From positions 186,001 through 250,000 of the forward strand of contig NZ_SBIT01000009.1 of the NCBI RefSeq assembly GCF_004765785.1: DNA of 64,000 bases, given 5' to 3'. The DNA comes from Halorussus ruber (lineage in GTDB: Archaea; Halobacteriota; Halobacteria; Halobacteriales; Haladaptataceae). The notes under the pieces are model-generated. The model did no database searches. It was not told the origin of the DNA and was given only the letters and a program-made list of their open reading frames with translations. How positions within the stretch are numbered: position 1 is the first letter of the stretch; each line of letters begins with the position of its first letter. Below, in pieces: positions 1 to 64,000 of this stretch. The position numbers and the translations under genes are program-made.

Positions 1-714
1 GGCTTCGAGGTCGGGAGCCACGAACTCGTGGGCGTCGAGGCGCTTGCCCTCGTCGCCCCCTTCGACGCGGTAGACGACGTAGCCCCGGAGTTCGCCGTCT
101 CTCTCCCAGCCGTAGGCGTAGGGGTCGGTCCGCCAACTGCCGAGGGTGCGCTCGCGCCACCACTCCTCGGTGCGCTCGATGGAGAGTTCGTAGCCCTCGT
201 TGTCGGCGGCGAGAATTTCCGCGAGGCGCTCGTACTCGTCGGCCTCCACGGAGCGGAACTCCCCGCCAGCGAGAGGAGAGTCCCGAGTGAACGCGAGGGC
301 CTCGGGGTCGCACTCGTAGCGAGTCCACTTGGTCGCCAGTCCCCAGCCCTGTCGCTCGTAGAAGGGATGCTCGAACGCCCAGAGCGCCGTCAGAAAGGCC
401 CCGCGCTCGCGGTACTCCGACAGCGACTCCGCGAGGAGGCGGGTGACGTTGCCCTCCCGGCGGTGGTCCGGCGGCGAGGCCACCGCCGACAGGCCGGGCA
501 TCTCGAACTGCTGGCCCCGGAGCGAGGTCTGGAACCAGTGGTGAGCGCAGACGCAGAGCATCTCGTCGCCGTCGAGCAGGACCCTGTCCGCGCCGGGTTG
601 CTCGTCGGGGTCCCACTCGTAGTCGTCCTGCGGCCCCTCTTGGAGGTTGAAAGCGTAGTGGAGGAACTCCTGAAACTCCTCCTTCCGGTCGTCCGGAAGT
701 TCGCGGTAGTCCAT
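1..714 (-). CDS. GNAT N-acetyltransferase, Eis-like, C-terminus cut by window edge
   Basis: The minus strand is open from an ATG at 712-714 to the first base of the window (238 codons, no stop). The protein starts MDYRELPDDRKEEFQEF and contains SAVASPPDHRREGNVTRLL followed by AFEHPFYERQGWG. That is the layout of the acetyl-CoA pyrophosphate-binding loop and following strand of Eis/COG4552-type GNAT proteins, in which a PxxRxxG-like loop binds acetyl-CoA and FYxxxGW follows. Eis-type proteins are about 400 residues, so the C-terminal SCP2-like half should lie outside the window. The substrate cannot be told. The competing plus-strand reading frame over the same bases is a GC-rich shadow. Confidence 0.75.
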   Translation of the reverse strand, partial: MDYRELPDDRKEEFQEFLHYAFNLQEGPQDDYEWDPDEQPGADRVLLDGDEMLCVCAHHWFQTSLRGQQFEMPGLSAVASPPDHRREGNVTRLLAESLSEYRERGAFLTALWAFEHPFYERQGWGLATKWTRYECDPEALAFTRDSPLAGGEFRSVEADEYERLAEILAADNEGYELSIERTEEWWRERTLGSWRTDPYAYGWERDGELRGYVVYRVEGGDEGKRLDAHEFVAPDLEA

Positions 715-818
715 ACCGAAGGGCGCGTTCGGGCCGGACAAATAGGTTGCTCAGGTGTGTGACGAGTTCGCAACCCTAAATCACGAAGAATTTTGTCGCC
801 TGCGCGTCACTCCGAGGT

Positions 819-1109
819 ATGTCCTCCGAAGACGCATCCGCCACGGATACGCCCCGAATCTCTGCCCGCGACGCGCTCGACTACGCGACCCACGACGAAC
901 TGCTGAAACTCTACGGCGTCCTCGTCGTCGGGTGGATCGGAATGCTCTTCGGCCAGTTCGTCTCCGGGACCGCAGGCAACCCGTTCGCCCGCCTCATCGG
1001 CCTGTTCGTCGTCCTCGGAGGCGTCCTCGCGTTTCTGGTCGGCGTCGTCGCAATCGTCCGCAAACTGCTGGTCGATAGGCGGGAGGCCAGCGAAAGGCCC
1101 CGGAGCTAG
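819..1109 (+). CDS. Small two-helix membrane protein
   Basis: This 96-residue protein has a polar start (about residues 1-30) and two hydrophobic segments, roughly 32-52 (LYGVLVVGWIGMLFGQFVSG) and 58-84 (ARLIGLFVVLGGVLAFLVGV), then a short basic-acidic tail. No catalytic motif is visible and I do not recognise the family. It converges on the old yellow enzyme gene, and the two coding regions overlap by four bases at 1106-1109. A role in the membrane is all that can be inferred. Confidence 0.6.
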   Translation: MSSEDASATDTPRISARDALDYATHDELLKLYGVLVVGWIGMLFGQFVSGTAGNPFARLIGLFVVLGGVLAFLVGVVAIVRKLLVDRREASERPRS

Positions 1110-2203
1110 TTTCCGACTGCGCGCCGGTACTGAATCGGCCACTCGACGTCCTCGTCCGCACCCAACTCCTCGGCGGCGTGGAGCGCGAAGTAGGGGTCTC
1201 GGAGGTGTTCCCGGCCGACGATGGCGAGGTCGGCGCGCTCGTTCCGAATCAGCGCGTCGGCCTGCGCGGGTTCGGAAATCCCGCCGACAGCGCCGACGAG
1301 CGCGTCGGTCTCCTCGGCCACGCGCTCGGCGTAGCGCACCTGATAGTTGGGTCCTGTCTGGGGAATCTGCTGGTCGGGGTGGATTCCCCCGGCACTCACG
1401 TCGATGAGGTCCGCGCCAGCGTCGGCGAGGAGGGGCGCGAGTCGGGCGGTCTCCTCGGCGGTCCACGACTCGCGGTCGGGGAGCCAGTCGGTCGCCGAGA
1501 CCCGGACGAACACCGGTTTGTCGTCGGGCCAGACCGCTCGGACCTCGGAGACGATTTCGCGGACGAGGCGGGTTCGGCCCTCGAAGTCGCCGCCGTACTC
1601 GTCCTCGCGGCGGTTCGTCGCGGGCGAGAGGAACTCGTGGAGGAGATACCCGTGGGCGGCGTGGACCTCTGCAATCTCGAAGCCAGCGTCGAGGGCGCGC
1701 TCGGCCCCGGTGACGAAGGCGTCTTTGACCGCGGCGATGTCGTCGTCAGTCATCTGCTTCGTCACGGGCGGTTCGTCTTCGTCGAAGGGGTAGGGAACCG
1801 CGCTCGGCGCGAGGGTCTCCCAGCCGCCCTCGTCGGGTTGGAGGGGAACGCTGCCGTCCCACGGCGGCGTCTTGCTGGCCTTCCGCCCGGCGTGGGCCAA
1901 CTGGATTGCCGGGGTCGCGCCGCGCTCGGCGATGAAGTCGGCGATGGGCGCGAGCGCCTCGGCGTGGTCGTCGCTCCAGATGCCGAGGTCGTCGGGCGAG
2001 ATTCGGCCGCGGGGTTCGACCGCGGTCGCCTCGGTCATCACGATGCCCGCGCCCCCGGTGGCTCGACTCCCGAGGTGGACCTCGTGCCAGTCGGTGGCCA
2101 GACCGTCGCCGTCGCAGGAGTACTGGCACATCGGCGACACCATCACGCGGTTTCGGACTTCGGTTCCGCGAATCGACAGCGGACTGAAGAGATGGTCGCT
2201 CAT
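1106..2203 (-). CDS. NADH:flavin oxidoreductase, old yellow enzyme (YqjM class)
   Basis: 365 residues, the usual length for the thermophilic-like YqjM class of old yellow enzymes. These are FMN enzymes that reduce activated C=C bonds (enones, nitro compounds) with NAD(P)H. Visible class markers are the N-terminal VSPMCQYS with the redox-tuning Cys, TEATAVEPRGRISPDDLGIW, IQLAHAGRKAS, the active-site pair in AEVHAAHGYLLHEFLSP, the NRREDEYGG segment, and the C-terminal FMN phosphate site (LAIVGREHLRDPYFA). The start at 2203 gives a normal N-terminus. Cytosolic; the physiological substrate is unknown. No operon partner is evident. Confidence 0.93.
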   Translation of the reverse strand: MSDHLFSPLSIRGTEVRNRVMVSPMCQYSCDGDGLATDWHEVHLGSRATGGAGIVMTEATAVEPRGRISPDDLGIWSDDHAEALAPIADFIAERGATPAIQLAHAGRKASKTPPWDGSVPLQPDEGGWETLAPSAVPYPFDEDEPPVTKQMTDDDIAAVKDAFVTGAERALDAGFEIAEVHAAHGYLLHEFLSPATNRREDEYGGDFEGRTRLVREIVSEVRAVWPDDKPVFVRVSATDWLPDRESWTAEETARLAPLLADAGADLIDVSAGGIHPDQQIPQTGPNYQVRYAERVAEETDALVGAVGGISEPAQADALIRNERADLAIVGREHLRDPYFALHAAEELGADEDVEWPIQYRRAVGN

Positions 2204-2329
2204 CGACCCACACTCGGGGCGGGGAATCTGAAAGGTCTCCGCTCGCCCACGTTTCTTGCCGAGGGTTCAGCCGTCGCTTTTCAACCCTCCGAAATACTTA
2301 TTGCACTTCTAGCCGTTATTGGTGAATCA

Positions 2330-3109
2330 ATGTGTGGGGAGGAACGAAGGGGGAGTTCGAAAGCGACAGCGCGATTTCGGCATCGGTTGGCCGACCTCAA
2401 GCGAAACGGGTGTAACATCCTACTCGTCGGCACCGACGCGCTGGATTCGGCCTGTCAGCGACTCTTGGGGGAGTCGAGCGCCGGGCCTCGGTATCGACTG
2501 TTCGTAACGACAGACACCCGACCGCCGAGAGCGCACGCGAGGCTCAAATCGGTCCAGTCGGGGCCGTACACCGACGCCGCCGCGGTTATCGACTGGGACG
2601 CCGACGTCCGGGGCGGGACCGCGACCGACTGTGGCGGGCCTGAGTCCGGCGAGTCTGACTCGGGAAGACCCGACCGCGACGACGTCGATTCGCTCGGTGG
2701 GCCCGGATTTCGGGACTCCAGCGGACCGCAGTTCCACCAGTACGCGGTCGAGAGCGACGACCTCCGGGACCTCGGGACCGCAGTCGAGGAGACCATCGAG
2801 GAGTTCGACGACGAGTCCGGCGGTCTCTCGCCCGCAGAGCTACGGCTCTGCTTCGACTCGATTACGCCGCTGGTCGCCGACCGCGAGGGCCGGGACGTAC
2901 GCCGGTTCCTGCTCGGACTCACCGAGACGGTCGAGAAGTTCGACGGGATGGCCCACTATCATCTGCCCAGCGAGTACGGGTCCGAGACGGTCGAGGAGTT
3001 GGAGACGCTGTTCGACGCGGTCGTAGAGGTCCGGCACGCAGACAGCGAGGTAGAGCAACGCTGGCACCTGCAGGACCCCAAAATCACGACCGACTGGGTG
3101 CCGCTGTAG
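2330..3109 (+). CDS. DUF7504-like haloarchaeal protein
   Basis: 259 residues from an ATG at 2330; a TATA-like aatacttatt lies about 30 bases upstream. The N-terminal CNILLVGTDA and the C-terminal ETVEELETLFDAVVEVR match the protein at 57658-58755 (NVLLLAPLT..., ETINTLKSLFDAVVEVS), so the two are paralogs. I associate this pattern with the haloarchaeal DUF7504 family, a fold that recalls a RecA/KaiC core without a Walker A motif; this assignment is from memory. A charged low-complexity linker sits at about residues 100-140. No DNA-binding domain is attached here, unlike the copy at 57.7 kb. Its role is unknown; signalling is plausible. It runs into the convergent gene at 3118, with a T-run at 3114-3118. 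Confidence 0.7.
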   Translation: MCGEERRGSSKATARFRHRLADLKRNGCNILLVGTDALDSACQRLLGESSAGPRYRLFVTTDTRPPRAHARLKSVQSGPYTDAAAVIDWDADVRGGTATDCGGPESGESDSGRPDRDDVDSLGGPGFRDSSGPQFHQYAVESDDLRDLGTAVEETIEEFDDESGGLSPAELRLCFDSITPLVADREGRDVRRFLLGLTETVEKFDGMAHYHLPSEYGSETVEELETLFDAVVEVRHADSEVEQRWHLQDPKITTDWVPL

Positions 3110-3120
3110 CCGCTTTTTCA
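3110..3120 (+). terminator. T-run after the DUF7504-like gene
   Basis: Directly after the stop codon at 3107-3109 the plus strand reads ccgctttttca. Archaeal transcription ends at such U-tracts, and here the run lies between two convergent genes. Confidence 0.35.
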
Positions 3121-3867
3121 CCCCTTCGCGCCGCTCCCCGCGGCGACTGTCCGGTCGCGCTCGCGGCCGACGTACCACCGGTAGTCTTCGAGGAGTCGCT
3201 TCCAGACCTTCGGGTCGCCCCCCGGCGAGTCCCGATTGATTTTGCGTATCCGGCGGAGGTCGCGCTCGCCGAGTCGGTCGAAGTGGGGCTTGCCGAGCAG
3301 TTCCCGAATGCCGCGGGACTCCTCGGTGCCCTCGATGCGCTGTTTCCGGCGTTCGCGGTCCTCCGCGACGAGTTCGCGGGGGCTGAGGCTGTAGTAGTAC
3401 GACTCGAAGACGGGAAACCACCCCTCGCTGACGGCCCGGTTCGTACAGGCTAGCAGGGTCGAGCGCACGGTCTTTCTGTCTCGCTGGCTCTCGGCCTGTT
3501 CGAGTGCGGATTCGAGGAGGGCGTCGTGGGCCGACAGCAGGGTCCGGAGTTCGCCCACGCAGTCGCCGAGCCGCTCGGCGGTCTCGATGCGGAAGAGTTG
3601 CTCGGCGTTCTCGTCGTGCTTGAGGTACTTGCCCTTGGCGTCGTCCTCGTACTCGCGGGCCTCGAAATAGCTCTCGTTGAGACTGACCAAGGCTTTGAGG
3701 TAGGCCGACTTCTCCGCGTCGGCGTCGACGGGCAGGCGGACGACTTTCTGGCCCGCCGACGAGAGCGCTTCGAGAAATCGCTCGCCGTTGTAGCGGACGT
3801 AGCCGTGACGCCCGTCGTTCTCCTCGACGAGATATTTCGAACCCGTGAAGAACGCTTTCGACACCAT
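3118..3867 (-). CDS. Hypothetical protein, haloarchaeal, soluble
   Basis: 249 residues starting MVSKAFFTGSKYLVEENDGRHG. It is rich in charged residues and mostly helical by composition, with no signal peptide or membrane segment. Two cysteines are present (GDCVGELR, LLACTNRAV). The C-terminal third is basic (DRERRKQRIEG, RDLRRIRKINRD), which could suit nucleic-acid contact, but no known domain is recognised. Codon usage is like its neighbours, so it is probably a real gene. It is transcribed toward the DUF7504-like gene. Confidence 0.6.
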   Translation of the reverse strand: MVSKAFFTGSKYLVEENDGRHGYVRYNGERFLEALSSAGQKVVRLPVDADAEKSAYLKALVSLNESYFEAREYEDDAKGKYLKHDENAEQLFRIETAERLGDCVGELRTLLSAHDALLESALEQAESQRDRKTVRSTLLACTNRAVSEGWFPVFESYYYSLSPRELVAEDRERRKQRIEGTEESRGIRELLGKPHFDRLGERDLRRIRKINRDSPGGDPKVWKRLLEDYRWYVGRERDRTVAAGSGAKG

Positions 3868-3961
3868 CGAGCGTTATTCGTTAGAAAAAGTCACGTGGTA
3901 ATAAACCTCTCGCGGATTATCAACCGCGAGAATCGACCGGGGTAGCGAGATTTCGGGAGGA

Positions 3962-4495
3962 CTACCAGAGCGTCAGCGAGTCGTGGGCCAGAAAGCCGTC
4001 GATGGCGTGGGCGTCGGATTCGAGGTCAACCAACTGCTCGCGGAGCAGGTGGCCCGTGGCGTGGTCGCCGAGGCTCTCGGCCAGTTGGATGTGACTGCTG
4101 ACGCTCTCGATGAGGTCGCCGTAGGCTTCGAGGTCGCTTTCGAGCGAGGCCCGCACGTCGTAGACGTCCTCGCCCTCGAAGGGGACCGGACTGTGGCGCT
4201 CCAGCGCGGCCGGACCGCTCACGGGCACGCCGCCGATTTCGCCGATTCGCCGGGCGAGCGCGTCGGCGCGCTCCTCGGCCCTGCCTGCGGCCTCGCCGAA
4301 AAACCGGTCGAGGTCACGCGCCTGCGCTCCGGCGACGGTCCAGTAGTGCTTGCGGAGCTGGTGATAGAGGACGTACGTCGCCGCGAGGTCGGCGTTCAGC
4401 GCCTCCACGACCTGCTGGGCCTTCTCGGAGTCGAATCGGACGGCGTTGCCCTCGACGGTGCCCGCCTGCTGGCGTACCTGTCGCTGTTGACTCAT
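3962..4495 (-). CDS. dps: Dps-family ferritin (DpsA-like)
   Basis: 177 residues, the length of haloarchaeal DpsA. The helix A motif DLAATYVLYHQLRKHYWTVAG is followed by FFGEAAGRAEERADALARRI and C-terminal LGDHATGHLLREQL. Dps proteins form dodecamers that oxidise Fe(II) with peroxide and store it, protecting DNA. His45, His50, Glu68 and Asp78 are at or near positions expected for the intersubunit ferroxidase centre. The second conserved His (DLH in the DpsA that I remember from Halobacterium) is Asp63 here, so iron chemistry may differ. It has its own promoter with a Shine-Dalgarno sequence. A second, unrelated mini-ferritin is encoded at 53700. Confidence 0.88.
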   Translation of the reverse strand: MSQQRQVRQQAGTVEGNAVRFDSEKAQQVVEALNADLAATYVLYHQLRKHYWTVAGAQARDLDRFFGEAAGRAEERADALARRIGEIGGVPVSGPAALERHSPVPFEGEDVYDVRASLESDLEAYGDLIESVSSHIQLAESLGDHATGHLLREQLVDLESDAHAIDGFLAHDSLTLW

Positions 4496-4545
4496 GCTAA
4501 TTCTCCTCCTGCACCGGGTACCATCGGCGGGCGCTTAAGCCTACT
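4493..4545 (-). promoter_or_regulatory. dps promoter with Shine-Dalgarno leader
   Basis: On the minus strand CTTAAG (4534-4539) is placed as a TATA box about 40 bases before the ATG at 4495. GGAGGAG lies at 4503-4509, 8-14 bases before the start. A leader with a strong Shine-Dalgarno match is uncommon among haloarchaeal genes, which are mostly leaderless, so dps may be translated by a different initiation route from its neighbours. Confidence 0.5.
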
Positions 4546-4559
4546 CGCGGATTGGAGGC

Positions 4560-4930
4560 CTTCGGAACGTTTCGTGTGGGAATCGTAGGAGTGGATGGGA
4601 CCGAGGAGGTAGGCGAGAACCGCAGAAGCGGACGGGAACCGCAGGAGTAAACAGGACCGCGATGTCCTCGAAAGCCCTCGCGCGGTTCGCCCTTTCAGTC
4701 CGCCGAGGTGGTGGATTTTCCGGCCCGGCGCGCGCTGGCGCGGCCTCCGTGCCGCGCCATCGGCGTGCGAGGGATGAGTAGCGCAGGCCGAAGGCCGAGC
4801 AACGCAGTCGGTTGGGGAGGGTGTGGTTCGCTGTAGCGGTGCGGTAGACGCCTAGGCTTCGGGAGTAGCTAGCTACTGCTCGGCTTCTCCAGTAGCGCCG
4901 ACAAATCAATCCCACTCCGTCACGAGACTC
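4560..4930. repeat. Intergenic structured repeats: short form of family A and full family B
   Basis: No credible gene lies between dps and the nitrilase gene (4496-4995). Bases 4664-4704 (ctcgaaagccctcgc ... gccctttcagtcc) are the two ends of repeat family A joined with almost no interior, in minus orientation. Bases 4721-4880 are a plus-oriented family B copy. It has a hairpin with arms GGCGCGGC/GCCGCGCC at 4737-4758, then the shared blocks cggttggggaggg, cctaggcttcgg and gtagctagct. The same blocks recur near 22.3, 35.3 and 55.9 kb. Bases 4930-4995 are AT-rich without a recognisable signal. Confidence 0.7.
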
Positions 4931-4995
4931 GTAGAGCAATTAGAACACACAGTAAGAATAACTATTTAATTCCTAAACAAATAATATCAATTCCC

Positions 4996-5853
4996 TCAAT
5001 CCTCTAGAACCGGGATAAACTCACGGCACTCGCGCAAAACCGCAGGGTCCAACTCCGCGAGTAAATCCCGGTCGCTCCGGTTCAACCCGGCCTGCACGCT
5101 CCCGTCCGGCCGGACCACCCGCGAGCGCCCCGCGTACTCGGTCGAATCGCCGACCGTCTTCTCCCCGGTCCGGCCCGCGCCGACGACCCAGCGAACCCCG
5201 TCGAGGGCGCGAGCGCGCAGGAGGAGCTTCCAGTTCTGGCTGTGGGCGGCGGGCCACGCGCCGACGACGAACAGCGCGTCTACCTCGGGCGTGGCGAAGG
5301 CCGCGCTCTCGCCGACGAAGTTGAGGTCGTAGCAGGTGAGCAGGCCCGCGGTGCCGACCGGCGTCTCGACCGTGACGCGCTCGTCGCCCGGTTCGAGGAC
5401 CTCGCGCTCGGTCGCCCAGAGGTGGCGCTTGCGGTAGACCGCCGCGTCGCCGTCAGGGTGAAGGTACGCCGCGGCGTTGTACTGGTGGACAACCGAGTCG
5501 TCCTCCCGCGCTTCCTCCACGAACCCGACCAGAAGCGCGGTGTCCGACTCGGCGGCGAGGTCGCGCAGGCGGGCCAGCACCTCGCCGTCGCGGGCGAGCG
5601 CGACGTCTCGGAGTCGCTCGTCGGCGACGAACCCGGTCAGCGCGTACTCGGGGAACAGCGCCACGTCCACCGAGGAGGGCAGGTCGGCCACGCGCTCCTC
5701 GATTGCGGCGAGGTTCGCGTCCACGTCGAGGTCGGCGACGGCCATCTGGCAGGCCGCAATCGTGGGCGGGGAGGACGAATCCGAGGCGTCGGAGCCAGCG
5801 GGCGTCGTATCAGAGCCAGCGGGCGTCGTATCAGAGCCAGCGGGCGTCGTCAT
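4996..5853 (-). CDS. Carbon-nitrogen hydrolase (nitrilase superfamily)
   Basis: 285 residues with the three catalytic residues of the superfamily in their usual contexts: Glu69 in ALFPEYALTG, Lys142 in VYRKRHLW and Cys174 in LLTCYDLNF. Such enzymes hydrolyse amides (amidases, omega-amidases, carbamoylases) by a thioester route; the substrate cannot be assigned. Residues 2-22 are three copies of TTPAGSD followed by a Ser/Asp-rich stretch, encoded by a 21-bp tandem repeat. The conserved domain begins at about residue 30 (TIAACQMAVADLD), so the true start may vary or the repeat is a dispensable tail. Cytosolic. Confidence 0.9.
   Translation of the reverse strand: MTTPAGSDTTPAGSDTTPAGSDASDSSSPPTIAACQMAVADLDVDANLAAIEERVADLPSSVDVALFPEYALTGFVADERLRDVALARDGEVLARLRDLAAESDTALLVGFVEEAREDDSVVHQYNAAAYLHPDGDAAVYRKRHLWATEREVLEPGDERVTVETPVGTAGLLTCYDLNFVGESAAFATPEVDALFVVGAWPAAHSQNWKLLLRARALDGVRWVVGAGRTGEKTVGDSTEYAGRSRVVRPDGSVQAGLNRSDRDLLAELDPAVLRECREFIPVLED
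5792..5853 (-). repeat. 21-bp in-frame tandem repeat at the 5' end of the nitrilase gene
   Basis: The unit gagccagcgggcgtcgtatc starts at 5792, 5813 and 5834 (period 21). It encodes TTPAGSD three times at the N-terminus. A similar 21-bp triplication begins the GH5-like gene at 8806. Confidence 0.9.
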
Positions 5854-5885
5854 GGTCGGGTGGTGGCGAGCGCGGGAGAAAAGCG

Positions 5886-5960
5886 GTCTGGAATCGGGGT
5901 AACGGGCGAAGCCGTCTGGAATCGGGGCATCGGCGAAGCCGCCTGGAATCGCGGCGGTCC
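5886..5960. repeat. 27/28-bp intergenic tandem repeat
   Basis: Three degenerate copies of a unit beginning gtctggaatcgggg and ending ggcgaagcc start at 5886, 5914 and 5941. They lie between the divergent nitrilase and aldehyde dehydrogenase genes. They are contiguous, with no unique spacers, so this is not a CRISPR. Confidence 0.8.
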
Positions 5961-6054
5961 GGTCAGAAACTCCGACGGCGAGACGCGAGTATCGCTATCG
6001 TCATTAATCCGATTTTGAGTAAATATTTTACCCACGGAGCGCCAAGTGGTGGGT

Positions 6055-7485
6055 ATGTCACAACAACCGCTCCAGCGTCGAGAACGCCTCTACATCGACG
6101 GCGAATGGCTCGACGCCGACGACGTACTCGAAGTCACCGACCTCGCGGACGGCGGGACGTTCGCGCAGGTCGCCGCTGCGAGCCCCGAGCAGGCCGACGA
6201 CGCGCTGGCCGCCGCGCAGGCCGCACAGGTCGAGATGCGCGAGACGACCATCCCCCAGCGCACCGAGTGGTTGGACCAGATTGCGGACGGACTCCTGGAG
6301 CGCAAGGAGGAACTCGCCGAGGTCATCGTCCGCGAGGCGGGCAAGCCCATCTCCTCGGCCCGCGGCGAGGTCGAGTCGGCCGCCGAGCGGTTCCGCCGCG
6401 CGAAGGAGGAGATTCGCGCGCTCAAGGGCGAGTTCCGCGAGGGGACGACCGCCGGACACGAGGGCTGGAAGGCCATCGTCAAGCACGAGCCGATCGGCAC
6501 CGTGCTGGCGATTACGCCCTACAACTACCCGGTCTCGACCACGGCGCTGTCGGTCGCGCCCGCCATCGCCGCCGGGAACTCGGTCATCCTCAAGCCCGCC
6601 AGCGACACGCCCGTCAGCGCCGCGATTCTGTCGGAAGTCGTCTCCGAACTCGACATGCCCGACGGCGCGTTCAACTTCGTGTCGGGTCGCGCGAGCGAAA
6701 TCGGCGACGTCCTCTCGGGCGACGACCGAATCAACGCCATCTCGATGACCGGGTCGAGCGGCGCGGGCAAGCACGTCGCCAAGGAGAGCGGCATGGTAAA
6801 TCTCCACATGGAGCTTGGCGGGAACGCCCCCGCAGTCGTCTTCCCCGACGCCGACTTGGGCGACGTGGCGGGCCAGTGCGCCAAGGGGTCGTTCAAGTAC
6901 GCCGGTCAGCGATGTTCCGCGGTGAGCCGAGTGCTGGCCCACGAGGAGGTCCACGACGACGTGGTGGACCTCCTCGAAGCCGAGATGGATAGCTGGCAAC
7001 CCGGCGACCTCTTCGAGGAGGACACCACGATGGGGCCGCTCATCAACGAGGGGCAGGCCGAGTGGGTCGAGGAACTCGTCGAGGACGCCGTCGAGAAGGG
7101 CGCGGACCTCGTCCGCGGCGGCGAGCGCGACGGCATCCACTTCGAGCCGACCCTGCTGGCGAACGTCCCCCACGACGCCCGCATCGTCCACGAGGAGCAG
7201 TTCGGGCCGGTCGCGGCCGTCACGACCTTCGAGGACGAGGAGCAGGCCATCGAGATTGCGAACCGGGGCGAACTCGCGCTCGACGCCGCGGTGTTCACCA
7301 AGGATTACGACCGCGCGATGGGGTTCGGCGAGAAGTTGGACGCTGGCGCGGTCCGCATCAACGGCGCTCCGAGCCACGGCCTCGGCGACATCCCCTTCGG
7401 CGGCAACAAGGCCTCCGGCATCGGTCGGCAGGGGCTTCACACGACCATCGAGGAGATGGTCCGCGAGAAGAGCATCATCCTCTGA
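6055..7485 (+). CDS. Aldehyde dehydrogenase family protein (GapN/lactaldehyde dehydrogenase-like)
   Basis: 476 residues with all class residues: Asn157 in ITPYNYPV, Lys180 in VILKPASDTP, the general base Glu253 in LHMELGGNAP, and the nucleophile Cys287 in GQRCSAVSR. ALDHs oxidise aldehydes to acids with NAD(P)+. The FKYAGQRCSAV context and ITPYNYPVSTTALSVAPAI recall non-phosphorylating glyceraldehyde-3-phosphate and lactaldehyde dehydrogenases, but the substrate is inferred only. ATG 6055 is preferred over an in-frame GTG at 6046, because a TATA-like aaatatttta at 6021-6030 would give a nearly leaderless transcript. Stand-alone transcription unit. Confidence 0.92.
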   Translation: MSQQPLQRRERLYIDGEWLDADDVLEVTDLADGGTFAQVAAASPEQADDALAAAQAAQVEMRETTIPQRTEWLDQIADGLLERKEELAEVIVREAGKPISSARGEVESAAERFRRAKEEIRALKGEFREGTTAGHEGWKAIVKHEPIGTVLAITPYNYPVSTTALSVAPAIAAGNSVILKPASDTPVSAAILSEVVSELDMPDGAFNFVSGRASEIGDVLSGDDRINAISMTGSSGAGKHVAKESGMVNLHMELGGNAPAVVFPDADLGDVAGQCAKGSFKYAGQRCSAVSRVLAHEEVHDDVVDLLEAEMDSWQPGDLFEEDTTMGPLINEGQAEWVEELVEDAVEKGADLVRGGERDGIHFEPTLLANVPHDARIVHEEQFGPVAAVTTFEDEEQAIEIANRGELALDAAVFTKDYDRAMGFGEKLDAGAVRINGAPSHGLGDIPFGGNKASGIGRQGLHTTIEEMVREKSIIL

Positions 7486-7513
7486 AGCGCGGGACAGAAG
7501 CGCGAGGCGGATT

Positions 7514-8806
7514 TTACTCTTTATCCGAGCCGAGTATCCGCCGGATTCGCTCGGCCAGCGACTCGCGGAGGCCCCGGAAATCGCCCGCGTTCGGGGGACT
7601 CTTGGCTTCTATCCCGCCGGATTTCGAGTCCCTGTCGGTTGGCTTCTTCACGGCGGAACTTAGCCCCGGATACGGGAACTGGTGGGCGCGCCACGACTTG
7701 GGGAAAGAGTGTCGTCCCGGCAGGTCGGGCGAGCGCCCGGCGACGGCCTCGGCGTCGAGGTTCGAGTAGACCGCGCCGTCGGCGTGGAACAGGCCGTTGA
7801 CCCGGCCCTTCTGGCGTGGGTTCCGGAGGTAGGCCGGGCGGAGCATCAGACTCCAGAAGAAGTCGCCGTCGATGGTCCCCTCCTCGCGGAGGTCGTTCAT
7901 CGTCGGCGCGAGGCTGGCGAGGTTGGGCGCGAAGCGCGAGGGCGGTTCTTCGAGCGTGCGCTGCCACTCGGTACACCAGAGGGGTTTTCTCGATTCTGTG
8001 TCCCCTGTGTCCCCTGTGCCCCCTATTTCGTCGGCGAGCGCGCGCTGCGTTTCCGCGTAACGCCGGGCCGCAGTCGGGTTCTTCGGGAGATTCATGTGGA
8101 ACTGATAGGCGTCGAGGCCGCGGAGTCCGTCGAGTGCGTCGCTATCGTCGTAGAACTTGGCGAAGCGCACGTCTTTCGTGCCCATCGTGAGGAGCGCATC
8201 GGGGGTTTGCTGGCGGACCGCCCGGAGCGCGTCGAGGACGAAGTCCCGGCGCGGCTGGACCTTCCCGGGTTCGTTCATGATTTCGGTGGCGAGGAGGCGG
8301 TCGTCTTCGGCGTACTCCTGCGCCCACCGCCGCGCGAAGTGGATGGGAGAGCGGGCGTACCCCTTCCAGTTGCGCGGTTGGAGGACTTCGGACCGAGACG
8401 GGGAGTGGACGCCGAAGGCGTTCCGCGGGTCGGTCGCGTGGAGGTTCTCCTCGGTGGGCGGGGACTTCGGCGGGGCCTCGAACAGGACGACGAGCGGTCG
8501 GATACCGCGGGCCTCGCAGGCGGTCAGGAAATGCTCGACGTGGGCGAAGAAGGTCGGTCCCTCCTCGCGCCAGTACTCGTAGGAGGCGAACACCCGGAGG
8601 CTGTTCAGGCCGAGGTCCGCGGCGTACCCGAGGTCGCGCTCGACGAGGTGATTGCGGTAGTCGGCCCACATCTGGTAGGCGTTCCAGTCCTTCTGCGGGA
8701 GGTACACCGCGCCCCTCTCTCCTCGGGGTTGGCTCCTCTCTCCTCGGGGTTGGCTCCTCTCTCCTCGGGGTCGGGACGCTTCCCCGAATTGGGATTCGTC
8801 GTCCAC
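7514..8806 (-). CDS. GH5-like (cellulase-superfamily) glycoside hydrolase
   Basis: 430 residues with a TIM-barrel glycosidase pattern: AADLGLNSLRVFASYEYW near residues 62-79, the acid/base Glu179 in LLATEIMNEPG, an Asp/His-rich barrel strand (LDAYQFHMNL), and a likely nucleophile Glu280 in PLWCTEWQ. This is clan GH-A organisation, closest in feel to GH5 mannanase/glucanase-like proteins. No Sec or Tat signal is visible, so a cytosolic role is suggested. The N-terminus carries three copies of RSQPRGE from a 21-bp tandem repeat, and a GDT microrepeat sits at about residues 263-271. The tail (residues 360-430) is low-complexity and basic. The substrate is unknown. Confidence 0.75.
   Translation of the reverse strand: MDDESQFGEASRPRGERSQPRGERSQPRGERGAVYLPQKDWNAYQMWADYRNHLVERDLGYAADLGLNSLRVFASYEYWREEGPTFFAHVEHFLTACEARGIRPLVVLFEAPPKSPPTEENLHATDPRNAFGVHSPSRSEVLQPRNWKGYARSPIHFARRWAQEYAEDDRLLATEIMNEPGKVQPRRDFVLDALRAVRQQTPDALLTMGTKDVRFAKFYDDSDALDGLRGLDAYQFHMNLPKNPTAARRYAETQRALADEIGGTGDTGDTESRKPLWCTEWQRTLEEPPSRFAPNLASLAPTMNDLREEGTIDGDFFWSLMLRPAYLRNPRQKGRVNGLFHADGAVYSNLDAEAVAGRSPDLPGRHSFPKSWRAHQFPYPGLSSAVKKPTDRDSKSGGIEAKSPPNAGDFRGLRESLAERIRRILGSDKE
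8711..8783 (-). repeat. 21-bp in-frame tandem repeat at the 5' end of the GH5-like gene
   Basis: The motif cctcggggttggctcctct recurs at 8721, 8742 and 8763 (period 21) and encodes repeated RSQPRGE. It is the same unit length and copy number as the repeat that opens the nitrilase gene, but unrelated in sequence. Confidence 0.9.
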
Positions 8807-8834
8807 GGAGAAGTGGAGTAAATATCAAGGTAAA

Positions 8835-9032
8835 AACGTTCGGTCGCTTCGTCTCGAACGTTTGGTCACGTCGTCTCGAACATCGGTGGGTTGCTTCGTC
8901 TCGGACATCGGTTGATTGCGTCGAGACATCGGTCACTCGGGCAAACGCGGGCGAGTCGTTCGGGCGGACGAGGGCGACGTGTTCGGAAGACAAGGGCGAC
9001 GTGTTCAGAGGACAAGGGCGACGTGTTCGGGC
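8835..9032. repeat. Two iteron-like tandem repeat arrays beside the candidate origin
   Basis: The first array (8835-8925) has four degenerate 22-25 bp units of the form aacrttcggtcgcttcgtctcg. The second (8967-9032) has three 22-bp units of gacaagggcgacgtgttcgg starting at 8967, 8989 and 9011. They are direct repeats next to the inverted origin-box-like modules at 9065-9409, where iterons would be expected if the region is a replication origin. No gene is credible in 8807-9064. Confidence 0.75.
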
Positions 9033-9064
9033 AGACAAACGTGGCGTCTCCCCGTGGTACACGT

Positions 9065-9409
9065 AACCACCATTTCCGCTGTTTCGTTTGTTTCGATTCA
9101 TTTATAAAATCCCCCACCCCGGAGTTCCTCTGAATCGTTCTCGGACGGTGGGGTGGGACCGAGTCGCCGGACTCCTCGACAGAGGTTGCGAAGTTAATTC
9201 CTTCACCGAAGTAGACGAAATAGACTACTCTGACTAGTTTGCGGATACTGTTTCTACGACTAGGACAAGAAACTTCCCCTTTCTAGAGAGCGTTCCGGAG
9301 GACTACCCACCCTACCCTTCTCTACGAAAATACAGCGGAACGATGGGGTGGGGGTGTTTCTTAAATAACCGATTCAGATGAATCAGCGGAATCAGCGGAA
9401 CGGGTGGTT
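9065..9409. other. Candidate replication origin: inverted ORB-like modules with G-strings upstream of orc1
   Basis: The minus-strand reading of 9065-9085 and the plus strand of 9389-9409 match at 18 of 21 bases, around the core cagcggaa and ending ggtggtt. On the inner side each module carries a perfect G-string, ggggtggggg, at 9345-9354 and inverted at 9111-9120. A further cagcggaacgatgggg copy lies at 9333-9348. Both modules contain an AT-rich TATA-like stretch (ttataaat, cttaaata). Haloarchaeal origins are known to sit beside orc1/cdc6 genes, with inverted origin recognition boxes carrying G-strings. That this is an active origin is inference. Confidence 0.6.
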
Positions 9410-9451
9410 TCGACAGCTTCAAGGCCGGGCCGCTACTCCGCCACGAGTACC

Positions 9452-10666
9452 ATGGGCTCTTTCGACTTCGTCCGCGAGTACTCTCCGTACACTAATCGTG
9501 AGGCGTTACTGGACGATTACACGCCGGACACGCTGGTCGGGCGTGACGACGAACTGGAGGAGTACCACGGCGCGCTCCAGCCCGCCATCTACGGCGAACA
9601 GCCCGACAATATTTTCCTCTACGGCAAGGCCGGTGTGGGCAAGACCGCCGCGACGCGATTCCTCCTGAACAAACTCGAGGACAACGCCGAGCAGTACGAG
9701 GACCTCGACGTTCGCACGGAAATCATCAACTGCGACGGCCTGAACTCGTCGTACCGAGTCGCCAGCAACCTCGTCAACACCATGCGAAATCCCTCGAACC
9801 ACATCAGCGAGACGGGCTACTCGCGCTCGCAGGTCTACGACCTCATGTGGGAGGAACTCGACGACTACGGCGGCATCATCCTCATCGTGCTGGACGAAAT
9901 CGACCACCTCAAGGACGACTCCATACTTTATCAACTCTCGCGTGCGCGCGAGAACGAGAATCTCACCGAGGCCCGCATCGGTCTCATCGGCATCTCTAAC
10001 GACCTCACCTTCCGCGACTCGCTCTCTCCGAAAGTCCGCTCGTCGCTCTGCGAACGCGCTATCTCCTTCTCGACGTACGACGCCAACGAACTCCGCGCGG
10101 TCCTCGAACAGCGCAAGGAAGTCGCGTTCAAAGACGACGTGCTGACCGACGACGTGGTGCCGCTGTGCGCCGCGTTCGGCGCGCAGGAGTCCGGCGACGC
10201 CCGAAAGGCCCTCGACCTCCTGCTCAAGGCCGGTGACCTCGCCCGCGAGGAGAACGACCAGCAAGTCGCCGAGGAGCACGTCCGGCGCGGCCGCCAACTC
10301 CTCGAACGCGAGCAGGTCGCCCGCGGCATCGCGGACCTCAACGACCACGAGCGCCTCGTCGTCTACGCCCTCGCCACGCTCGAAGCCGAGGGCGACACGC
10401 CCGCTCGCTCCCGAGAAATCTACACGCGCTACAAGTCGCTGGCCGACGCCGCCGGGAAGGACTCGCTGACGGCGCGCTGGCTCCGTGAACATCTGGACGA
10501 CCTCGCCATGCTCGGCATCCTCAACGTCACGGAAATCAACGAGGGGTCGGCGGGCGGGAAATACCGGGAGTACGACCTCCAGCAGGACCTCGCGGTGGTG
10601 CTGGACGCCCTCGAAGAGACCTTCGAGTCGATGGGGGTCCACGCGAGCGTGAAGGGCTATCTATAG
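9452..10666 (+). CDS. orc1: Orc1/Cdc6-type replication initiator
   Basis: 404 residues, standard for archaeal Orc1/Cdc6. An AAA+ ATPase domain contains Walker A GKAGVGKT at 58-65, Walker B IILIVLDEID at about 142-151, and sensor-1 region IGLIGISNDL. The C-terminal winged helix (about 310-404, LVVYALATLEAEGD...) should bind origin boxes. These proteins recognise origin DNA and load MCM helicase. ATG 9452 follows a TATA-like cttaaata (9359-9366) that lies inside the right origin module, so initiator binding could also autoregulate the gene. Haloarchaea carry several orc paralogs; this one is probably paired with the adjacent origin. Confidence 0.95.
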   Translation: MGSFDFVREYSPYTNREALLDDYTPDTLVGRDDELEEYHGALQPAIYGEQPDNIFLYGKAGVGKTAATRFLLNKLEDNAEQYEDLDVRTEIINCDGLNSSYRVASNLVNTMRNPSNHISETGYSRSQVYDLMWEELDDYGGIILIVLDEIDHLKDDSILYQLSRARENENLTEARIGLIGISNDLTFRDSLSPKVRSSLCERAISFSTYDANELRAVLEQRKEVAFKDDVLTDDVVPLCAAFGAQESGDARKALDLLLKAGDLAREENDQQVAEEHVRRGRQLLEREQVARGIADLNDHERLVVYALATLEAEGDTPARSREIYTRYKSLADAAGKDSLTARWLREHLDDLAMLGILNVTEINEGSAGGKYREYDLQQDLAVVLDALEETFESMGVHASVKGYL

Positions 10667-10669
10667 GAC

Positions 10670-10680
10670 CCACTTTTTGC
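10670..10680 (+). terminator. T-run terminator after orc1
   Basis: ccactttttgc follows the orc1 stop codon (10664-10666) by a few bases. A T5 run right behind a gene fits archaeal termination. Confidence 0.4.
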
Positions 10681-10860
10681 TGCACTCGGTCGGTCTGAGC
10701 CGCGGGCTCAGACGCTCCCTCGCTGGCAAAAACGTGGGGAAAACCCTGCGTCACTCCCTCCGTCGCTTTGGGCGAGGCGGCTTGCCGCCTCGCCCTTGCT
10801 CCGTCGAGGGATTCCTTGGTCCGGTCGCTCACTTCGTTCGCTCGCGGTACAACTGCTAGC
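10681..10860. repeat. Hairpin-rich intergenic element downstream of orc1
   Basis: No credible gene lies between 10667 and 11209. This part holds near-perfect hairpins: tctgagcc/ggctcaga at 10694-10712, and gggcgaggcgg/ccgcctcgccc around a cttg loop at 10770-10795. A ggtcgctc...gctcgcgg stem occupies about 10821-10848. The style matches the structured repeats elsewhere in the window, but the terminal motifs of family A are not present, so it may be a separate family. It ends at a gctagc site, as family B copies do. Confidence 0.55.
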
Positions 10861-10866
10861 CTGGAC

Positions 10867-10975
10867 CGCACAGCACCGCAACCGTATCGCAATCGCACAG
10901 CACCGCAACCGTACCGCAATCGCACAGCACCGCAACCGTATCGCAATCGCACAGCACCGCGACCGCACCGCGTGG
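10867..10975. repeat. 27-bp tandem repeat
   Basis: The unit cgcacagcaccgcaaccgta plus tcgcaat (27 bp) starts at 10867, 10894, 10921 and 10948, and the last copy decays into gaccgcaccgcg. The accgcaaccg core is also found in the family B elements near 22.3 and 55.9 kb, so the array may be an expansion of part of such an element. The rest of the gap (10976-11209) is AT-rich before the exporter gene, without a certain promoter. Confidence 0.85.
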
Positions 10976-11209
10976 CTGATTCGGCCTTCGCTCCCCTGAC
11001 AGACCGATGTAGGTGTGCTAAAGACAACTAATTATTTCTAAAGAGGTTGTATTTATTACCTATTCGGACTCAGCGATGCTCGACCGCAGAACTCGTCGGG
11101 TCGTCCGACCCCGGCTCTCGTCCGACCCTCGCCTATAACCTCCTCGCCGTGCTACTCTGTCTGAACTCCGTCGCCGAAAGACGGACTCGGGGAAACTGGG
11201 GGACACACC

Positions 11210-13738
11210 GTGGCACTCGACTATCAGCGCGTCATCGACTGGCTGGACGACCGCATCGTCACCAGACCGGGCAGAATCGTCGCCGCCTTCCTCGTCGTGA
11301 CGGCGGTCTTCGCGGTCGGATTCACCAACGTCTCGACCGACTCGGGCACCGAGAGCTTCGCCGAGGACGTGCCCGAACAGGACGCGCTGGAGGCGGTCAA
11401 CCGCGAGTTCGACCCCGCCTTCGGGCCGGGGACGACCACGACGCAACTCATCCACACCGGGGAAAACGTCCTCTCGAAGCCCGCGCTCGTCCGGATGCTC
11501 ACGGTCCAGTACCGCCTCGAACGCCGGGAGGGCCTCAGGATAACCGGCGCAGTCGGCCCCGCCAGCATCGTCGCGCGGACCCTCGACCCCGAGGCCACCA
11601 CCGCCGAGGAGCAACTCCGGGCGGTCGAACGCGCGACACCCAATCGAATCGACGCCGCGGTCCGGGCCGCAGCCCGTGGCAATCCCACCTTCCGGAACCT
11701 CCTGAGTAAGGACTTCAACCCGCAGTCGGCCGCGGCCTCCGCCTCGATTACCATCGTCGAACACGCCGTTCCCGGTCTCGCCGCCGACCAGCAAGCAGCG
11801 GGCATCAACCCCATGACGGGCATCCAGCGCGAGATGCAGTCAGTCACCGAGTCGGTCGGCGGCGACGTGCGCGTCTTCGGTTCGGGCATCATCGACGCCG
11901 AGTTCGGGACCGTCATCGGCGACACCCTCATCATCGTCGTGCCCGCCGCGGCGGTTCTCATCGTCGTCTTCCTCGTGGTCGCCTATCGAGACCTCGCGGA
12001 CTTGCTTCTCGGAATCGTCGCGCTCGTGATGGCAATCGTCTGGACGTTCGGCTTCATGGGCTTCGCGGGCATCGCGTTCAACCAGATTCTCATCGCGGTT
12101 CCGCCCCTTCTCCTCGCGGTCGGCATCGACTTCGGCATCCACGCGGTCAACCGCTACCGCGAGGAGCGCGTCGAGGGATTCGGCGTCGCCGACTCGATGC
12201 GGACCGCGACCGACCAGCTCCTCGTGGCCTTCTTCATCGTGACGACCACCTCGGTCATCGGCTTCGCGTCGAACCTCACCAGCCAGCTCATCCCCATCCG
12301 CGACTTCGGCGTGGTCGCCAGCGTCGGCATCGTCTTCACCGCGCTCATCTTCGGCGTCTTCCTCCCCTCCGCGAAGGTCTTGCTGGACTACACCCGCGAG
12401 AAGTACCCCATCCCCACCTTCAGCCAGACTCCGCTCGGCTCCGAGGACTCGGTCCTCGGCCGTGCGCTGACCGGCGGGGTCGCCATCGCCGGGCGCGTGC
12501 CCCTCGCTTTCCTCCTGCTCACCGCCGCCTTCACCGCCGGGGCGACGGGCTACGCGACCGGGGTGGACACCTCCTTCAGCGACGAGCAGTTTCTCCCGCC
12601 CGAGGAGACTCCTGACTACCTTCGGACACTTCCGGAACCGTTCAGACCCAACGAATACACCGTCACCCGCGATATCAATTTCCTCGAAGACAACTTCGAG
12701 ACCGGCGAGGACGAGGAGGTGGTCATCTACGTCGAGGGGCCGATGACCCGCGACGTGGCGCTCGAAGCCATCCATCGGGCGGGCGCGGACCCGCCGGACA
12801 CCTTTATCACGGAGCGAACGGGGGCCGGGACCGGAGCGGCCCGCCGCGCCAGCGAGCAGAGCATCGTCACCGTCGTCCGGTCGCTCGCCGCGACGAATCC
12901 CGAGTTCGCCCGCCTCGTCGCCCGCAACGACCGCGACGGCAACGGTATCCCCGACGACAATCTGGACGAAATCTACGCCGCCGTCTTCGACTCGGAGTAC
13001 GCGCCCGTTGCCAGCCAGTACCTCGCGGAGGACCGCCGGAGCGCCCGCGTGATTTACTCGGTCGAGGCCGACGCCGACCCGGCGGAAGTGACCGCAGACG
13101 CCCGCACCGTCGCGGACCGGTATCGCTACGACGCCACCGCGACGGGCAACATCGTGGTCTTTCAGGCCATCTCGGACCTCATCTTCGAGTCGGCAATCGT
13201 CAGCCTCGCGGTCGCACTCGCCGGGACAGCCGTCTTCCTCGTCCTCGTCTACTGGGTTTTCACGGGCCGACCCACGCTCGGCATCGCCAACCTCGTGCCC
13301 ATCGTGGTCACGGTGGCCGCGCTCGCGGGAACGATGCGGTTGGTCGGCATCTCACTCAACGCCTTCACCGCGACGGTGCTGGCCATCACCATCGGTCTCG
13401 GCATCGACTACTCGGTCCACGTGGTCCACCGGTTTACTGATGAACGAGAGCTGTACGACACCCTCCCCGCGCTCAGACGGACCATCACCGGGACCGGCGG
13501 CGCGCTGACCGGGAGCATGCTCACCACCGTCTTCGGCATCGGCGTCCTCGTGCTGGCGGTGTTCCCCGCAATCGGGCAGTTCGGTCTCCTGACCGCGCTC
13601 AGCGTGGTCTACTCCTACCTCGCGTCGGTCCTCGTCCTGCCCTCGGTGCTGGCAGTCTGGGCGCGCTTGTTCGCCGTCGAGTCCCGAGCGGACGCCTCGG
13701 GCACCTCGAACGGCGCGGCCGCTGGCGAGGCGGAGTGA
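11210..13738 (+). CDS. RND/MMPL-family transporter
   Basis: 842 residues with the double-repeat layout of RND exporters (HAE2/MMPL-like): TM1 near 22-40, an extracellular domain to about 235, and a five-helix sterol-sensing-type block at about 240-400 with VGIDFGIHAVNRYREE. After TM7 (about 420-440) comes a second extracellular domain, then the mirrored block with GLGIDYSVHVVHRFTDE near residue 735. The paired Asp residues in GIDFGIH and GIDYSVH are the proton-relay positions of the family. The start is GTG 11210. A larger homolog is encoded at 42142. The cargo is unknown; lipids or hydrophobic compounds are typical. It converges on the S-layer-like gene, and the surface-protein genes beyond suggest envelope work. 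Confidence 0.88.
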   Translation: MALDYQRVIDWLDDRIVTRPGRIVAAFLVVTAVFAVGFTNVSTDSGTESFAEDVPEQDALEAVNREFDPAFGPGTTTTQLIHTGENVLSKPALVRMLTVQYRLERREGLRITGAVGPASIVARTLDPEATTAEEQLRAVERATPNRIDAAVRAAARGNPTFRNLLSKDFNPQSAAASASITIVEHAVPGLAADQQAAGINPMTGIQREMQSVTESVGGDVRVFGSGIIDAEFGTVIGDTLIIVVPAAAVLIVVFLVVAYRDLADLLLGIVALVMAIVWTFGFMGFAGIAFNQILIAVPPLLLAVGIDFGIHAVNRYREERVEGFGVADSMRTATDQLLVAFFIVTTTSVIGFASNLTSQLIPIRDFGVVASVGIVFTALIFGVFLPSAKVLLDYTREKYPIPTFSQTPLGSEDSVLGRALTGGVAIAGRVPLAFLLLTAAFTAGATGYATGVDTSFSDEQFLPPEETPDYLRTLPEPFRPNEYTVTRDINFLEDNFETGEDEEVVIYVEGPMTRDVALEAIHRAGADPPDTFITERTGAGTGAARRASEQSIVTVVRSLAATNPEFARLVARNDRDGNGIPDDNLDEIYAAVFDSEYAPVASQYLAEDRRSARVIYSVEADADPAEVTADARTVADRYRYDATATGNIVVFQAISDLIFESAIVSLAVALAGTAVFLVLVYWVFTGRPTLGIANLVPIVVTVAALAGTMRLVGISLNAFTATVLAITIGLGIDYSVHVVHRFTDERELYDTLPALRRTITGTGGALTGSMLTTVFGIGVLVLAVFPAIGQFGLLTALSVVYSYLASVLVLPSVLAVWARLFAVESRADASGTSNGAAAGEAE

Positions 13739-13760
13739 CAAAAAAGAGGCGCTCGAAGGT
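13739..13760 (-). terminator. T6 run ending the S-layer-like transcript
   Basis: On the minus strand, 18-40 bases past the stop codon of the gene at 13779, the sequence reads gcctcttttttgtca. This is a plausible U-tract terminator between the two convergent genes. Confidence 0.4.
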
Positions 13761-13778
13761 CAGATGGCTGTCTGGCCG

Positions 13779-16700
13779 TTACGCGCCGACTGCGGGCGGC
13801 GCGACCGCCGAGGAGTTACCTTCGGTCGCGTTGACGAGCTCCTGCGGCGAGACCTCCTCGCCGTTGAGGACGAACGTCGCGTTGCTCAGGTCGCCCTCCG
13901 CGGACACGTCGCTGATCTGCCCTGCGAACCGCCACGTGTCGCTCTGGTCGTTGACACCGAGTTGCCCCGTGGCGGTCTGTCCCTCGACGGTGTCGCTCGA
14001 CTCGGTGTCGTCGCCGGGTTCGATGTTCCCGTTGACGCTGACCGAGTAGTTCAGCGGGTTGTCGCCGCGCTGGACTTCGAGCGTGTTCGGAAGCTGTCCC
14101 TCGTCGGTCTGGTTAGCGGCGGCGTCCGTCTCGTTGCCTGCGTCGTCGTCGCCGTTCTCCGCCGCGCCAGTTTCATTTCCCTCTGCGGTCGTGGTCGTCG
14201 TCTCGTTCCCTCCTGCTTCGGTTTCGTTCGTCGTGGTCGTAGTCGTCGTAGTCTCGTTCTGTGCACCGTCCTGCTGTCCTTCGCCCTCCGGCACGACCTC
14301 GAACTGGACGATGTCGGTGTTGTCACCGTCGTCCACTTCGAGCGTGTAGGTGCCGGGTTCGACGTTCTCGGCGGTCAGGTTGACCGACCAGACGCCGGTG
14401 CGGCCCCACTCGTCGGTCGCGGCCGAGTCGAACTCGGCGGCGCTCGGGCCGTCGATGACCTCGACCGTGATGGTGTTGTCGTCGGGCCGCCGGTTAGTCA
14501 CGCCCTGGATGGTCATCGTCTGACCGACCTCGATGGGAGTGACGTCGGTCCGGAAGGCCGTTCCGGTCGGCTGGCCAGCTTGGTTCTGGGGCGCGATGGC
14601 CGTGACCGAGGTCGCCGCGTCGGCGTACCGGAAGTTCTGAGTCAGGATGAGGTCGTCGCTACCGGCTTCGTCGGTCGTCTCGTCGGTGATGCGTTCGGTG
14701 ACCTGCTCTTGGGTCAGGCCAGCACCGAAGCTCGTAATCCACGATTCGAGCGACGCGATGTCCGCGTCGTCGACGCCCGGCAGGACGCCGTCACCGACGA
14801 CGGCGTCGCGGCCGAGGCCGATGACCATGCCGCGAATCTGGCCCTCGTTGAGCTGTCGGCCATCGCGGGTGACGAGTTCGATGTCGTCCTCCTCGAAGAT
14901 GTCGTTGTCGTCGACGCTGACCGTCTCGGTGACGGTCCGGCCGCGCGAGTCGATCATCACGACGAGGACTTCGTCGAGGCCGGGCGCGACGCCCGTGACT
15001 TCGACGGTGCCGTCCTCGACGGCGATCTGCTCGTTGTACGTGCGGAAGACGTACGTCGGGTTCCGTTCCTGCGTGTCGTTCTGCTGTTGGTTCTGGAACG
15101 TCATCGGTGGCGCGTCTCCGAACGCCGCGGCCAGCGAGGAGTTACCGCCAGTGCCGCCGAGCGTCGGCTCGGTGACGATGATGGAACTCTGCTCGCTGGT
15201 GGCGCTACTGAACTCGGAGGTGGTGAGCGTCTCCGCGACTTCGCCGTTCTGGGTCACGTCCACGGCCTCGACCACGCCGAGGCGGTAGCGACCGGGGATG
15301 CTCAGGATGTCGTTAGCCTGCGAGAGGCGCACGTCGCGCTCCTCCCACTCGCCGTCGGCGTCGACGCTGATGAAGTCGCTCTGGCTGAGCTCGCCGTCCT
15401 CGTTGATGTCCACGAGTTCCCAGTCGCCCTGGTCGCGGACGTACACCGCGACGTCGTCGACGCCGGGTGCGGCGGTCCCGCGGACGTCGACTTCCTGACC
15501 GGCGATGTAGGTGCCTGCGGGACTGTCGATGTTGAGGACGCCTTCGCGGACGTCGAGCGAGAAGTCGTCCTCGGTGTCACCGAGGTCTGCCGCGACCTCC
15601 GAGACGTTCTGGTCGGCGTCGTAGAGGTTCACGTCGACGCTCGTGTCGTCGAGGTACGTGGTGTCGAGCTGACCGACGCCGAGGCCGGTATCGTCGTCGA
15701 TTTCGACCTGCGCCCACGCGAAGTCGTCTCTGCCGTCGTCGTTGGTGTCGAAGCTACCGCGGTCGATGACGTCCTCCACGTCGCGGAAGACGCGCTCGTC
15801 GACCTGGTTGTTCCGGAAGTCGGTGTCCTCGATGGTGACGATGTGCGTCGCACCGGCAGTCGAGCCCCGGACGGTGTACTTGACGTTCTGGCCCCGCGTC
15901 GCCTCGTCGTTGTCGAGGTCGAGGACCGGGTTGTCGTCACCGGTCACCGAGATGACCGTCGAGCGAGTCGCCGCCCCGGAGTCGAGTTCGTCCCAGCCTT
16001 CGACCGTGATGGTGTAGTCACCGGCGTCCTGGTCGCTCAGGTCGATGGCCCAGTAGGCGGCTTCGAGGTCCTCAGTGGGTTGGCCCTCGGTCTCGTTGAG
16101 TTGGCCGAGCCCCTGCAGGTACTCGATGCCGGTCTCGGTGCCGCGCTGACCGGGGTTCTCGACCAGCTCGGGGTTCCCAGCGTACGGTCCCTGAAGCCGC
16201 TGGCGCTGTTGCTCCGAGAGGTCATCGACCTGCGTGAGCACGTCGCCGGTGATTTCGTTACCGTCCTCGTCGGTGACTTCGAGCGACAGGTCTTCTGCGC
16301 GCTGGAAGTTCCACTCGGCGCTGATGAGGAGGGTCTCGTCCTCCTGGACGGTCGAGCCCTCGACGTCGACGCCGCGCGTGTTGAAGACTTCGAGGTCGGT
16401 CACGCGCGGTGTCTGGACGGTCACGCCGATGTTGGCGGCTCGGCCGTCGATGGCGTACTGACCTAGCTCTTGGTCCTCGGGGATGGGCGATTCGAGCGGA
16501 ATGCCCTCCGCGTTACCCGAGACGCCGATGAGGTTGGCCGGATTTACCTGCTCGCCGTTCTCCGTGACGAAGTCGACGTTGTCCTCACCTTGGAAGACGA
16601 CCGGTTTCTGTTCGGAGACGACGACGTCGTTCGGTCCGCCGACCCCCGGATTGAACGTCGGCTGATTGCCCCCGCGCTGTACGTCCGCACCCAACACGGC

Positions 16701-16787
16701 CCCCGACATCGCAACCATCGAGAGCACCATCAGTGCTGTGAATACGAGTGCGCTTACTTTCTTTCTAGACTCTAATGTTCGTATCAT
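13779..16787 (-). CDS. S-layer-type surface glycoprotein
   Basis: 1002 residues. The N-terminus (KVSALVFTALMVLSMVAMSG, cleaved near AVLGA-DVQRG) is the characteristic haloarchaeal surface-glycoprotein signal peptide. The mature chain is very acidic, beta-rich and Asn/Asp/Thr-rich, with several Ig-like segments and many N-glycosylation sequons (NETE, NSSL, NVSE, NLTA). Residues about 843-895 form a Thr-rich NETTTTTTTT-type spacer of the kind that is O-glycosylated in S-layer proteins. Unusually, a further globular segment of about 100 residues follows and the chain ends VAPPAVGA, without a PGF-CTERM anchor helix. It may be held by other means or be a secondary surface protein. An approximately 670-base upstream region probably carries its own strong promoter. 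Confidence 0.85.
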   Translation of the reverse strand: MIRTLESRKKVSALVFTALMVLSMVAMSGAVLGADVQRGGNQPTFNPGVGGPNDVVVSEQKPVVFQGEDNVDFVTENGEQVNPANLIGVSGNAEGIPLESPIPEDQELGQYAIDGRAANIGVTVQTPRVTDLEVFNTRGVDVEGSTVQEDETLLISAEWNFQRAEDLSLEVTDEDGNEITGDVLTQVDDLSEQQRQRLQGPYAGNPELVENPGQRGTETGIEYLQGLGQLNETEGQPTEDLEAAYWAIDLSDQDAGDYTITVEGWDELDSGAATRSTVISVTGDDNPVLDLDNDEATRGQNVKYTVRGSTAGATHIVTIEDTDFRNNQVDERVFRDVEDVIDRGSFDTNDDGRDDFAWAQVEIDDDTGLGVGQLDTTYLDDTSVDVNLYDADQNVSEVAADLGDTEDDFSLDVREGVLNIDSPAGTYIAGQEVDVRGTAAPGVDDVAVYVRDQGDWELVDINEDGELSQSDFISVDADGEWEERDVRLSQANDILSIPGRYRLGVVEAVDVTQNGEVAETLTTSEFSSATSEQSSIIVTEPTLGGTGGNSSLAAAFGDAPPMTFQNQQQNDTQERNPTYVFRTYNEQIAVEDGTVEVTGVAPGLDEVLVVMIDSRGRTVTETVSVDDNDIFEEDDIELVTRDGRQLNEGQIRGMVIGLGRDAVVGDGVLPGVDDADIASLESWITSFGAGLTQEQVTERITDETTDEAGSDDLILTQNFRYADAATSVTAIAPQNQAGQPTGTAFRTDVTPIEVGQTMTIQGVTNRRPDDNTITVEVIDGPSAAEFDSAATDEWGRTGVWSVNLTAENVEPGTYTLEVDDGDNTDIVQFEVVPEGEGQQDGAQNETTTTTTTTNETEAGGNETTTTTAEGNETGAAENGDDDAGNETDAAANQTDEGQLPNTLEVQRGDNPLNYSVSVNGNIEPGDDTESSDTVEGQTATGQLGVNDQSDTWRFAGQISDVSAEGDLSNATFVLNGEEVSPQELVNATEGNSSAVAPPAVGA

Positions 16788-17455
16788 GTTTCGTTATGTC
16801 TCGCTGATACGGGAATTCCCAGACCCCTATCAGTGTTCGACTGGCGGTACCCCCCATCCTCTCGTCGTCAACCGTCAAATCGTCATCTCCGCACCTGACT
16901 GCTACGAGTTTCACCTCAGGAGATTCGGACGCCGGATTGACGGATAAAGAGCGCAGACCGTTTTCGGGCCGGTTGCTTAGGTATTCCCTAATACGGCGAG
17001 TCCACGAACGCCTGAAGGTGCGGCAACGAGGGTTACTCACATAGTCGAAGAATATCCTCCCGTGAGACTGAGGATAGGCCGAGAGTAGTATCGGGATTCG
17101 TTCATGCCGAGATTCGAGCGCGTTCAACCGGTCGACTCCCGTCCTGCGACGAAACGTGCGTAGAACGCGGTGTTACCCCGCCTTTCACCCGCGATGAAGC
17201 CAGCAGAACTATCACCTCGGAAACTATACTCCGGGCGACTAATTAGGATAATCCAACTGAAATATACGTTCGACCGAATGTCCGGATTCGGCTTCAGTTC
17301 GTAAGGTCCCCCTCGTCGCTTATATGGCGTTATCCACCGATTGTGGCGCGGTCCCTCGCCGGGGAGGCCGTCAGTCGAGGGCTAACGATGGTAAGTAGCT
17401 ATGAACCCGCTCTTCGGCGTCGTTACCGCGACAGATTTAAAGCAACTTCGCCGTC
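16788..17455 (-). promoter_or_regulatory. Long upstream region of the S-layer-like gene
   Basis: This is a 668-base gap without a credible gene. A TATA-like ctctttatcc on the minus strand (about 16944-16953) would give a leader of roughly 130 bases. Within that leader the minus strand reads ctgata, then the perfect 10-bp palindrome gggaattccc, then tatcag, so the leader can fold into a stem. Long leaders are known for abundant haloarchaeal surface-layer genes. The distal half (17200-17340) is AT-rich with no assigned signal. Confidence 0.35.
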
Positions 17456-20131
17456 TCAGGGAAGCAGGCCCGCGATGACCTCTCGCTTCCACCACGCGAG
17501 CGCCAGCGCGACAATCGCCGCGCCTCCGACGACCAGTCCCGTGACGGGCACGTCAGCAGGGAGCGAAAACCCGCGTCGCTGGCGCTCGGTCACCTCTATC
17601 GGCACCCGGTAGGTGTCCGACAGCACCGTGTCGCCGCGCTCGTTCTCGTAGGTGAAATCGACCGAGACGGGGTAGGTCTTGGCGATTGCGCCACCGGCGG
17701 CCCCGACCTCGAACCGGAGGGTCGCCGACTCGTCGGGGTCGAGGCGCGAGACGAACGCCTCGTCGTTGTCGCTCGACAGGGGGTCGCTGGCGAACAGTTT
17801 GGCCTCCACATCTCGGAGCGTCTCGTTGGCGGTGTTGGTCACGCGGAAGGCGACGACTTCCGAGCCGCCCGAGGAGACCGTCGCGTTGACCGGTTCGACC
17901 CGGAACTCGTCGATTTCCTCGGCGACGCTCACACGGGCGTCCAGCGTACTGCTGATTCGCAGGTCGTTGTTCCGGTTGCGGTAGCGAACCCGGACGGAAA
18001 TCTGTCTGGGTCCGGCCTCGGCCTCGCCGTTCACGTCCACGGTGAACTCGAAGGGAGCCGACTCGCCGGGTCCGAGCTGGCCGACCGCGAACTCGGTCTC
18101 CCGCGGGTCGAGGTTCGGGTTGTTCGTCCGCAGGACGACGACCGCGTTCGAGACCGTGCGATTTCCGGCGTTGACGATTTCGCCCGCTACGTCTCCGGTG
18201 TCACCGACTCGGAGGTCTCCTCGGACGCCCTCGACGGAGAACTCCTGCTCCTCGCCGACTCGGACGCGGGCGTCGAGCGGAGAACTGACGCGCGGGTCGC
18301 CGTCGCGGTTGCGGTAGCGAACCCGGAGGGAGACCTGCCGAGGACCGGGGTCGGAGGAGTTGGGCACGTCCACGGTGAACTCGAAGGGGACCTCCTCGCC
18401 GGGGGCGACGGTCCCGAGCGCGAACTCCGGGCTTCTGGGCTGGAGGTTGGTGGCGTCGGTGCCGAAGACCGCGACCGCGTTCGAGACCGGCGTCTCGCCC
18501 GTGTTGGTAATCGTGCCCGAGACCGTGCCGCTGTCGCCGACTTGGAGGTCGCTGACCACGCTCCCGACCGCGAAGGTTCGCTCGCCGCCGACGCGGACGC
18601 TGGCGTCGAGGGAGTCGCTGAACCGGACTTCGTCGTCGGCGTTCCGGTAGCGAACCCGGAAGGAGACCTGTCGGACGCCGGGGTCGGTGTCGTTGGGGAC
18701 CGAGACCTCGAAGTCGAACCGGGCGGACGCGCCGGGCGCGAGGTCGCCGATTGCGAACTCGGTGGTCTTGGGTTCGAGGCGGGTGCCCTCGGTCTGGAGG
18801 ACCACCACCGCGTCCGAGACGTTTCGGCTCCCCGTGTTGACGACCGTACCGGAGATGTTGCCCCGTTCGCCGACCGTGAGTCCGGCGGCGGTCGCTCGCA
18901 GGCCGAAGGTCTGCTCGCGGGCGACCGCGACCCGGGCGTCGATGGGGTCGCTGGTCCGGGTGTCGCCAGAGGGGTTGCGGTACCTGACCCGGAAACTGAC
19001 GCTCCTCGGGCCGGGTTCGGTGTCGTTGGCGGTCCCGACCTTGAAGCTGAAGTTAGTCGATTCGCCCGGCGCGAGGTCGCCGACCGCGAACTCGGTCGCT
19101 CGCGGCCTGAAGTTCGAGTCGTTGCCCCCGAGGAGGACGACCGCGTTCGAGACGTTGGTCTCGCCCGTGTTGACGACTCTGCCGGTGACGAGGCCGGTGT
19201 CGCCGACCCGGAGCGAGCTATCGACCTGTCTGAGCGCGAAGCTCTGCTCGGTGCCGACCGCGATTCCGAACGTGAGTCGCTCGGAGCGCGCCGAGACGCC
19301 GTTCGGGTTCTCGTAGGTCACGACGGCGTCGCCGAGGTAGGTGCCGGGCGCGGTGTCGGCGCTCGCGCCGACCGTAATCTCGAACGCGCGGGTCTGGCCG
19401 GGTTCGATGCGGTCGAAGAAGACGCTGGTCCGCTGTTGGCGGTCGTTCACGCCGCCGAAGAACACCGACGAGTTGGCCGCCGAGAGCCGGACCTGCGCGT
19501 TCGCGGCGGGTTGGGTGCCGGTGTTGGTCACGTTGAGCCGGTAGGTGGTGGTGTCGCCCGCCGTCACGCGCGTGAGGTTTTGAGTCTGTATCTCGAACCG
19601 CGGACGGTCCTCCACGACGACGGTGACGTAGGCCGTGGTCGAGCGCGACGAATCGCCGTACTCCGGCGCGGTGTTCGGCCCGTAGCGCACGAAGTTGGTG
19701 TAGTCGTAGGTGACCTCGACCGGAATCTCGTAGGTGCCCGGCGCGATGGCGTCGGAGATTTCGAGGTTGAACCCGAACGGCCCGGACGCGCCCTCGGGGA
19801 CGGTCCCGGCGAAGACCGTCCCGGTCTTGACTTCGACGTTCCGGGCGAGGTCCTCGTCCATCCGCGACTCGTCGATTTCGAGTCTGAGGTTCCGCGCGGT
19901 CGTGACGCGCTGTTCGAACTGGGAGGGGCCGCCGCGGTCCAAGTCGCCGCTGTTAGAGACGAACACGTCGAGGACCGCCTGTTCGCCAGCGCCGAACTGG
20001 TTGTCGGTCGCCGAGAGTTCGATGTTGGGGCGACCGACGACCGTCCCCTCGTCTTGGGCGAGCGCGAACGCAGGGACCCCGCCTCCCGCGACGACGACGA
20101 GCGCCGCGACGAACGCGACTGTGGCTCTCAT
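17456..20131 (-). CDS. CARDB/COG1361-type repeat surface protein with C-terminal anchor
   Basis: 891 residues: a signal peptide (1-26, cleaved near ALAQ-DEG), two Ig-like domains (about 30-290), then four closely similar repeats of about 97 residues. Each repeat carries LRVGDTGxVxGxVVNTG, VSNAVVVL, TEFAVGDLAPGES and RQVSFRVRYRN. A diverged fifth repeat and one helix near 862-882 followed by WWKREVIAGLLP anchor it, with the repeats outside the cell. COG1361 S-layer-like proteins in archaea are often encoded with RND exporters, and one lies 4 kb away at 11210. It follows the cupredoxin gene by 80 bases on the same strand, so co-transcription is possible. The function is structural or adaptor-like by inference. 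Confidence 0.85.
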   Translation of the reverse strand: MRATVAFVAALVVVAGGGVPAFALAQDEGTVVGRPNIELSATDNQFGAGEQAVLDVFVSNSGDLDRGGPSQFEQRVTTARNLRLEIDESRMDEDLARNVEVKTGTVFAGTVPEGASGPFGFNLEISDAIAPGTYEIPVEVTYDYTNFVRYGPNTAPEYGDSSRSTTAYVTVVVEDRPRFEIQTQNLTRVTAGDTTTYRLNVTNTGTQPAANAQVRLSAANSSVFFGGVNDRQQRTSVFFDRIEPGQTRAFEITVGASADTAPGTYLGDAVVTYENPNGVSARSERLTFGIAVGTEQSFALRQVDSSLRVGDTGLVTGRVVNTGETNVSNAVVLLGGNDSNFRPRATEFAVGDLAPGESTNFSFKVGTANDTEPGPRSVSFRVRYRNPSGDTRTSDPIDARVAVAREQTFGLRATAAGLTVGERGNISGTVVNTGSRNVSDAVVVLQTEGTRLEPKTTEFAIGDLAPGASARFDFEVSVPNDTDPGVRQVSFRVRYRNADDEVRFSDSLDASVRVGGERTFAVGSVVSDLQVGDSGTVSGTITNTGETPVSNAVAVFGTDATNLQPRSPEFALGTVAPGEEVPFEFTVDVPNSSDPGPRQVSLRVRYRNRDGDPRVSSPLDARVRVGEEQEFSVEGVRGDLRVGDTGDVAGEIVNAGNRTVSNAVVVLRTNNPNLDPRETEFAVGQLGPGESAPFEFTVDVNGEAEAGPRQISVRVRYRNRNNDLRISSTLDARVSVAEEIDEFRVEPVNATVSSGGSEVVAFRVTNTANETLRDVEAKLFASDPLSSDNDEAFVSRLDPDESATLRFEVGAAGGAIAKTYPVSVDFTYENERGDTVLSDTYRVPIEVTERQRRGFSLPADVPVTGLVVGGAAIVALALAWWKREVIAGLLP

Positions 20132-20211
20132 GCCAGTCTACTGCGTTCCCGAGGACAATAACGCCCCACTCGGTCGTCGGTCGTTGAAACCCGGAAACGA
20201 AGGCTTGACTG

Positions 20212-20901
20212 CTATCCAGCAGTCGTTTCACCGCCGCCGGGTCCCTGCCGACGCGAGAAGAGGAACAGCGCGAACAGCAGCGGCGAGACGAACGCGAGGA
20301 GGACGGCGCTCGCCAGCAACAGCACTCGGAGCGACGGGCCGCCGCCACCCTCCTCGACCTGTCCGGTCACGTTCAGGTCGCCGACCATCGTGGTCGGGTG
20401 AATCGTGCAGATGTACTGGGACATCTGCGAGGTCGCGGTGAACGTCACCGACGCGGTGCCGCCCTGACTGTTGATGAGACTGCTCTGGACGACGGCGCTC
20501 CCGTTCCCGTCCTGAATCGTCATGTTGTGCGGTTCGCCGTCGATGTTCTCGAACCAGAACTCGTACTCCTGTCCGGCCTGCAACTCGATGGTCGGGTTCT
20601 CCGCGTCCGCGATGTCGCTCGGCTCGCGGCCGTTCCACGCGGCGACTTCGCCGCCGAACCGGTACGTGGTCGTCTGGGCCGCGGCGTCGTCGCTCGCCAC
20701 GACGCCCGCCGCCCCGGCGGCCGCCGTCGCTCCGGCCGCTTTCCGGACGAACCCCCGGCGCGTCACGCCCTCCTCGGCGTCTCTCTCGGATGTTTTCGTT
20801 CGCGTGTCGGCCTCGTCGGCGGCCGCCTCGCGCTCGCTAACCCTCTCGCCGTCGCTGGCCGTCGGATTCTCGCTCTCAGCAGTCGAAGATTCCCCCGTCA
20901 T
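20212..20901 (-). CDS. Membrane-anchored cupredoxin (halocyanin/plastocyanin-like), Tat-exported
   Basis: 229 residues. A charged N-terminal extension precedes a twin-arginine signal (TRRGFVRKAAG, Arg48-Arg49), followed by a cupredoxin domain of about residues 75-180. The type I copper ligands are His125 (EPHN), Cys165, His168 and Met172 (YICTIHPTTM). A helix at about 191-214 ends in SRR, so the copper domain faces outward. Such proteins carry electrons between membrane complexes or act as copper-binding surface proteins. It lies upstream of the CARDB-repeat gene on the same strand and may form an operon with it. The Tat signal is long, with about 47 residues before the RR. Confidence 0.88.
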   Translation of the reverse strand: MTGESSTAESENPTASDGERVSEREAAADEADTRTKTSERDAEEGVTRRGFVRKAAGATAAAGAAGVVASDDAAAQTTTYRFGGEVAAWNGREPSDIADAENPTIELQAGQEYEFWFENIDGEPHNMTIQDGNGSAVVQSSLINSQGGTASVTFTATSQMSQYICTIHPTTMVGDLNVTGQVEEGGGGPSLRVLLLASAVLLAFVSPLLFALFLFSRRQGPGGGETTAG

Positions 20902-20967
20902 ACTCCTCTATCGGTTCCTCGTTCGGGAGTGATAAGAGTCCACGGGCCGGTTGCGAGCGATTCCGTC

Positions 20968-21025
20968 GAGACGATTTATCCGCAGACAACTGTAGAGATA
21001 TATTTAAAATACGTTCTATCGTCTC
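20968..21025. promoter_or_regulatory. Divergent promoter region with flanking inverted repeat
   Basis: Between the divergent cupredoxin and TIM-barrel genes, gagacgat (20968-20975) and its perfect complement atcgtctc (21018-21025) flank an AT-rich core with atatatttaaaatac, a good TATA region. The spacing is too wide for one dimer site and would suit looping or two half-sites. The function is inferred. Confidence 0.3.
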
Positions 21026-21103
21026 TAAGAATTGAAAACGTTTCTCTGAGCGAACGCCCGGCGAATCACCAACGACTAACCACGTCGCCGTCGTCCCACC
21101 GCT

Positions 21104-21886
21104 ATGGACGCCAGCACCGGTTTCGTCACCCAACTCGGGATGGACTACGAGACGGCCTTCGACGTGGCCGCGGAACTGGAGTTCGACTACGTCGAGTTGC
21201 TCATGGACGGCGACCACGAGCGGCGCGCGCTCGACCCCGAGGTCGTCGGCGAGGAGGCCGACGCGCGGGACCTCGACCTGATGGTCCACCTGCCGTTCGC
21301 GCTCGACGCGGGGTCGGCCTACGAACACGTCCGCGAGGGAGCGATTCGAGAGGTCGTCGCGGCCGCCGAGACCGCCGCCGCGGCGGGTGCGACGAAGGGC
21401 GTGGCCCACGCCGACTCGAAGGCGTGGCGGCCCGCGTGGGACGACGACCACCTGCGCGAACGGGTCTTCGAGTCGGTCCGCGAAATCGACGCCCGGACGC
21501 CAGAGGAGTTCGAGGTCTGCTTCGAGAACATCCCCAGCGGGGCCTGCTCGACGCGGGACTTCCCCGACCTGTTCGAGGAGACCGACGCAGCCATGACCCT
21601 CGACACGGGCCACGCCCGGGTGGACGGCCTCGACTCGGCCGAGATGGCGGAGTTCGTCGCCGACCACGGGGACCGGATTTCGCACTTCCACCTCAACGAC
21701 ACGCGGAAACCGCAGGACGAACATCTGCCCTTCGGCTCGGGCACCATCGACTTCGAGGCGATTCTGCGGTCGCTTCCCGAGGGGTGGTCGGGGACGCTCT
21801 CGCTGGAGGTCTTTACCTTGGAGTACGGGTATATTGGGGTCAGTAAAGAGTATCTGGATAACGTTTTGGAGGAAATCGAGGGGTGA
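21104..21886 (+). CDS. Sugar phosphate isomerase/epimerase-like TIM barrel
   Basis: 260 residues of the xylose isomerase-like/endonuclease IV-like barrel (AP endonuclease 2 family). Metal-site segments are visible: DYVELLMDGD, MVHLPFALDA, VCFENIPSG, ALTLDTGH-like MTLDTGHARV, ISHFHLNDTRKP and a C-terminal LSLEVF. Asp, His and Glu residues in these strands bind the divalent metal. Typical members isomerise or epimerise sugars or inositols. It is followed by an intergenic repeat and then by a sugar kinase and trehalose-6-phosphate synthase on the same strand, so a carbohydrate role is likely. The specific reaction is not identifiable. Confidence 0.82.
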   Translation: MDASTGFVTQLGMDYETAFDVAAELEFDYVELLMDGDHERRALDPEVVGEEADARDLDLMVHLPFALDAGSAYEHVREGAIREVVAAAETAAAAGATKGVAHADSKAWRPAWDDDHLRERVFESVREIDARTPEEFEVCFENIPSGACSTRDFPDLFEETDAAMTLDTGHARVDGLDSAEMAEFVADHGDRISHFHLNDTRKPQDEHLPFGSGTIDFEAILRSLPEGWSGTLSLEVFTLEYGYIGVSKEYLDNVLEEIEG

Positions 21887-21966
21887 AGGAGCGGAGGACG
21901 AAAGGCGGATGCTCAGAGTAGCGCCATTCCCACGCGCTTCGCTCGGTGGCCCCATCCTCATCCCTG

Positions 21967-22360
21967 GTGGACTGAAAGGGCGAGCGGGGTTCGCGGGCCG
22001 ACAGGCCCGTGGTCGTCTCAGCGGGCCACTATTTCGCGCCGGGCGGTGTCTCGCCGAACGAAGTGAGGCGAGGCTCGGAAGACGCGGTTTGTCTTCCGGC
22101 GCGGAGAGGCGCGAAATATCTCGGTGAGCGACCGCGAACCGCGCGAGGGCTTTCGAGGTCTTAGTCGCTGTTTCTGTCGCGTCTCTAAACAGTACTGGAA
22201 GAAACAGGAAGCTAGCTTCAGGCTCGAACACAGGAGTCTACCGCCCCGCACCGCAACCGCGGGCCACGCCCTCCCCAACCGATTGCGCTTCTCGCTTCGC
22301 TGTGATGCTCATCCCTCGCGCGGAGATGGCGGACCACGAGGGTCCGCCAGCGCGCGCCGG
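21967..22360. repeat. Structured repeats: full-length family A and inverted family B
   Basis: Bases 21967-22160 are a plus-oriented family A element beginning ggtggactgaaagggc and ending gagggctttcgaggtc. Its nested stems include cgggcc/ggcccg-type, tatttcgcgcc/ggcgcgaaata, ctcgcc/ggcgag and, at 22077-22097, ggaagac/gtcttcc with the 7-nt loop. Bases 22205-22360 are a family B copy in minus orientation (gaagctagcttc, accgcaaccgcgggccacg, cctccccaaccg), ending in the stem GGCGGACC/GGTCCGCC at 22328-22348. Between 21887 and 22441 I see no gene. Confidence 0.75.
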
Positions 22361-22441
22361 TTCAGAGATTCCACCGAGCGCGAACCTGTGGCTGATTTTT
22401 CTCTCGATTCCGCCGAACCCTTTTCCCCGATTCCGCCGAAT

Positions 22442-23470
22442 GTGAGCCACGTGACCGACCCTGACCCCAATCCAGACTCCGAGTTCGACCCCGACATCCT
22501 CGTGGCCGGAGAGGCGCTCGTGGACTTCCTCCCCGACAGCGCCGGACCCCTCGCCGAGGTCGAGACCTTCTCCCGGCGCGCTGGCGGCGCACCGGCGAAC
22601 GTGGCCGTCGCGCTGGCTCACCTCGACGCCGCCCCGTGGTTCTGGACGCGCGTCGGCGAGGACCCCTTCGGCGACCACCTCGCGGAAACCTTGCGGGAGT
22701 TCGGCGTCCCCGACAGGTTCGTGGAGCGCGACCCCGCGGCCAAGACCGCGCTGGCGTTCGTCAGCCACGACGAGGAGGCCGACCGCTCGTTTACCTTCTA
22801 CCGCGACGGTACCGCCGACACCCGCGTCGAACCCGGCGGGGTCCCCGACGGACTCCTCGACTCTGTCGAGTGGGTCTCCGTCGGCGGGGTGATGCTCGCC
22901 GCGGAACCCGGTCGGTCGGCCACGCTGGACCTCGCCGAGCGCGCCGCCGAGCGCGACTGCACGGTGGTCTTCGACCCCAACGCTCGGCCCGAACTCTGGG
23001 AGAACGCCGACCGCGACTTCTCGGACCTCGCCGCCGAGATGTTCGCGCTCGCCGACGTGGTGAAGGCCACGCCCGAGGACCTCGACGCCGCCGGATTCGA
23101 CGCCGACTCGCCCGAGGACCTCGCCCGGCGCGTCACCGAGGCCGGACCCCACACCATTCTGCTGACGCTCGGCGGAACCGGCGCGTTCGCGTTCTCGACC
23201 GAGGAGGCCCCGTGGGACGCTGGCGCGGCCTCACACTCGGGGTACGACGTTGACCCGGAGGACACCACGGGTGCTGGCGACGCCTTCACCGCCGGGGCGC
23301 TCGCGGCGCTCGCCGGAGCGGTCGGCGATGCGGGCAGAACCGAGGAGGGCGAGGTCTCGCTCTCGGAGGTCCTCGGGTTCGCCAACGCCGTCGCCGCGGT
23401 CACGACCACCGCGGCGGGCGCGATGGCGGCCCTGCCCACCTTGGAGGAAGTCCGGGCCTTCCGCGAGTGA
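22442..23470 (+). CDS. PfkB-family carbohydrate kinase
   Basis: 342 residues from GTG 22442 (GTG 22451 is also possible). The N-terminal ILVAGEALVDFLPDS and RRAGGAPANVAVALAHL are PfkB signature 1. The C-terminal DTTGAGDAFTAGALAAL is signature 2, with the catalytic Asp of the GAGD anion hole. Overall length and the A-P-A-N-V-A context resemble fructokinases and KDG kinases. Activity is ATP-dependent phosphorylation of a sugar in the cytosol. The trehalose-6-phosphate synthase gene follows after 123 bases on the same strand, so they may be co-transcribed. The upstream open reading frame extends into repeat DNA and is not used. Confidence 0.88.
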   Translation: MSHVTDPDPNPDSEFDPDILVAGEALVDFLPDSAGPLAEVETFSRRAGGAPANVAVALAHLDAAPWFWTRVGEDPFGDHLAETLREFGVPDRFVERDPAAKTALAFVSHDEEADRSFTFYRDGTADTRVEPGGVPDGLLDSVEWVSVGGVMLAAEPGRSATLDLAERAAERDCTVVFDPNARPELWENADRDFSDLAAEMFALADVVKATPEDLDAAGFDADSPEDLARRVTEAGPHTILLTLGGTGAFAFSTEEAPWDAGAASHSGYDVDPEDTTGAGDAFTAGALAALAGAVGDAGRTEEGEVSLSEVLGFANAVAAVTTTAAGAMAALPTLEEVRAFRE

Positions 23471-23593
23471 AATCAACCCCGCGGAGCCACAAGCGAAAAG
23501 GACCCGAAAACCGTAATTCGCTGAAACGATGCGTTCTCTATCGGGAGCCGTCGGGCAGTCACGAGAATCGAAACCGAACTCCGAGGGGGCTGA

Positions 23594-25186
23594 ATGGTAG
23601 GCAACCACTCCGCGGACGACCGCCAGACTCCGACCGAGGAGTTGGTGGTCGTCTCGAATCGAGAGCCGTACAGCCACGCCTACGCCGACAGCGATGGCGG
23701 GGGAGATTCCGACGACCGCGAAATCGAGGTCCAGCGCCCGGTCGGCGGCCTGACCGCGGGCCTCGACCCGGTGATGCAACGCGCCGAGGGGACGTGGGTC
23801 GCGTGGGGCGACGGGGAGGCCGACCGCGAGGTCTCCGACGCGGAGGGCCGGGTTCGGGTCCCCCCGGAAGACTCCTCCTACACCCTCCAGCGCGTCTGGT
23901 TAGACGACGAGGAGGTCGAAGAGTACTACTACGGCTACAGCAACCAAGTGCTGTGGCCCCTCTGCCACGGCGACGTGGGCAACATCACCTACGAACCGCG
24001 GTTCTGGCAGCGCTACGAGTCGGTCAACGAGCGCTTCGCCGACGCGGCGGCAGAGTGCGCGAGGGAGTCCGATTCGGGGTCGCTGGTCTGGTTTCAGGAC
24101 TACCACTTCGGCCTCGCCCCGGCGATGGTGCGCTCGCAGGTCGGCGACGAGACCACCATCGCGCAGTTCTGGCACATCCCGTGGCCCTCGTGGGAGAGTT
24201 TCGAGGTCTGCCCGCAGGCCCACCAACTGCTGGAGGGACTACTGGCCAACGACTTGCTGGGGTTCCACGTGGACCCCCACTGCGCGAATTTCTTGGAGTG
24301 TGTGGACGCCTGTATCGAGGGCGCGACCATCGACTGGGACGCGGGTCGGGTCCACCACGCGGGTCACGAGACGGCAGTCGAGTCCTTCCCGATGGGGGTC
24401 GATGCCGAGCGCATCGAGCGACTCGCGGGGAGCGAGGAGGCCGACGACTTCTGGGCCGACTTTCGGGACTCGCAGGGCATCGCCGAGGACGCGACGGTCG
24501 CAATCGGGGTGGACCGCCTCGACTACACCAAGGGCATCCCCGAGCGCATCCGGGCGGTCGAGCATCTGCTGGAGACCCGCCCCGAGTACCGCGGCGAGTT
24601 CGTCTACGTCCAGAAGGCAAGCGAGAGCAGAAGCCGGATTCCGGCCTACCAGCAACTCCAGCGCGAGGTCGAGGAGACGGTCGAGCGCGTCAACGAGCGG
24701 TTCGGAACCGACGACTGGACCCCGGTCGTCGGCGTCACCGAGATGCTCCCGCCCGAGTCGCTCTACGGTCTCTACCGGCACGCCGACCTCGGACTGGTGA
24801 GTCCGGTCCGCGACGGGATGAACCTCGTCGCCAAGGAGTACGTCGCGGCGCAGGTGGACAACGACGGCGCGCTCCTGCTCTCGAAGTTCGCGGGCACGGC
24901 CCAAGACCTCGGGAACTACGCCTACGCCATCAACCCCTACGCGACCGAGGAGTTCGCCGAGACGATTCACGAGGCCGTGACTGACTCGCCGACCGACCGC
25001 AAGCGCCGGATGCGCCAACTCCGCCAACTCGTCGCGGCCTACGACCTCGACGCCTGGATGGACGACATCTTCGGGACGGTCGAGGACCTGCGCGGAGAAG
25101 GAGAAACCGACAGCGGAAGCGGCGAGCGCGACGGCACCGGCGGAATCGAGGGACAGAGCGCAGAGGCCGACGGCGGGAACGTCTGA
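23594..25186 (+). CDS. otsA: Alpha,alpha-trehalose-phosphate synthase (GT20)
   Basis: 530 residues with the glycosyltransferase-20 motifs in order: VVVSNREPYSH, RPVGGLTAGL, WFQDYHFGLAPAMVR, AQFWHIPWPSWESFEVCP, IGVDRLDYTKGIPERI, VYVQKASESRSRIP and VSPVRDGMNLVAKEY. It transfers glucose from a nucleotide sugar (UDP- or GDP-glucose) to glucose-6-phosphate. Trehalose is a stress and osmolyte sugar in some haloarchaea. The matching phosphatase (otsB) is not in the window, so dephosphorylation must be encoded elsewhere. The last 40 residues are a Gly/Glu-rich disordered tail. ATG 23594 is in-frame and close to the conserved domain. Confidence 0.95.
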   Translation: MVGNHSADDRQTPTEELVVVSNREPYSHAYADSDGGGDSDDREIEVQRPVGGLTAGLDPVMQRAEGTWVAWGDGEADREVSDAEGRVRVPPEDSSYTLQRVWLDDEEVEEYYYGYSNQVLWPLCHGDVGNITYEPRFWQRYESVNERFADAAAECARESDSGSLVWFQDYHFGLAPAMVRSQVGDETTIAQFWHIPWPSWESFEVCPQAHQLLEGLLANDLLGFHVDPHCANFLECVDACIEGATIDWDAGRVHHAGHETAVESFPMGVDAERIERLAGSEEADDFWADFRDSQGIAEDATVAIGVDRLDYTKGIPERIRAVEHLLETRPEYRGEFVYVQKASESRSRIPAYQQLQREVEETVERVNERFGTDDWTPVVGVTEMLPPESLYGLYRHADLGLVSPVRDGMNLVAKEYVAAQVDNDGALLLSKFAGTAQDLGNYAYAINPYATEEFAETIHEAVTDSPTDRKRRMRQLRQLVAAYDLDAWMDDIFGTVEDLRGEGETDSGSGERDGTGGIEGQSAEADGGNV

Positions 25187-25457
25187 GCGGCCCCGGCCGA
25201 ACTTGCGGACTCCGACCGAACCTCACGGCCGACTGTCAACTCTCCGAGTAGCTAAATTTCTGCGCGTCGATACTCGGAGGTGAGGGAAATGACAGGAGAA
25301 CGAAAGAACCGGCGACAGAGACGCGGACGGGACTCAGAACGTGGGGCGGCGCGGTCGTCGCGGGACTGGTGGCTGGGGAGGGAAATGGGGAGTGAGCGGT
25401 GCAACCCTCCTCGACCGGCCCGGAGGTATTTGTGGGACGACAACCCAAGCCACGGTC

Positions 25458-25934
25458 ATGCACGAGCGTGCCGCGGAGTTCGCCGACCGCGCGAGCAGGG
25501 AGTACGGCTTCGATGTCGAAGTGAAGGAGTTCCCCGAGGGGACCAAGACCGCCGAGGACGCCGCCGAGGCCATCGGGTGCGGCGTGGCCCAAATCGCCAG
25601 TAGCATCGCCATGCGCGCCGACGACAGACTCGTCGTGGTGGTGACCAGCGGCGCGAACCGCGTGAGCGAAGCGAAGTTGGCCGACTTGCTGGGACTCGAC
25701 GAGGACGACGTATCGATGGCCAACGCCGGGGAAATCAAGGCCGCGCTCGGGTGGTCCATCGGCGGCGTCCCGCCGTTCTGCCACGACGCCGCGGTCCCGG
25801 TGTATCTGGACGAGACGCTCACCGAGTTCGAGACGGTCTGGGCCGCCGCGGGGACGCCCGAGGCGGTCTTTCCTATCGACCCCGAGACGCTTCGGGAGTT
25901 GTCGGGTGCTGAGGTTGCGGACGTGGCAGAGTGA
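25458..25934 (+). CDS. YbaK/EbsC-type aminoacyl-tRNA deacylase
   Basis: 158 residues from ATG 25458. The pattern TAEDAAEAIGCGVAQIASSIA, then VVVVTSGANRVSEAKLADLLG and GWSIGGVPPFCHDAAVPVYLD, is that of the YbaK/ProX superfamily. These proteins hydrolyse misacylated tRNA (for example Cys-tRNAPro). The conserved Lys of the active site would be Lys in RVSEAKLADL, and the GGVPPF loop is present. Stand-alone and cytosolic. The exact tRNA substrate is not predictable. Confidence 0.88.
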   Translation: MHERAAEFADRASREYGFDVEVKEFPEGTKTAEDAAEAIGCGVAQIASSIAMRADDRLVVVVTSGANRVSEAKLADLLGLDEDDVSMANAGEIKAALGWSIGGVPPFCHDAAVPVYLDETLTEFETVWAAAGTPEAVFPIDPETLRELSGAEVADVAE

Positions 25935-25977
25935 GTGCGAGTCGGTTTCGATTTCGGCCCTCGTCCCGTCTCGTCAC

Positions 25978-26649
25978 CTAACGCTTCTCGACTCCGTCAC
26001 GGGCCAATCCGAGCGTCTGCGCCGTGGGGAGGCTCCAATCGTAACTGACCGCCGCTAGCCGCGTCCCCACCGTGACGGCCGCACACACCGCCGCGGCGGT
26101 GCCCTCGCTCCCGCCGAGCGTCGCCGCGACCAAGTAGGCGCTTCCGCCGAGTACTGCGCAACTCGCGTAGAAGTCGTCGAACAGGATGAACGGCGAGCGG
26201 TCGAGGAGGATGTCCGCGAAGGCACCGCCGCCGACCGCGTTGATGGTGGCGACGGCGACAACGCCGAAGGCCGAGACGCCAGCGTCGGTCGCCACGATGG
26301 CCCCGGCCGTGGCGAACGCGGCGAGTCCGACCGCGTCGGAGACGAGCGTGACCGGGTGGTCGTCCGGCGAGTCGAGAACGACGCTCAGGCCGACCGCCAG
26401 AACCACCCCGAGCATTCCGAGGCTGATTTCGCCCAGTGACCTGAGCGCCAGCGGGACGCGATTCACCATCAGGTCGCGGGTCGCTCCGCCCGCGAACGCC
26501 GTCACCAGTCCGACGACCGCGACGCCGAACACGTCGAACTCCTCGCGTATCGCCTTGGTCGCGCCGACGAGAGCGAACGCGACCAACCCGACCGTGTTCA
26601 TCGCGGTGAACGGGTCCACCAGTAGGGTGTCGAGGAGGTCCGGATTCAC
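25978..26649 (-). CDS. TRIC/UPF0126-family cation channel-like membrane protein
   Basis: 223 residues, seven predicted helices in two similar halves. The Gly-rich family motifs are in place: AFALVGATKAI in the first half, FAGGATRDLMVNRVP, then AFATAGAIVATDAG and NAVGGGAFADILLDRSP in the second. Prokaryotic TRIC proteins are trimeric monovalent-cation channels. It sits convergent to the deacylase gene and divergent from the DUF4149-like gene at 26762. Confidence 0.88.
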   Translation of the reverse strand: MNPDLLDTLLVDPFTAMNTVGLVAFALVGATKAIREEFDVFGVAVVGLVTAFAGGATRDLMVNRVPLALRSLGEISLGMLGVVLAVGLSVVLDSPDDHPVTLVSDAVGLAAFATAGAIVATDAGVSAFGVVAVATINAVGGGAFADILLDRSPFILFDDFYASCAVLGGSAYLVAATLGGSEGTAAAVCAAVTVGTRLAAVSYDWSLPTAQTLGLARDGVEKR

Positions 26650-26761
26650 TACTCTCTGCCACGAACGGGAGCGTCTTGAGGGCTACGCATCCGTCACCGG
26701 AAACAACGAAGCGGTCCGACGAGTCGAATCCTTGATTTTCCACCCCTCCTAACCCCCGACC

Positions 26762-27187
26762 ATGAGCCTCGTCCAGACCGCTCTCTCGACCGTCACCGAC
26801 GCCGCGCTCGGAATCTGGCTCGGAACCATCCTCTTCTTCTCGTTCGTCGGTGCGCCCACGACGTTCGACGTGTTGGGCGACGACGCGGGGCAAGTCGTCA
26901 ACGCCATCTTCCCGAAGTACTACCTCCTCGGCGTCGGACTCGGCGCGGCCGCGCTCCTCGCCGTGCTGGTCGCGGGCCTCGTGACCTTCTTCGACGCCGC
27001 GCGAGTCGGCCTGCTGGCGCTGGTCGCGGCCGGAATCGGGATGAACGCCTACGCGCGGTGGGTCCTGATTCCGAAGATGGACCGCGCTGGCGACGACGCC
27101 TTCGCGCAGTACCACAAGCAGTCGGTCGCGCTCAACGGCGTGACGATGCTCGCCGTCGGCGCGGCCCTGGTCCTCTCGCACGTCTGA
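26762..27187 (+). CDS. DUF4149 (TMEM205-like) membrane protein
   Basis: 141 residues with four hydrophobic helices. The N-terminal GIWLGTILFFSFVGAPTTF and the segment NAYARWVLIPKMDRAGDDAF followed by YHKQSVALNGVTMLAVG match DUF4149 proteins, including the conserved F(x)PP/APTTF turn. Function is unknown. The GIY-YIG-like gene follows by 24 bases and may be in the same transcript. Confidence 0.8.
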   Translation: MSLVQTALSTVTDAALGIWLGTILFFSFVGAPTTFDVLGDDAGQVVNAIFPKYYLLGVGLGAAALLAVLVAGLVTFFDAARVGLLALVAAGIGMNAYARWVLIPKMDRAGDDAFAQYHKQSVALNGVTMLAVGAALVLSHV

Positions 27188-27211
27188 GGAGCCTACGAAT
27201 TTGCTAAAGAA

Positions 27212-27640
27212 ATGAAAACAATGGCTAAAGGAACCTATACGTTGCTTATCGAACTCGCCGACCCCGCCACCGTCGAGTTCGGCGCGGCGGGCGAGCGCGA
27301 CCTCTCTTCGGGGTGGTACGCCTACACCGGGAGCGCGTTCGGGACCGGCGGGTTCTCGCGGGTCGAGCGCCACCGCGAACTCGCCGCCGGGGAGCGCGAC
27401 GCTCGCCACTGGCACGTGGATTATCTCCTCGGGCACCCAGCGAGTCGAGTGGTCGAGGTGGTGAAATCGGCGGACGAGGACGTGGAGTGCGAAGTCGGTC
27501 GGGAGATAGCGGAGGTTGCGGAGTCAGTTGGCGGCCTCGGCGCGTCGGACTGCGACTGCGATTCGCATCTGAAGTTCTCGGATGAGCGTGAGGCGCTGGA
27601 GCGTCTGGTGAGGAGCGCGCACGCGAGAGTGAGCGAGTGA
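27212..27640 (+). CDS. DUF123/GIY-YIG-like nuclease family protein
   Basis: 142 residues. GTYTLLIELADPATV, then SGWYAYTGSAFGTGG (the variant GIY-YIG strand pair), RVERHRELA and ARHWHVDYLLGHP match DUF123, an archaeal domain seen alone or fused to endonuclease III. The C-terminal CDCD segment and a late Lys-Phe (LKFSDE) are also typical. Nuclease activity is not proven for the family. ATG 27212 and ATG 27221 are both possible starts. Confidence 0.85.
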   Translation: MKTMAKGTYTLLIELADPATVEFGAAGERDLSSGWYAYTGSAFGTGGFSRVERHRELAAGERDARHWHVDYLLGHPASRVVEVVKSADEDVECEVGREIAEVAESVGGLGASDCDCDSHLKFSDEREALERLVRSAHARVSE

Positions 27641-27780
27641 GTTTCACCGTTCGGTCGGCCACTCGTCTCCCCGTGACCACTACGAACAACAGTATCGACG
27701 CGATGCCGTCCTCTAAAGCTCCTACTCGGCGCTTTGCATCGCTACCGACTCGACAACTACAGGGACTGTGAACACTTCCT

Positions 27781-27983
27781 GAAGCCCCCGGTCGCTCGCG
27801 GTCGCTCAGCGACATATCGGCGCTCTCCGCACTCCCCGCGCCGATAGCGGTCGCTGAGGCGACTGAAGTGAACGCGAGCGACCGGCCCCTTCATCCACCC
27901 CACGGCGGTTGGTCGGCCGAGCGTTCGCTGGCGGTTGGTCGGCCGAGCGTTCGCTGGCGGTTGGTCAGTCGGGCGTTCGCCGG
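27781..27983. repeat. Structured family A repeat followed by a 26-bp tandem repeat
   Basis: Bases 27781-27901 are a minus-oriented family A element (gaagccccc ... ccccttcatccacccc). The stem cggtcgctcgcg/cgcgagcgaccg encloses ggtcgctcagcgac and tatcggcgc/gcgccgata. Its termini match the copy at 54552-54740 almost exactly while the stems differ. Directly after it, the 26-bp unit cggttggtcggccgagcgtt plus cgctgg starts at 27906, 27932 and 27958. The 54.5-kb copy has this unit once. No gene is seen in 27641-28073. Confidence 0.75.
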
Positions 27984-28073
27984 TGGTTTATGTCACCGAG
28001 CGCACCCTGCAAACCCGCCTCGACCGTCGCGCTCCGGGGTAGAACTAACTGCTTCGCGTCCTCAGACCCGGGT

Positions 28074-28292
28074 ATGGTACTCGAACGGAACGTCGGCGGC
28101 CTCGACCGAATCGCTCGCGCGGTCCTCGGCCTCGCGCTGGTCGCGGTGGCGCTCGGCGCGTTCTTCACCGGGAATCGAGGACTCGCCGTACCGGCCGCGC
28201 TCGCCGGTGGGGCGCTCCTGTTCAACGCCGCCACGCAGTTCTGCGGGGTGAACGCGCTGTTGGGCATCGACACCTGCTCGCAAAAACAGTAG
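28074..28292 (+). CDS. DUF2892-type two-helix membrane protein
   Basis: 72 residues. It begins with ERNVGGLDRIARAVLGLAL, followed by two helices and a C-terminal FNAATQFCGVNALLGIDTC. This is the inner-membrane DUF2892 pattern (NVGxxDRxxRxxxG ... CPxxxxxG), often fused to or encoded near rhodaneses. Function is unknown; a sulfur role is sometimes inferred. ATG 28074 is the only start that gives the conserved N-terminus. Confidence 0.85.
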   Translation: MVLERNVGGLDRIARAVLGLALVAVALGAFFTGNRGLAVPAALAGGALLFNAATQFCGVNALLGIDTCSQKQ

Positions 28293-28342
28293 AGAACGCA
28301 GAGAGAAGCACGCAAAATCGAGCGCGAAAGTCGAGTACGGCG

Positions 28343-29881
28343 TCAGTACACCGCGTCGCGGATGTCGTCCGCGAGGTCCTCGAACGTGTCGAGGTGGGTG
28401 CGGCGCTCGGTCCGGAGCTTCGCCAGCTTCTCGTCCAGATTTGCGACGTTGTCGGCGACTGCGAACTCCGAGATTTCGAGGCCGGGGACCTCGCTCGGCG
28501 TCGTCAGGCCGGTGGCCTCGTCGTCGCTCCACTCGACCGTCCCGCGGGCGATTTCGCGCAGGATGGTCACCGACTCCTCGACGCCGATGTCCTTCTGGCC
28601 CTCGCCGAGGTGGCCGGTGTTCAGCACGTAGCAGTCCACGTCGAGGTCGGCCACGAGGTCGCGGAACCGGTTGCCCTCCTCGCCCTTCGAACCCATGATG
28701 AAGGGGTTGGTGCCGACCACGCGGATGGACTCGCCCGCCTTCGAGGGGTCGCCCGCGCTGGTCTGGATGGACTCGCCGAGCATGAACGCCACGGCGGCCT
28801 CCTCGGGCGTGAGTTTGGCGACCGGCGGCATCACGGGGTTGCGCGTGATGAAGAACACCTGGTCCACGCCCCCTAAGTCGATGTCCTCGCCCGCCGAGGA
28901 GAGTTCGTCGCGCTCGATGACGGCGCGGCCGTTGGAGGTGTAGCGGTCGCTGTCGAAGTCCACCGCACCGTCGTCGGCCACGTCCACGTTCTCCAGCACG
29001 GCCGACTCGTCGGTCACGGCGCGATAGAGCGCCGGTTGTTCCTCCTCTTCGAGGCCGATGGTCTTGACGTAGAGACCGTGGCCCTCGCTCCCGGCGACCG
29101 TCCCGTCGGGGAGCAGGGCGCACACGTCGTCCTGAAGCATGGTGGCCGACTCGCCCGACTCCTCGTCGAGCCAGAGGCCGTGGGCGGTCAGCGTGGACTT
29201 GCCCGTCGCGGAGAGGCCGAGGAAGGCCTGTCCGACCGTCTTCAGGTCGTCCTCACCGGAGTCGTCCGTGAGACAGACGCGCTTGCTTCCGGCGTGAAGC
29301 CCGAGTCCGCCCTTCTTCTTGGCGTAGTACATGAACAGCCGGAGGAAGGACTTCTTGGCCTCGCCCGTGTAGTCGCTCCCGAGGACTGCGGTCAGCCCCT
29401 CGTCGGGGAGGATTCGGATGGCGATTTCGTCGGCGTCGGGCACCTGCACGGTGACGAAGTCGGGGTCCGGAGTCGAGTCGCCGTCGTCCTCGACCGGTTC
29501 GAAGAGCTTCGACCACGCCAGCGCGATGCGCCCGAACTCCTTCGGGACGTAGAGGCGACAGACGTAGGAGTGGTCCGCGTGGCGGCCCATCTGGCGGTCC
29601 ACGCACACCATCTCGCGCTCGCTGGCCTCGGCGAAAGCGCCTTCGATGCGGTCGTAGTCGGCCGCGCCGAAGTCGTCGTCCACCGCGTTCTTGGTCTTGT
29701 CGGCGTTGCGCGAACGCTCCTCGCTGACGTAGGACGGAGAGCCGAACTCCGTCGTCGTTTCGAGATGCTCGGAGAACTCGCGGAGTCGGTCCATCGACGG
29801 ATTGTATATCACGTCGTCCGCTTCGGCCGGGTCAGGGAGTGCTGTCTCCAGCGATTGAACTGTCTTCCCGGATTCTGACAT
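28343..29881 (-). CDS. pckA: Phosphoenolpyruvate carboxykinase (ATP)
   Basis: 512 residues from ATG 29881 (a TTG three bases upstream is less likely). The kinase P-loop GLSATGKSTLTAHG sits near residues 228-241 and follows SKRVCLTDD. The kinase-2/metal region LQDDVCALLPDG and the FITRNPVMPPVAKLT segment with VGTNPFIMGSKGEEGNRF mark the ATP-dependent PckA family. It converts oxaloacetate plus ATP to PEP plus CO2, the first committed gluconeogenic step. The divergent neighbour is an acetate/acyl-CoA-handling operon, which suits growth on organic acids. A TATA-like ataattata lies about 25-35 bases before the start. Confidence 0.93.
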   Translation of the reverse strand: MSESGKTVQSLETALPDPAEADDVIYNPSMDRLREFSEHLETTTEFGSPSYVSEERSRNADKTKNAVDDDFGAADYDRIEGAFAEASEREMVCVDRQMGRHADHSYVCRLYVPKEFGRIALAWSKLFEPVEDDGDSTPDPDFVTVQVPDADEIAIRILPDEGLTAVLGSDYTGEAKKSFLRLFMYYAKKKGGLGLHAGSKRVCLTDDSGEDDLKTVGQAFLGLSATGKSTLTAHGLWLDEESGESATMLQDDVCALLPDGTVAGSEGHGLYVKTIGLEEEEQPALYRAVTDESAVLENVDVADDGAVDFDSDRYTSNGRAVIERDELSSAGEDIDLGGVDQVFFITRNPVMPPVAKLTPEEAAVAFMLGESIQTSAGDPSKAGESIRVVGTNPFIMGSKGEEGNRFRDLVADLDVDCYVLNTGHLGEGQKDIGVEESVTILREIARGTVEWSDDEATGLTTPSEVPGLEISEFAVADNVANLDEKLAKLRTERRTHLDTFEDLADDIRDAVY

Positions 29882-30170
29882 CAAGTGAAGACAGAGCGTG
29901 CGGACGTATAATTATGCACCATTTACCCGAGTGTTGCGCCCTCTTCCGGCGATTTTTAATTTCAAACCCGAGTAAATAATTTGCGTTCACTCGCGGATGG
30001 CGGCGATTGTGTCCGAGTAGGTTCGGGTTATCTGCCAGCTAAAGCAACCGCGCTCCATCTCGGATTATTCGTCAGGCGCTGATTCGCCGGATTCCAGACT
30101 CCGACGACCGGTTCCCGTTCGAGGAGAACCGGACACCACTTTTAAGCAGAAATCGGGCGAACCTCCGAGC
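29882..30170. promoter_or_regulatory. Divergent promoter region between pckA and the acyl-CoA synthetase operon
   Basis: In the 289-base gap, the minus strand has ataattata at about 29905-29916, serving pckA. The plus strand has cttttaag at 30138-30145, placed about 27 bases before GTG 30171, so the operon transcript is predicted to be leaderless. No clear operator is seen in the middle. Confidence 0.5.
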
Positions 30171-32282
30171 GTGGACGAGAACACGGGAGGTTTGTCGGGA
30201 CTATTCGCCCCCGAGCGAGTCGCCGTAATCGGTGCGACCGAGAGCGAAGGGTCGATAGGTCGGGCCATCACGCGGAACTTGCAGGCGGACTTCGCGGGCG
30301 AAGTCGTCCCGGTGAACCCCAACTACGACGACGTGCTGGGTCTGGAGTGTTACCCCGACATCGCCGCGGTGCCGGGCGAAGTGAACCTCGCAGTAGTCGT
30401 CGTGCCGCCCAAAATCGCGGTCGAGGCGGTCCGCCAGTGCGGCGAGTCCGGGGTCCGGAACGTGGTGGTCATCACCGCCGGGTTCGGCGAGACCGGGAGC
30501 GAGGGCGCGAGCCGCGAGGCCGAACTCACCGCGGTCGCCGAAGAGTACGACCTGAATCTCGTCGGGCCGAACAGTCTCGGCGTGATGAGTACCCCGAACG
30601 GGATGAACGCCACCTTCGGCCCCGAGAACGCGCTCGCGGGGTCCATCTCCTTCATGAGCCAGTCGGGCGCGTTCATCACCGCGGTGCTGGACTGGGCCAA
30701 CGACGAGGGCATCGGCTTCAAGGACGTGGTCTCGCTGGGCAACAAGGCCGTGCTGGACGAGACCGACTTCGTGGAGGCGTGGGGCGAGGACCCCGACACC
30801 GACGTGATTCTGGGCTATCTGGAGGGCGTCGAGAACGGCGGCGAGTTCATCGACTCGGCCCGCCGGGCGACCGACGACACCCCCATCGTGATGGTCAAGT
30901 CCGGGCGAACCGAGGCTGGCGCGCAGGCAGTCTCTTCCCACACCGGCACCCTCGCCGGGAGCGAACAGGCCTACGAGGCCGGACTGGAGCAGGCCGGAGT
31001 CCTCCGGGTCGAGAACGTCCAAGAGCTGTTCGACTTCGCTCAGATTCTCTCGGGGCAACCCCTGCCCGACTCCGACGACGTGGCCATCGTGACCAACGCG
31101 GGCGGTCCGGGCGTGATGACCACCGACGCGGTGGGCGACTCGAACCTCTCGCTGGCCTCCTTCTCGGAGGAGACACTCTCCGAACTCTCGGAGGCCATGC
31201 CCGAGGAGGCCAACATCTACAACCCCATCGACGCCATCGGGGACGCCGACATCGAGCGATTCGAGCGGGCGCTCGACATCGCGCTGGCCGACGAGAACGT
31301 CGGATGCGCGGTGGTCCTCTCGGCCCCGACCGCGGTCATCGACTTCGACGACCTCGCCGAGGTCATCACCGACCTGCAGGCCGAACACGGCAAGCCGGTC
31401 GCCGCGGTGCTGATGGGCGGCGAGCGCACCGAGTCGGCCAAAGACCAACTGCGCGAGGGCGGCATCCCGAACTACTTCGACCCCGCGCGAGCGGTCCGGA
31501 GCCTCGACGCCCTCTCTCGCTACCGGGAAATCAGCGAGCGCGAGTACGAGGCCCCCCAAGAGTTCGACGTGGACCGGGAGCGCGCCCGAGAGATTCTGGA
31601 GCGCGTCGAGGAGCGCGGCGACAACCGCCTCGGCGTGGAAGCGATGGGCCTGCTCGACGCTTACGGGATTCCGACGCCCGAGGGGACCATCGCCGAGGAC
31701 CCCGAGGAGGCCGTCGCCGCCGCCCAAGACATCGAGGGCGAGGTCGTCATGAAAATCGTCTCGCCGGACATCCTCCACAAGTCCGATATCGGCGGCGTGA
31801 AGGTCGGCGTCCCGCCGGAGGACGTCTACGACGCCTACGAGGACCTCGTGACTCGCGCCCGGAACTACCAGCCAGACGCGACGATTCTGGGCGTCCAAGT
31901 CCAAGAGATGGTGGACCTCGATTCGGGCACCGAGACCATCATCGGGATGAACCGCGACCCGCAGTTCGGTCCACTCCTGCTGTTCGGCCTCGGCGGCATC
32001 TTCGTGGAGATTCTGGAGGACACCGAGACGCGGGTCGCCCCGGTCAGCGAACGCGAGGCCACCGAGATGGTCGAGGGAATCAGGTCGGCACCCCTCTTGC
32101 GAGGAGCCAGAGGACGGGACCCCGCCGACCGCGAGGCCATCGTCGAGAGCCTTCAGCGCCTCTCGCAACTCGTGACCGACTTCCCCGCGATACTGGAACT
32201 CGACGTGAACCCCCTCGTGGCCGGGCCGGACGGCGTACAGGCTGTGGACGTGCGACTGACCGTGGACGCTGATACACTATGA
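30171..32282 (+). CDS. acd: ADP-forming acetate/acyl-CoA synthetase (fused alpha-beta)
   Basis: 703 residues with the single-chain domain order of halophile ACD: a CoA-binding Rossmann domain (RVAVIGATESEGSIG), a succinyl-CoA ligase-like domain (MSQSGAFITAVLDWAN, VSLGNKAVLDETDF), and the phospho-His loop AQAVSSHTGTLAGSEQAYEA. A C-terminal ATP-grasp domain follows (VVMKIVSPDILHKSDIGGVK, MNRDPQFGPLLLFGLGG). It makes acetate and ATP from acetyl-CoA, ADP and phosphate, the main archaeal overflow step. It starts at GTG 30171 behind a well-placed TATA box. It overlaps the next gene by ATGA at 32279-32282. Confidence 0.94.
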   Translation: MDENTGGLSGLFAPERVAVIGATESEGSIGRAITRNLQADFAGEVVPVNPNYDDVLGLECYPDIAAVPGEVNLAVVVVPPKIAVEAVRQCGESGVRNVVVITAGFGETGSEGASREAELTAVAEEYDLNLVGPNSLGVMSTPNGMNATFGPENALAGSISFMSQSGAFITAVLDWANDEGIGFKDVVSLGNKAVLDETDFVEAWGEDPDTDVILGYLEGVENGGEFIDSARRATDDTPIVMVKSGRTEAGAQAVSSHTGTLAGSEQAYEAGLEQAGVLRVENVQELFDFAQILSGQPLPDSDDVAIVTNAGGPGVMTTDAVGDSNLSLASFSEETLSELSEAMPEEANIYNPIDAIGDADIERFERALDIALADENVGCAVVLSAPTAVIDFDDLAEVITDLQAEHGKPVAAVLMGGERTESAKDQLREGGIPNYFDPARAVRSLDALSRYREISEREYEAPQEFDVDRERAREILERVEERGDNRLGVEAMGLLDAYGIPTPEGTIAEDPEEAVAAAQDIEGEVVMKIVSPDILHKSDIGGVKVGVPPEDVYDAYEDLVTRARNYQPDATILGVQVQEMVDLDSGTETIIGMNRDPQFGPLLLFGLGGIFVEILEDTETRVAPVSEREATEMVEGIRSAPLLRGARGRDPADREAIVESLQRLSQLVTDFPAILELDVNPLVAGPDGVQAVDVRLTVDADTL

Positions 32283-33406
32283 AAACCATACTCGTTACCG
32301 CGACCGAGGAGAGTACAGGCAAGACCGCGGTCGCGCTCGCGCTGGCCAAACTGGCCGCCGAGCGCGGCCTGTCGGTCGGCTACATGAAACCCAAGGGTAC
32401 CCGACTCCAGTCCAACGTCGGCAAGACGCTGGACGCCGACCCGATGCTGGCCCGCGACCTGCTGGAGTTGGACGCCGAGATGCACAACCTCGAACCCATC
32501 GTCTACTCGCCGACGTTCATCGAGCAGGCGATTCGAGGCCGCGAGAATCCCGACGAAATCCGCGACCAAGTGCGGGAGAGCTTCGAAGAACTCGCCGAAG
32601 GAAAGGACTTGATGGTCGTGGAAGGCGGTGGAAAGCTGACCACGGGCGGCATCGTGGACCTCACCGACCCCGCGGTCGCCGACTTGCTCGACGCCGAGGT
32701 CCTGCTCATCTCGAAGTACGAGAAGGGCGGCGACGTGGACGACCTGCTGGCGGCCGCCGACGACGTGGGCGACCGCCTGCTCGGCGTGCTGTTCAACGCC
32801 GTGCCCGACGCGAGTTTCGACGACCTCGAAACCGAAGTCGTCCCCTTCCTCGAAGGCCGAGGAGTCCCCGTACTGGGAGTCGTCCCGCGCGAGCAGTCGC
32901 TGGCTGGCGTGACCGTCGATGACCTCTCGGCGGAACTCTCGGCCGAGCAGTTGAACGACGCGCCGGGCGACGCCTTCGTGGAGCGGTTCCTCGTCGGCGC
33001 GATGTCGGGCGATTCCGCGCTCAGGCACCTCCGCCGGACGAAAGACGCCGCGCTCATCACCGGGGGCGACCGGCCTGACCTCCAGCGCGTCGCGTTGGAA
33101 GCCCCGGGCGTGAAGTGCCTCATCCTGACCGGCGGGTTCCGCCCGCCGGGGGCCATCGTCGGCAAGGCCGAGGAGAAGGGCGTGCCCGTCCTGCTGGTCC
33201 AGTCGGACACGCTCACGACCATCGAGCGCGCCGAGGACGTGGTCCGGAGCGGTCGCACCCGCGACGCCGAGACGGTCGAGACGATGCGGGACCTCCTCCA
33301 CGACCACGCCGACGTGGAAGCTATCGTCGGCGCGGACGAGTCGGAAGCCGAGTCGGGCGACGACTCCTCGGACGCGGACGATTCGGACGACGAATCGTCC
33401 GAGTAA
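32279..33406 (+). CDS. Phosphotransacetylase-family protein (BioD-like plus DRTGG domains)
   Basis: 375 residues. The N-terminal third is a P-loop dethiobiotin-synthetase-like fold (TATEESTGKTAVALALAKLA, MVVEGGGKLTTGGIVDLTD). The middle to C-terminal region is a DRTGG domain (DSALRHLRRTKDAALITGGDRPD, CLILTGGFRPPGAIV). It lacks the Pta catalytic domain, so it is probably a regulator or ligand sensor and not an enzyme. Its start codon overlaps the acd stop, a strong sign of translational coupling and a shared role in acyl-CoA metabolism. The last 30 residues are an acidic Asp/Ser tail. Confidence 0.88.
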   Translation: MKTILVTATEESTGKTAVALALAKLAAERGLSVGYMKPKGTRLQSNVGKTLDADPMLARDLLELDAEMHNLEPIVYSPTFIEQAIRGRENPDEIRDQVRESFEELAEGKDLMVVEGGGKLTTGGIVDLTDPAVADLLDAEVLLISKYEKGGDVDDLLAAADDVGDRLLGVLFNAVPDASFDDLETEVVPFLEGRGVPVLGVVPREQSLAGVTVDDLSAELSAEQLNDAPGDAFVERFLVGAMSGDSALRHLRRTKDAALITGGDRPDLQRVALEAPGVKCLILTGGFRPPGAIVGKAEEKGVPVLLVQSDTLTTIERAEDVVRSGRTRDAETVETMRDLLHDHADVEAIVGADESEAESGDDSSDADDSDDESSE

Positions 33407-33571
33407 CCGCCTCTCGACGCTCCTCGCCGCCCCTTCTCATTTCTCACCGCCCTCGCCATTCCTCGCTATTTCTCACCGCCCGTTCCCGCGAGGGATATTC
33501 CCATCGAACATAATTAAACAAAAAATATAAATAACGAGTGTGGTAGTTGTTGTACAGAGGCAGTCGGTGAC

Positions 33572-34066
33572 GTGAGTAGAAACGTACTGGAAGCCCCCGA
33601 ACTCGACGAAACTGAACTCGACGAACCGGACGAGACCGGCGAGGTCGCGCTCCCGAACTACGGCCCGTGGGTATCGCTCTACGGTTTTCTCCACCGCTAC
33701 GCGCGACCCCACACCGGAGTCTTCGCCGGGACCGCGACGGTCGGTCTCCTCGTTCTCGTCCGACAGTTCTACGCCTTCGTGTTCGGCCCCGCGGAGTGGT
33801 CGGGGCTTCCGCCGTGGTCGGTTCTGGTCGGCGTTCTCCTGTTCGGATTCGGCGTGAACTACTACGCCGTGCGCGACGACACGGCCTGCTCGGAGTGCGG
33901 GACCGCGTTCTCGCGGGAGCGAGTCGAGAAGCGCCCGGTCCGGAACGACTCGGCCTCGGACGCCGATTCGGGCGTCTACATCCGCGAGACGCTCGAATGC
34001 CAGTCCTGCGACCATCGAACGACCGAGATATATCGCCAACCCGAGAAGAATCCGCCTCGGTTCTGA
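33572..34066 (+). CDS. Membrane protein with zinc-ribbon-like tail
   Basis: 164 residues from GTG 33572. The acidic N-terminus has an ELDEPDE-type repeat, followed by two helices (about 50-72 and 85-102). The cytosolic tail contains ACSECGTAF and LECQSCDHRTTEIY, two CxxC knuckles 40 residues apart that could bind one zinc ion. I do not recognise a named family. The upstream gap (33407-33571) is AT-rich with aatataaataa at about 33518, a likely promoter. Confidence 0.65.
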   Translation: MSRNVLEAPELDETELDEPDETGEVALPNYGPWVSLYGFLHRYARPHTGVFAGTATVGLLVLVRQFYAFVFGPAEWSGLPPWSVLVGVLLFGFGVNYYAVRDDTACSECGTAFSRERVEKRPVRNDSASDADSGVYIRETLECQSCDHRTTEIYRQPEKNPPRF

Positions 34067-34082
34067 AGTTACTCTCCGACCG

Positions 34083-35114
34083 TCAGTCGCCGACCGCTAT
34101 CATTCCTTTCACGGTCTCCTCGTCCATCGCGCGCCGGAAGGCGTCGTCCACCTCGTCCAAATCCGCCGCGAAGTCCACGATTCCTTCCACGTCCACCGCG
34201 CCGTCGGCGAGAAGGTCCACGGCGGCGGGGTAGGTGTTCCGGTAACGGAAGGACCCGCGAACGTCGAGTTCGCTGTCCACGATGTCGAGGACGTTGAGGG
34301 GGACCTCGGCCTCCGGCGCGAGGCCGACGAAGACGACGGTGCCTCCTCGGCGGACCGCGTCGAGGCTCCCCGCGATGGCGGACTTCGCGCCCGAGGCCTC
34401 GATTACTACGTCCACGCCCGAACTGTTCGTTTTGGCGGCGACCGCCTCTCCGAGGTCGGTCTCGCGGGGGTCGATGGTCAGGTCCGCGCCGCGCGCTGCT
34501 GCTCGCTGGCGCTTGGCCTTGACCACGTCAGAGACGAAGACCTCGCTGGCTCCCGCGGCGCGGGCGGCGGCCATCGCCAGCAGGCCGATTGGTCCCGCGC
34601 CGGTCACTAGCACCGAGTCGCCGACGCCGACTTCGCCCCGGCGCGCGGCGTGGATACCGACGCTGAGGGGTTCGCAGAGCGCCCCCTCGCGGGTCGAGAC
34701 CGACTCGGGCAGGCGGTAGGCGAAGTCGGCGGGCCACGCGACGTACTCGGCGAACGCGCCGTCGTCCGGCGGGGTCGCCATGAAGGTCACGTCCGGGCAG
34801 AGGTTGTACTCGCCGCGCTTGCAGAAGTCGCACCGGCGGCAGGGGACGCCGGGTTCCAGCGCGACTCTGTCGCCGACTTCGAGGCCGTCCACCGCGTCGC
34901 CGACCGCCGCGACTTCGCCCGCGCTCTCGTGGCCCAGAACGAGGGGCTCCTCGACCACGTAGTCGCCGATTCGGCCGTGTTCGTAGTAGTGGAGGTCAGA
35001 GCCGCAGATGCCGACTTCGCCGACCGCGACGAGGACCTCGTCGGGCGCTGGGTCGGGTTCGGGGCGCTCCTCGACTTCGAGTCGGCCGGGTTCCGTGAGG
35101 ACTGCGGTGCGCAT
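34083..35114 (-). CDS. Zinc-dependent medium-chain dehydrogenase (sorbitol/threonine dehydrogenase-like)
   Basis: 343 residues from ATG 35114. Catalytic zinc ligands appear in VGICGSDLHYYEHG and LGHESAGEVAAVGD. The structural zinc lobe is GVPCRRCDFCKRGEYNLCPD. The Rossmann loop is VLVTGAGPIGLLAMAAARAAG followed by EVFVSDVVKAKRQRA, where the Asp after strand 2 suggests NAD(H) preference. Overall it resembles polyol (sorbitol/xylitol) dehydrogenases. The sugar kinase and aldehyde dehydrogenase elsewhere in the window may act on related compounds, but there is no operon link. It converges on the zinc-ribbon membrane protein gene. Confidence 0.9.
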   Translation of the reverse strand: MRTAVLTEPGRLEVEERPEPDPAPDEVLVAVGEVGICGSDLHYYEHGRIGDYVVEEPLVLGHESAGEVAAVGDAVDGLEVGDRVALEPGVPCRRCDFCKRGEYNLCPDVTFMATPPDDGAFAEYVAWPADFAYRLPESVSTREGALCEPLSVGIHAARRGEVGVGDSVLVTGAGPIGLLAMAAARAAGASEVFVSDVVKAKRQRAAARGADLTIDPRETDLGEAVAAKTNSSGVDVVIEASGAKSAIAGSLDAVRRGGTVVFVGLAPEAEVPLNVLDIVDSELDVRGSFRYRNTYPAAVDLLADGAVDVEGIVDFAADLDEVDDAFRRAMDEETVKGMIAVGD

Positions 35115-35194
35115 GGCAACGGGTTCGGCGTCGAGGCGTAAAGCGATTCGTGCGTGAGCGGTGGAGGGATTTTGGTCAACTCCGATGTGAGCTA

Positions 35195-35560
35195 TCTCGG
35201 ATTTCCTTTGCGGTTGGCGCGTGCTGGCGCGGTCTCCTGTGACCGCGCCGAACCGCGCGAGGGCCGAGGACCGCAGCGGGCGAGGACCGCAGGCGGTTGG
35301 GGAGGACGTGGCCCGCGGTTGCGGTGCTGTGCGGTGACTCCGAGGCTTCGGCAATAGCTAGCTTCCTGTCGCCTTCCACCGATTATTTCGATTATGACAC
35401 AGGAACAGCAACTGTGGTCTCGAAAGCCCTCGCACGTCTCGGGTCGGGGGACTCGCTGTGCTTCTCGGTCGCGCCTTCGGCGCTCCCTGCGGTGCTTACG
35501 TCGTCCGCCTTCCCCGAGACGCGCTCGCCCTTTCAGTCCGCCGAGGCCCGCACGTGGTCC
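35195..35560. repeat. Structured repeats: family B followed by inverted family A
   Basis: Bases 35213-35370 are a plus-oriented family B copy, with stem GGCGCGGT/ACCGCGCC at 35226-35249, then cggttggggagga, cccgcggttgcggtgc, ccgaggcttcgg and gctagcttcctg. Bases 35417-35542 are a minus-oriented family A copy (ctcgaaagccctcgc ... tttcagtccgcc) with the stem cgtctcgg/ccgagacg. The B-to-A order and the acaggaacagcaact linker are the same as at 22.0-22.4 kb in the other orientation. No gene is visible in 35115-35665. Confidence 0.75.
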
Positions 35561-35665
35561 ACCGAGCGCATCCGGTGGTCAGTCGCGCCTCTCCGACCCC
35601 GCCTCTTGACAAGGCCCCTCACACCATCCCCCTCGCTTATACCAATTCCCGAAGAACTCCCGCGT

Positions 35666-36193
35666 ATGCCCGGTGCAGTATTCCTCCGAGGAGACCAGAT
35701 AACGCTCCGGACCGTCGAGGAGGACGACATCGAGTTCCTGCGCGATAGCATCAACCTGCCCGAAGTGCGCGCTGGCCTGACCACCGCACTCCCGCTCAAC
35801 GCCGAGCAGGAGCGCGAGTACTTCGAGGAGCAGATTTCGAACCGAGAGGACGTGAACCTCGCAATTTGTCACGACGACGAAATCGTCGGCACCATCGGAC
35901 TCCACGACCTGGACCAGCGGGCGGGCAACTGCGAAATCGGCCTCTGGCTCGCGCCGGAGTTCCACGGCCGGGGCTACGGCACCGAGGCCTCGCGCGTGCT
36001 GACCGACTACGCCTTCCGCGAACTCCGGATGCACCGCGTCGTGGCCCGCGTCCTCGCCAGCAACGAGGCGTCGGCGCGCATCTGGGAGAAGTTGGGCTTC
36101 GAGAAGGAAGGCGTCCACCGCGACGAGGCGTTCACCGACGGCGAACACGTGGACGTGCGGTACTTCGGCGTGCTGGAAGACGAGTGGCTATAA
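35666..36193 (+). CDS. RimJ/RimL-type GNAT N-acetyltransferase
   Basis: 175 residues from ATG 35666. GDQITLRTVEEDDIEFLRD opens the fold, GTIGLHDLDQRAGNCEIGLWL forms the central strands, and APEFHGRGYGTEASRVLTDY contains the Q/RxxGxG/A acetyl-CoA loop. The block VLASNEASARIWEKLGFEKEG completes the GNAT core. RimJ/RimL relatives acetylate N-termini of proteins (for example ribosomal proteins) or small amines; the substrate is unknown. Cytosolic. Confidence 0.9.
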   Translation: MPGAVFLRGDQITLRTVEEDDIEFLRDSINLPEVRAGLTTALPLNAEQEREYFEEQISNREDVNLAICHDDEIVGTIGLHDLDQRAGNCEIGLWLAPEFHGRGYGTEASRVLTDYAFRELRMHRVVARVLASNEASARIWEKLGFEKEGVHRDEAFTDGEHVDVRYFGVLEDEWL

Positions 36194-36326
36194 TCCCTGC
36201 TGGCGAAGAACCTCCCTATAATCCTTAGACAAATAATCTCCTATATTAAGGACTTAAGAAGAATTCCCTGAATCGGTTCAGAGCAACAGCGGGTTATTTA
36301 GTCCGCGAGCGAAAATTCCGCGCCAG

Positions 36327-36611
36327 ATGGAACTCGAACAGCTTCTCACGCTGGCGACCACGTTGGTTCTGGCGGGCACGGTCCCGATTGCGGTCATCGC
36401 GGCCCGCGGGTTCCGGGGTGCGCCGTTCGGCGCGGTCCTGCGACCCCTGCCGGTCGTGCTGGTGGGCTACGTCGCGCTGAACGCCAGCGCGGTGGTCGAG
36501 ATGCCCGCGCCAATCCCGTTCGCCCTCGTGATGTCGTCGGTGGCGACCATCGGCGCACTGGTGTCCGCCGCGCACGTCCTCGTCCTGCTGACCGAACGGA
36601 GGAAGCTATGA
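36327..36611 (+). CDS. Small membrane protein, first gene of a three-gene operon with DUF7504
   Basis: 94 residues with three hydrophobic stretches: about 9-27, 40-57 and 67-88. It ends in the basic TERRKL. A TATA-like gttatttag lies at about 36291-36300, so the transcript should begin close to ATG 36327. Its stop overlaps the next start as ATGA at 36608-36611. No family is recognised with confidence. Co-translation with another membrane protein and a DUF7504-like protein suggests a membrane-linked signalling unit. Confidence 0.65.
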   Translation: MELEQLLTLATTLVLAGTVPIAVIAARGFRGAPFGAVLRPLPVVLVGYVALNASAVVEMPAPIPFALVMSSVATIGALVSAAHVLVLLTERRKL

Positions 36612-36964
36612 ACCCGATGAGCGACCTCGTCTCGTTCGTCTTCATCGCCCAGACCACGATGATGGTCATCACGAGCGCCCTGCTCGTCTATCCCGTCGTG
36701 ACCTACGCTCAGAACGTCGCGCACACGCGCGGACTCCTCCTGCTGGGTGGGGCCTTCCTCGCGCTGACGGTGTCGTACGTCTGTGCGATTCCGCTCGGCA
36801 TGTCGCTCGCCTCGGCGGTGTTAGACCTCGTGTCCGCCGCGCTCGCGGCGGTCGGCCTCTGGCAGTTCGCCCGGCCGTTCGTCCGCTTCGACGGTGGCGA
36901 GGTCGAGACGACGACCGCCGTCACCGACTCCTCCGGGGGGTTCGAGAATGCCGGGGACGACTGA
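36608..36964 (+). CDS. Four-helix membrane protein (possibly DUF7521-like)
   Basis: 118 residues with four hydrophobic segments (about 8-32, 42-62, 64-82 and 84-92), then an acidic soluble tail. The pattern HTRGLLLLGGAFLALTVSYV recalls small haloarchaeal proteins that I know as DUF7521, an uncertain assignment. It overlaps the upstream gene by 4 bases and the downstream gene by 17 bases, so the three are clearly translated together. Confidence 0.65.
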   Translation: MNPMSDLVSFVFIAQTTMMVITSALLVYPVVTYAQNVAHTRGLLLLGGAFLALTVSYVCAIPLGMSLASAVLDLVSAALAAVGLWQFARPFVRFDGGEVETTTAVTDSSGGFENAGDD

Positions 36965-37478
36965 CGGCGGGTCGTTCGCGCTCTCGCCCGGCGAGCAGGC
37001 GCTCGTCTCGGTCCCCTCGATGGGGTCGCCGCTGTCGGTGCTGCCCGACGAGGCGTTCGAGAACCTGCTGGTCGTCTCGGCGACTGCCGCGCCCGACAAG
37101 GTCGAATCCATCGTCCAGCGGCGAGGAGGCGACCCCCAGAAAGTCGGGGTCATCCCGGTCACGGGGTCGCAAGTCGAGTACGACGGCCCGCTGTGGACCA
37201 CCGACGCGGTGGACCCCAGCGACCTGACCGGCATCAGCATCCGGTTCTCGAAGGCGATGGAGTACGTCATGCGCGGCGGATGGGTCGTCATCGACAACGT
37301 GAACGTCCTGCTGATGTACGGCCGCGAGGAGCAGGTCTTCCGCCTGTTCGAGTCAGTAGTGTCGAGCGCCCGCGCCAAGGAGGCCTGCGGGGCCTACTGC
37401 ACGGTCCGAGAGGCCGTCACCGACCAGACGTACTCGCGGTTCCGGAACTTCTGCGACCGCACCGTCTCGTTCGAGTGA
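36948..37478 (+). CDS. DUF7504-like protein, third gene of the operon
   Basis: 176 residues from ATG 36948. It begins with a short polar segment, then SFALSPGEQALVSVPSM and a RecA-like core without a Walker A: ENLLVVSATAAPDKVESIVQRRG, VGVIPVTGSQ and WVVIDNVNVLLMYGREEQVFRLFESVV (Walker-B-like hydrophobic strand), ending FRNFCDRTVSFE. The order of strands matches the two other DUF7504-like proteins in the window (2330 and 57658), although this one is the most diverged. No DNA-binding domain is attached. It may read the state of the two upstream membrane proteins. Confidence 0.65.
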   Translation: MPGTTDGGSFALSPGEQALVSVPSMGSPLSVLPDEAFENLLVVSATAAPDKVESIVQRRGGDPQKVGVIPVTGSQVEYDGPLWTTDAVDPSDLTGISIRFSKAMEYVMRGGWVVIDNVNVLLMYGREEQVFRLFESVVSSARAKEACGAYCTVREAVTDQTYSRFRNFCDRTVSFE

Positions 37479-37596
37479 TTTGTGTCCTGTCACGGGCGGA
37501 TGGTTCATCCCGTGCTGGCGCTGATTTTCCACGAACTGTATGCGTAAGTAGTTATGATAAAATTAATACTCCGTCATTTGATAAGGCTACTCGTAG

Positions 37597-38367
37597 ATGA
37601 AACGACGAGCCTTTCTGGCGAGTAGCGCGGTTTCGCTCTCGGCCGTAGCCGGGTGTCTCGGAGGCGGCGGAAGCGTCCCCACGCCGAGCGACGGCAATAC
37701 CGACGGCTACCCCCCAGAGTTCGACGACAAACCCGAGAAGCGCGACATCGACACCTCCTCGTTCGGAACGGTCAAGGAGAACGGCGTGCAGGTGCCGCTG
37801 GCACCCATCGACGTGGCTCACTACTGGTACAAGCGCGGCGAGGCCCGGATGGCCGACGCCCGCGGCAAGAAACAGTACAAGACCTCCCACATCTACGGGT
37901 CGGTCCTGAGCCAGGCGGCCCCGGGTCGGCGCTCGTCGGACGACCCCGTGAAGGACTGGCCCAAGGACGACCGCATCATCTGCTACTGCGGTTGCCCCCA
38001 CCACCTCTCGTCCATCCGGGCGTCTCAGCTCATCAACGAGGGATTCAAAGAGGTCTACGTCATCGACGAGGGCTTCTGGGAGTGGCACGAGCGCGGCTAC
38101 CCGATGCGGGGCGAGGACGTGGGTAGCACGCCGAAGAACTGGGTCATCCGCGGAGAGGCCCAGTCCGCCTTCGCGGGCAAGAACGCTTGGGCGCGACACC
38201 GACCGACCAAGCAGGTCGAATCGACCGACATCACCGACGAGGGGAGCTACGAACTCCACCTCAAGTTCCACGAGGTCGGTCCCGACTCGACCATCGAAGT
38301 CGAGACGCCGGGCTACACCGTCGAAGGAAAGCTGAAGGACCTCTCGGCGGGCACGGTTCAGGGGTAG
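37597..38367 (+). CDS. Tat/lipobox rhodanese-domain lipoprotein
   Basis: 256 residues. MKRRAFLASSAVSLSAVAGC gives a twin-arginine-like start and a lipobox with Cys20 as the lipidated residue. The mature protein has a rhodanese fold at about residues 71-170 (IDVAHYWYKRGEARMADARG ... HIYGSV). The active-site loop IICYCGCPHHLSS holds three cysteines (129, 131, 133), followed by INEGFKEVYVIDEGFWEWHE. The C-terminal 85 residues are an extra beta-rich domain. It is expected on the outer face of the membrane, where it may handle sulfur or thiol redox chemistry. Confidence 0.82.
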   Translation: MKRRAFLASSAVSLSAVAGCLGGGGSVPTPSDGNTDGYPPEFDDKPEKRDIDTSSFGTVKENGVQVPLAPIDVAHYWYKRGEARMADARGKKQYKTSHIYGSVLSQAAPGRRSSDDPVKDWPKDDRIICYCGCPHHLSSIRASQLINEGFKEVYVIDEGFWEWHERGYPMRGEDVGSTPKNWVIRGEAQSAFAGKNAWARHRPTKQVESTDITDEGSYELHLKFHEVGPDSTIEVETPGYTVEGKLKDLSAGTVQG

Positions 38368-38425
38368 GTCGGACTCGTTGTATCCGGCAGGCCGTCGCAA
38401 CCGTCGGCGACACTCGGCTGTCGTC

Positions 38426-38689
38426 TCAGGGGCGGGCGAGCAGTACCGACGTATCGACCGACCGAACCACTCGGTCGGCCGTACTCCCCAGCAGGTGTTC
38501 CTTCAATCCGGAGCGCCCGCTGGCTCCCATGACCACGAGGTCCGCGTCGTGTTCGGCCACGTAGTCGGCGATGGCCTCGTGGGGCACGCCTTCGAGGGTG
38601 GCCCGGTCGAACGACACCCCCGTCTCTTCGGCACGCTCGGCGGCGTCACCGAGCGCCCTGTCTCCCTCGTCTTCGAGCGTCTCGGTGAG
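38426..38689 (-). pseudogene. Remnant of a universal stress protein (UspA) gene
   Basis: Reading back from 38689, the frame encodes LTETLEDEGDRALGDAAERA, then SFDRATLEGVPHEAI, DADLVVMGASGRSGL and LLGSTADRVVRSVDTSVLLA. This is the C-terminal 87 residues of a UspA protein, with the ATP-binding GASGRSG...GST motif intact. The residue just before is an in-frame TAA at 38690-38692, and only about 40 bases separate it from the stop of the CNNM-CBS gene. The N-terminal approximately 55 residues, including the first nucleotide-contacting Asp, are missing. A GTG at 38617 could still yield a 63-residue fragment, but no functional Usp. Confidence 0.75.
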
Positions 38690-38734
38690 TTACGAGGTGG
38701 CGGGTCCGACGGCCCCGGCGAACCGCCTCGGTCG

Positions 38735-39814
38735 TCACTTCTCGGACGCCGCTATCGCATCCCGGTCGAGCGGGTCTTCGATGTCGCCCATAACCGACTC
38801 CAGCAGGTCGGTGACTGTCACGAGCCCGACGACCTCGCCGTCCTCGACGACCAGCGCGAGCTCCTGATTCTCGGTCTGGAACTGGTCGATGGCGTCGCTC
38901 ACGTCCGTGTCCGGCGAGAGGGTCATCGTCGGTGCGGCCAACTCGGCGAAGTCGAGATTGCCCTCGACCAACTCCTCGCGGTGGCGTGTGAAGATGGGGA
39001 CGTATATGATACCCTTGAACTCGGTCAGGTCCTCGCCGACCAGCGGGTAGCGGGTCTGTGGCCGCTCGGCCATCCGGCGGAAGTTCTCCTCGGCGTCCAC
39101 TTCGGTGGACAGCGCGACGATTTCCTCCGGCGGCACCATCACGTCGCGCACCGACTGCTCGCCGATTTGTAGCGCGCTCATCACTTCGTCTTGGCGCTCC
39201 TCCGAGAGGCCGCCGCGTTCGAGGACCGACCCGAGTCGGTTGCGCAGGTCGGCCCGCGACTCGATGGCGTCCTCCTCGGTTTCGAGCCACGCGCCGGTCA
39301 TCTCGACGCCGAACAGCCTGAGCGTCCACTTGGCTATCCCGTCGCCGAGCGTGATGACCGGCGAGATGAGCCTGTGGAACCAGTACAGCGGGGTGGCCCC
39401 GTAGCGACAGACGAACCGCGACCGCTCGACGCCGAGGTACGTCGGGGTCTGTTCGCCGTGGGTCAGGTGGACGAGGTTGATAATGAGGAACGCGAGTATC
39501 GCGCCCGACCCGATGCTGGCCAGCACCGTGTTTGCGAACAGCGGTTCGAAGATGGCGGCCAGCGCAGGTTCGGCGACGATACCGACCGCGATGCTCGATG
39601 CCGTGATGCCGACCTGACAGGTAGTGAGGTACAGCTCTAGATTCTGGGTCATCTCCCACGCCCGCTCCAGCGACGAGTTGTCACCGACGAACTCGTCCTT
39701 GTTGAACTGCCGCGCTCGGGTCAGCGCGAACTCGATGGCGACGAAGAAGCCGTTCGTCAGTATGAGGAGGACACCGCCCACTAACCGAAGTCCGATTTCG
39801 AGGGAGTTCATCAT
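38735..39814 (-). CDS. CNNM/CorC-type membrane protein with two CBS domains
   Basis: 359 residues. The CNNM (DUF21) transmembrane domain spans residues 1-175 with NGFFVAIEFALTRARQ, LTTCQVGITASSIAVGIVAEPAL and HLTHGEQTPTYLGVERS. A CBS pair follows at about 205-340 (VRDVMVPPEEIVAL, TRYPLVGEDLTEFKGIIYVP, ALVVEDGEVVGLVTVTDLLE). The usual C-terminal CorC_HlyC domain is absent. Family members act in Mg2+ or Na+ export and are regulated by adenine nucleotides at the CBS domains. The decayed universal stress gene lies immediately downstream. Confidence 0.9.
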   Translation of the reverse strand: MMNSLEIGLRLVGGVLLILTNGFFVAIEFALTRARQFNKDEFVGDNSSLERAWEMTQNLELYLTTCQVGITASSIAVGIVAEPALAAIFEPLFANTVLASIGSGAILAFLIINLVHLTHGEQTPTYLGVERSRFVCRYGATPLYWFHRLISPVITLGDGIAKWTLRLFGVEMTGAWLETEEDAIESRADLRNRLGSVLERGGLSEERQDEVMSALQIGEQSVRDVMVPPEEIVALSTEVDAEENFRRMAERPQTRYPLVGEDLTEFKGIIYVPIFTRHREELVEGNLDFAELAAPTMTLSPDTDVSDAIDQFQTENQELALVVEDGEVVGLVTVTDLLESVMGDIEDPLDRDAIAASEK

Positions 39815-40010
39815 TTCTGACGTAGTGAGGGATCATACAAATGATTATGGGCGCGTCGGCAGAATCGTCGGTGTCCCTGACCTGCTCGACACGCTCCTCA
39901 CAGGAGTCTCGTCTTGTTCGAGAAATCGCCGAAAAGCGTGCCAGCCGTAGTATTTGTCCTCCCCGTATACTAATTTATCCTATAGGTTGGTAATGGAATT
40001 GCATACCAAA

Positions 40011-40029
40011 GATGTTATAAAGTAACATC
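40011..40029. promoter_or_regulatory. Perfect 19-bp palindrome over the protease promoter
   Basis: gatgtta-taaag-taacatc is a perfect inverted repeat (7-bp arms, 5-bp centre) at 40011-40029. The centre contains the TATA element (ttataaag), about 25 bases before ATG 40045. A dimeric regulator binding here would cover the TATA box, so repression is the likely outcome. The regulator is unknown. Confidence 0.55.
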
Positions 40030-40044
40030 CCCATTAAATCTTTT

Positions 40045-41376
40045 ATGGCCGGTTACAACCGACGGTCGTTCCTCAAACTCAGCGGCACAGCACTCGGCGG
40101 CATCGCAGTCGGCAGTTCCGTTACTGCCGCAGCGTCCAGCGAGCGATTCCTCGTGGACACGACGAAGACCTCCCAGTCCGAAGTCGAGGCCGCGGGCCTC
40201 GAAGTCGTCCACGACCTGCACGAAATCGACGTGCTGGTCGTGAGCGGCGCGGAGTCCGACATCGAATCCCTCGGCGTCGACTACGCCGCGGACAGTCGCT
40301 ACTCGCTCGACCTGCCCATCGACCAAGAGTCGCCCATCACGGCCGAAGGGGCCGACGAGACGCGCGACGAACCGTACTACCCGATTCAGTGGGACAAGCA
40401 GGCCCAAGACATCCCCGAAGCCCACGAGATTACGCGCGGTGAGGACACTCGCGTCTCCATCATCGACACGGGCGTCGCGGCGGGCCACCCCGACCTCGCC
40501 CACGCCGTCAACGAAGACCTCTCGCAGGACTTCACCGGCGACGGCTACGGCGCTGGCGGTCCCTACGGCGGCTACCACGGCACCCACGTCGCGGGCATCG
40601 TCGCGGCCAACGACCAGAACGACGCTGGCGTCGTCGGCTCCGCGCCCGGCACCGAAATCGTGGACTGCCGCGTCTTCTCGCCGAGCGCGCTCGCGTCGTT
40701 CGCCGACATCCTTGCGGCGATGATCTACAGCGTCCGCATCGGTTCGGACGCCGCCAACCTCAGTCTCGGCGCGTATCCGTACGCCCGGCAAGGGCAGGGC
40801 AAGTTCTACGGCAAGGTCCTCAACCGGACGACGACCTACGCCAACAGCGAGGGCACCCTGCTGGTCATCGCAGCCGGTAACGACGCCGCTGACCTCCAGC
40901 ACGACGGGAACGTCGTCAGCCTCCCGGCGGAGGCGGCCAACGTGGTCTCGGTCAGCGCGACCGGTCCCATCGGCTTCATGAACGGCGGCGAGGGCCTCGA
41001 ATCGCCGACCTACACGCCCGCAAAGTACACCAACTACGGCACGAACGCCGTGGACATCGGCGCGCCCGGCGGGAACTACGACGCCGACTTCCCCGCCGGC
41101 TACTACTACGACCTCGTGTTCAACACGATTGCAGAGCCTCAGTTCGACTCTGACGGCAACTACCAAGGCGCAAGCTACGGCTACGCGTGGCTCGCCGGCA
41201 CGTCGATGGCCGCGCCGCAGGTCGCCGGTGCCGCCGCGCTCGTCCGGAGCCAGAACCCCGGTCTGAACGCGAATCAGGTCCGCAAGACCCTCACGTCCAG
41301 CGCGGACACGGTCGAGGAGTTCGACAAGACCTACTACGGGTCCGGCGTGCTGAACCCCTACGCGGCGCTGAAGTAG
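40045..41376 (+). CDS. Halolysin-like subtilisin (S8) protease, Tat-exported
   Basis: 443 residues. The N-terminus YNRRSFLKLSGTALGG is a twin-arginine signal. An inhibitor-like propeptide (about 30-105) precedes the catalytic domain, with Asp141 in VSIIDTGVAAGHPD, His178 in YHGTHVAGIVAAN, oxyanion Asn279 in VIAAGNDA and Ser387 in LAGTSMAAPQVAG. It lacks the C-terminal PKD-like extension of classic halolysins and ends just after the catalytic fold. It should act outside the cell, folded before export by the Tat route. Its promoter carries the palindrome at 40011-40029. Confidence 0.95.
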   Translation: MAGYNRRSFLKLSGTALGGIAVGSSVTAAASSERFLVDTTKTSQSEVEAAGLEVVHDLHEIDVLVVSGAESDIESLGVDYAADSRYSLDLPIDQESPITAEGADETRDEPYYPIQWDKQAQDIPEAHEITRGEDTRVSIIDTGVAAGHPDLAHAVNEDLSQDFTGDGYGAGGPYGGYHGTHVAGIVAANDQNDAGVVGSAPGTEIVDCRVFSPSALASFADILAAMIYSVRIGSDAANLSLGAYPYARQGQGKFYGKVLNRTTTYANSEGTLLVIAAGNDAADLQHDGNVVSLPAEAANVVSVSATGPIGFMNGGEGLESPTYTPAKYTNYGTNAVDIGAPGGNYDADFPAGYYYDLVFNTIAEPQFDSDGNYQGASYGYAWLAGTSMAAPQVAGAAALVRSQNPGLNANQVRKTLTSSADTVEEFDKTYYGSGVLNPYAALK

Positions 41377-41432
41377 AACGAGAACTCAAGTACTTTCTTT
41401 TCACGCGCGGTCGCCGACTCGTCCCGAGTGAC

Positions 41433-41702
41433 TCACCTAGACTCGCCGTCGGCGGGGCGGACGATGATTTGGGCAGGTCCGTGGACGGTTATCTCGTAGT
41501 CGGTGTACGTGAACGAGACGTGCGGACCGCCGTCCGTCGAGGCTCGCTCCGAACCGAACAGTCGATTCAACGCCTCCGGGTCGATAGCTCGATGGAGCGG
41601 CGTGTCGATTTCGGTGGGGGGTACGCCCTTTGCCTCGGCCACCGCCTCTACGACCGCCATGCTGACTTTCCGGTCGTCGGGGGCGGTTCGAGAAATTGCC
41701 AT
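41433..41702 (-). CDS. HalOD1 output-domain protein
   Basis: 89 residues: VSMAVVEAVAEAKGVPPTEI, then TPLHRAIDPEALNRLFGS and VSFTYTDYEITVHGPAQIIV. This is the short haloarchaeal output domain 1 (HalOD1), an uncharacterised domain found alone or at the end of response-regulator and sensor proteins. Soluble. It may serve as a signalling partner for an unlinked histidine kinase or regulator. Confidence 0.85.
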   Translation of the reverse strand: MAISRTAPDDRKVSMAVVEAVAEAKGVPPTEIDTPLHRAIDPEALNRLFGSERASTDGGPHVSFTYTDYEITVHGPAQIIVRPADGESR

Positions 41703-42069
41703 GACTGTTCATGACTACCCTGGCGTCTAAAAACTATCGAGGCGGGAGCGATTTACCGGAAAAAGACTCTCTCGATTTTGTAATAGGATAATTTTTCTTC
41801 TACTTTGATCGGTTTTTATCGCTCTCGTATCTGATTCCGGGTTCGTGTTCGAAGGATTACGATTCTCAGCCAGTTTCCGGCGGTTCAGTACGGTCTTGCA
41901 AGGTTCCCGCAAAAATAATGGACACATAAAAATTTCTTTAGGATGGGTTCTAATTTCTTTAACATATGAGTGAGATTCTGATGCCGCCTGCCGACGCGTG
42001 AACGTCACTCGGTCTCGACTCGTCGCAGTCGAACCGCCACCCGATTTCGAATCCCTGGCCTTTATGGTC
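41703..42069. other. AT-rich intergenic region, no gene
   Basis: The stretch between the HalOD1 gene and the RND exporter operator has clearly lower GC than its surroundings (41755-41980), with runs such as ataatttttcttct and aaaaatttcttt. Translated frames are short and lack haloarchaeal codon bias. It may hold promoters on both sides, or be a transferred or regulatory segment; no specific element is recognised. Confidence 0.5.
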
Positions 42070-42096
42070 GTGCTGTTAGTACCCTCCTAACAACAC
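42070..42096. promoter_or_regulatory. Palindromic operator upstream of the RND-TrmB operon
   Basis: gtgctgttag-taccctc-ctaacaacac is an inverted repeat with 9 of 10 paired bases per arm and a 7-base centre, about 45 bases before GTG 42142. A short atagtatgatagta direct repeat follows. The operon's last gene is a TrmB-like regulator, which is the natural candidate to bind here (autoregulation). Confidence 0.5.
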
Positions 42097-42141
42097 TACT
42101 GATAGTATGATAGTACAAACAGTCCCGCGGAGGGTCGTCGC

Positions 42142-45100
42142 GTGAACGGAAGCGACCTCTTCGCGGCCGTCACGGAGCATAGCCGCGGAATAATCGCCGT
42201 CTTGCTCGTCCTGACCGTACTGGTCGGGGCGGGCGCGCCGATGGTCGGCCAGTCGTCGTCGCTGGAGCAGTTCCAGAGCGACAGCACGGCCGCCGAGAAG
42301 TTGGACTACATCGAGACGAACTTCGCCTCGGGCGACCAGAATCAGACGTCTGTCCAGTTAATCGTCCGCGACGAGGACGGAAACGTCCTCTCGAAGGGCG
42401 CACTCGTGGAGACGCTCCAACTTCAGCAGTCACTCCGGAACAACGAGACGATAAATCAGTCGCTGGTGAACGACACGCCGACTGCCGGCGTGACGAACAT
42501 CGTCGCCAGCGTGGCGATCCGCCAAGAGCAGGCGACCGAACTTCGCCAGCAAGGCGGGGAACTCCGCCAGAAGCGGGCGAAGCTCAACGCCACGGTCGGC
42601 AGGCTCTCTGACGGACTCAACCGCACCAGAGAGCTTCAGCGCGAGTACGACCGCCTGAATCGGTCCTACCAGCAGGGCCAAATCAACAACTCGACGTACC
42701 GCCAGCGGTCGAGCCGACTCGAAAGCCAGTTCCAGCAGATTCAGAACCGGGCTGGCAACGCTCTGACCGAGACGCAGGCCGCGCGGTTCTCGCGGCTGGT
42801 CGGCCAGACGCGGACGCTTCAGGGCCGACTCGACGCGCTGAACGCCTCCTACGCCGCGGGCGAAATCAACCGCTCGACCTACCGCGAGCGCGCCGGAGCG
42901 ATTCAACAGAGCTTCCGGCAGACCTACGAGAAGGGACTGCCGGGCGTCCTCCGCGGCGAGTTCGCCGACCTGCGCGAGGAGGCCTCGCAGTTGCAGGAAC
43001 AGCGAACCCAGTTGCGCAACGCCTCCGCGCCGACCCTCGACGAGCAAATCGAACAGCTACAGTCGATGAACGACTCGGAGGTCGAGTCGCTCGTCGGGTC
43101 GGTTCTGAGCGAGGGCGGGAACGGTCCCGCCGAACGGGCGTTCGCGTTCATGCCGACCTCCTACGAACCGGGTAGCACCGAGGCCGACGCGACGATGCTG
43201 GTCGTCTTCCAGACCCAACAGACCCAGACCGTGCAGGGGCAGGCCTCCTCTCGGCTGGTGGACTCCCAGACCGCGATTCAGGTGGTCGCCGAGCAGTCGA
43301 TGGACCGCGAGGTCATGGTGTTCGGGTCGGGCATCATCAGCGAGGAGACGGATCAGTCGATGGCCGACAGCATCGCCATCGTCGGCCCGATGGCCCTGCT
43401 GTTCGTGGTGCTGACGCTCGTCATCGCCTACCGCGACCTGCTCGACATCCTGTTGGGTGTGTTCGGCATCTTCGCGGTCCTGATTTGGACGTTCGGCTTC
43501 ATGGGCTGGGCGGGCATCACGTTCAACCAGATCTTCATCGCGGTGCCGGTCCTGCTCATCGGCCTCTCCATCGACTACGCGATTCACGTCTTCATGCGCC
43601 ACCGCGAGGAGCGCGAGGAACACGAAGGCGAGAGCGTCCGCGAGGGCATGTCGGTCGCGCTGGCGAGCGTCGGCGTGGCGCTGGTCTGGGTGACCGCGAC
43701 CACCGTCATCGGCTTCATGTCGAACCTCGTCAGTCCCCTGCCGCCGATTCAGGACTTCGGTATCGTGAGTTCGGTCGGCATTCTGGCGGCGCTGGTCGTG
43801 TTCGGCGGCCTGATTCCGGCGCTGAAAGTCGAAATCGACGGCTTCCTCGAATCGAAGGGCTTCGACCGCAAGAAGCGCGCGTTCGGGACCGGCGGCGGCG
43901 CGCTCGGGTCGATGCTCTCGGTCGGCGCGACCGCGGCGCGCAAGGCCCCCATCGTCGTCCTCGCGCTGACGCTGGTGCTGTCGGCTGGCGGCGCGTACGG
44001 CGCGACGCAGGTCGATACCAGTTTCTCCCAGACCGACTTCCTCGCCGAGGACCCGCCGGGGTGGACCAAGGACCTGCCCGAACCGTTCGCGCCCGGCGAC
44101 TACTCGGCGAAGGCGAACCTCGAATACGTCAACGAGAACTTCCTGCGACAGGACTCGCAGGCCCAGATTCTCGTTGAGGGCGACGTGGCGAGCGCGTCGG
44201 CCTTGGAGAAGATTCAGTCCGCGCGAGATTCGGCCGCCGAGAAGGACGTGGTGGTCGTCCTCTCGAACGGCGAACCGCGGATTCAGAGTCCCCTCTCGGT
44301 GATGTCGCAGGTCGCGGCCCAGAACGAGTCGTTCAACGCGACGCTCGCGGCCGCCGACACCGACGGTGACGGCGTGCCCGAGGAGAACGTCGAGCAGGTC
44401 TTCGACGAACTGTACGAGGTCGCGCCCCAAGACGCCGAGGGCGTCGTCGCCCGCGAGGACGGCGAGTACACCGCGGTCCGGATGGTCGTCTCGGTCAAGG
44501 GCGGGGCGTCCTCGTCGGAAGTGACCGAGCAGATGCGCGCGGTCGCCGACGGCGTCGAAGGTGAGGGTCTGACCGCGACCGCGACCGGCCAGCCCATCGT
44601 CTTCGAAATCGTGCAGGACCAACTGCTCGACACCGTCATCCAGAGTCTCGTCATCACGCTCGGCGCGACGTTCGCCTTCCTGATGATAGCGTATCGGCTG
44701 GCCCACGGGAGCGCCACCCTCGGAGCCATCACCCTCCTCCCCGTGGCGTTCAGCGTCTCGTGGATTCTCGGGACGATGTACCTCCTCGGGATGCCGTTCA
44801 ACGTCCTGACGGGGATGATTACGTCACTCACGGTCGGTCTCGGGGTTGCCTACAGCATCCACCTCAGCGAGCGCTACACGATGGAACTCGGTCGGCGCGA
44901 CACCATCTGGCAGGCCATGCACGAGAGCGTCACCGGGACCGGCGGCGCGTTGCTGGGAAGCGCGGCGACGACCGTCGGCGGGTTCGGCGTCCTCTCGTTT
45001 GCCATCCTGCCCGCGCTCCAGCAGTTCGGCATCATCACCGGCCTGACCATCATCTACGCCTTCCTCGCCAGCGTGCTGGTCCTGCCCAGCCTGCTGGTGC

Positions 45101-45204
45101 TGTGGACGCGCTACCTCGGGCCGGGCGAGACCGGCGAGGTGGCGACCAAGCAATCGAGCGCCGCGATGGCGAACGGCGGCGCGACGGAGGTGAGCGAGGA
45201 CTGA
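42142..45204 (+). CDS. RND/MMPL-family exporter with a duplicated coiled-coil insert
   Basis: 1020 residues from GTG 42142. The RND frame is clear: TM1 about 13-33, first helix block about 410-560 with LLIGLSIDYAIHVFMRHREE, and second block about 830-1000 with GLGVAYSIHLSERYTME. In the second block the expected Asp is replaced (GVAYSIH), while the first keeps GLSIDYAIH. The first extracellular domain has a helical insert of about 200 residues (about 120-320) of Gln/Arg/Leu heptads. It contains two related hairpins, DRLNRSYQQGQINNSTYRQR and DALNASYAAGEINRSTYRER. The gene is followed directly by its TrmB-like regulator (TGATG overlap at 45202-45206). The cargo is unknown. Confidence 0.87.
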   Translation: MNGSDLFAAVTEHSRGIIAVLLVLTVLVGAGAPMVGQSSSLEQFQSDSTAAEKLDYIETNFASGDQNQTSVQLIVRDEDGNVLSKGALVETLQLQQSLRNNETINQSLVNDTPTAGVTNIVASVAIRQEQATELRQQGGELRQKRAKLNATVGRLSDGLNRTRELQREYDRLNRSYQQGQINNSTYRQRSSRLESQFQQIQNRAGNALTETQAARFSRLVGQTRTLQGRLDALNASYAAGEINRSTYRERAGAIQQSFRQTYEKGLPGVLRGEFADLREEASQLQEQRTQLRNASAPTLDEQIEQLQSMNDSEVESLVGSVLSEGGNGPAERAFAFMPTSYEPGSTEADATMLVVFQTQQTQTVQGQASSRLVDSQTAIQVVAEQSMDREVMVFGSGIISEETDQSMADSIAIVGPMALLFVVLTLVIAYRDLLDILLGVFGIFAVLIWTFGFMGWAGITFNQIFIAVPVLLIGLSIDYAIHVFMRHREEREEHEGESVREGMSVALASVGVALVWVTATTVIGFMSNLVSPLPPIQDFGIVSSVGILAALVVFGGLIPALKVEIDGFLESKGFDRKKRAFGTGGGALGSMLSVGATAARKAPIVVLALTLVLSAGGAYGATQVDTSFSQTDFLAEDPPGWTKDLPEPFAPGDYSAKANLEYVNENFLRQDSQAQILVEGDVASASALEKIQSARDSAAEKDVVVVLSNGEPRIQSPLSVMSQVAAQNESFNATLAAADTDGDGVPEENVEQVFDELYEVAPQDAEGVVAREDGEYTAVRMVVSVKGGASSSEVTEQMRAVADGVEGEGLTATATGQPIVFEIVQDQLLDTVIQSLVITLGATFAFLMIAYRLAHGSATLGAITLLPVAFSVSWILGTMYLLGMPFNVLTGMITSLTVGLGVAYSIHLSERYTMELGRRDTIWQAMHESVTGTGGALLGSAATTVGGFGVLSFAILPALQQFGIITGLTIIYAFLASVLVLPSLLVLWTRYLGPGETGEVATKQSSAAMANGGATEVSED

Positions 45205-45974
45205 TGGACGAGTCCGAAGCCATCGAGGCCCTCGAAAATCTGGGTCTCTCGAACTACGAGGCCAAGGTGTTCACCGCGCTCCAGAAACTCGGCACCGGGA
45301 CCGCCCGCGACGTGCATCGGGCGACAGACGTGCCCCGGTCGCAGGTCTACGGCGCGGCCGAGTCCTTGCAGGAGCGGGGTCTCGTGGAGGTCCAGCAGTC
45401 CAAGCCCATCCAGTATCGCCCCGTCAGCCTCGAAGCCGCCCGGTCGCACCTCCGAGGAGAGTTCGAGCGCACGAAGGAACGGGCGTTCGACTACCTCGAA
45501 TCCGCCCGCGAACAGCGCGGCGAGGGCGACGAGGAGCGCGAGGACATCTGGACGGTCCACGGCGAGACCAGCATCGACGGTCGGGTCGAGCAACTGCTGG
45601 CGGAGGCCGAGCGCCGGGTCGTCTTCGGCGTCGGAAGAGACGCCCGCGGCCTGACCAACGACCTCGCCGACTTGATGCGCGAGCGGGCCGACGAGGGCGT
45701 CGAGGTGGTCGTCATCGGCGACGAGGCGCTCGGCGAAATCTTCGCCGACAGCGAGGTGCAGGTCGCCCACCTCCCGGCCGACCACCCCCACGGCGACGAC
45801 CCCGTGGGCCGAGTCGTGGTCGTGGACGGCGAGACGGTCCTGCTGAGCGTCCGCAACCAGCGCGACGACGCCGAACTCGCCGACGAGACCGCCATCTGGT
45901 CGTCGAAGACCGGCATCGCGGCGGTCCTCATCCAACTCATCGACGGCGGCCTCGGCGACGCGGTGTCGGTCTGA
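45204..45974 (+). CDS. TrmB-like transcriptional regulator
   Basis: 256 residues. An N-terminal winged helix at about 8-75 contains ALENLGLSNYEAKVFTALQKL, GTARDVHRATDVPRSQVYGA and LVEVQQSKPIQYRPV. A helical linker then leads to a C-terminal PLD/TrmB-type effector domain (SIDGRVEQLLAEAERRVVFGV, GVEVVVIGDEALGEIFAD, TAIWSSKTGIAAVLIQLIDGG). TrmB proteins sense sugars or other ligands and repress or activate nearby transport genes. Its start overlaps the exporter stop, so it most likely controls that exporter through the palindrome at 42070-42096. Confidence 0.9.
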   Translation: MDESEAIEALENLGLSNYEAKVFTALQKLGTGTARDVHRATDVPRSQVYGAAESLQERGLVEVQQSKPIQYRPVSLEAARSHLRGEFERTKERAFDYLESAREQRGEGDEEREDIWTVHGETSIDGRVEQLLAEAERRVVFGVGRDARGLTNDLADLMRERADEGVEVVVIGDEALGEIFADSEVQVAHLPADHPHGDDPVGRVVVVDGETVLLSVRNQRDDAELADETAIWSSKTGIAAVLIQLIDGGLGDAVSV

Positions 45975-46142
45975 GCAACTAAATAAGCCTTTTCACCGCG
46001 TTTTCGTTTCTTTTAGGAACCGCTTTATCGCTCTGTGGGCGGAATCTGACCTTCGCGGCGAGCGCAGGCCGTCCCCGACAAATTAGATTCGTGTCGTTTT
46101 CCATCCCCGACCATTTTCTCGGTCGCTCGCGTACCCCCAGCC

Positions 46143-47174
46143 ATGTCGTGGTACGCAGTCGACTCGTTGGACGACGCTCTCGACGCGACGAGAGCGTTCT
46201 TGACCCCCGTAGACGCTCGGCAGTGGCTCAAACTCGCGCTCGTCGTCTTCTTCCTCGGAAACGCCGGAGGAGGGAGTCCCTCCGCGGCAGGCGGGAGTTC
46301 GACCGGTCCCGGCACGCCGAACGGCGGCCCGCCGGGGCCGACGGGACCGATGGGTTTCGAAACGGACGTGCCCGCCGAACTCGGGGAGTTTCTGCCCGTC
46401 CTCCTCGGCGTCGTCGTCGTCGCGCTGGTCGTCGGCCTGCTGTACGCGCTGGTCGGGTCGGTGATGGAGTTCGTCTTCGTGGAGTCGCTCCGCCGCCAGC
46501 GCGTCCGGATTCGAGACTACGCGAGCCAGCACTCCGGGCGGGCGGTCCAGTTGTTCGCCTTCCGGGTCGCGCTCGGCCTGCTGGTCGTGATTCCGGCGCT
46601 CGTCGTGGTCGCTGGCGTCCTCTCGATTGCGGGCGTCGGGCCGACGCTCCCGGTCGGCCTGATTCTGGTCCTCGCGCCCCTGCTGGCGCTGGTCGGCATC
46701 ACCGTCGCAGTCGTGGACGCCTTCACCGTCAACTTCGTCGTGCCGGTGATGATATCCAAGAACATCGGCGTCATCGCGGGGTGGAAGCGGTTCTGGCCGA
46801 CGCTGACCGGCGAGTGGAAGCAGTACGGCGTCTACGCGCTCGTCCGATTCCTCCTCTCCATCGCGGTCGGCATCGTCGCGTCGATAATCGGTAGCGTCGT
46901 CGGCGCGGTGCTGGTCGCTCCGCTCGTGGTCGTCGGAATCTTCGCGGTGCCCGTGCTCGGCGGCCCGGCCGGTCTGCTGGCGAACCCGATCGCGGTGGCC
47001 GTGACGGTCCTGCTGGCGCTCTCGTACTTCGCGCTCCTGACCGCCGCGCTCTCGGTGGCATTCGTGCCGGTCCAGACCTACCTCCGGTACCACTCGCTGC
47101 TCGTGCTGGGCGACACCGACCGGGACTTCGACCTGATTCCGGAACTCCGGCGCGACATTCGCGGGATGGCGTAG
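46143..47174 (+). CDS. Haloarchaeal multi-pass membrane protein (DUF7544-like)
   Basis: 343 residues. The N-terminus SWYAVDSLDDALDATRAFLTPVDARQWLKLALVVFF is amphipathic and then hydrophobic. A Gly/Pro-rich linker (about 40-65, GGPPGPTGPMG) is followed by five or six further helices (about 80-320) and a short C-tail LIPELRRDIRGMA. The pattern matches haloarchaeal membrane proteins that I recall as DUF7544, although this name is uncertain. Helix-rich, with no transport or enzyme motif; function unknown. Confidence 0.7.
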   Translation: MSWYAVDSLDDALDATRAFLTPVDARQWLKLALVVFFLGNAGGGSPSAAGGSSTGPGTPNGGPPGPTGPMGFETDVPAELGEFLPVLLGVVVVALVVGLLYALVGSVMEFVFVESLRRQRVRIRDYASQHSGRAVQLFAFRVALGLLVVIPALVVVAGVLSIAGVGPTLPVGLILVLAPLLALVGITVAVVDAFTVNFVVPVMISKNIGVIAGWKRFWPTLTGEWKQYGVYALVRFLLSIAVGIVASIIGSVVGAVLVAPLVVVGIFAVPVLGGPAGLLANPIAVAVTVLLALSYFALLTAALSVAFVPVQTYLRYHSLLVLGDTDRDFDLIPELRRDIRGMA

Positions 47175-47193
47175 TCGCGGGATCGGACTGCTG

Positions 47194-47616
47194 TCAGAGT
47201 TGGGCGTCGAGTTGTCGGGCGACCGACCCGTCCGAGAGGAGTTCCCCGTCCCGCCGGACGTGGACCACGGGCGCGTCGTCCATCCGAAGCCACTCGCCGT
47301 CGCCCTCGCCCGAGAGCGAGATCGACCGCGAGGAGCGCCCGCGACCCTCGGAGTCCTCTCGCAGCGTGAGGGGGTCGGCGTCGCGCTCGACGGCCACGAT
47401 GGGGATGCTTTCGAGGTGCGGGTCCACCTCGCGCAGGAGGGTGCGGTACTCGCAGACGAGTTCGACGGCCTCCTCGGCGACTTCTGCGGAGGGGAAGGAC
47501 TCTCCCCGGACGGGGACCGGGCGCTTGCCAGACAGCGGACAGACGACGGCGAAATCGCCATCGGGGTCGGTCGAGTCGGTTATCCGCTGGTGGAGGTGTT
47601 CGAGACGGTCTGTCAT
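47194..47616 (-). CDS. Uncharacterised protein, paralog of the gene at 48546 (DUF7552-like)
   Basis: 140 residues. DRLEHLHQRITDSTDPDGDF, RPVPVRGESFPSAEVAEEA and the ending GEWLRMDDAPVVHVRRDGEL match the protein at 48546-48992 along its whole length. The two flank a DUF7260-like gene. Soluble, with no membrane segment. It lies 90 bases downstream of that gene on the same strand and may be in the same transcript, which begins at the two DtxR-type operators. Function unknown; I recall this pattern as DUF7552 but cannot confirm it. Confidence 0.65.
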   Translation of the reverse strand: MTDRLEHLHQRITDSTDPDGDFAVVCPLSGKRPVPVRGESFPSAEVAEEAVELVCEYRTLLREVDPHLESIPIVAVERDADPLTLREDSEGRGRSSRSISLSGEGDGEWLRMDDAPVVHVRRDGELLSDGSVARQLDAQL

Positions 47617-47706
47617 GGGGGTTCGGTGGGGAGACGGAAGACGAGCCGGTAAGAGGTTTCGGTCTCCGCATCGACCGGGAGAGGGACAGGTCAGAAGAGC
47701 GAACCG

Positions 47707-48549
47707 TCAGACCCGAGCGCAGAGGTGCTTTCGGACCGCGCGCTGGCAGTCGGCGAGCGCGTCGTCGAGTCGCGCGAGGTCTGCCAGCACCGGGTGGTCG
47801 TCCTCGAAGTCGGCGTAGAGGTGGTCGAGGAGTTCCGACTCGCGGATGCCGGTCAGACCGTCGTTCTGGGTGCCTCGGACCGCGGACTGGCGCTCGCCAG
47901 CGAGGCGAGTACAGGTCTCGCGGAACTCCGCCAACCGGTCGTGTCGCTCGCGCAGCTCCTCGAAGCCGAGTTGGAGCAGGGGCGTCTCGTCGGCCTCGGC
48001 CAGCCAGTCGGTCGCGGCGTCGAGTTCGTCGGCGACCGCTTGAATCCGGTCGCGCTCGGTGCCGATGGCGTCGGCCAGCAGTCCGCACTCCTTCGTCCGG
48101 GACTCGACCCGCGAGAGGAGTTGGCCTTTCAGTCCCGGCGTGAACCCGCCCGCGGCGGGCGAGAGCGCCGCCGCCAGTTCGGCGGAGAGTTCGTCGGCCA
48201 TCGCCTCGGAGAGGGTGTCGGCGTCGGCGTAGGGCAGAACCGTCTCGGCGAACGCCTCGCGGACGGTCTCGGCGGCGTCGGCGGTCGCTCGGGTTCCGCC
48301 GCTCGCGGTCGCTCCCGCGGCGACTGCGCTCCCGGCCAGCGCGCTTCCGCCGGACTGGCCGCGTCGGGAGTTCGCCGAGCCAGCGGAGCGAGTGGGACCG
48401 CTGGCCCCACCGACCTGCTGGCCCGCGTCGGCCGACACCTCGCTGACGCGCTCGCCGAACTCCTCGAAGGCGGCGACTTTCTCCTCGATTCGCTCGCGCT
48501 CGGCCTCGGCGCGCTCGACTGCGGCGTGGGTCCGGAGTTGAATGTTCAT
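47707..48549 (-). CDS. Uncharacterised coiled-coil protein (DUF7260-like)
   Basis: 280 residues from ATG 48549, overlapping the upstream stop as ATGA. The N-terminus is a helical AVERAEAERERIEEKVAAFE segment; a Gly/Ala/Ser-rich linker (about 48-95) follows. The C-terminal half is helical, with LSEAMADELSAELAAALSP, RVESRTKECGLLADAIGTER and ending CQRAVRKHLCARV. Three or four cysteines (TKECGL, ETCTRL, DCQRAV, HLCARV) are spaced in helices and could bind metal or a cofactor. I place it with the haloarchaeal DUF7260 family from memory. Function unknown; metal control is implied by the promoter. Confidence 0.65.
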   Translation of the reverse strand: MNIQLRTHAAVERAEAERERIEEKVAAFEEFGERVSEVSADAGQQVGGASGPTRSAGSANSRRGQSGGSALAGSAVAAGATASGGTRATADAAETVREAFAETVLPYADADTLSEAMADELSAELAAALSPAAGGFTPGLKGQLLSRVESRTKECGLLADAIGTERDRIQAVADELDAATDWLAEADETPLLQLGFEELRERHDRLAEFRETCTRLAGERQSAVRGTQNDGLTGIRESELLDHLYADFEDDHPVLADLARLDDALADCQRAVRKHLCARV

Positions 48550-48992
48550 AGCTTCGAATCGAGTTGGCGCTCGACGGCGTCGTCGGGGAGCGGTTCGCCG
48601 TCCCGCCGGACGTGGACGACCGGCGCGTTGTCCATCCGGAGCCACTCGCGCTCGCCGTCGCCCGAAACCGTGACCGACCGCGAGGTCCGGGGCAGGCCGT
48701 TCTCGCGCTGGCCCTCGGCCTGCTCGCGCGTCGAGACGATAGTCAGCGGCTCGCCGGACTGCTCGTAGACAGCGAAGCAGTACTCGGGGAGTTCGGGGTC
48801 GGACTCGCGGAGGAGGTCGCGGTACTCGCGGGCGAGTTCGGCGGCGTCCTCGGCGGCCTCCTCGGACGGGAACCGTCGGCCGGTCAGCGGCGCGGGGCGC
48901 TCGTCGGTCTCGGCGCACGCGACGTAGAAGTCGCCGTCGTCGGTGGCCCGCTCGGCGATTTGGCGGCGGAGCGCTTCGAGGGAGTCTGACAT
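48546..48992 (-). CDS. Uncharacterised protein behind DtxR-type operators (DUF7552-like)
   Basis: 148 residues starting MSDSLEALRRQIAERATDDG. RRFPSEEAAEDAAELAREYRD fits a helical domain, and the C-terminal EREWLRMDNAPVVHVRRDGEPL is shared with its paralog at 47194. Soluble. It is the first gene of a minus-strand set (48992 to 47194), is translationally coupled to the DUF7260-like gene, and starts four bases from a TTAGG-CTGG-CCTAA site. The operon is therefore predicted to be induced when the metal that loads the DtxR-type repressor (Fe or Mn) is scarce. Confidence 0.65.
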   Translation of the reverse strand: MSDSLEALRRQIAERATDDGDFYVACAETDERPAPLTGRRFPSEEAAEDAAELAREYRDLLRESDPELPEYCFAVYEQSGEPLTIVSTREQAEGQRENGLPRTSRSVTVSGDGEREWLRMDNAPVVHVRRDGEPLPDDAVERQLDSKL

Positions 48993-48995
48993 GGT

Positions 48996-49029
48996 TTAGG
49001 CTGGCCTAATCTAAGTTAGGTCCGCCTAA
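48996..49029 (-). promoter_or_regulatory. Tandem DtxR/IdeR-type operators
   Basis: Two inverted repeats of identical design, TTAGG-CTGG-CCTAA (48996-49009) and TTAGG-TCCG-CCTAA (49016-49029), are exactly 20 bases apart, about two helical turns. They lie just upstream of ATG 48992, where the transcription start and TATA element should be (ccttttagg on the minus strand). TTAGGN(4-5)CCTAA agrees with half-sites bound by DtxR/IdeR/SirR metal-dependent repressors. Repression by metal-bound dimers at two phased sites is the inferred mode. Confidence 0.6.
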
Positions 49030-49185
49030 AAGGTGTTTCGGATAGGCGATTAGACATAAATGTACAATTACTATAGAATGTTCTAGTAGTGTTATACAAT
49101 CGTATAGTTGTCTTTGGCCGAAGCGGTCATTCAGATGTCGTCTGCAATCGGAGCGGACCGACCCGAACTCGCCAGCGCGGCGCGC

Positions 49186-49581
49186 TCAGAACGCGGTGTA
49201 CTCCTCGACCAGTTCCACCAGTTCCGCCTTCTCTACCTGTCCCCGAACTCGCTCCTCGCACTCGCCGTCGGCGTACACCTCGAACGTCGGCGTGGACTCG
49301 ATGCCCTGCTCCAAGGCCAACTTCTGGTGATGCACGACGTTGACCTTCGCCACCGCCGCGAGCGTCTCGTTTGCGACCGACTCCACGACCGGATGGAGGC
49401 GCTGACCGGCACCGCCGTCGGCGTAGTAGTGGACCAGCACGACCTCGTGGGCGGCCACGGTCTGCTCGAAGTTCTGCGACCCATCGACGTAGACCGGCGC
49501 GGCGGGCGCTCCGAGGCCGTGTTCCTGCACGAGCGCTCGCTTCTTGCGCTCCCGTACCTCCGAGAGGTCGTCGTCGTCCAT
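49186..49581 (-). CDS. Thioredoxin-fold protein lacking active-site cysteines
   Basis: 131 residues. The thioredoxin core is clear: FEQTVAAHEVVLVHYYADGG, then QRLHPVVESVANETLAAVAK and the cis-Pro strand STPTFEVYADGECEERVRG. The usual WCGPCQ loop reads ADGGAGQR, so both redox cysteines are gone. The only Cys (GECEER) is in a late position. It cannot be an ordinary disulfide reductase, and may be a chaperone, a binding scaffold, or inactive. Its 3' end lies upstream of the DtxR-box operon on the same strand. Confidence 0.8.
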   Translation of the reverse strand: MDDDDLSEVRERKKRALVQEHGLGAPAAPVYVDGSQNFEQTVAAHEVVLVHYYADGGAGQRLHPVVESVANETLAAVAKVNVVHHQKLALEQGIESTPTFEVYADGECEERVRGQVEKAELVELVEEYTAF

Positions 49582-49672
49582 GCTAGTCGGGGGTAGAGTG
49601 GGGTGTGACTTAATTTTACGCCTCTGAGATACCGCGCTAAGCGGACCGCCGCCGAGGAGAATTCGGTCGGTG

Positions 49673-50071
49673 TTATCGGGCCTGCTCGGTCTGCGAGACG
49701 TCGCGTTGGTCGACGCTCGGCGTTCGGGCGTTCCAGTAGAGGTACGCCAGCAGGCCCACGAGGACGACTTGGACTGCTTTGTCCACGTAGCCTATCGTCG
49801 TGAACTCGCCCGCCTTCACCACGTACCAGAGCGGTATCTGAACGCCCGTGAAGACGATACCGACGAGGTAGAGCAGTCGCCGCCGGTAGTTCGCCAGGTA
49901 GAGGACGATGGCCCCGAAGAAGCCCAGTCCCGCGAGAACGAGCGGGACGGCCCCTTCGACGGCACCGACGTAGACGTGGATGAGGCCCGTCACGAAGACG
50001 AGCGCGACGGCGAACCACTCGATGCCAGCGATGGATTCGGTCTCGAAGAACGACGTTCCGGATTGTGCCAT
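49673..50071 (-). CDS. Four-helix membrane protein (DUF7475-like)
   Basis: 132 residues from ATG 50071. EWFAVALVFVTGLIHVYVGA, VPLVLAGLGFFGAIVLYLAN, LLYLVGIVFTGVQIPLWYVV and VDKAVQVVLVGLLAYLYWNA are four clear helices, with a conserved-looking His in TGLIHVYVG and an ANYRRR positive-inside loop. It resembles small haloarchaeal membrane proteins of unknown function. A reading frame extending to 50122 adds an implausible N-terminus. Confidence 0.7.
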   Translation of the reverse strand: MAQSGTSFFETESIAGIEWFAVALVFVTGLIHVYVGAVEGAVPLVLAGLGFFGAIVLYLANYRRRLLYLVGIVFTGVQIPLWYVVKAGEFTTIGYVDKAVQVVLVGLLAYLYWNARTPSVDQRDVSQTEQAR

Positions 50072-50191
50072 ACGTACAATTGCGTCTGAATAACAATAAG
50101 CAATCCCCCGGTTCTCGCGCACCGAGAATCTACCAACTCGGCTCCCGACCGACCCGGATTCCGGAGAACGGCGCAGCGCGCGTCGGGACGG

Positions 50192-52516
50192 CTACTCGCG
50201 CTCGGTGAGTTCTTCCAGCAGGAACTTCGCCTGCTCCTTGTCCAGCGGGTCGTTGGCGTTGCCGCAGTGAGGAGACTGCACGCAGGCCGGACAGCCGCCC
50301 TCCTCGTCGCACTCGCAGGCTCCGATCATCTCCGCGGTGTTCTCCATCAGGTTCTCGACGGTCTGGTAGCCCTCCCGCACGAGACCCACGCCGCCGGGGT
50401 AGCCGTCGTAGATGAAGATGGTGCTTCGGCCGGTGTGGGGGTGCATCGGCGTCGAGAGGCCGCCGATGTCAGCCCGGTCACAGAGCAGTTCGAGCGGGAA
50501 CAGCGAAATCATGCCGTGTTCGGCGGCGTGGATGCCGCCGTTGAAGTCGCCCTGCGAGCGCATTTTCTCCTCCACGTCGCGGGGCACCGTGAAGTACAGC
50601 GCCTTGGTCCGGAGCGAGATTTCGGGCATGTCGAGGCTCTCCCGGCCGAGGGTCTCGCCCGAGCGGTCCCGGCGCTCGAACCCCGTAATCTGCTTGCGCA
50701 TCGTCACGTCGGCGAACCGGACCGGCACGTCCTCGCGGGTCGAGAGGGTCTTCTCGCGGCGGTCCTCCTCGACGGTAATCTCCTTCTCGTGGAGGAGCTT
50801 GGTGTGGTAGTCGGCCCACGTCGGCGAGAGTTCCGCGACCTGCTTGCTCAAATCGAGGTCCACGACCTCGTAGGACTGGCCCTGATGGTGGTAGATCGCG
50901 CCCGGATGGGCGTCGGTCAGGGCGTCCTCGAAGGGCAGGGAGGCTATCGTGTCGTTGTTCCGGCGGTCCATCAACTCGATTTCGCGGTCGTCGATGGAGC
51001 GCAGACTCATCTCGTGTTGGGGACTCCCCTCGCCGTCGTAGGTCCAGCGCAGACCGTCGTCGGTCATCCTACTCTCCAGCAGGCCCTCGGCTTCGAGGTC
51101 CGCCACGAGGTCCGGGAAGGAGTCGCCGAAGTACTCCTCGTCGTCGGGCGAGAGCCACGTCTCGCGGGCCGCCGAGAGGACGTGGTTCGGCAGGAGCTGG
51201 TCGTTCTCGGGGTTCACGACGGCGCGCTCGGGGTCTCCGGCGAAGAAGTCCTCGGGGTTAGCCATCAGGTACTGGTCGAGTTGGTCCTCGCCAGCAATCA
51301 TGGCGACGAGGCTCGGGTCGTCTCCTCGGCCAGCGCGCCCGGCCTGCTGGAAGGCCGCCATCCGCGTGCCGGGGTAGCCGTCCAGCAGCACCGCGTCGAG
51401 GCCGCCGATGTCCACGCCGAGTTCCAAGGCGTTCGTACTCCAGACGCCCCGAATCTCCCCGTCGTTCAGGCCCTCCTCGATTTCCTTCCGGCGGTCGTTC
51501 TTGAGCGCGGCCTGATACGCCGTCACGTCGGGCGCGAGGTCGCCTCGACCGCGCTCTCGCAACTCCTTGGCGCTCTCCATCGCCCACTGCTCGGCGGCCT
51601 GCCGGGCGCGGGTGAACGCCAGCGTCTGGTGCCCCTTCGAGACCAAATCCGCGAAGACGCGCTTGGTCTCGGCGTGACTCGACTTGCGCCGCCCCGAAGT
51701 CCCGGCCTGCGGGTTCTCGTACTCCGGCGGGTTCCAGAGCAACCAGTGGGTCGGCCCGGTGTCGCTCACGTCCTCGTCTATCAGGCGGAAGGAGTCGGAG
51801 TCGGTGCCCGTCACGTTCGCGGCGTGTTCGACCGGGTTCCCGATGGTGGCCGAACAGCAGACGAACTGCGGGGCCGAATCGAACCGGTCGCAGAGCCGCC
51901 GGAGTCGCCGAAGCACCAGCGCGACGTGGCTCCCGAACACCCCGCGGTACTCGTGGACCTCGTCCAGCACGACCGTCTCCAATCCCTCGAAGAACCAGTC
52001 CCAAAGTCGGTGGGCATGGGGCAACAGCGCGTAGTGAAGCATGTCGGGGTTCGACAGGAGGACGGTCGGTTGGCGGTCCCTGACCGCGCGCTTCTCGGAC
52101 TTGCTCAATCGCCCGGTGTACTGCTCGACCGAGACCTTGCTCCCGAATCCGAGGTCACGCGCTAATTCGGAGAGGGTCTCCTCTTGGTCGTTGATGAGCG
52201 CGTTCTGGGGCGCGACGTAGAGGGTGCGCCCGCCGCGGTCCATCGCTCGCTCGAACGCCGGAACGGTGTACGCGAGGCTCTTGCCGCTCGCGGTCGGGGT
52301 GGCGAGGACGACGTTCCGGCCCTCGCGGACCGCCTCGATGGCGTCGGCCTGATGGCGGTAGAGGGCGTCGATGCCGCGCTCGTCGAAGGCACCGGCCAGC
52401 CGCGGTTCGAGGTCCACGTCGGAAAACTCGCCGTCCCGGCCGGGCAGGGTCCGGTGGCTCTCTACCTGCGCGTCGTAGTAGGGCCGACCCCGAAGCCAGT
52501 CGATGGTCTCGTCCAC
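50192..52516 (-). CDS. DEAD/DEAH helicase with DUF1998 (Hrq1/MrfA/YprA family)
   Basis: 774 residues. The SF2 helicase core has motif I VVLATPTASGKSLAYTVP, Ia LYVAPQNALINDQ, II VVLDEVHEYRG, III VCCSATIGNP, V VWSTNALELGVDIGG and VI QQAGRAGRGDDPS. The C-terminal DUF1998 domain ends with CECDEEGGCPACVQSPHCGN, a four-cysteine metal site shared by Hrq1 and Bacillus MrfA. Relatives are 3'-5' DNA helicases active on DNA crosslink damage (MrfA in mitomycin repair). A stand-alone gene; the antisense frame of similar length over it is a shadow. Confidence 0.93.
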   Translation of the reverse strand: MDETIDWLRGRPYYDAQVESHRTLPGRDGEFSDVDLEPRLAGAFDERGIDALYRHQADAIEAVREGRNVVLATPTASGKSLAYTVPAFERAMDRGGRTLYVAPQNALINDQEETLSELARDLGFGSKVSVEQYTGRLSKSEKRAVRDRQPTVLLSNPDMLHYALLPHAHRLWDWFFEGLETVVLDEVHEYRGVFGSHVALVLRRLRRLCDRFDSAPQFVCCSATIGNPVEHAANVTGTDSDSFRLIDEDVSDTGPTHWLLWNPPEYENPQAGTSGRRKSSHAETKRVFADLVSKGHQTLAFTRARQAAEQWAMESAKELRERGRGDLAPDVTAYQAALKNDRRKEIEEGLNDGEIRGVWSTNALELGVDIGGLDAVLLDGYPGTRMAAFQQAGRAGRGDDPSLVAMIAGEDQLDQYLMANPEDFFAGDPERAVVNPENDQLLPNHVLSAARETWLSPDDEEYFGDSFPDLVADLEAEGLLESRMTDDGLRWTYDGEGSPQHEMSLRSIDDREIELMDRRNNDTIASLPFEDALTDAHPGAIYHHQGQSYEVVDLDLSKQVAELSPTWADYHTKLLHEKEITVEEDRREKTLSTREDVPVRFADVTMRKQITGFERRDRSGETLGRESLDMPEISLRTKALYFTVPRDVEEKMRSQGDFNGGIHAAEHGMISLFPLELLCDRADIGGLSTPMHPHTGRSTIFIYDGYPGGVGLVREGYQTVENLMENTAEMIGACECDEEGGCPACVQSPHCGNANDPLDKEQAKFLLEELTERE

Positions 52517-52665
52517 GAATCGGCGATAGGGTCGGGGTGACTAACCGCTTTCGCCGCGGAGCGAAAGTGAAGCAGGAGGCAGGATGGACTCGGACGTTTT
52601 GCCCGCGATGTTACTCGTGAGTAGATGACAAACTTTATTCCAGTTATCGTTGAAGTTCGGTCCCA

Positions 52666-53613
52666 ATGACACGACCCCGCGGCCGCCGTGCCCTCCTCCA
52701 GAGCGGCGCGCTCGCTCTCTGCGGTCTCGCTGGCTGTCTCGACGGTCTCGGCGGGACCACGACTCAGACAGCGAGCGAGCGCCCGACCGCCACCGAGACC
52801 GAATCTCCGTCTGCCACGCCGCCCTCGTCTGGGACCGAGGACCCCTCCGAGACGGAACAGACATCCGAGACCGAATCGACTGCCGAACCGCACGTGGTCG
52901 AGTTCGTGCCGGTCGGCGTCCAGTCGTCGTTCTTCTACCTCACGTCGCCCGACTCGATGGCCGTCACCGCCGCCGAGGAGACCCAGTTCGTCTTCGTGGA
53001 AGTCCGACCGCGGACCGACTCGCCTCCGCCGAGCGACTTCTCGCTGGCCGCCGACGACCGGCGGTTCTGGGGGACGCTCGCGCCGGGCGACGTGGCCGGA
53101 CCGCATCTGGTCTACGAGCTCGGGTCGAGCTATCGCTCCGGCGAGGTCGAACCCGGATGGGTCGCCTTCGAGGTACCCAACCCCCTCGACGCCGACGAAA
53201 TCGCGCTGGCCTATCAGAGTCGGCGCGAGTCGCTCGACGAGGAGTTTCTGGCCGAACTCCGGACTCCTCCCGCCGACTTCGAGGTGGTCTCGTTCGACGC
53301 GCCGGAGGAGGTGGCTCACGACGAGCCGTTCGAGGTCTCGCTGACCGTCGAGAACGTCGGCGAGGGCGAGGGGACGTTTCGGGCGTGCTTGAACCAGTCC
53401 GGCCCGGTGTTCGTGCCTCGTCCCGCCGAACTCTCGGTTCCCGCTGGCGAGCGCCGCGAGCAGACGTGGTCGGTCGGCGACCGTAGCTCGGCCGGGACTG
53501 AGCAAATCGGTCTGCGACTCGAATCGCCCGCCGAGACCCGGACGGCGAGCGTCGAAGCGGTCGGCGGCACCACGACGGGAACGCAGGCGAGACGGGAGTC
53601 GCCATCCGAGTAG
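52666..53613 (+). CDS. Secreted lipoprotein with a CARDB-like domain
   Basis: 315 residues. [20 protein letters not shown] carries a twin-arginine-type start and lipobox ending at the lipidated Cys. A Thr/Ser/Glu-rich spacer follows (about 25-75). Two beta domains come next: a middle domain ([34 protein letters not shown]) and a CARDB-like C-terminal domain ([38 protein letters not shown]). It should be tethered to the outer membrane face. Function unknown. Confidence 0.75.
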
Positions 53614-53699
53614 CTGTTCTCGGAATCCGAATCTGTGTTCGTAGTCTGGGAAGAATAGTTAAGGGTCAGAAAGTCGTCGTTGTCCGTGGGGGAGACCGA

Positions 53700-54359
53700 A
53701 TGTCAGACGAAAAGCAGCATGCATCAGGCGACGTCGAAGCGGGCGACACGAGTAAACGAGTCGGAATGGAAGCGATTCGGGAACGGGGAGTCGACCCGGA
53801 GGAGCTTCGGGAGAAGCTCATCGACGCCGTGGGCGCGGAGTTCACGACGTACTACTACTACACCAACCTGCGGATGCATCTGGCGGGCCACGAGGACTAC
53901 AAGGAGATTACCGAGGACGCGCGGCTCGAAGACCGCGCGCACTTCGAACTCGTGGCACCCCGGATTTACGAACTCGGCGGCCACCTGCCGAACGACATCC
54001 GAGACTTCGCCGACCGGGCGTCGTGTCCGGACGCCGAACTGCCGGTTCCGATGGGGGGCGACGAACCGGACCACGTCGAGGACCTCGACGCCGAGAGCAT
54101 CCTCGAAGTGCTGCTGGAGGCCGAGCGGTGCGCCATCCGGACGTGGAGCGAGGTCTGCGACATGACGCAGGGCAAGGACCCGCGGACCTACGACATGGCC
54201 CAGCGCATCCTCCAAGAGGAGGTCGAACACGAGGCGTGGTTCATCGAACTCCTCAGCATGGAGCGCGACGGTGAAATCAACCCGGCGGGCCACTTCATCC
54301 GGGGCGAACCCGGCGACGCGCCCTACTCGACCAACCGGCGCATCAACGACTCGGCGTAA
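53700..54359 (+). CDS. DPSL-type mini-ferritin (thioferritin)
   Basis: 219 residues with a four-helix ferritin core. Iron ligands are probably Glu47 ([11 protein letters not shown]), Glu77 and His81 (LEDRAHFE), Glu142 ([12 protein letters not shown]), and Glu174 and His177 ([11 protein letters not shown]). Cys144 and Cys153 ([19 protein letters not shown]) form the pair near the diiron site that defines the Dps-like DPSL/thioferritin group known from Sulfolobus, Pyrococcus and Bacteroides. It stores iron and removes peroxide as a dodecamer. The genome thus has both a classic Dps (3962) and a thioferritin. The charged N-terminal tail (1-25) may bind DNA. Confidence 0.88.
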
Positions 54360-54494
54360 CCGCCGACTCGGGGAGACCGGCGACCTGACGACCGAACGCG
54401 CCCGATGACGATTCTGCCGGGGCGCGCTCGGTGCGACTTTCCACGGGCAAGCGCTCGGTGACCCAAACCGCCAGTAGCGCGCAGACTCTCCAAT

Positions 54495-54745
54495 CACCAG
54501 TAGCGCGACAGCGAATCAACCGTCAGCGAACGCTCGGCCGACCAACCGCCGTGGGGTGGATGAAGGGGCCGCCCGGTCGCGGGCCGGAGGCCCGTGGTCG
54601 TCTGGCCGACCCCTATCTGGGCCGGGCCGTGCGGAGAGGTCCAGCTATGTCGGCCAGCGACCGCCGGGAGACAAACCGCGTCTCCCGAGGTCACGTTCGC
54701 TTCGCTCACGTGACCGCGACCGGGCGGGGGCTTCAAGAAGACACC
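54495..54745. repeat. Structured family A repeat with one flanking 26-bp unit
   Basis: A plus-oriented family A copy occupies 54552-54740 (ggggtggatgaaggggcc ... gggggcttcaagaag). Stems include gggcc/ggccc, tatctgg/ccagcta, ggtcacg/cgtgacc, the outer cccggtcgcgg/ccgcgaccggg, and the 21-nt hairpin gggagac-aaaccgc-gtctccc at 54666-54686. Upstream, cgaacgctcggccgaccaac is a single copy of the unit repeated three times beside the 27.8-kb element. Bases 54360-54494 and 54746-54832 hold no recognisable gene. Confidence 0.75.
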
Positions 54746-54832
54746 ACGACACCGATTCTGCTGTTGGTGGTCACGGCAAAACGGTATTTCGTAGCCGTCA
54801 CGTTCATCCCGAGTTACCCACTATCAACCCTC

Positions 54833-55195
54833 GTGACCGAGTACACCGTCGCTATCGAGGTGCCGGAGGACTGCGACGTCGAGCAGGCGGGCGAGACAGT
54901 CGAAATCGAGGTCCCCGAGACGGAGTACGTCCTCTCGGCCGCGCGGAGCGAGGGCGTCTGGCTCCCGGCGGACTGCCAGCAGGGGTGGTGTACCACCTGC
55001 GCCGCCGAGTTGGTAGAGGGCGAGGTAGACCAGTCCGACGCCAAGCGGTACTACGACGAGGACGAGGAGGCGGGCCTCATCCTGCCCTGCACGGCCAAGC
55101 CCGAGTCGGACCTCCGGATTCGGGCCTGCCAGTACGACGCGATGCTCGACCACCGCGCGGAACACGACAAGCCGCCGGGCCGGTCGAAGCGATAG
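54833..55195 (+). CDS. [2Fe-2S] ferredoxin, plant type, halophilic
   Basis: 120 residues from GTG 54833 (MTEYTVAIEVPEDCD). The cluster ligands are Cys48, Cys53, Cys56 and Cys86 (ADCQQGWCTTCAAE ... LILPCTAKP), spacing CX4CX2CX29C, as in plant-type and haloarchaeal ferredoxins. An acidic linker DEDEEA is typical of halophiles. The role is electron transfer for oxoacid:ferredoxin oxidoreductases and other enzymes in the cytosol. The longer frame upstream runs into repeat DNA and is rejected. Confidence 0.93.
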   Translation: MTEYTVAIEVPEDCDVEQAGETVEIEVPETEYVLSAARSEGVWLPADCQQGWCTTCAAELVEGEVDQSDAKRYYDEDEEAGLILPCTAKPESDLRIRACQYDAMLDHRAEHDKPPGRSKR

Positions 55196-55306
55196 GAATT
55201 GTAATTCGTTTCTAAAGAATGGACCTGGTTTTCTAAACAAATATTAACTTACGCCTGAGGCCGTCCGGGCATCCGATTTTTACCGCCAGCGACCGAACTG
55301 TCGCCC

Positions 55307-55735
55307 ATGAGCGACTACCACGGCGTCCTCGTCTACGACGGCGAGTGTCCGTTCTGCTCGGCGGCGGCCTCGGCGCTCCGGCGGGTGGACGGCGTCGGCG
55401 CAATCGAGTGGGAGGAGGACTCGGCCCAAGCCTTCCTCGAAGCGCAGTTCGGCGAGACGCCCTTCGCGCTCGTCTTCGCCGACCGTCGCGAGGAGCGCGT
55501 CTACGTCGGCCGAGAGGCGGCGCGGGAACTCTGCGACCGGGCAGGGATGCCGGTGCTGGTCCGAGACATCGTCGGCGACAACTACGAGTCGCTGGCCGAC
55601 GCGATTCGGACGGTGAGCGGGGTCGACGGGGACCCGGACCCCTACCACGGCGAGTATCCGATGGCTGAGGACGCGAAAGAGCCGTTCGAGGAGTTGGCGG
55701 GGAACGCGTGGCACACCGCGAAAGTGAGTCGTTGA
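55307..55735 (+). CDS. DCC-family (DUF393) thiol-disulfide oxidoreductase
   Basis: 142 residues. VLVYDGECPFCSAAASALRR is the DxxCxxC signature of the DCC family, a thioredoxin-fold group. The rest matches DUF393: AFLEAQFGETPFALVFAD, GREAARELCDRAGMP. The redox role is inferred from the CPFC motif. The start is ATG 55307. Confidence 0.9.
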   Translation: MSDYHGVLVYDGECPFCSAAASALRRVDGVGAIEWEEDSAQAFLEAQFGETPFALVFADRREERVYVGREAARELCDRAGMPVLVRDIVGDNYESLADAIRTVSGVDGDPDPYHGEYPMAEDAKEPFEELAGNAWHTAKVSR

Positions 55736-55849
55736 GAAATCGTTTCTCTATAATTGACGCTTCTTGCGGTTCGAGTGTAGGGCGAGTTGGAAGAGCAGGC
55801 TTCGAGTTGGGGAAGTTCAGGGGAGTTAGCTTCGAGGCAAAAGCGTTCA

Positions 55850-56076
55850 GGAGAGCTAGCTTCAGGCTTGAGCCTAGGAGTCACCGCGACCGCCCCGCAC
55901 CGCAACCGCGGGCCACGACCCTCCCCAACCGATTGCGGTCCTCGGGGTTCGCGTTCGCTCACACCCTGCGGTCCTCATCCACCGGCGGACAAACCGCGTC
56001 CGCCGAGCCTTCGGCTTCGCCGAAGACCTCGCGCGGTTGGCGGGGCGAACAAGCCGCCCCGCCAGCGCGCGCCGGG
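55850..56076. repeat. Structured family B repeat with the conserved-loop hairpin
   Basis: A minus-oriented family B copy: gagagctagcttcagg, gcctaggagtcaccgcg, accgcaaccgcgggccacg, cctccccaaccgattgcgg and gccagcgcgcgccgg. The terminal stem GGCGGGGCG/CGCCCCGCC sits at 56039-56063. Inside lie cttcggc-ttc-gccgaag and the 21-nt hairpin ggcggac-aaaccgc-gtccgcc at 55984-56004. The gap 55736-56109 has no credible gene. Confidence 0.75.
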
Positions 56077-56109
56077 TAGAAGGTGAAGAGTTCGAGAAAT
56101 TCCGTCAGG

Positions 56110-57291
56110 CTACCTATCCCGCGTCACGACTTCGCCCGGCTTCGTCGTCGCGCCCGAGGAGAGCTTCACGCCAGCGTTCAGACTCGTGTTGATGCCCGTC
56201 TTCGCGCCGTCGCCGACCACGACGCCGAGCTTCCGGCGGCCGGTCGAGACGCGCTCGCCTTTGACCGTCAGTTTCACCGCCTCGCCGTCGTGGCGCAGGT
56301 TGGCGACGTTCGTGCCCGCGCCGAAGTTCACGTCTCGGCCCAGCACGCTGTCGCCGACGTAGCTCAGGTGTGCGACGTGGGACCCCCGGCCGACCACGCT
56401 GTTTTTGACCTCGACCGAGTGGCCGATTTTGGCGTCCTCGTCCACGAGGGTCGCGCCGCGGACGTAGGCGTTCGGCCCGACGCTCGCGCCGGAGCGAATC
56501 AGGGCAGGCCCCTCGATAACCACGCCTGCGTCGATTTGTGCGCCCGGTTCCACGACCACGTCTCCTCGGAGGTCGGCCGTCTCGTGGACCGACCCCTGCA
56601 CGTCGCGCTCCAGTTCGCTCAGTTTCCACTCGTTGGCTTCGAGCAGTTCCCACGGTCGCCCGACGTCGAGCCAGCGGTCCATCTCGGCGTAGCCCACGTC
56701 GTACTCCGCGACGACTCGGGCCAGCACGTCGGTGATTTCGTGTTCGCCGCGCTCGCTCTCGGGGACCTCCAACCACTCGCGGGCTTCGGCCGGGAAGGCG
56801 TAGGCCCCGGCGTTAGCCAACTCAGAGGGCGGATTTTCGGGTTTCTCTACGATGTCGGTGACGACCCCCTCCTCGGTCGAGAGGACGCCGTAGTTCGTGG
56901 GGTCCTCGACTCGGACCGCGCCGACGCTCGGCCCGCCGTCGAACAGGGCGGCGACGGCCTCCGGTTCGTAGAGGTTGTCGCCGTTGAGGACCGCGAAGGG
57001 ACCGTCGAGGTACTCGCTCGCGGCCCGGACCGCGTCGGCGGTGCCAGCCTGCTCCTGCTGGACTGCGTAGGTCACAGGCACGCCAGCGTACTCGTCGCCG
57101 AAGTAGTCGCGGACCGCGTCGGCCTCGTAGCCGACGACCAGAATCAACTCGTCTGCGCCTCCTCGAACCGCGGCCTCGGCGGCGTGGGCGGCCAGCGGTC
57201 GGTCGGCGACCGGGAGCATCGGTTTCGGGAGCGACGCCGACAGCGGGCGGATTCTGGTTCCCTCGCCCGCGGCGAGAACGACTGCTTGCAT
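56110..57291 (-). CDS. Bifunctional sugar-1-phosphate nucleotidylyltransferase/acetyltransferase (GlmU-like)
   Basis: 393 residues. The N-terminal nucleotidyltransferase has VVLAAGEGTRIRPLSASLPK (G-rich loop and catalytic Lys), VLNGDNLYEPEAV (metal Asp), and EMDRWLDVGRPWELLEAN. The C-terminal half is a left-handed beta-helix of hexapeptides (VVVEPGAQIDAGVVIEGPAL, VGRGSHVAHLSYVGDSVLG, FGAGTNVANLRHDG). This is the archaeal GlmU-type fusion that makes UDP-GlcNAc or dTDP-glucose for glycans, probably including S-layer N-glycans. No operon partner. Confidence 0.88.
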   Translation of the reverse strand: MQAVVLAAGEGTRIRPLSASLPKPMLPVADRPLAAHAAEAAVRGGADELILVVGYEADAVRDYFGDEYAGVPVTYAVQQEQAGTADAVRAASEYLDGPFAVLNGDNLYEPEAVAALFDGGPSVGAVRVEDPTNYGVLSTEEGVVTDIVEKPENPPSELANAGAYAFPAEAREWLEVPESERGEHEITDVLARVVAEYDVGYAEMDRWLDVGRPWELLEANEWKLSELERDVQGSVHETADLRGDVVVEPGAQIDAGVVIEGPALIRSGASVGPNAYVRGATLVDEDAKIGHSVEVKNSVVGRGSHVAHLSYVGDSVLGRDVNFGAGTNVANLRHDGEAVKLTVKGERVSTGRRKLGVVVGDGAKTGINTSLNAGVKLSSGATTKPGEVVTRDR

Positions 57292-57657
57292 GGTACTTCT
57301 CTTCGGAAGCCACGGTTTTAGTCCCTCGGAGTCGACCTCGTAACTCCCACTTAAGTCCCGTGACGAGTACCGCCGAGGCTTTTTACGTGTCGGGCGCCTT
57401 GCTTTGTATAATCTCGTTTAGCGGATGTTGTCTCTACTGCGGGTGGAATACTGCACCGCGGTTGCAGACTGCACGAAGTACGAGACAGTACGACTCGACG
57501 GCAACTCCCCTCCGGAACCACAGCCAGTACTCGCTCTCGAAGCGAGTTCTGGAAGGTAACGACTTAATACTCGCCGGACCGTTATTGCTCACTACTCGCG
57601 GGCGCTTCAATCGGACCTACGACAGGGGACACAATCACGAACCATGGCCACAAACGA
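57292..57657. promoter_or_regulatory. Intergenic region upstream of the DUF7504-HTH gene
   Basis: This 366-base divergent gap has no gene with haloarchaeal codon bias; a 105-codon frame across it looks spurious. GC is lower than in neighbouring genes. A possible TATA element (cttaatac, about 57563) lies roughly 90 bases before ATG 57658, so the leader is either long or the promoter is elsewhere. Confidence 0.35.
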
Positions 57658-58755
57658 ATGAATATCGATACATCTGATAAGAGACGCCTAGAGCAGTCCT
57701 CGAACGTGCTGTTACTAGCGCCGCTGACGCCGACGGGCAACCGGACGTGTCTCGAACTCCTCGCGTCCACCACGCCGCCGGGCGAGGCGAACGTCGCCGC
57801 AGTCACGTACACGCCGCCGCCGGAGACGTGGATTTCCGATTGGAAGGCGCACATCGACGAACTCCCGGCGGAACTCGCGTTTATCCACGCGAACACGGTC
57901 GATACCGAGGACGAGGAGACCAGCGGGATTCCGCCCGGCGTGTCGGTCTCTCGGGTGGACCCGAACCAACCGATGGACATCATCGCGCCGCTGAGCGAGC
58001 GCCTGACTCGCTGGAAGGGCAACGGGAATCGGACGCTCGTGTCGGTCCAGACGCTGACGATTCTGTTGGAGTACGTGGACTTCGACACCGCCTTCCGGTA
58101 TCTACACATCCTGACCCACAGGGTGCAGGCGGCCGACGCAATCGGGTTCTACCACATGGACCCGGACATCCACGACGAGGAGACCATCAACACGCTGAAA
58201 TCGCTGTTCGACGCGGTGGTGGAGGTCTCCGACGACGGCGAGTCGTGGTCGGTCACCGAGACCTACGGCGACCAGTCGGCGACCAGCGAACACGCCCAGT
58301 CCCACGACACCGACGTATCGGTGCCGGACTCGGAGACCGGACTGGTCGCGTCGATTCGGGACTCGCTCTCGGGCGTCCTCTCGGGACCGTCGGACTCTCA
58401 ACCTTCCGAGGTCGCCGCCGAGGGCGCGACCGCCGAATCCGACGACTCGGACGCGGGCGACTCCGACGAGGAGCCGAGTCCGGACTCGGGCGTCGAGGGA
58501 CTCCCCGAGGAGGCGATGCTGACAGACGAGGACCGGATTCGGGAACTCCTCACGCAGTACGGCGGCCGGATGAAGCAGGCCGACGTGACCGAGGAGACCG
58601 ACTGGTCGAAATCCACCGTCAGCCGGAAGCTGTCGAAGATGGAGGAGAAGGGCCTCATCACTCGGGTGCAGGTCGGACGGGGCAACCTCGTCTTCCTCAG
58701 CGGCTACGAACCCGAGACGGCGAAATCACCCTTCGAGCAGGGAGGGACCGACTGA
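57658..58755 (+). CDS. DUF7504-like protein with C-terminal winged-helix DNA-binding domain
   Basis: 365 residues. The N-terminal half (about 1-205) is the DUF7504 core without a Walker A: SSNVLLLAPLTPTGNRTCLE, VAAVTYTPPPETWISDWKAH, TLVSVQTLTILLEYV, VQAADAIGFYHMDP and ETINTLKSLFDAVVEVS. An acidic linker (about 230-285, SDDSDAGDSDEEPSPDSG) leads to a MarR/DUF7343-type winged helix (DRIRELLTQYGGRMKQADVT, EETDWSKSTVSRKLSKMEEK, GLITRVQVGRGNLVFL). It is probably a ligand- or redox-sensing transcription regulator. A HalX response regulator follows about 100 bases downstream on the same strand. Confidence 0.8.
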   Translation: MNIDTSDKRRLEQSSNVLLLAPLTPTGNRTCLELLASTTPPGEANVAAVTYTPPPETWISDWKAHIDELPAELAFIHANTVDTEDEETSGIPPGVSVSRVDPNQPMDIIAPLSERLTRWKGNGNRTLVSVQTLTILLEYVDFDTAFRYLHILTHRVQAADAIGFYHMDPDIHDEETINTLKSLFDAVVEVSDDGESWSVTETYGDQSATSEHAQSHDTDVSVPDSETGLVASIRDSLSGVLSGPSDSQPSEVAAEGATAESDDSDAGDSDEEPSPDSGVEGLPEEAMLTDEDRIRELLTQYGGRMKQADVTEETDWSKSTVSRKLSKMEEKGLITRVQVGRGNLVFLSGYEPETAKSPFEQGGTD

Positions 58756-58891
58756 TGACGGGATTCGAATCGGGAGCAACGGGCGTGTCGGTTCGCGGTC
58801 GCCGACACCAGACGAGTAGGACTTCGAGACAAGGTAGTTTAACACACACAGTATGAATAACTCATCAAAGACGGGAGTCGACACCGGACTC

Positions 58892-59509
58892 ATGTCCGAC
58901 AACGCTACAGTACTTATCGTCGACGACGAGAAGCCGATAACCGACGCGTACGCTCAGTGGCTCGAGGACGAGTATCAGGTCCGCACGGCCTACAGCGGGT
59001 CGGAAGCCCTCGAAAAACTCGACGAGGACGTGAACGTCGTCCTGCTGGACCGGCGGATGCCGGACCTGTCGGGCGAGGACGTGCTGGACGAAATTCACGA
59101 GCAGAAACTCACCTGTCGGGTCGCGCTCGTCTCGGCGGTCGAACCAGACTTCGACATCCTCGAACTCGGCTTCGACGCCTATCTCGAAAAGCCGGTGTCC
59201 GACCCCGACGAACTCCTCGAAACGGTCGAGAAACTCCTTCGTCGCTCGACGTACGACGCCCAGATGCGGGAGTTCCTCTCGCTGGCGAACAAGAAGGCGG
59301 CGCTGGAGACCAAAAAGAGCAGCGAGGAGTTGGAGGCCAGCGACGAGTACGTCGAACTCACCGAGCAGTTGGCCGAACTCCGCGCCGAACTCTCCGACAC
59401 CGCGACGGAACTCGACGACGAGGACCTGCGCGCCGAGTTCCAAGCGCCGGGTTCAGACCGCGGCGACGCCGACAGCGACGACGCTGGCCGCGACGACGCC
59501 GAGGAATGA
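58892..59509 (+). CDS. HalX-domain response regulator
   Basis: 205 residues from ATG 58892. The receiver domain has the acidic pair in VLIVDDEKPITDAY, the phospho-Asp53 in VNVVLLDRRMPDLSGEDVLD, Ser in VALVSAVEP, and Lys in YLEKPVSDPDELL. The HalX region (RSTYDAQMREFLSLANKKAA, LETKKSSEELEASDEYVELT) follows, with an acidic C-terminal tail. HalX proteins are haloarchaeal two-component outputs that lack a usual DNA-binding domain. An earlier ATG at 58853 is possible, but it lies only about 13 bases from a TATA-like ttaac. No histidine kinase is adjacent. Confidence 0.85.
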   Translation: MSDNATVLIVDDEKPITDAYAQWLEDEYQVRTAYSGSEALEKLDEDVNVVLLDRRMPDLSGEDVLDEIHEQKLTCRVALVSAVEPDFDILELGFDAYLEKPVSDPDELLETVEKLLRRSTYDAQMREFLSLANKKAALETKKSSEELEASDEYVELTEQLAELRAELSDTATELDDEDLRAEFQAPGSDRGDADSDDAGRDDAEE

Positions 59510-59520
59510 CGTCGCTCTCC

Positions 59521-59580
59521 CTTTAAGTGCTTCTGGCGACAAGGGATAGATACGACGGGAAGACGCCCTCGTTCTGCCGG
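59521..59580 (-). repeat. Inverted copy of the 60-bp repeat found at 60.5-60.8 kb
   Basis: On the minus strand this segment reads ccggcagaacgagggcgtct, then cgtatctatcccttgtcgcc, then agaagcacttaaag. It matches the three direct copies downstream of the next gene with only a few differences, but in the opposite orientation, so the gene at 59666 is bracketed by inverted copies. A hairpin ccagagcc/ggctctcgg follows at 59596-59615. Confidence 0.8.
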
Positions 59581-59665
59581 ACTCAGGTTCGATAGCCAGA
59601 GCCACGGCTCTCGGGTCGGGGGATACATTTAACCGACTGCCACCGACTACGTGGTACTGATATCG

Positions 59666-60409
59666 ATGACCGAGGGGTGGACCGACTCGCTGCCGTCGTG
59701 GCAGTCCGAGTCTCTTGCCGACGATAGAGAGGCGGAGCGACCGCTGAGCCAGCGCCCCGGCGACGGCGCGGTGGCGCGGGCGGACCTCCAGCGCGACCAG
59801 ACCGTGCGCAAGTGGGGGCCGGTCACGCCGAGCGCGACCCAAATCGGGCGGGCCGAATCGCCCGACGCCGACCTCTCCGAGAGCGCCCGGCGGCTTCACG
59901 AGGAGCGCCACTCCGCGATGACGGGCCACAGCGCGCGGATGCACCGCCTCGACAAGCTCCGAATCGCCCACGCGCTCTGCAACGACCTGTCGCTGACGCC
60001 GTGGCAACGCGACCGGGTGGTGGGGGTCATGTCGGACCTCGACTTGACCGCGTTCGGAAGCCAGCGCGCGATTCCGAAGGTGGCGCTGGTGGTCATCCGC
60101 CACGTGGTGGACCGCGAGCGCGAACACTATCTTGGGCTTCACGACGACGAGTGGATTCGAGGGCTGTCGCCCGAGCGTCTGGAATCGCTCTACGACCAGT
60201 TCGACTCGATTACCGACGAGGAGCGATTCGAGGAGTTGCTGGCCAAACACGACTTGAACGTCACGAGTCTGAACCGACTCCGGCGCACGCTCAAGGACCA
60301 ACTCCGAGAGCAGGGGCTGGAGGAGGCGGTGTACGGCCGGAATCCTCACCGCGACCCGAACCTGCCGAGCGTCGAGGCCCGGCGGGCCGACGAGGACCAC
60401 GAGCGGTAG
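59666..60409 (+). CDS. Probable haloarchaeal RNA polymerase subunit epsilon
   Basis: 247 residues from ATG 59666, with a TATA-like catttaac at 59626-59633. The segments DQTVRKWGPVTPSATQIGRA, LTPWQRDRVVGVMSDLDLTA, FGSQRAIPKVALVVIRHVVD and GRNPHRDPNLPSVEARR match what I recall of the haloarchaeal protein annotated as DNA-directed RNA polymerase subunit epsilon, known only from halophiles. The assignment is from memory and not proven by a catalytic motif. The N-terminal 45 residues are low-complexity. Stand-alone gene, bracketed by a repeat family. Confidence 0.6.
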   Translation: MTEGWTDSLPSWQSESLADDREAERPLSQRPGDGAVARADLQRDQTVRKWGPVTPSATQIGRAESPDADLSESARRLHEERHSAMTGHSARMHRLDKLRIAHALCNDLSLTPWQRDRVVGVMSDLDLTAFGSQRAIPKVALVVIRHVVDREREHYLGLHDDEWIRGLSPERLESLYDQFDSITDEERFEELLAKHDLNVTSLNRLRRTLKDQLREQGLEEAVYGRNPHRDPNLPSVEARRADEDHER

Positions 60410-60484
60410 CCGGAAAGCGCGAGCAACGGGCTGAAAACGAGCGAACGGCTACGCGAACTCGGAGAACCGGGAGAAACCGCGAGC

Positions 60485-60803
60485 GAATCTTCCTTCGTAT
60501 CTACCCGTTGTCGCCAGAAGAACTTAAAGCGAACCGAGCTATCGCTGGCGACTCGGATATTTGCTCCGACAGACAGACCCGCGTCTGTTCGGTGTAGCTT
60601 CGGCAGAACGAGGCCGTCTTCCCTCGTATCTATCCCTTGTCGCCAGAACTACTTAAACGAAATCCGGTCGGACATCGATACGGCTGGCGAGTCGCTCTCT
60701 CAGGTGATGCACAGATTCGCGTCCAGTCGGTGTAGCTTCGGTAGAACGAGACCGTCTTCCCTCGTATCTATCCCTTGTCGCCAGAAGCACTTAAAGCGAA
60801 TCG
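60485..60803 (+). repeat. Tandem array of about 130-bp units
   Basis: Three direct copies share cctcgtatctatcccttgtc followed by gccagaagcacttaaag. The tcgccaga position falls at 60511, 60640 and 60778, giving periods of 129 and 138. Before it, the second and third copies share tcggtgtagcttcggyagaa and cgagnccgtctt; after it, the copies share ctggcgactc-like segments. One inverted copy sits at 59521-59580. Each unit contains a TATA-like cacttaaagc. The remaining 60410-60484 and 60804-61037 have no gene; the last part is AT-rich and should hold the ABC operon promoter. Confidence 0.85.
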
Positions 60804-61037
60804 AGGTCCGCGTTCGAGTCGCAGTGGGTCGAGACCCCCTTTCCGGCTGAACCGCTCCTACCTCACCGAAGACAACCATAGAATTACTAAAGGGATACAA
60901 ATGATTGCGGGAGAAATAATTATTAACCTCTCTGCGGTCGAAACTGGCCGGAACCCCCACTGACGGACGCCGCGGTCGTCGCCACGAACGCGAACCACAA
61001 AACCAAGTTCCCCCGGCGAACACACCCGAATAATTAG

Positions 61038-61925
61038 ATGATAGAAGTCGAAAATCTCCGAAAGACGTACAGCGGATTTACCGCCGTCGAGGGAAGCACC
61101 TTTTCGGTCCCCGAGGGCGAAGTGTTCGGCGTCATCGGTCCCAACGGCGCGGGCAAGACCACGACGCTGAAGATGCTCGCCGGACTCGTGGAACCGACCG
61201 GCGGCACCGCCCGCGTGGCGGGCTACGACGCCCAGAACCCCGAGATGCGCAAGCACCTCGGCTTCCTGCCCGAGGAGTCGCCCCTCTACGAGGACATGAC
61301 CGCGGTCTCGTACCTCCAGTTCTTCGCGGACCTCTACGACGTGCCGACCGCCGCGGCGCGCGAGCGAATCCACGACACCTTGGACCGCCTCGACTTGGAA
61401 CACCGCGAGCGACCCATCGGCGACATGTCGAAGGGCATGACCCGGAAAGTCGCCATCGCGCGTTCGCTGGTCAACGACCCCGAGGTCCTCATCTACGACG
61501 AACCCGCCAGCGGTCTCGACCCCCTCACGACCAACTACATCATCGAGTTCACCCGCGAGTTGGCCGAATCCGGCAAGACCGTCGTCTTCAGCGCCCACAA
61601 CCTGTTCCACGTCGAGAGCATCTGCGACCGCGTGGCAGTCATGAACGACGGTCGAATCGTCGCCCGCGGGAGCGTCGAGAACATCCGCGAGGAACACGGT
61701 CAGACCGAGTATCGCGTCTACACCACCGTCGAAGTCGAGGGGTCGGTCAAGGAGAACGGCCACTACCGCAGAACCGTCGAGAGCATGGACGCCGTCGAGG
61801 AGACCCGCGAACTCGCCGCCTCGGCCGGTGGCGAAGTCGCGGACATCCAGACCCACACCCCGAGCCTCGAAGACATCTTCCTCGACCTCGCCGAGGACTC
61901 CCCGGACGTGGAGGGCCGACCGTGA
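61038..61925 (+). CDS. ABC transporter ATP-binding protein (ABC-2/NatA-like)
   Basis: 295 residues. Walker A is GPNGAGKT at 34-41 (VIGPNGAGKTTTLKMLAGL), the Q-loop region is LGFLPEESPLYEDM, and the signature MSKGMTRKVAIARSLVNDPE is a variant of LSGGQ. Walker B is VLIYDEPASGLDP and the H-loop is VVFSAHNLFHVE. The C-terminal 85 residues form an extra regulatory domain. It is the motor for the two permeases that follow, with a 4-base overlap (ATGA-like, 61922-61925), typical of drug, lipid or Na+ exporters. Confidence 0.93.
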   Translation: MIEVENLRKTYSGFTAVEGSTFSVPEGEVFGVIGPNGAGKTTTLKMLAGLVEPTGGTARVAGYDAQNPEMRKHLGFLPEESPLYEDMTAVSYLQFFADLYDVPTAAARERIHDTLDRLDLEHRERPIGDMSKGMTRKVAIARSLVNDPEVLIYDEPASGLDPLTTNYIIEFTRELAESGKTVVFSAHNLFHVESICDRVAVMNDGRIVARGSVENIREEHGQTEYRVYTTVEVEGSVKENGHYRRTVESMDAVEETRELAASAGGEVADIQTHTPSLEDIFLDLAEDSPDVEGRP

Positions 61926-63838
61926 ACCTCCGCAAGGTCCTCCGCATCGCGCGCTGGGAGGTCTCGAAGAACGCGGGGCAACTCGACCGCCGGGCGATTG
62001 CGGTGGGCCTCGTGGTTCTCCTCGCAGTCGGCGCGCTCACCCCGATGGTGGCCCAGCGCGGCGTCACGCTGGACGACGGCATCTATCAGGTGGGCGTCTC
62101 GCCGGAGAGTCCGTACTACGAACCGGTCGCGCAGGACCCGACGTTCGCCCCGGTGGACCCGAAAGGCACGCTCTCGACCGGCGAGGTCGGCCCGAACCCG
62201 AAGGCCGACGTGGTGGTCTGCACCGAGGAGATGGTCCGCTGCGCGCCCGGAGAAGTGGTCTGGGACGACACCCGGAAGGGGAAGGCGGCGCTCGCCGAGT
62301 TCCGCAAGACCGTCAAGCAGTACAACGACCTGCTGATGTCCCGAGAGTCGAATCAGACCGCCGCCTTCCCGGTCGAGGTCTCGCTTCGCTACGAGGAGCA
62401 GACCGGACTCAACCCCGCTGGCGCGTCTGGGTCGTCCGCGGCGCGGACGACCCGTGAGGGCGAGGAGCGACTGGGCGGCGGCCAGTCTGGAGGAACGGGC
62501 TCGCCCGGGGCGACCACCGCGCCCGGCGGAAGCGCCGGAAGTGGGACGGGCGACGGTTCGAGCGGGAGCGACGGCCCGATGCAGGCCCCCTCGGTCGGAA
62601 GCGGCGGCGGGTCGCTGTTCGGCGGGAACGCCCGCGGCGGCACTCCCTCGGACATCGCGCCGCCCTTCCCCTTCGAGTCGCTGGTGCTGGCGTTCGCGTT
62701 CGTCCTCCCGATGAACTTCGTGATTCAGGCCTACGCCTCGACGATTCTCGACGAGCGAATCAACGAGCGCGGCGAACTCCTGCTGGTCTCGCCGGTCTCG
62801 CGGGGCGACATCATCGCGGGCAAGACCCTGCCCTACCTCCTCGGGATGACCGCCATCGCCTCGATTACGGCGGTCGGCATCGCAATCCTCACGCCCGCCG
62901 CCGAGGGAGCGACGGCCGTCGCCTCGACCGCGGCGGCCTCGGTTTCCGCCGTGGTCCCCATCGCGCTCCTGTTCCTCGCCTCAGCGTTCGTCGGCGGGAT
63001 GTTCGCCCGGTCGTTCAAGGAACTCACCTTCGTCACGGTGACGCTATCCGTCTTCCTGACCTCCTACGCCTTCGTCCCGGCCATCTTCACCAACGTTCAC
63101 CCGGTCGCGGCCATCTCGCCGCTGACCCTCGTGGTGAAGGCCCTTCGGGGCACCGCGTTCTCGCTCGGCGAGTACGCCTTCTCTACGGGTCCGCTCTACC
63201 TCTCGGCGGGCGTGCTGTTCGCGCTCGGCGCTGGGGTCTACCGCGAGGAGGACATGTTCACTCAGCGCCCCGTGCCCCTCAAATTCCTCGACGCGCTCGA
63301 CAGCCAGATCTCCGGGCGGCGCTCGATGGTCAAGCTGAGCGCGCTCTCGATTCCGTTCGTCTTCGTCGGCGAACTGCTGGCGGTGGCCCTGCTCTTTGCG
63401 CTCCCGGTGTCGCTGTCGATGCCGGTCCTGCTGGTCGCAATCGCGCTGGTCGAGGAGGTCGCCAAATCGGTCCACGTCTACGCCGGGTTCGCTCACGACA
63501 GATTCGAGCGGACCCTCCGGTCGGCCGCGACCCTCGGGTTCCTCTCGGGACTGGGGTTCTTCCTCGGCGAGAAGGCGACCGCGGTGGCCCAACTGGTCGG
63601 CCTGCCGAACCTCGAACTCGGACGGGCGGCGTTCGGCACCGTGACCGGTCTGGGCGTCGAGACCTCTCCCCTCGTCCTGCTCGGCCTGCTCTTTGCGCCC
63701 CTCGCGCTCCACACCGTCACGACGACGATTACCGCGGCCGGGGCGACCCGCGACCGCAACTGGTACGCCGGAACGCTGGTGGTGGCGACGCTGGTTCACG
63801 CCGCCTACAACCTAACGGTGGTGAGTTACCTTGGGTAA
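61922..63838 (+). CDS. ABC-2 type permease fused to a PrsW-family intramembrane protease domain
   Basis: 638 residues from GTG 61922. An N-terminal helix (about 22-42) is followed by an extracytoplasmic domain with a Gly/Ser-rich stretch (about 160-240, GGTGSPGATTAPGGSAGSG). The ABC-2 helix block (about 255-420) contains NERGELLLVSPVSRGDIIAGK. The C-terminal third (about 470-638) has all four PrsW-type motifs: EEVAK at 511-515, FFLGE ending at Glu550, His597 (ALHTVTT) and His626 (VHAAYN). PrsW enzymes are glutamic intramembrane proteases that cleave anti-sigma factors in bacteria. The fusion suggests that the exporter is coupled to membrane proteolysis. Confidence 0.85.
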   Translation: MNLRKVLRIARWEVSKNAGQLDRRAIAVGLVVLLAVGALTPMVAQRGVTLDDGIYQVGVSPESPYYEPVAQDPTFAPVDPKGTLSTGEVGPNPKADVVVCTEEMVRCAPGEVVWDDTRKGKAALAEFRKTVKQYNDLLMSRESNQTAAFPVEVSLRYEEQTGLNPAGASGSSAARTTREGEERLGGGQSGGTGSPGATTAPGGSAGSGTGDGSSGSDGPMQAPSVGSGGGSLFGGNARGGTPSDIAPPFPFESLVLAFAFVLPMNFVIQAYASTILDERINERGELLLVSPVSRGDIIAGKTLPYLLGMTAIASITAVGIAILTPAAEGATAVASTAAASVSAVVPIALLFLASAFVGGMFARSFKELTFVTVTLSVFLTSYAFVPAIFTNVHPVAAISPLTLVVKALRGTAFSLGEYAFSTGPLYLSAGVLFALGAGVYREEDMFTQRPVPLKFLDALDSQISGRRSMVKLSALSIPFVFVGELLAVALLFALPVSLSMPVLLVAIALVEEVAKSVHVYAGFAHDRFERTLRSAATLGFLSGLGFFLGEKATAVAQLVGLPNLELGRAAFGTVTGLGVETSPLVLLGLLFAPLALHTVTTTITAAGATRDRNWYAGTLVVATLVHAAYNLTVVSYLG

Positions 63839-64000
63839 GCGCCTGACGGTCGCCAAGCGCGAGTTGGCGTCGCTCCGGAGCGAGAAGACCATCGTGCTGG
63901 CGATTCTCATCCAGTTGTTCGTCGCGGCGTTCTCGTCGTTCCTCGCGGTCGGACTGGTCTCGCTCTACGACCCCGGTTCGGTCTCGAACCAGTTCGTCGT
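63831..64000 (+). CDS. Second ABC-2 permease of the operon, 3' end cut by the window
   Basis: It starts at TTG 63831, overlapping the stop of the previous gene by 8 bases, and is open to the window end (56 codons visible). The sequence begins LGKRLTVAKRELASLRSEKT and continues with a hydrophobic helix (IVLAILIQLFVAAFSSFLAV). The RELASLRSEKT start is the usual amphipathic elbow of ABC-2 permeases (compare the paralogous start LRKVLRIARWEVSKNAG). With the ATPase and fused permease it forms an exporter. Confidence 0.8.
   Translation, partial: MGKRLTVAKRELASLRSEKTIVLAILIQLFVAAFSSFLAVGLVSLYDPGSVSNQFV

Follow-up and report, generated by a model that had tools for sequence, protein, structure and literature searches.

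A haloarchaeal family of miniature intergenic hairpins, defined by fold and probably mobile

REPs and REPINs of the GTAG and CGTC superfamilies are palindromes of 20-40 nt that carry a terminal GTAG or CGTC tag (PMC3116915, PMC3733652). In haloarchaea, the elements known as PATEs are abundant, have near-terminal palindromes and generate no target duplications (PMC3119063). The SMRs of Haloquadratum (SMR-A/B) are frequent repeats of ~110 bp with prominent inverted ends, likewise without target duplication; identity among SMRs of one type is commonly >95%, and the targets of SMR-A are IS605/PATE palindromes (PMC3119063).

The elements reported here come from the window, i.e. the whole stretch of 64,000 nucleotides that was analysed, in a 4.3-Mb Halorussus genome, whose genus is given by the closest named relatives of the PEPCK gene near the elements. 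They probably belong to a family of miniature mobile elements of haloarchaea that are non-coding, are defined by their structure and would be recognised in trans by their fold. As for REPs and REPINs, the copies are extragenic imperfect palindromes, number more than 100 and have alternative complementary stems and G.T pairs (PMC3116915, PMC3733652). They also share with them presence/absence variation, which occurs between strains in REPs, and, in some genera, head-to-head dimers with fixed spacers and tail-to-tail dimers; the CGTC REPs are likewise without a known dedicated transposase. The family differs from REPs in its size (100-190 nt against 20-40), its archaeal hosts, its multi-helix architecture with internal loops and its interchangeable cores. 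Unlike REPs, it also has the clamp GAAAGGGGC/GGGGCTTTC at its ends and lacks a terminal GTAG tag, its helix sequence is free to vary and no linked RAYT was found. With the PATEs of Haloquadratum and Natronomonas it has in common the haloarchaeal host, the palindromic and transposase-free organisation, the absence of target duplication and the existence of terminal-only versions, but PATEs have IS605-type ends and the IS605 loci of the home genome carry none of these termini (PMC3119063). The SMRs are similar in length, inverted ends, frequency and lack of target duplication, whereas the present copies combine a conserved fold with far greater sequence diversity and are found in ordinary intergenic DNA (PMC3119063); the family is set apart from the SMRs (HqIRS40-43/55) by description, not by sequence. 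Covarying helices and conserved loops recall the structured RNAs of Rfam, none of whose families matches. The best reading is that the family works like REPs and REPINs, being extragenic, structured, dimer-forming and polymorphic, without being a member of the GTAG/CGTC, PATE or SMR groups.

Copies recovered from the genome were segmented, and the unit proved to be an imperfect hairpin of 100-190 nt whose helices vary freely yet remain paired. What the family conserves is the terminal clamp, a bulge and internal loops. The conserved ends read TGAARGGG and GGGCTTYC. The termini form a GAAAG/CTTTC (or GAAG/CTTC) clamp closing a G-rich mismatch, which opposes GGGGC to GGGGC in class II termini and GGGCGAG to CGAGGGC in class I termini; class II 3' ends read CTTCAA. 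The mismatch is followed by helix P1, variable in sequence, then on the 5' strand either by ~7 nt or by a side hairpin, H1, which is optional. Helix P2 contains a conserved one-base bulge (GGTCG-T-CT), and an asymmetric internal loop CNC/T adjoins a near-invariant TAT/ATA. Helix P3 varies completely among copies, and the apex, frequently GGGCGGTGCGGAGAG, frequently bears further nested hairpins. Set against a classical MITE, GAAAG/CTTTC is the only inverted end common to the copies; the P1 arms are inverted, their sequence not being conserved. The bulged base is present in 25 of the 26 copies of alignment A1, in 57 of 64 in the order-wide set A2 and in 45 of 56 copies of the home genome. The C/C and T of the loop and most G's of the clamp are near-invariant, and these unpaired features rank among the most conserved parts of the element. 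The 3' handle GTGGGATTGAAG looks CRISPR-repeat-like, a likeness set aside because the motif is too short for a claim.

Two unrelated cores, alpha and beta, occur between the common termini in the window. Alpha element 1 lies on the plus strand at 21966-22158, with class I termini, H1, P2 and P3, and is matched by the covariance model at 21969-22154 (82.6 bits). The 5' arm of its P3, TATTTCGCGCC (22030-22040), pairs with the 3' arm GGCGCGAAATA (22108-22118), which stands directly after CGGAGAG (22102-22108), and its apex holds two extra nested hairpins (22049-22071 and 22076-22098). Alpha element 2, on the minus strand at 27775-27901, has class II termini and no H1 and scores 101.6 bits; in its P1, 27873-27884 pairs with 27789-27800, in its P2, 27850-27863 with 27801-27813, and in its P3 (TATCGGCGC/GCGCCGATA), 27838-27846 with 27815-27823. 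Alpha element 3, on the plus strand at 54552-54742, combines class II termini with H1 and is matched at 54579-54664 (82.4 bits). Its P2 joins 54596-54611 to 54649-54662, its P3 (TATCTGG/CCAGCTA) joins 54614-54620 to 54641-54647, and two extra hairpins occupy its 3' arm (54665-54687 and 54689-54715). The beta element, on the minus strand at 35418-35542, has class I termini and a core formed by 35487-35505 and 35450-35466; the alpha model matches it weakly (23.6 bits). The beta core, GACGYAAGCACCGCAG...GAGGAGCRCAGCGAG, is conserved separately from alpha, and nearly all of the 44 beta copies recovered are in genera other than Halorussus. Because alpha and beta cores both sit in it, the clamp is a reusable frame. 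Termini-only copies also occur, as with the minus-strand remnant at 4666-4704, whose 5' end (4688-4704) and 3' end (4666-4683) enclose no core.

These copies had been picked out in an earlier note on the same DNA, whose description of the termini holds at all five places. Its quoted stems at 22.1, 54.6 and 27.8 kb are exact, and the copy at 4664-4704 does lack its interior. The listed places are right, three of them (27781-27901, 35417-35542 and 4664-4704) being actually on the minus strand. The interior with TAT / CGGAGAG / ATAT is found in the three alpha elements and not at 35417-35542, which has the beta core; the member given as 54552-54740 belongs to the family, with the two extra 3'-arm hairpins (54665-54715) to be added to its description.

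Other repeats accompany the elements. Three tandem 26-bp units GGTTGGTC (minus strand, 27902-27980, at 27907, 27933 and 27959) abut the 5' end of element 2, and tandem units of ~26 bp (GCGAACGCTCGGYGAAYCAACCGCC) abut the 5' end of many Halorussus copies in varying number. Compared by eye, they seem similar to the spacer of ~40 nt that separates head-to-head elements in other genera (motif GGTTGGTC-GCCG). A separate dispersed intergenic repeat, GCGAGGGATGAGTAGCGCAG..GAGCAACGCAGTCGGTTGGGGAGG..GTGG..GCTAGCTTCC, is present in the window at 4720-4870, 22240-22400 and 35250-35370, and the GCGAGGGATGAGTAGCGCAG repeat is also found beside elements in other genera (e.g. L135, L059).

The conservation of the fold is far above chance. 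A1, in which 26 short copies from several genomes were aligned with MAFFT, supports 40 pairs, and the covariance model was built from these copies. Standard pairs fill 96.1% of its pair cells against 86.4% (sd 0.7) after shuffling, and only 31-40% when the partners are slid by 1-3 columns. Covariation amounts to 0.258 against 0.094 in shuffled alignments, a value reached in none of 500 shuffles, and double changes occur in 17 of the 40 pairs. In A2, the order-wide set of 72 matches, whose alignment was fitted to the model and hence leans towards it, 37/40 pairs show double changes and 97.3% of cells are paired (slid controls, 28-40%). A MAFFT alignment of beta copies (A5) contains 31 predicted pairs, 23 of them with double compensatory changes. 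The helices of A1, A2 and A5 covary as those of a structured non-coding RNA family would, and the very strong compensatory change supports the earlier proposal that the paired changes reflect selection on a structure.

The family is abundant and widespread. A plain DNA search recovered 64 pieces in the home genome and matches in all 17 sampled Halorussus congeners. The covariance-model search, a check that the earlier note had put forward, succeeded well beyond the window, with at least 142 matches in the home genome at E <= 0.001. Matches were also found in 75 of 292 genomes of the class and 33 of 77 sampled haloarchaeal genera, under strict filters and with the scoring of about 11 candidates in each genome. 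In its exact form, the pattern TGAAAGGGGC-N75-105-GGGGCTTTC occurs in 150/292 haloarchaeal genomes from 50 genera, from 58 exact termini pairs per genome down to none; the reversed termini pattern, used as a control, gave one match among the genomes listed. No match was found in the phage collection, and viral carriage was rejected for 15 IMG/VR termini matches, which by eye lay in ordinary-looking phage DNA without the fold and looked like chance. None of 56 located elements lies inside a gene predicted by a simple composition-based gene caller. Neighbouring genes have mixed orientations (22 same/same, 9 opposite/opposite, 14 divergent and 8 convergent, a few sites being counted twice), and a terminator or 5'-UTR role was rejected on this ground. 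Among the 56 located copies of the home genome, identity exceeds 95% in only two independent pairs; one home-genome pair is 98.2% identical and has unrelated flanks.

Sites were compared among related species. At the PEPCK/DUF123 junction, window 27775-27901 is orthologous to H. litoreus L188:6413-6539, with the common junction TTCACTTCAG, and the two copies show compensatory differences in P1 and P3. The same junction holds a decayed half copy in the MAG L205 and no element in H. salinisoli, H. aquaticus and H. marinus. Opposite the window copies at 22.0 and 35.4 kb, H. salinisoli has short element-free intergenic regions, with flanks too diverged for boundaries to be placed. Two Haloarcula sites, L261 and L263, were traced over 32 sampled genomes of the genus (g23). 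The empty alleles that one would look for in relatives of a mobile element exist at L261: a 254-bp insertion stands immediately after a stop codon in G195, and the site is cleanly empty in ten other species (G132, G051, G236, G293, G113, G086, G082, G212, G323 and G209), all with the same 91-92-bp stretch. Flank identity reaches 93-99%, the empty junction reads GAGTAG/CCAGCGCACC, and no target duplication distinguishes filled from empty alleles at this one site. Insertion in one lineage is the simplest reading. The G195 copy has no near-identical donor in its own genome among the matches listed, the next best being 74% identical, so that it may instead have come from another strain by recombination.

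The second site, L263, is empty in six genomes (G181, G051, G236, G132, G212 and G082) and carries a head-to-head beta pair in G195 and another pair in G145. G136 and G323 have the same two P1 types as G195 in swapped positions (L263/L281 versus L292 and L288), as though the composite had flipped in place or had entered the site in the opposite direction. The site is truncated in G114 and G293 and holds a single reversed alpha copy in G209. With these alleles, L263 shows recurrent occupation, exchange or inversion, and suggests the doublet as a moving unit. Head-to-head partners were found for 19 of 36 sampled elements in genus g20, 17 of them with a 36-42-nt spacer, and for 3 of 17 in Haloarcula (41-42 nt). 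In Halorussus, 78 of 80 elements have no partner within 110 bp, none is head-to-head and the two partnered ones are tail-to-tail; outside that genus a few tail-to-tail pairs also occur. The structure and the site polymorphism are demonstrated by these data. Because the fold is kept while the letters change, and because matching sites are filled or empty in related species, the elements look like a miniature mobile family, as had been supposed from the window.

A separate Haloarcula locus drew attention. On plasmids or contigs (L211:1360-3117, L212, L213, L215, L141-L145), an alpha copy lies ~490 bp upstream of a divergent gene for an OB-fold (SOSS-B/RPA-like) protein, in a position that is fixed in many Haloarcula species; named plasmids with this locus served to identify genus g23 as Haloarcula. 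The stretch between them is strongly conserved, possibly structured, and contains a TATA-like box. This locus may be special, perhaps domesticated.

For a mobile family of this kind, we infer that one strand would fold, either during replication, as single-stranded DNA, or as RNA. The fold and the clamp, not the helix sequence, would be recognised by an enzyme acting in trans, which would excise or insert a hairpin or a head-to-head pair without target duplication. Selection through such recognition would account both for the covarying arms and for the persistence of bulges and G.G mismatches. More tentatively, the elements could form a new archaeal class of structure-recognised mobile DNA, with a fixed clamp and interchangeable cores. 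They could then spread as lone hairpins or as head-to-head pairs able to invert, through either a non-Y1 enzyme or an RNA-guided or RNA-templated route.

The fold could alternatively be kept for an RNA, the copies being scattered members of one structured non-coding RNA family (either sRNA genes or protein-binding motifs embedded in transcripts) whose spread is secondary; we regard this as unlikely, although it accounts for several observations. Among alpha copies, 127 of 135 have the more stable RNA fold on the plus strand, as do 22 of 36 among beta copies. The alpha bias arises partly from loops common to all copies, so that the 127 are not independent observations. G.U pairs in stems outnumber A.C oppositions by 29 to 4 order-wide (A2) and 57 to 35 within Halorussus; with one count per column type the ratios fall to 12:4 and 22:17 and are not significant. 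For alpha, this suggests that one strand is functional, RNA and single-stranded DNA both fitting, and it disfavours a cruciform using both strands equally, as was first envisaged, since nearly all alpha copies fold best on the same strand. The strand-biased fold, with its plus-strand purine-purine mismatches and G.U pairs, suits an RNA, and so do the compensatory P1 and P3 changes between two species at the orthologous Halorussus site and the fixed alpha position ~490 bp from the Haloarcula OB-fold gene, with a TATA-like box between. However, the 300 bp upstream of alpha and beta copies show no TATA-like motif or A+T enrichment, gene orientation is inconsistent, copies turn over between species and no Rfam family matches. 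A standalone sRNA promoter was rejected on the same upstream signals.

It is improbable that arm complementarity was made by template-switch correction of quasipalindromes or by gene conversion with no selection on the fold. Such processes could explain the wholly different P3 hairpins at orthologous Haloarcula sites in an unchanged context (L141 versus L145) and the way in which copies combine hairpins and cores as mosaics. Yet the single-base bulge, the CNC/T loop and the G.G mismatches, which they would be expected to remove, are the most conserved parts, and the order-wide excess of G.U over A.C also speaks against them.

Movement of PATE-type IS200/IS605 derivatives by a hairpin-recognising Y1 transposase, held by the earlier note to be the main alternative, now appears very doubtful. 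Haloarchaeal PATEs are abundant and palindromic and leave no target duplications (PMC3119063), the home genome has 23 TnpB (PF07282) and 7 Y1 (PF01797) matches, and class II 3' ends read CTTCAA. However, none of these loci carries the termini: BLAST of the elements against 27 tnp loci returned only neighbouring copies and generic hairpins, and inspection of the tnpB 3' regions revealed no IS605 ends matching these termini. TnpB matches are many and Y1 matches few in this genome, and no TnpB match lies near one of the Y1 genes, L055 (C1:486604-486948). Moreover, a congener (G011) and two other genomes (G003 and G059), 99% complete, contain 54, 11 and 35 exact termini pairs, respectively, and no PF01797 match. 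Because such copy-rich genomes are without one, the elements do not at present depend on a resident Y1 transposase. All 14 genomes checked have TnpB, which may be involved. No mobilising enzyme, autonomous relative or parent transposon was found. Two genes recovered between flanking copies were considered as an autonomous element and discarded, since by eye they look like a cupin and a small helical/TFIIB-like protein, not transposases. The least credible explanation is a BIME-like chromosomal site that binds protein or serves replication or segregation for the cell and is spread by recombination: the elements are abundant, intergenic, order-wide and linked to an OB-fold (RPA/SOSS-B-like) gene on Haloarcula plasmids, but their copy number varies widely (58 exact termini pairs to none) and sites are lost or absent in sister species.

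The suspicion that the family was undescribed is supported by Rfam, where a search up to E 5 gave no match reaching a family's threshold or overlapping an element, and by the literature searched, which yielded no description. A large repeat family with covarying helices, found in neither, appears to shape haloarchaeal intergenic DNA. As an archaeal counterpart to REPINs, it is structurally much richer and has no obvious mobiliser. With it one can test whether an element recognised purely by its fold can persist throughout an order, and whether it is templated repair or selection that keeps the arms complementary. It also calls for caution, as strong covariation in haloarchaeal intergenic DNA need not denote a riboswitch or an sRNA.
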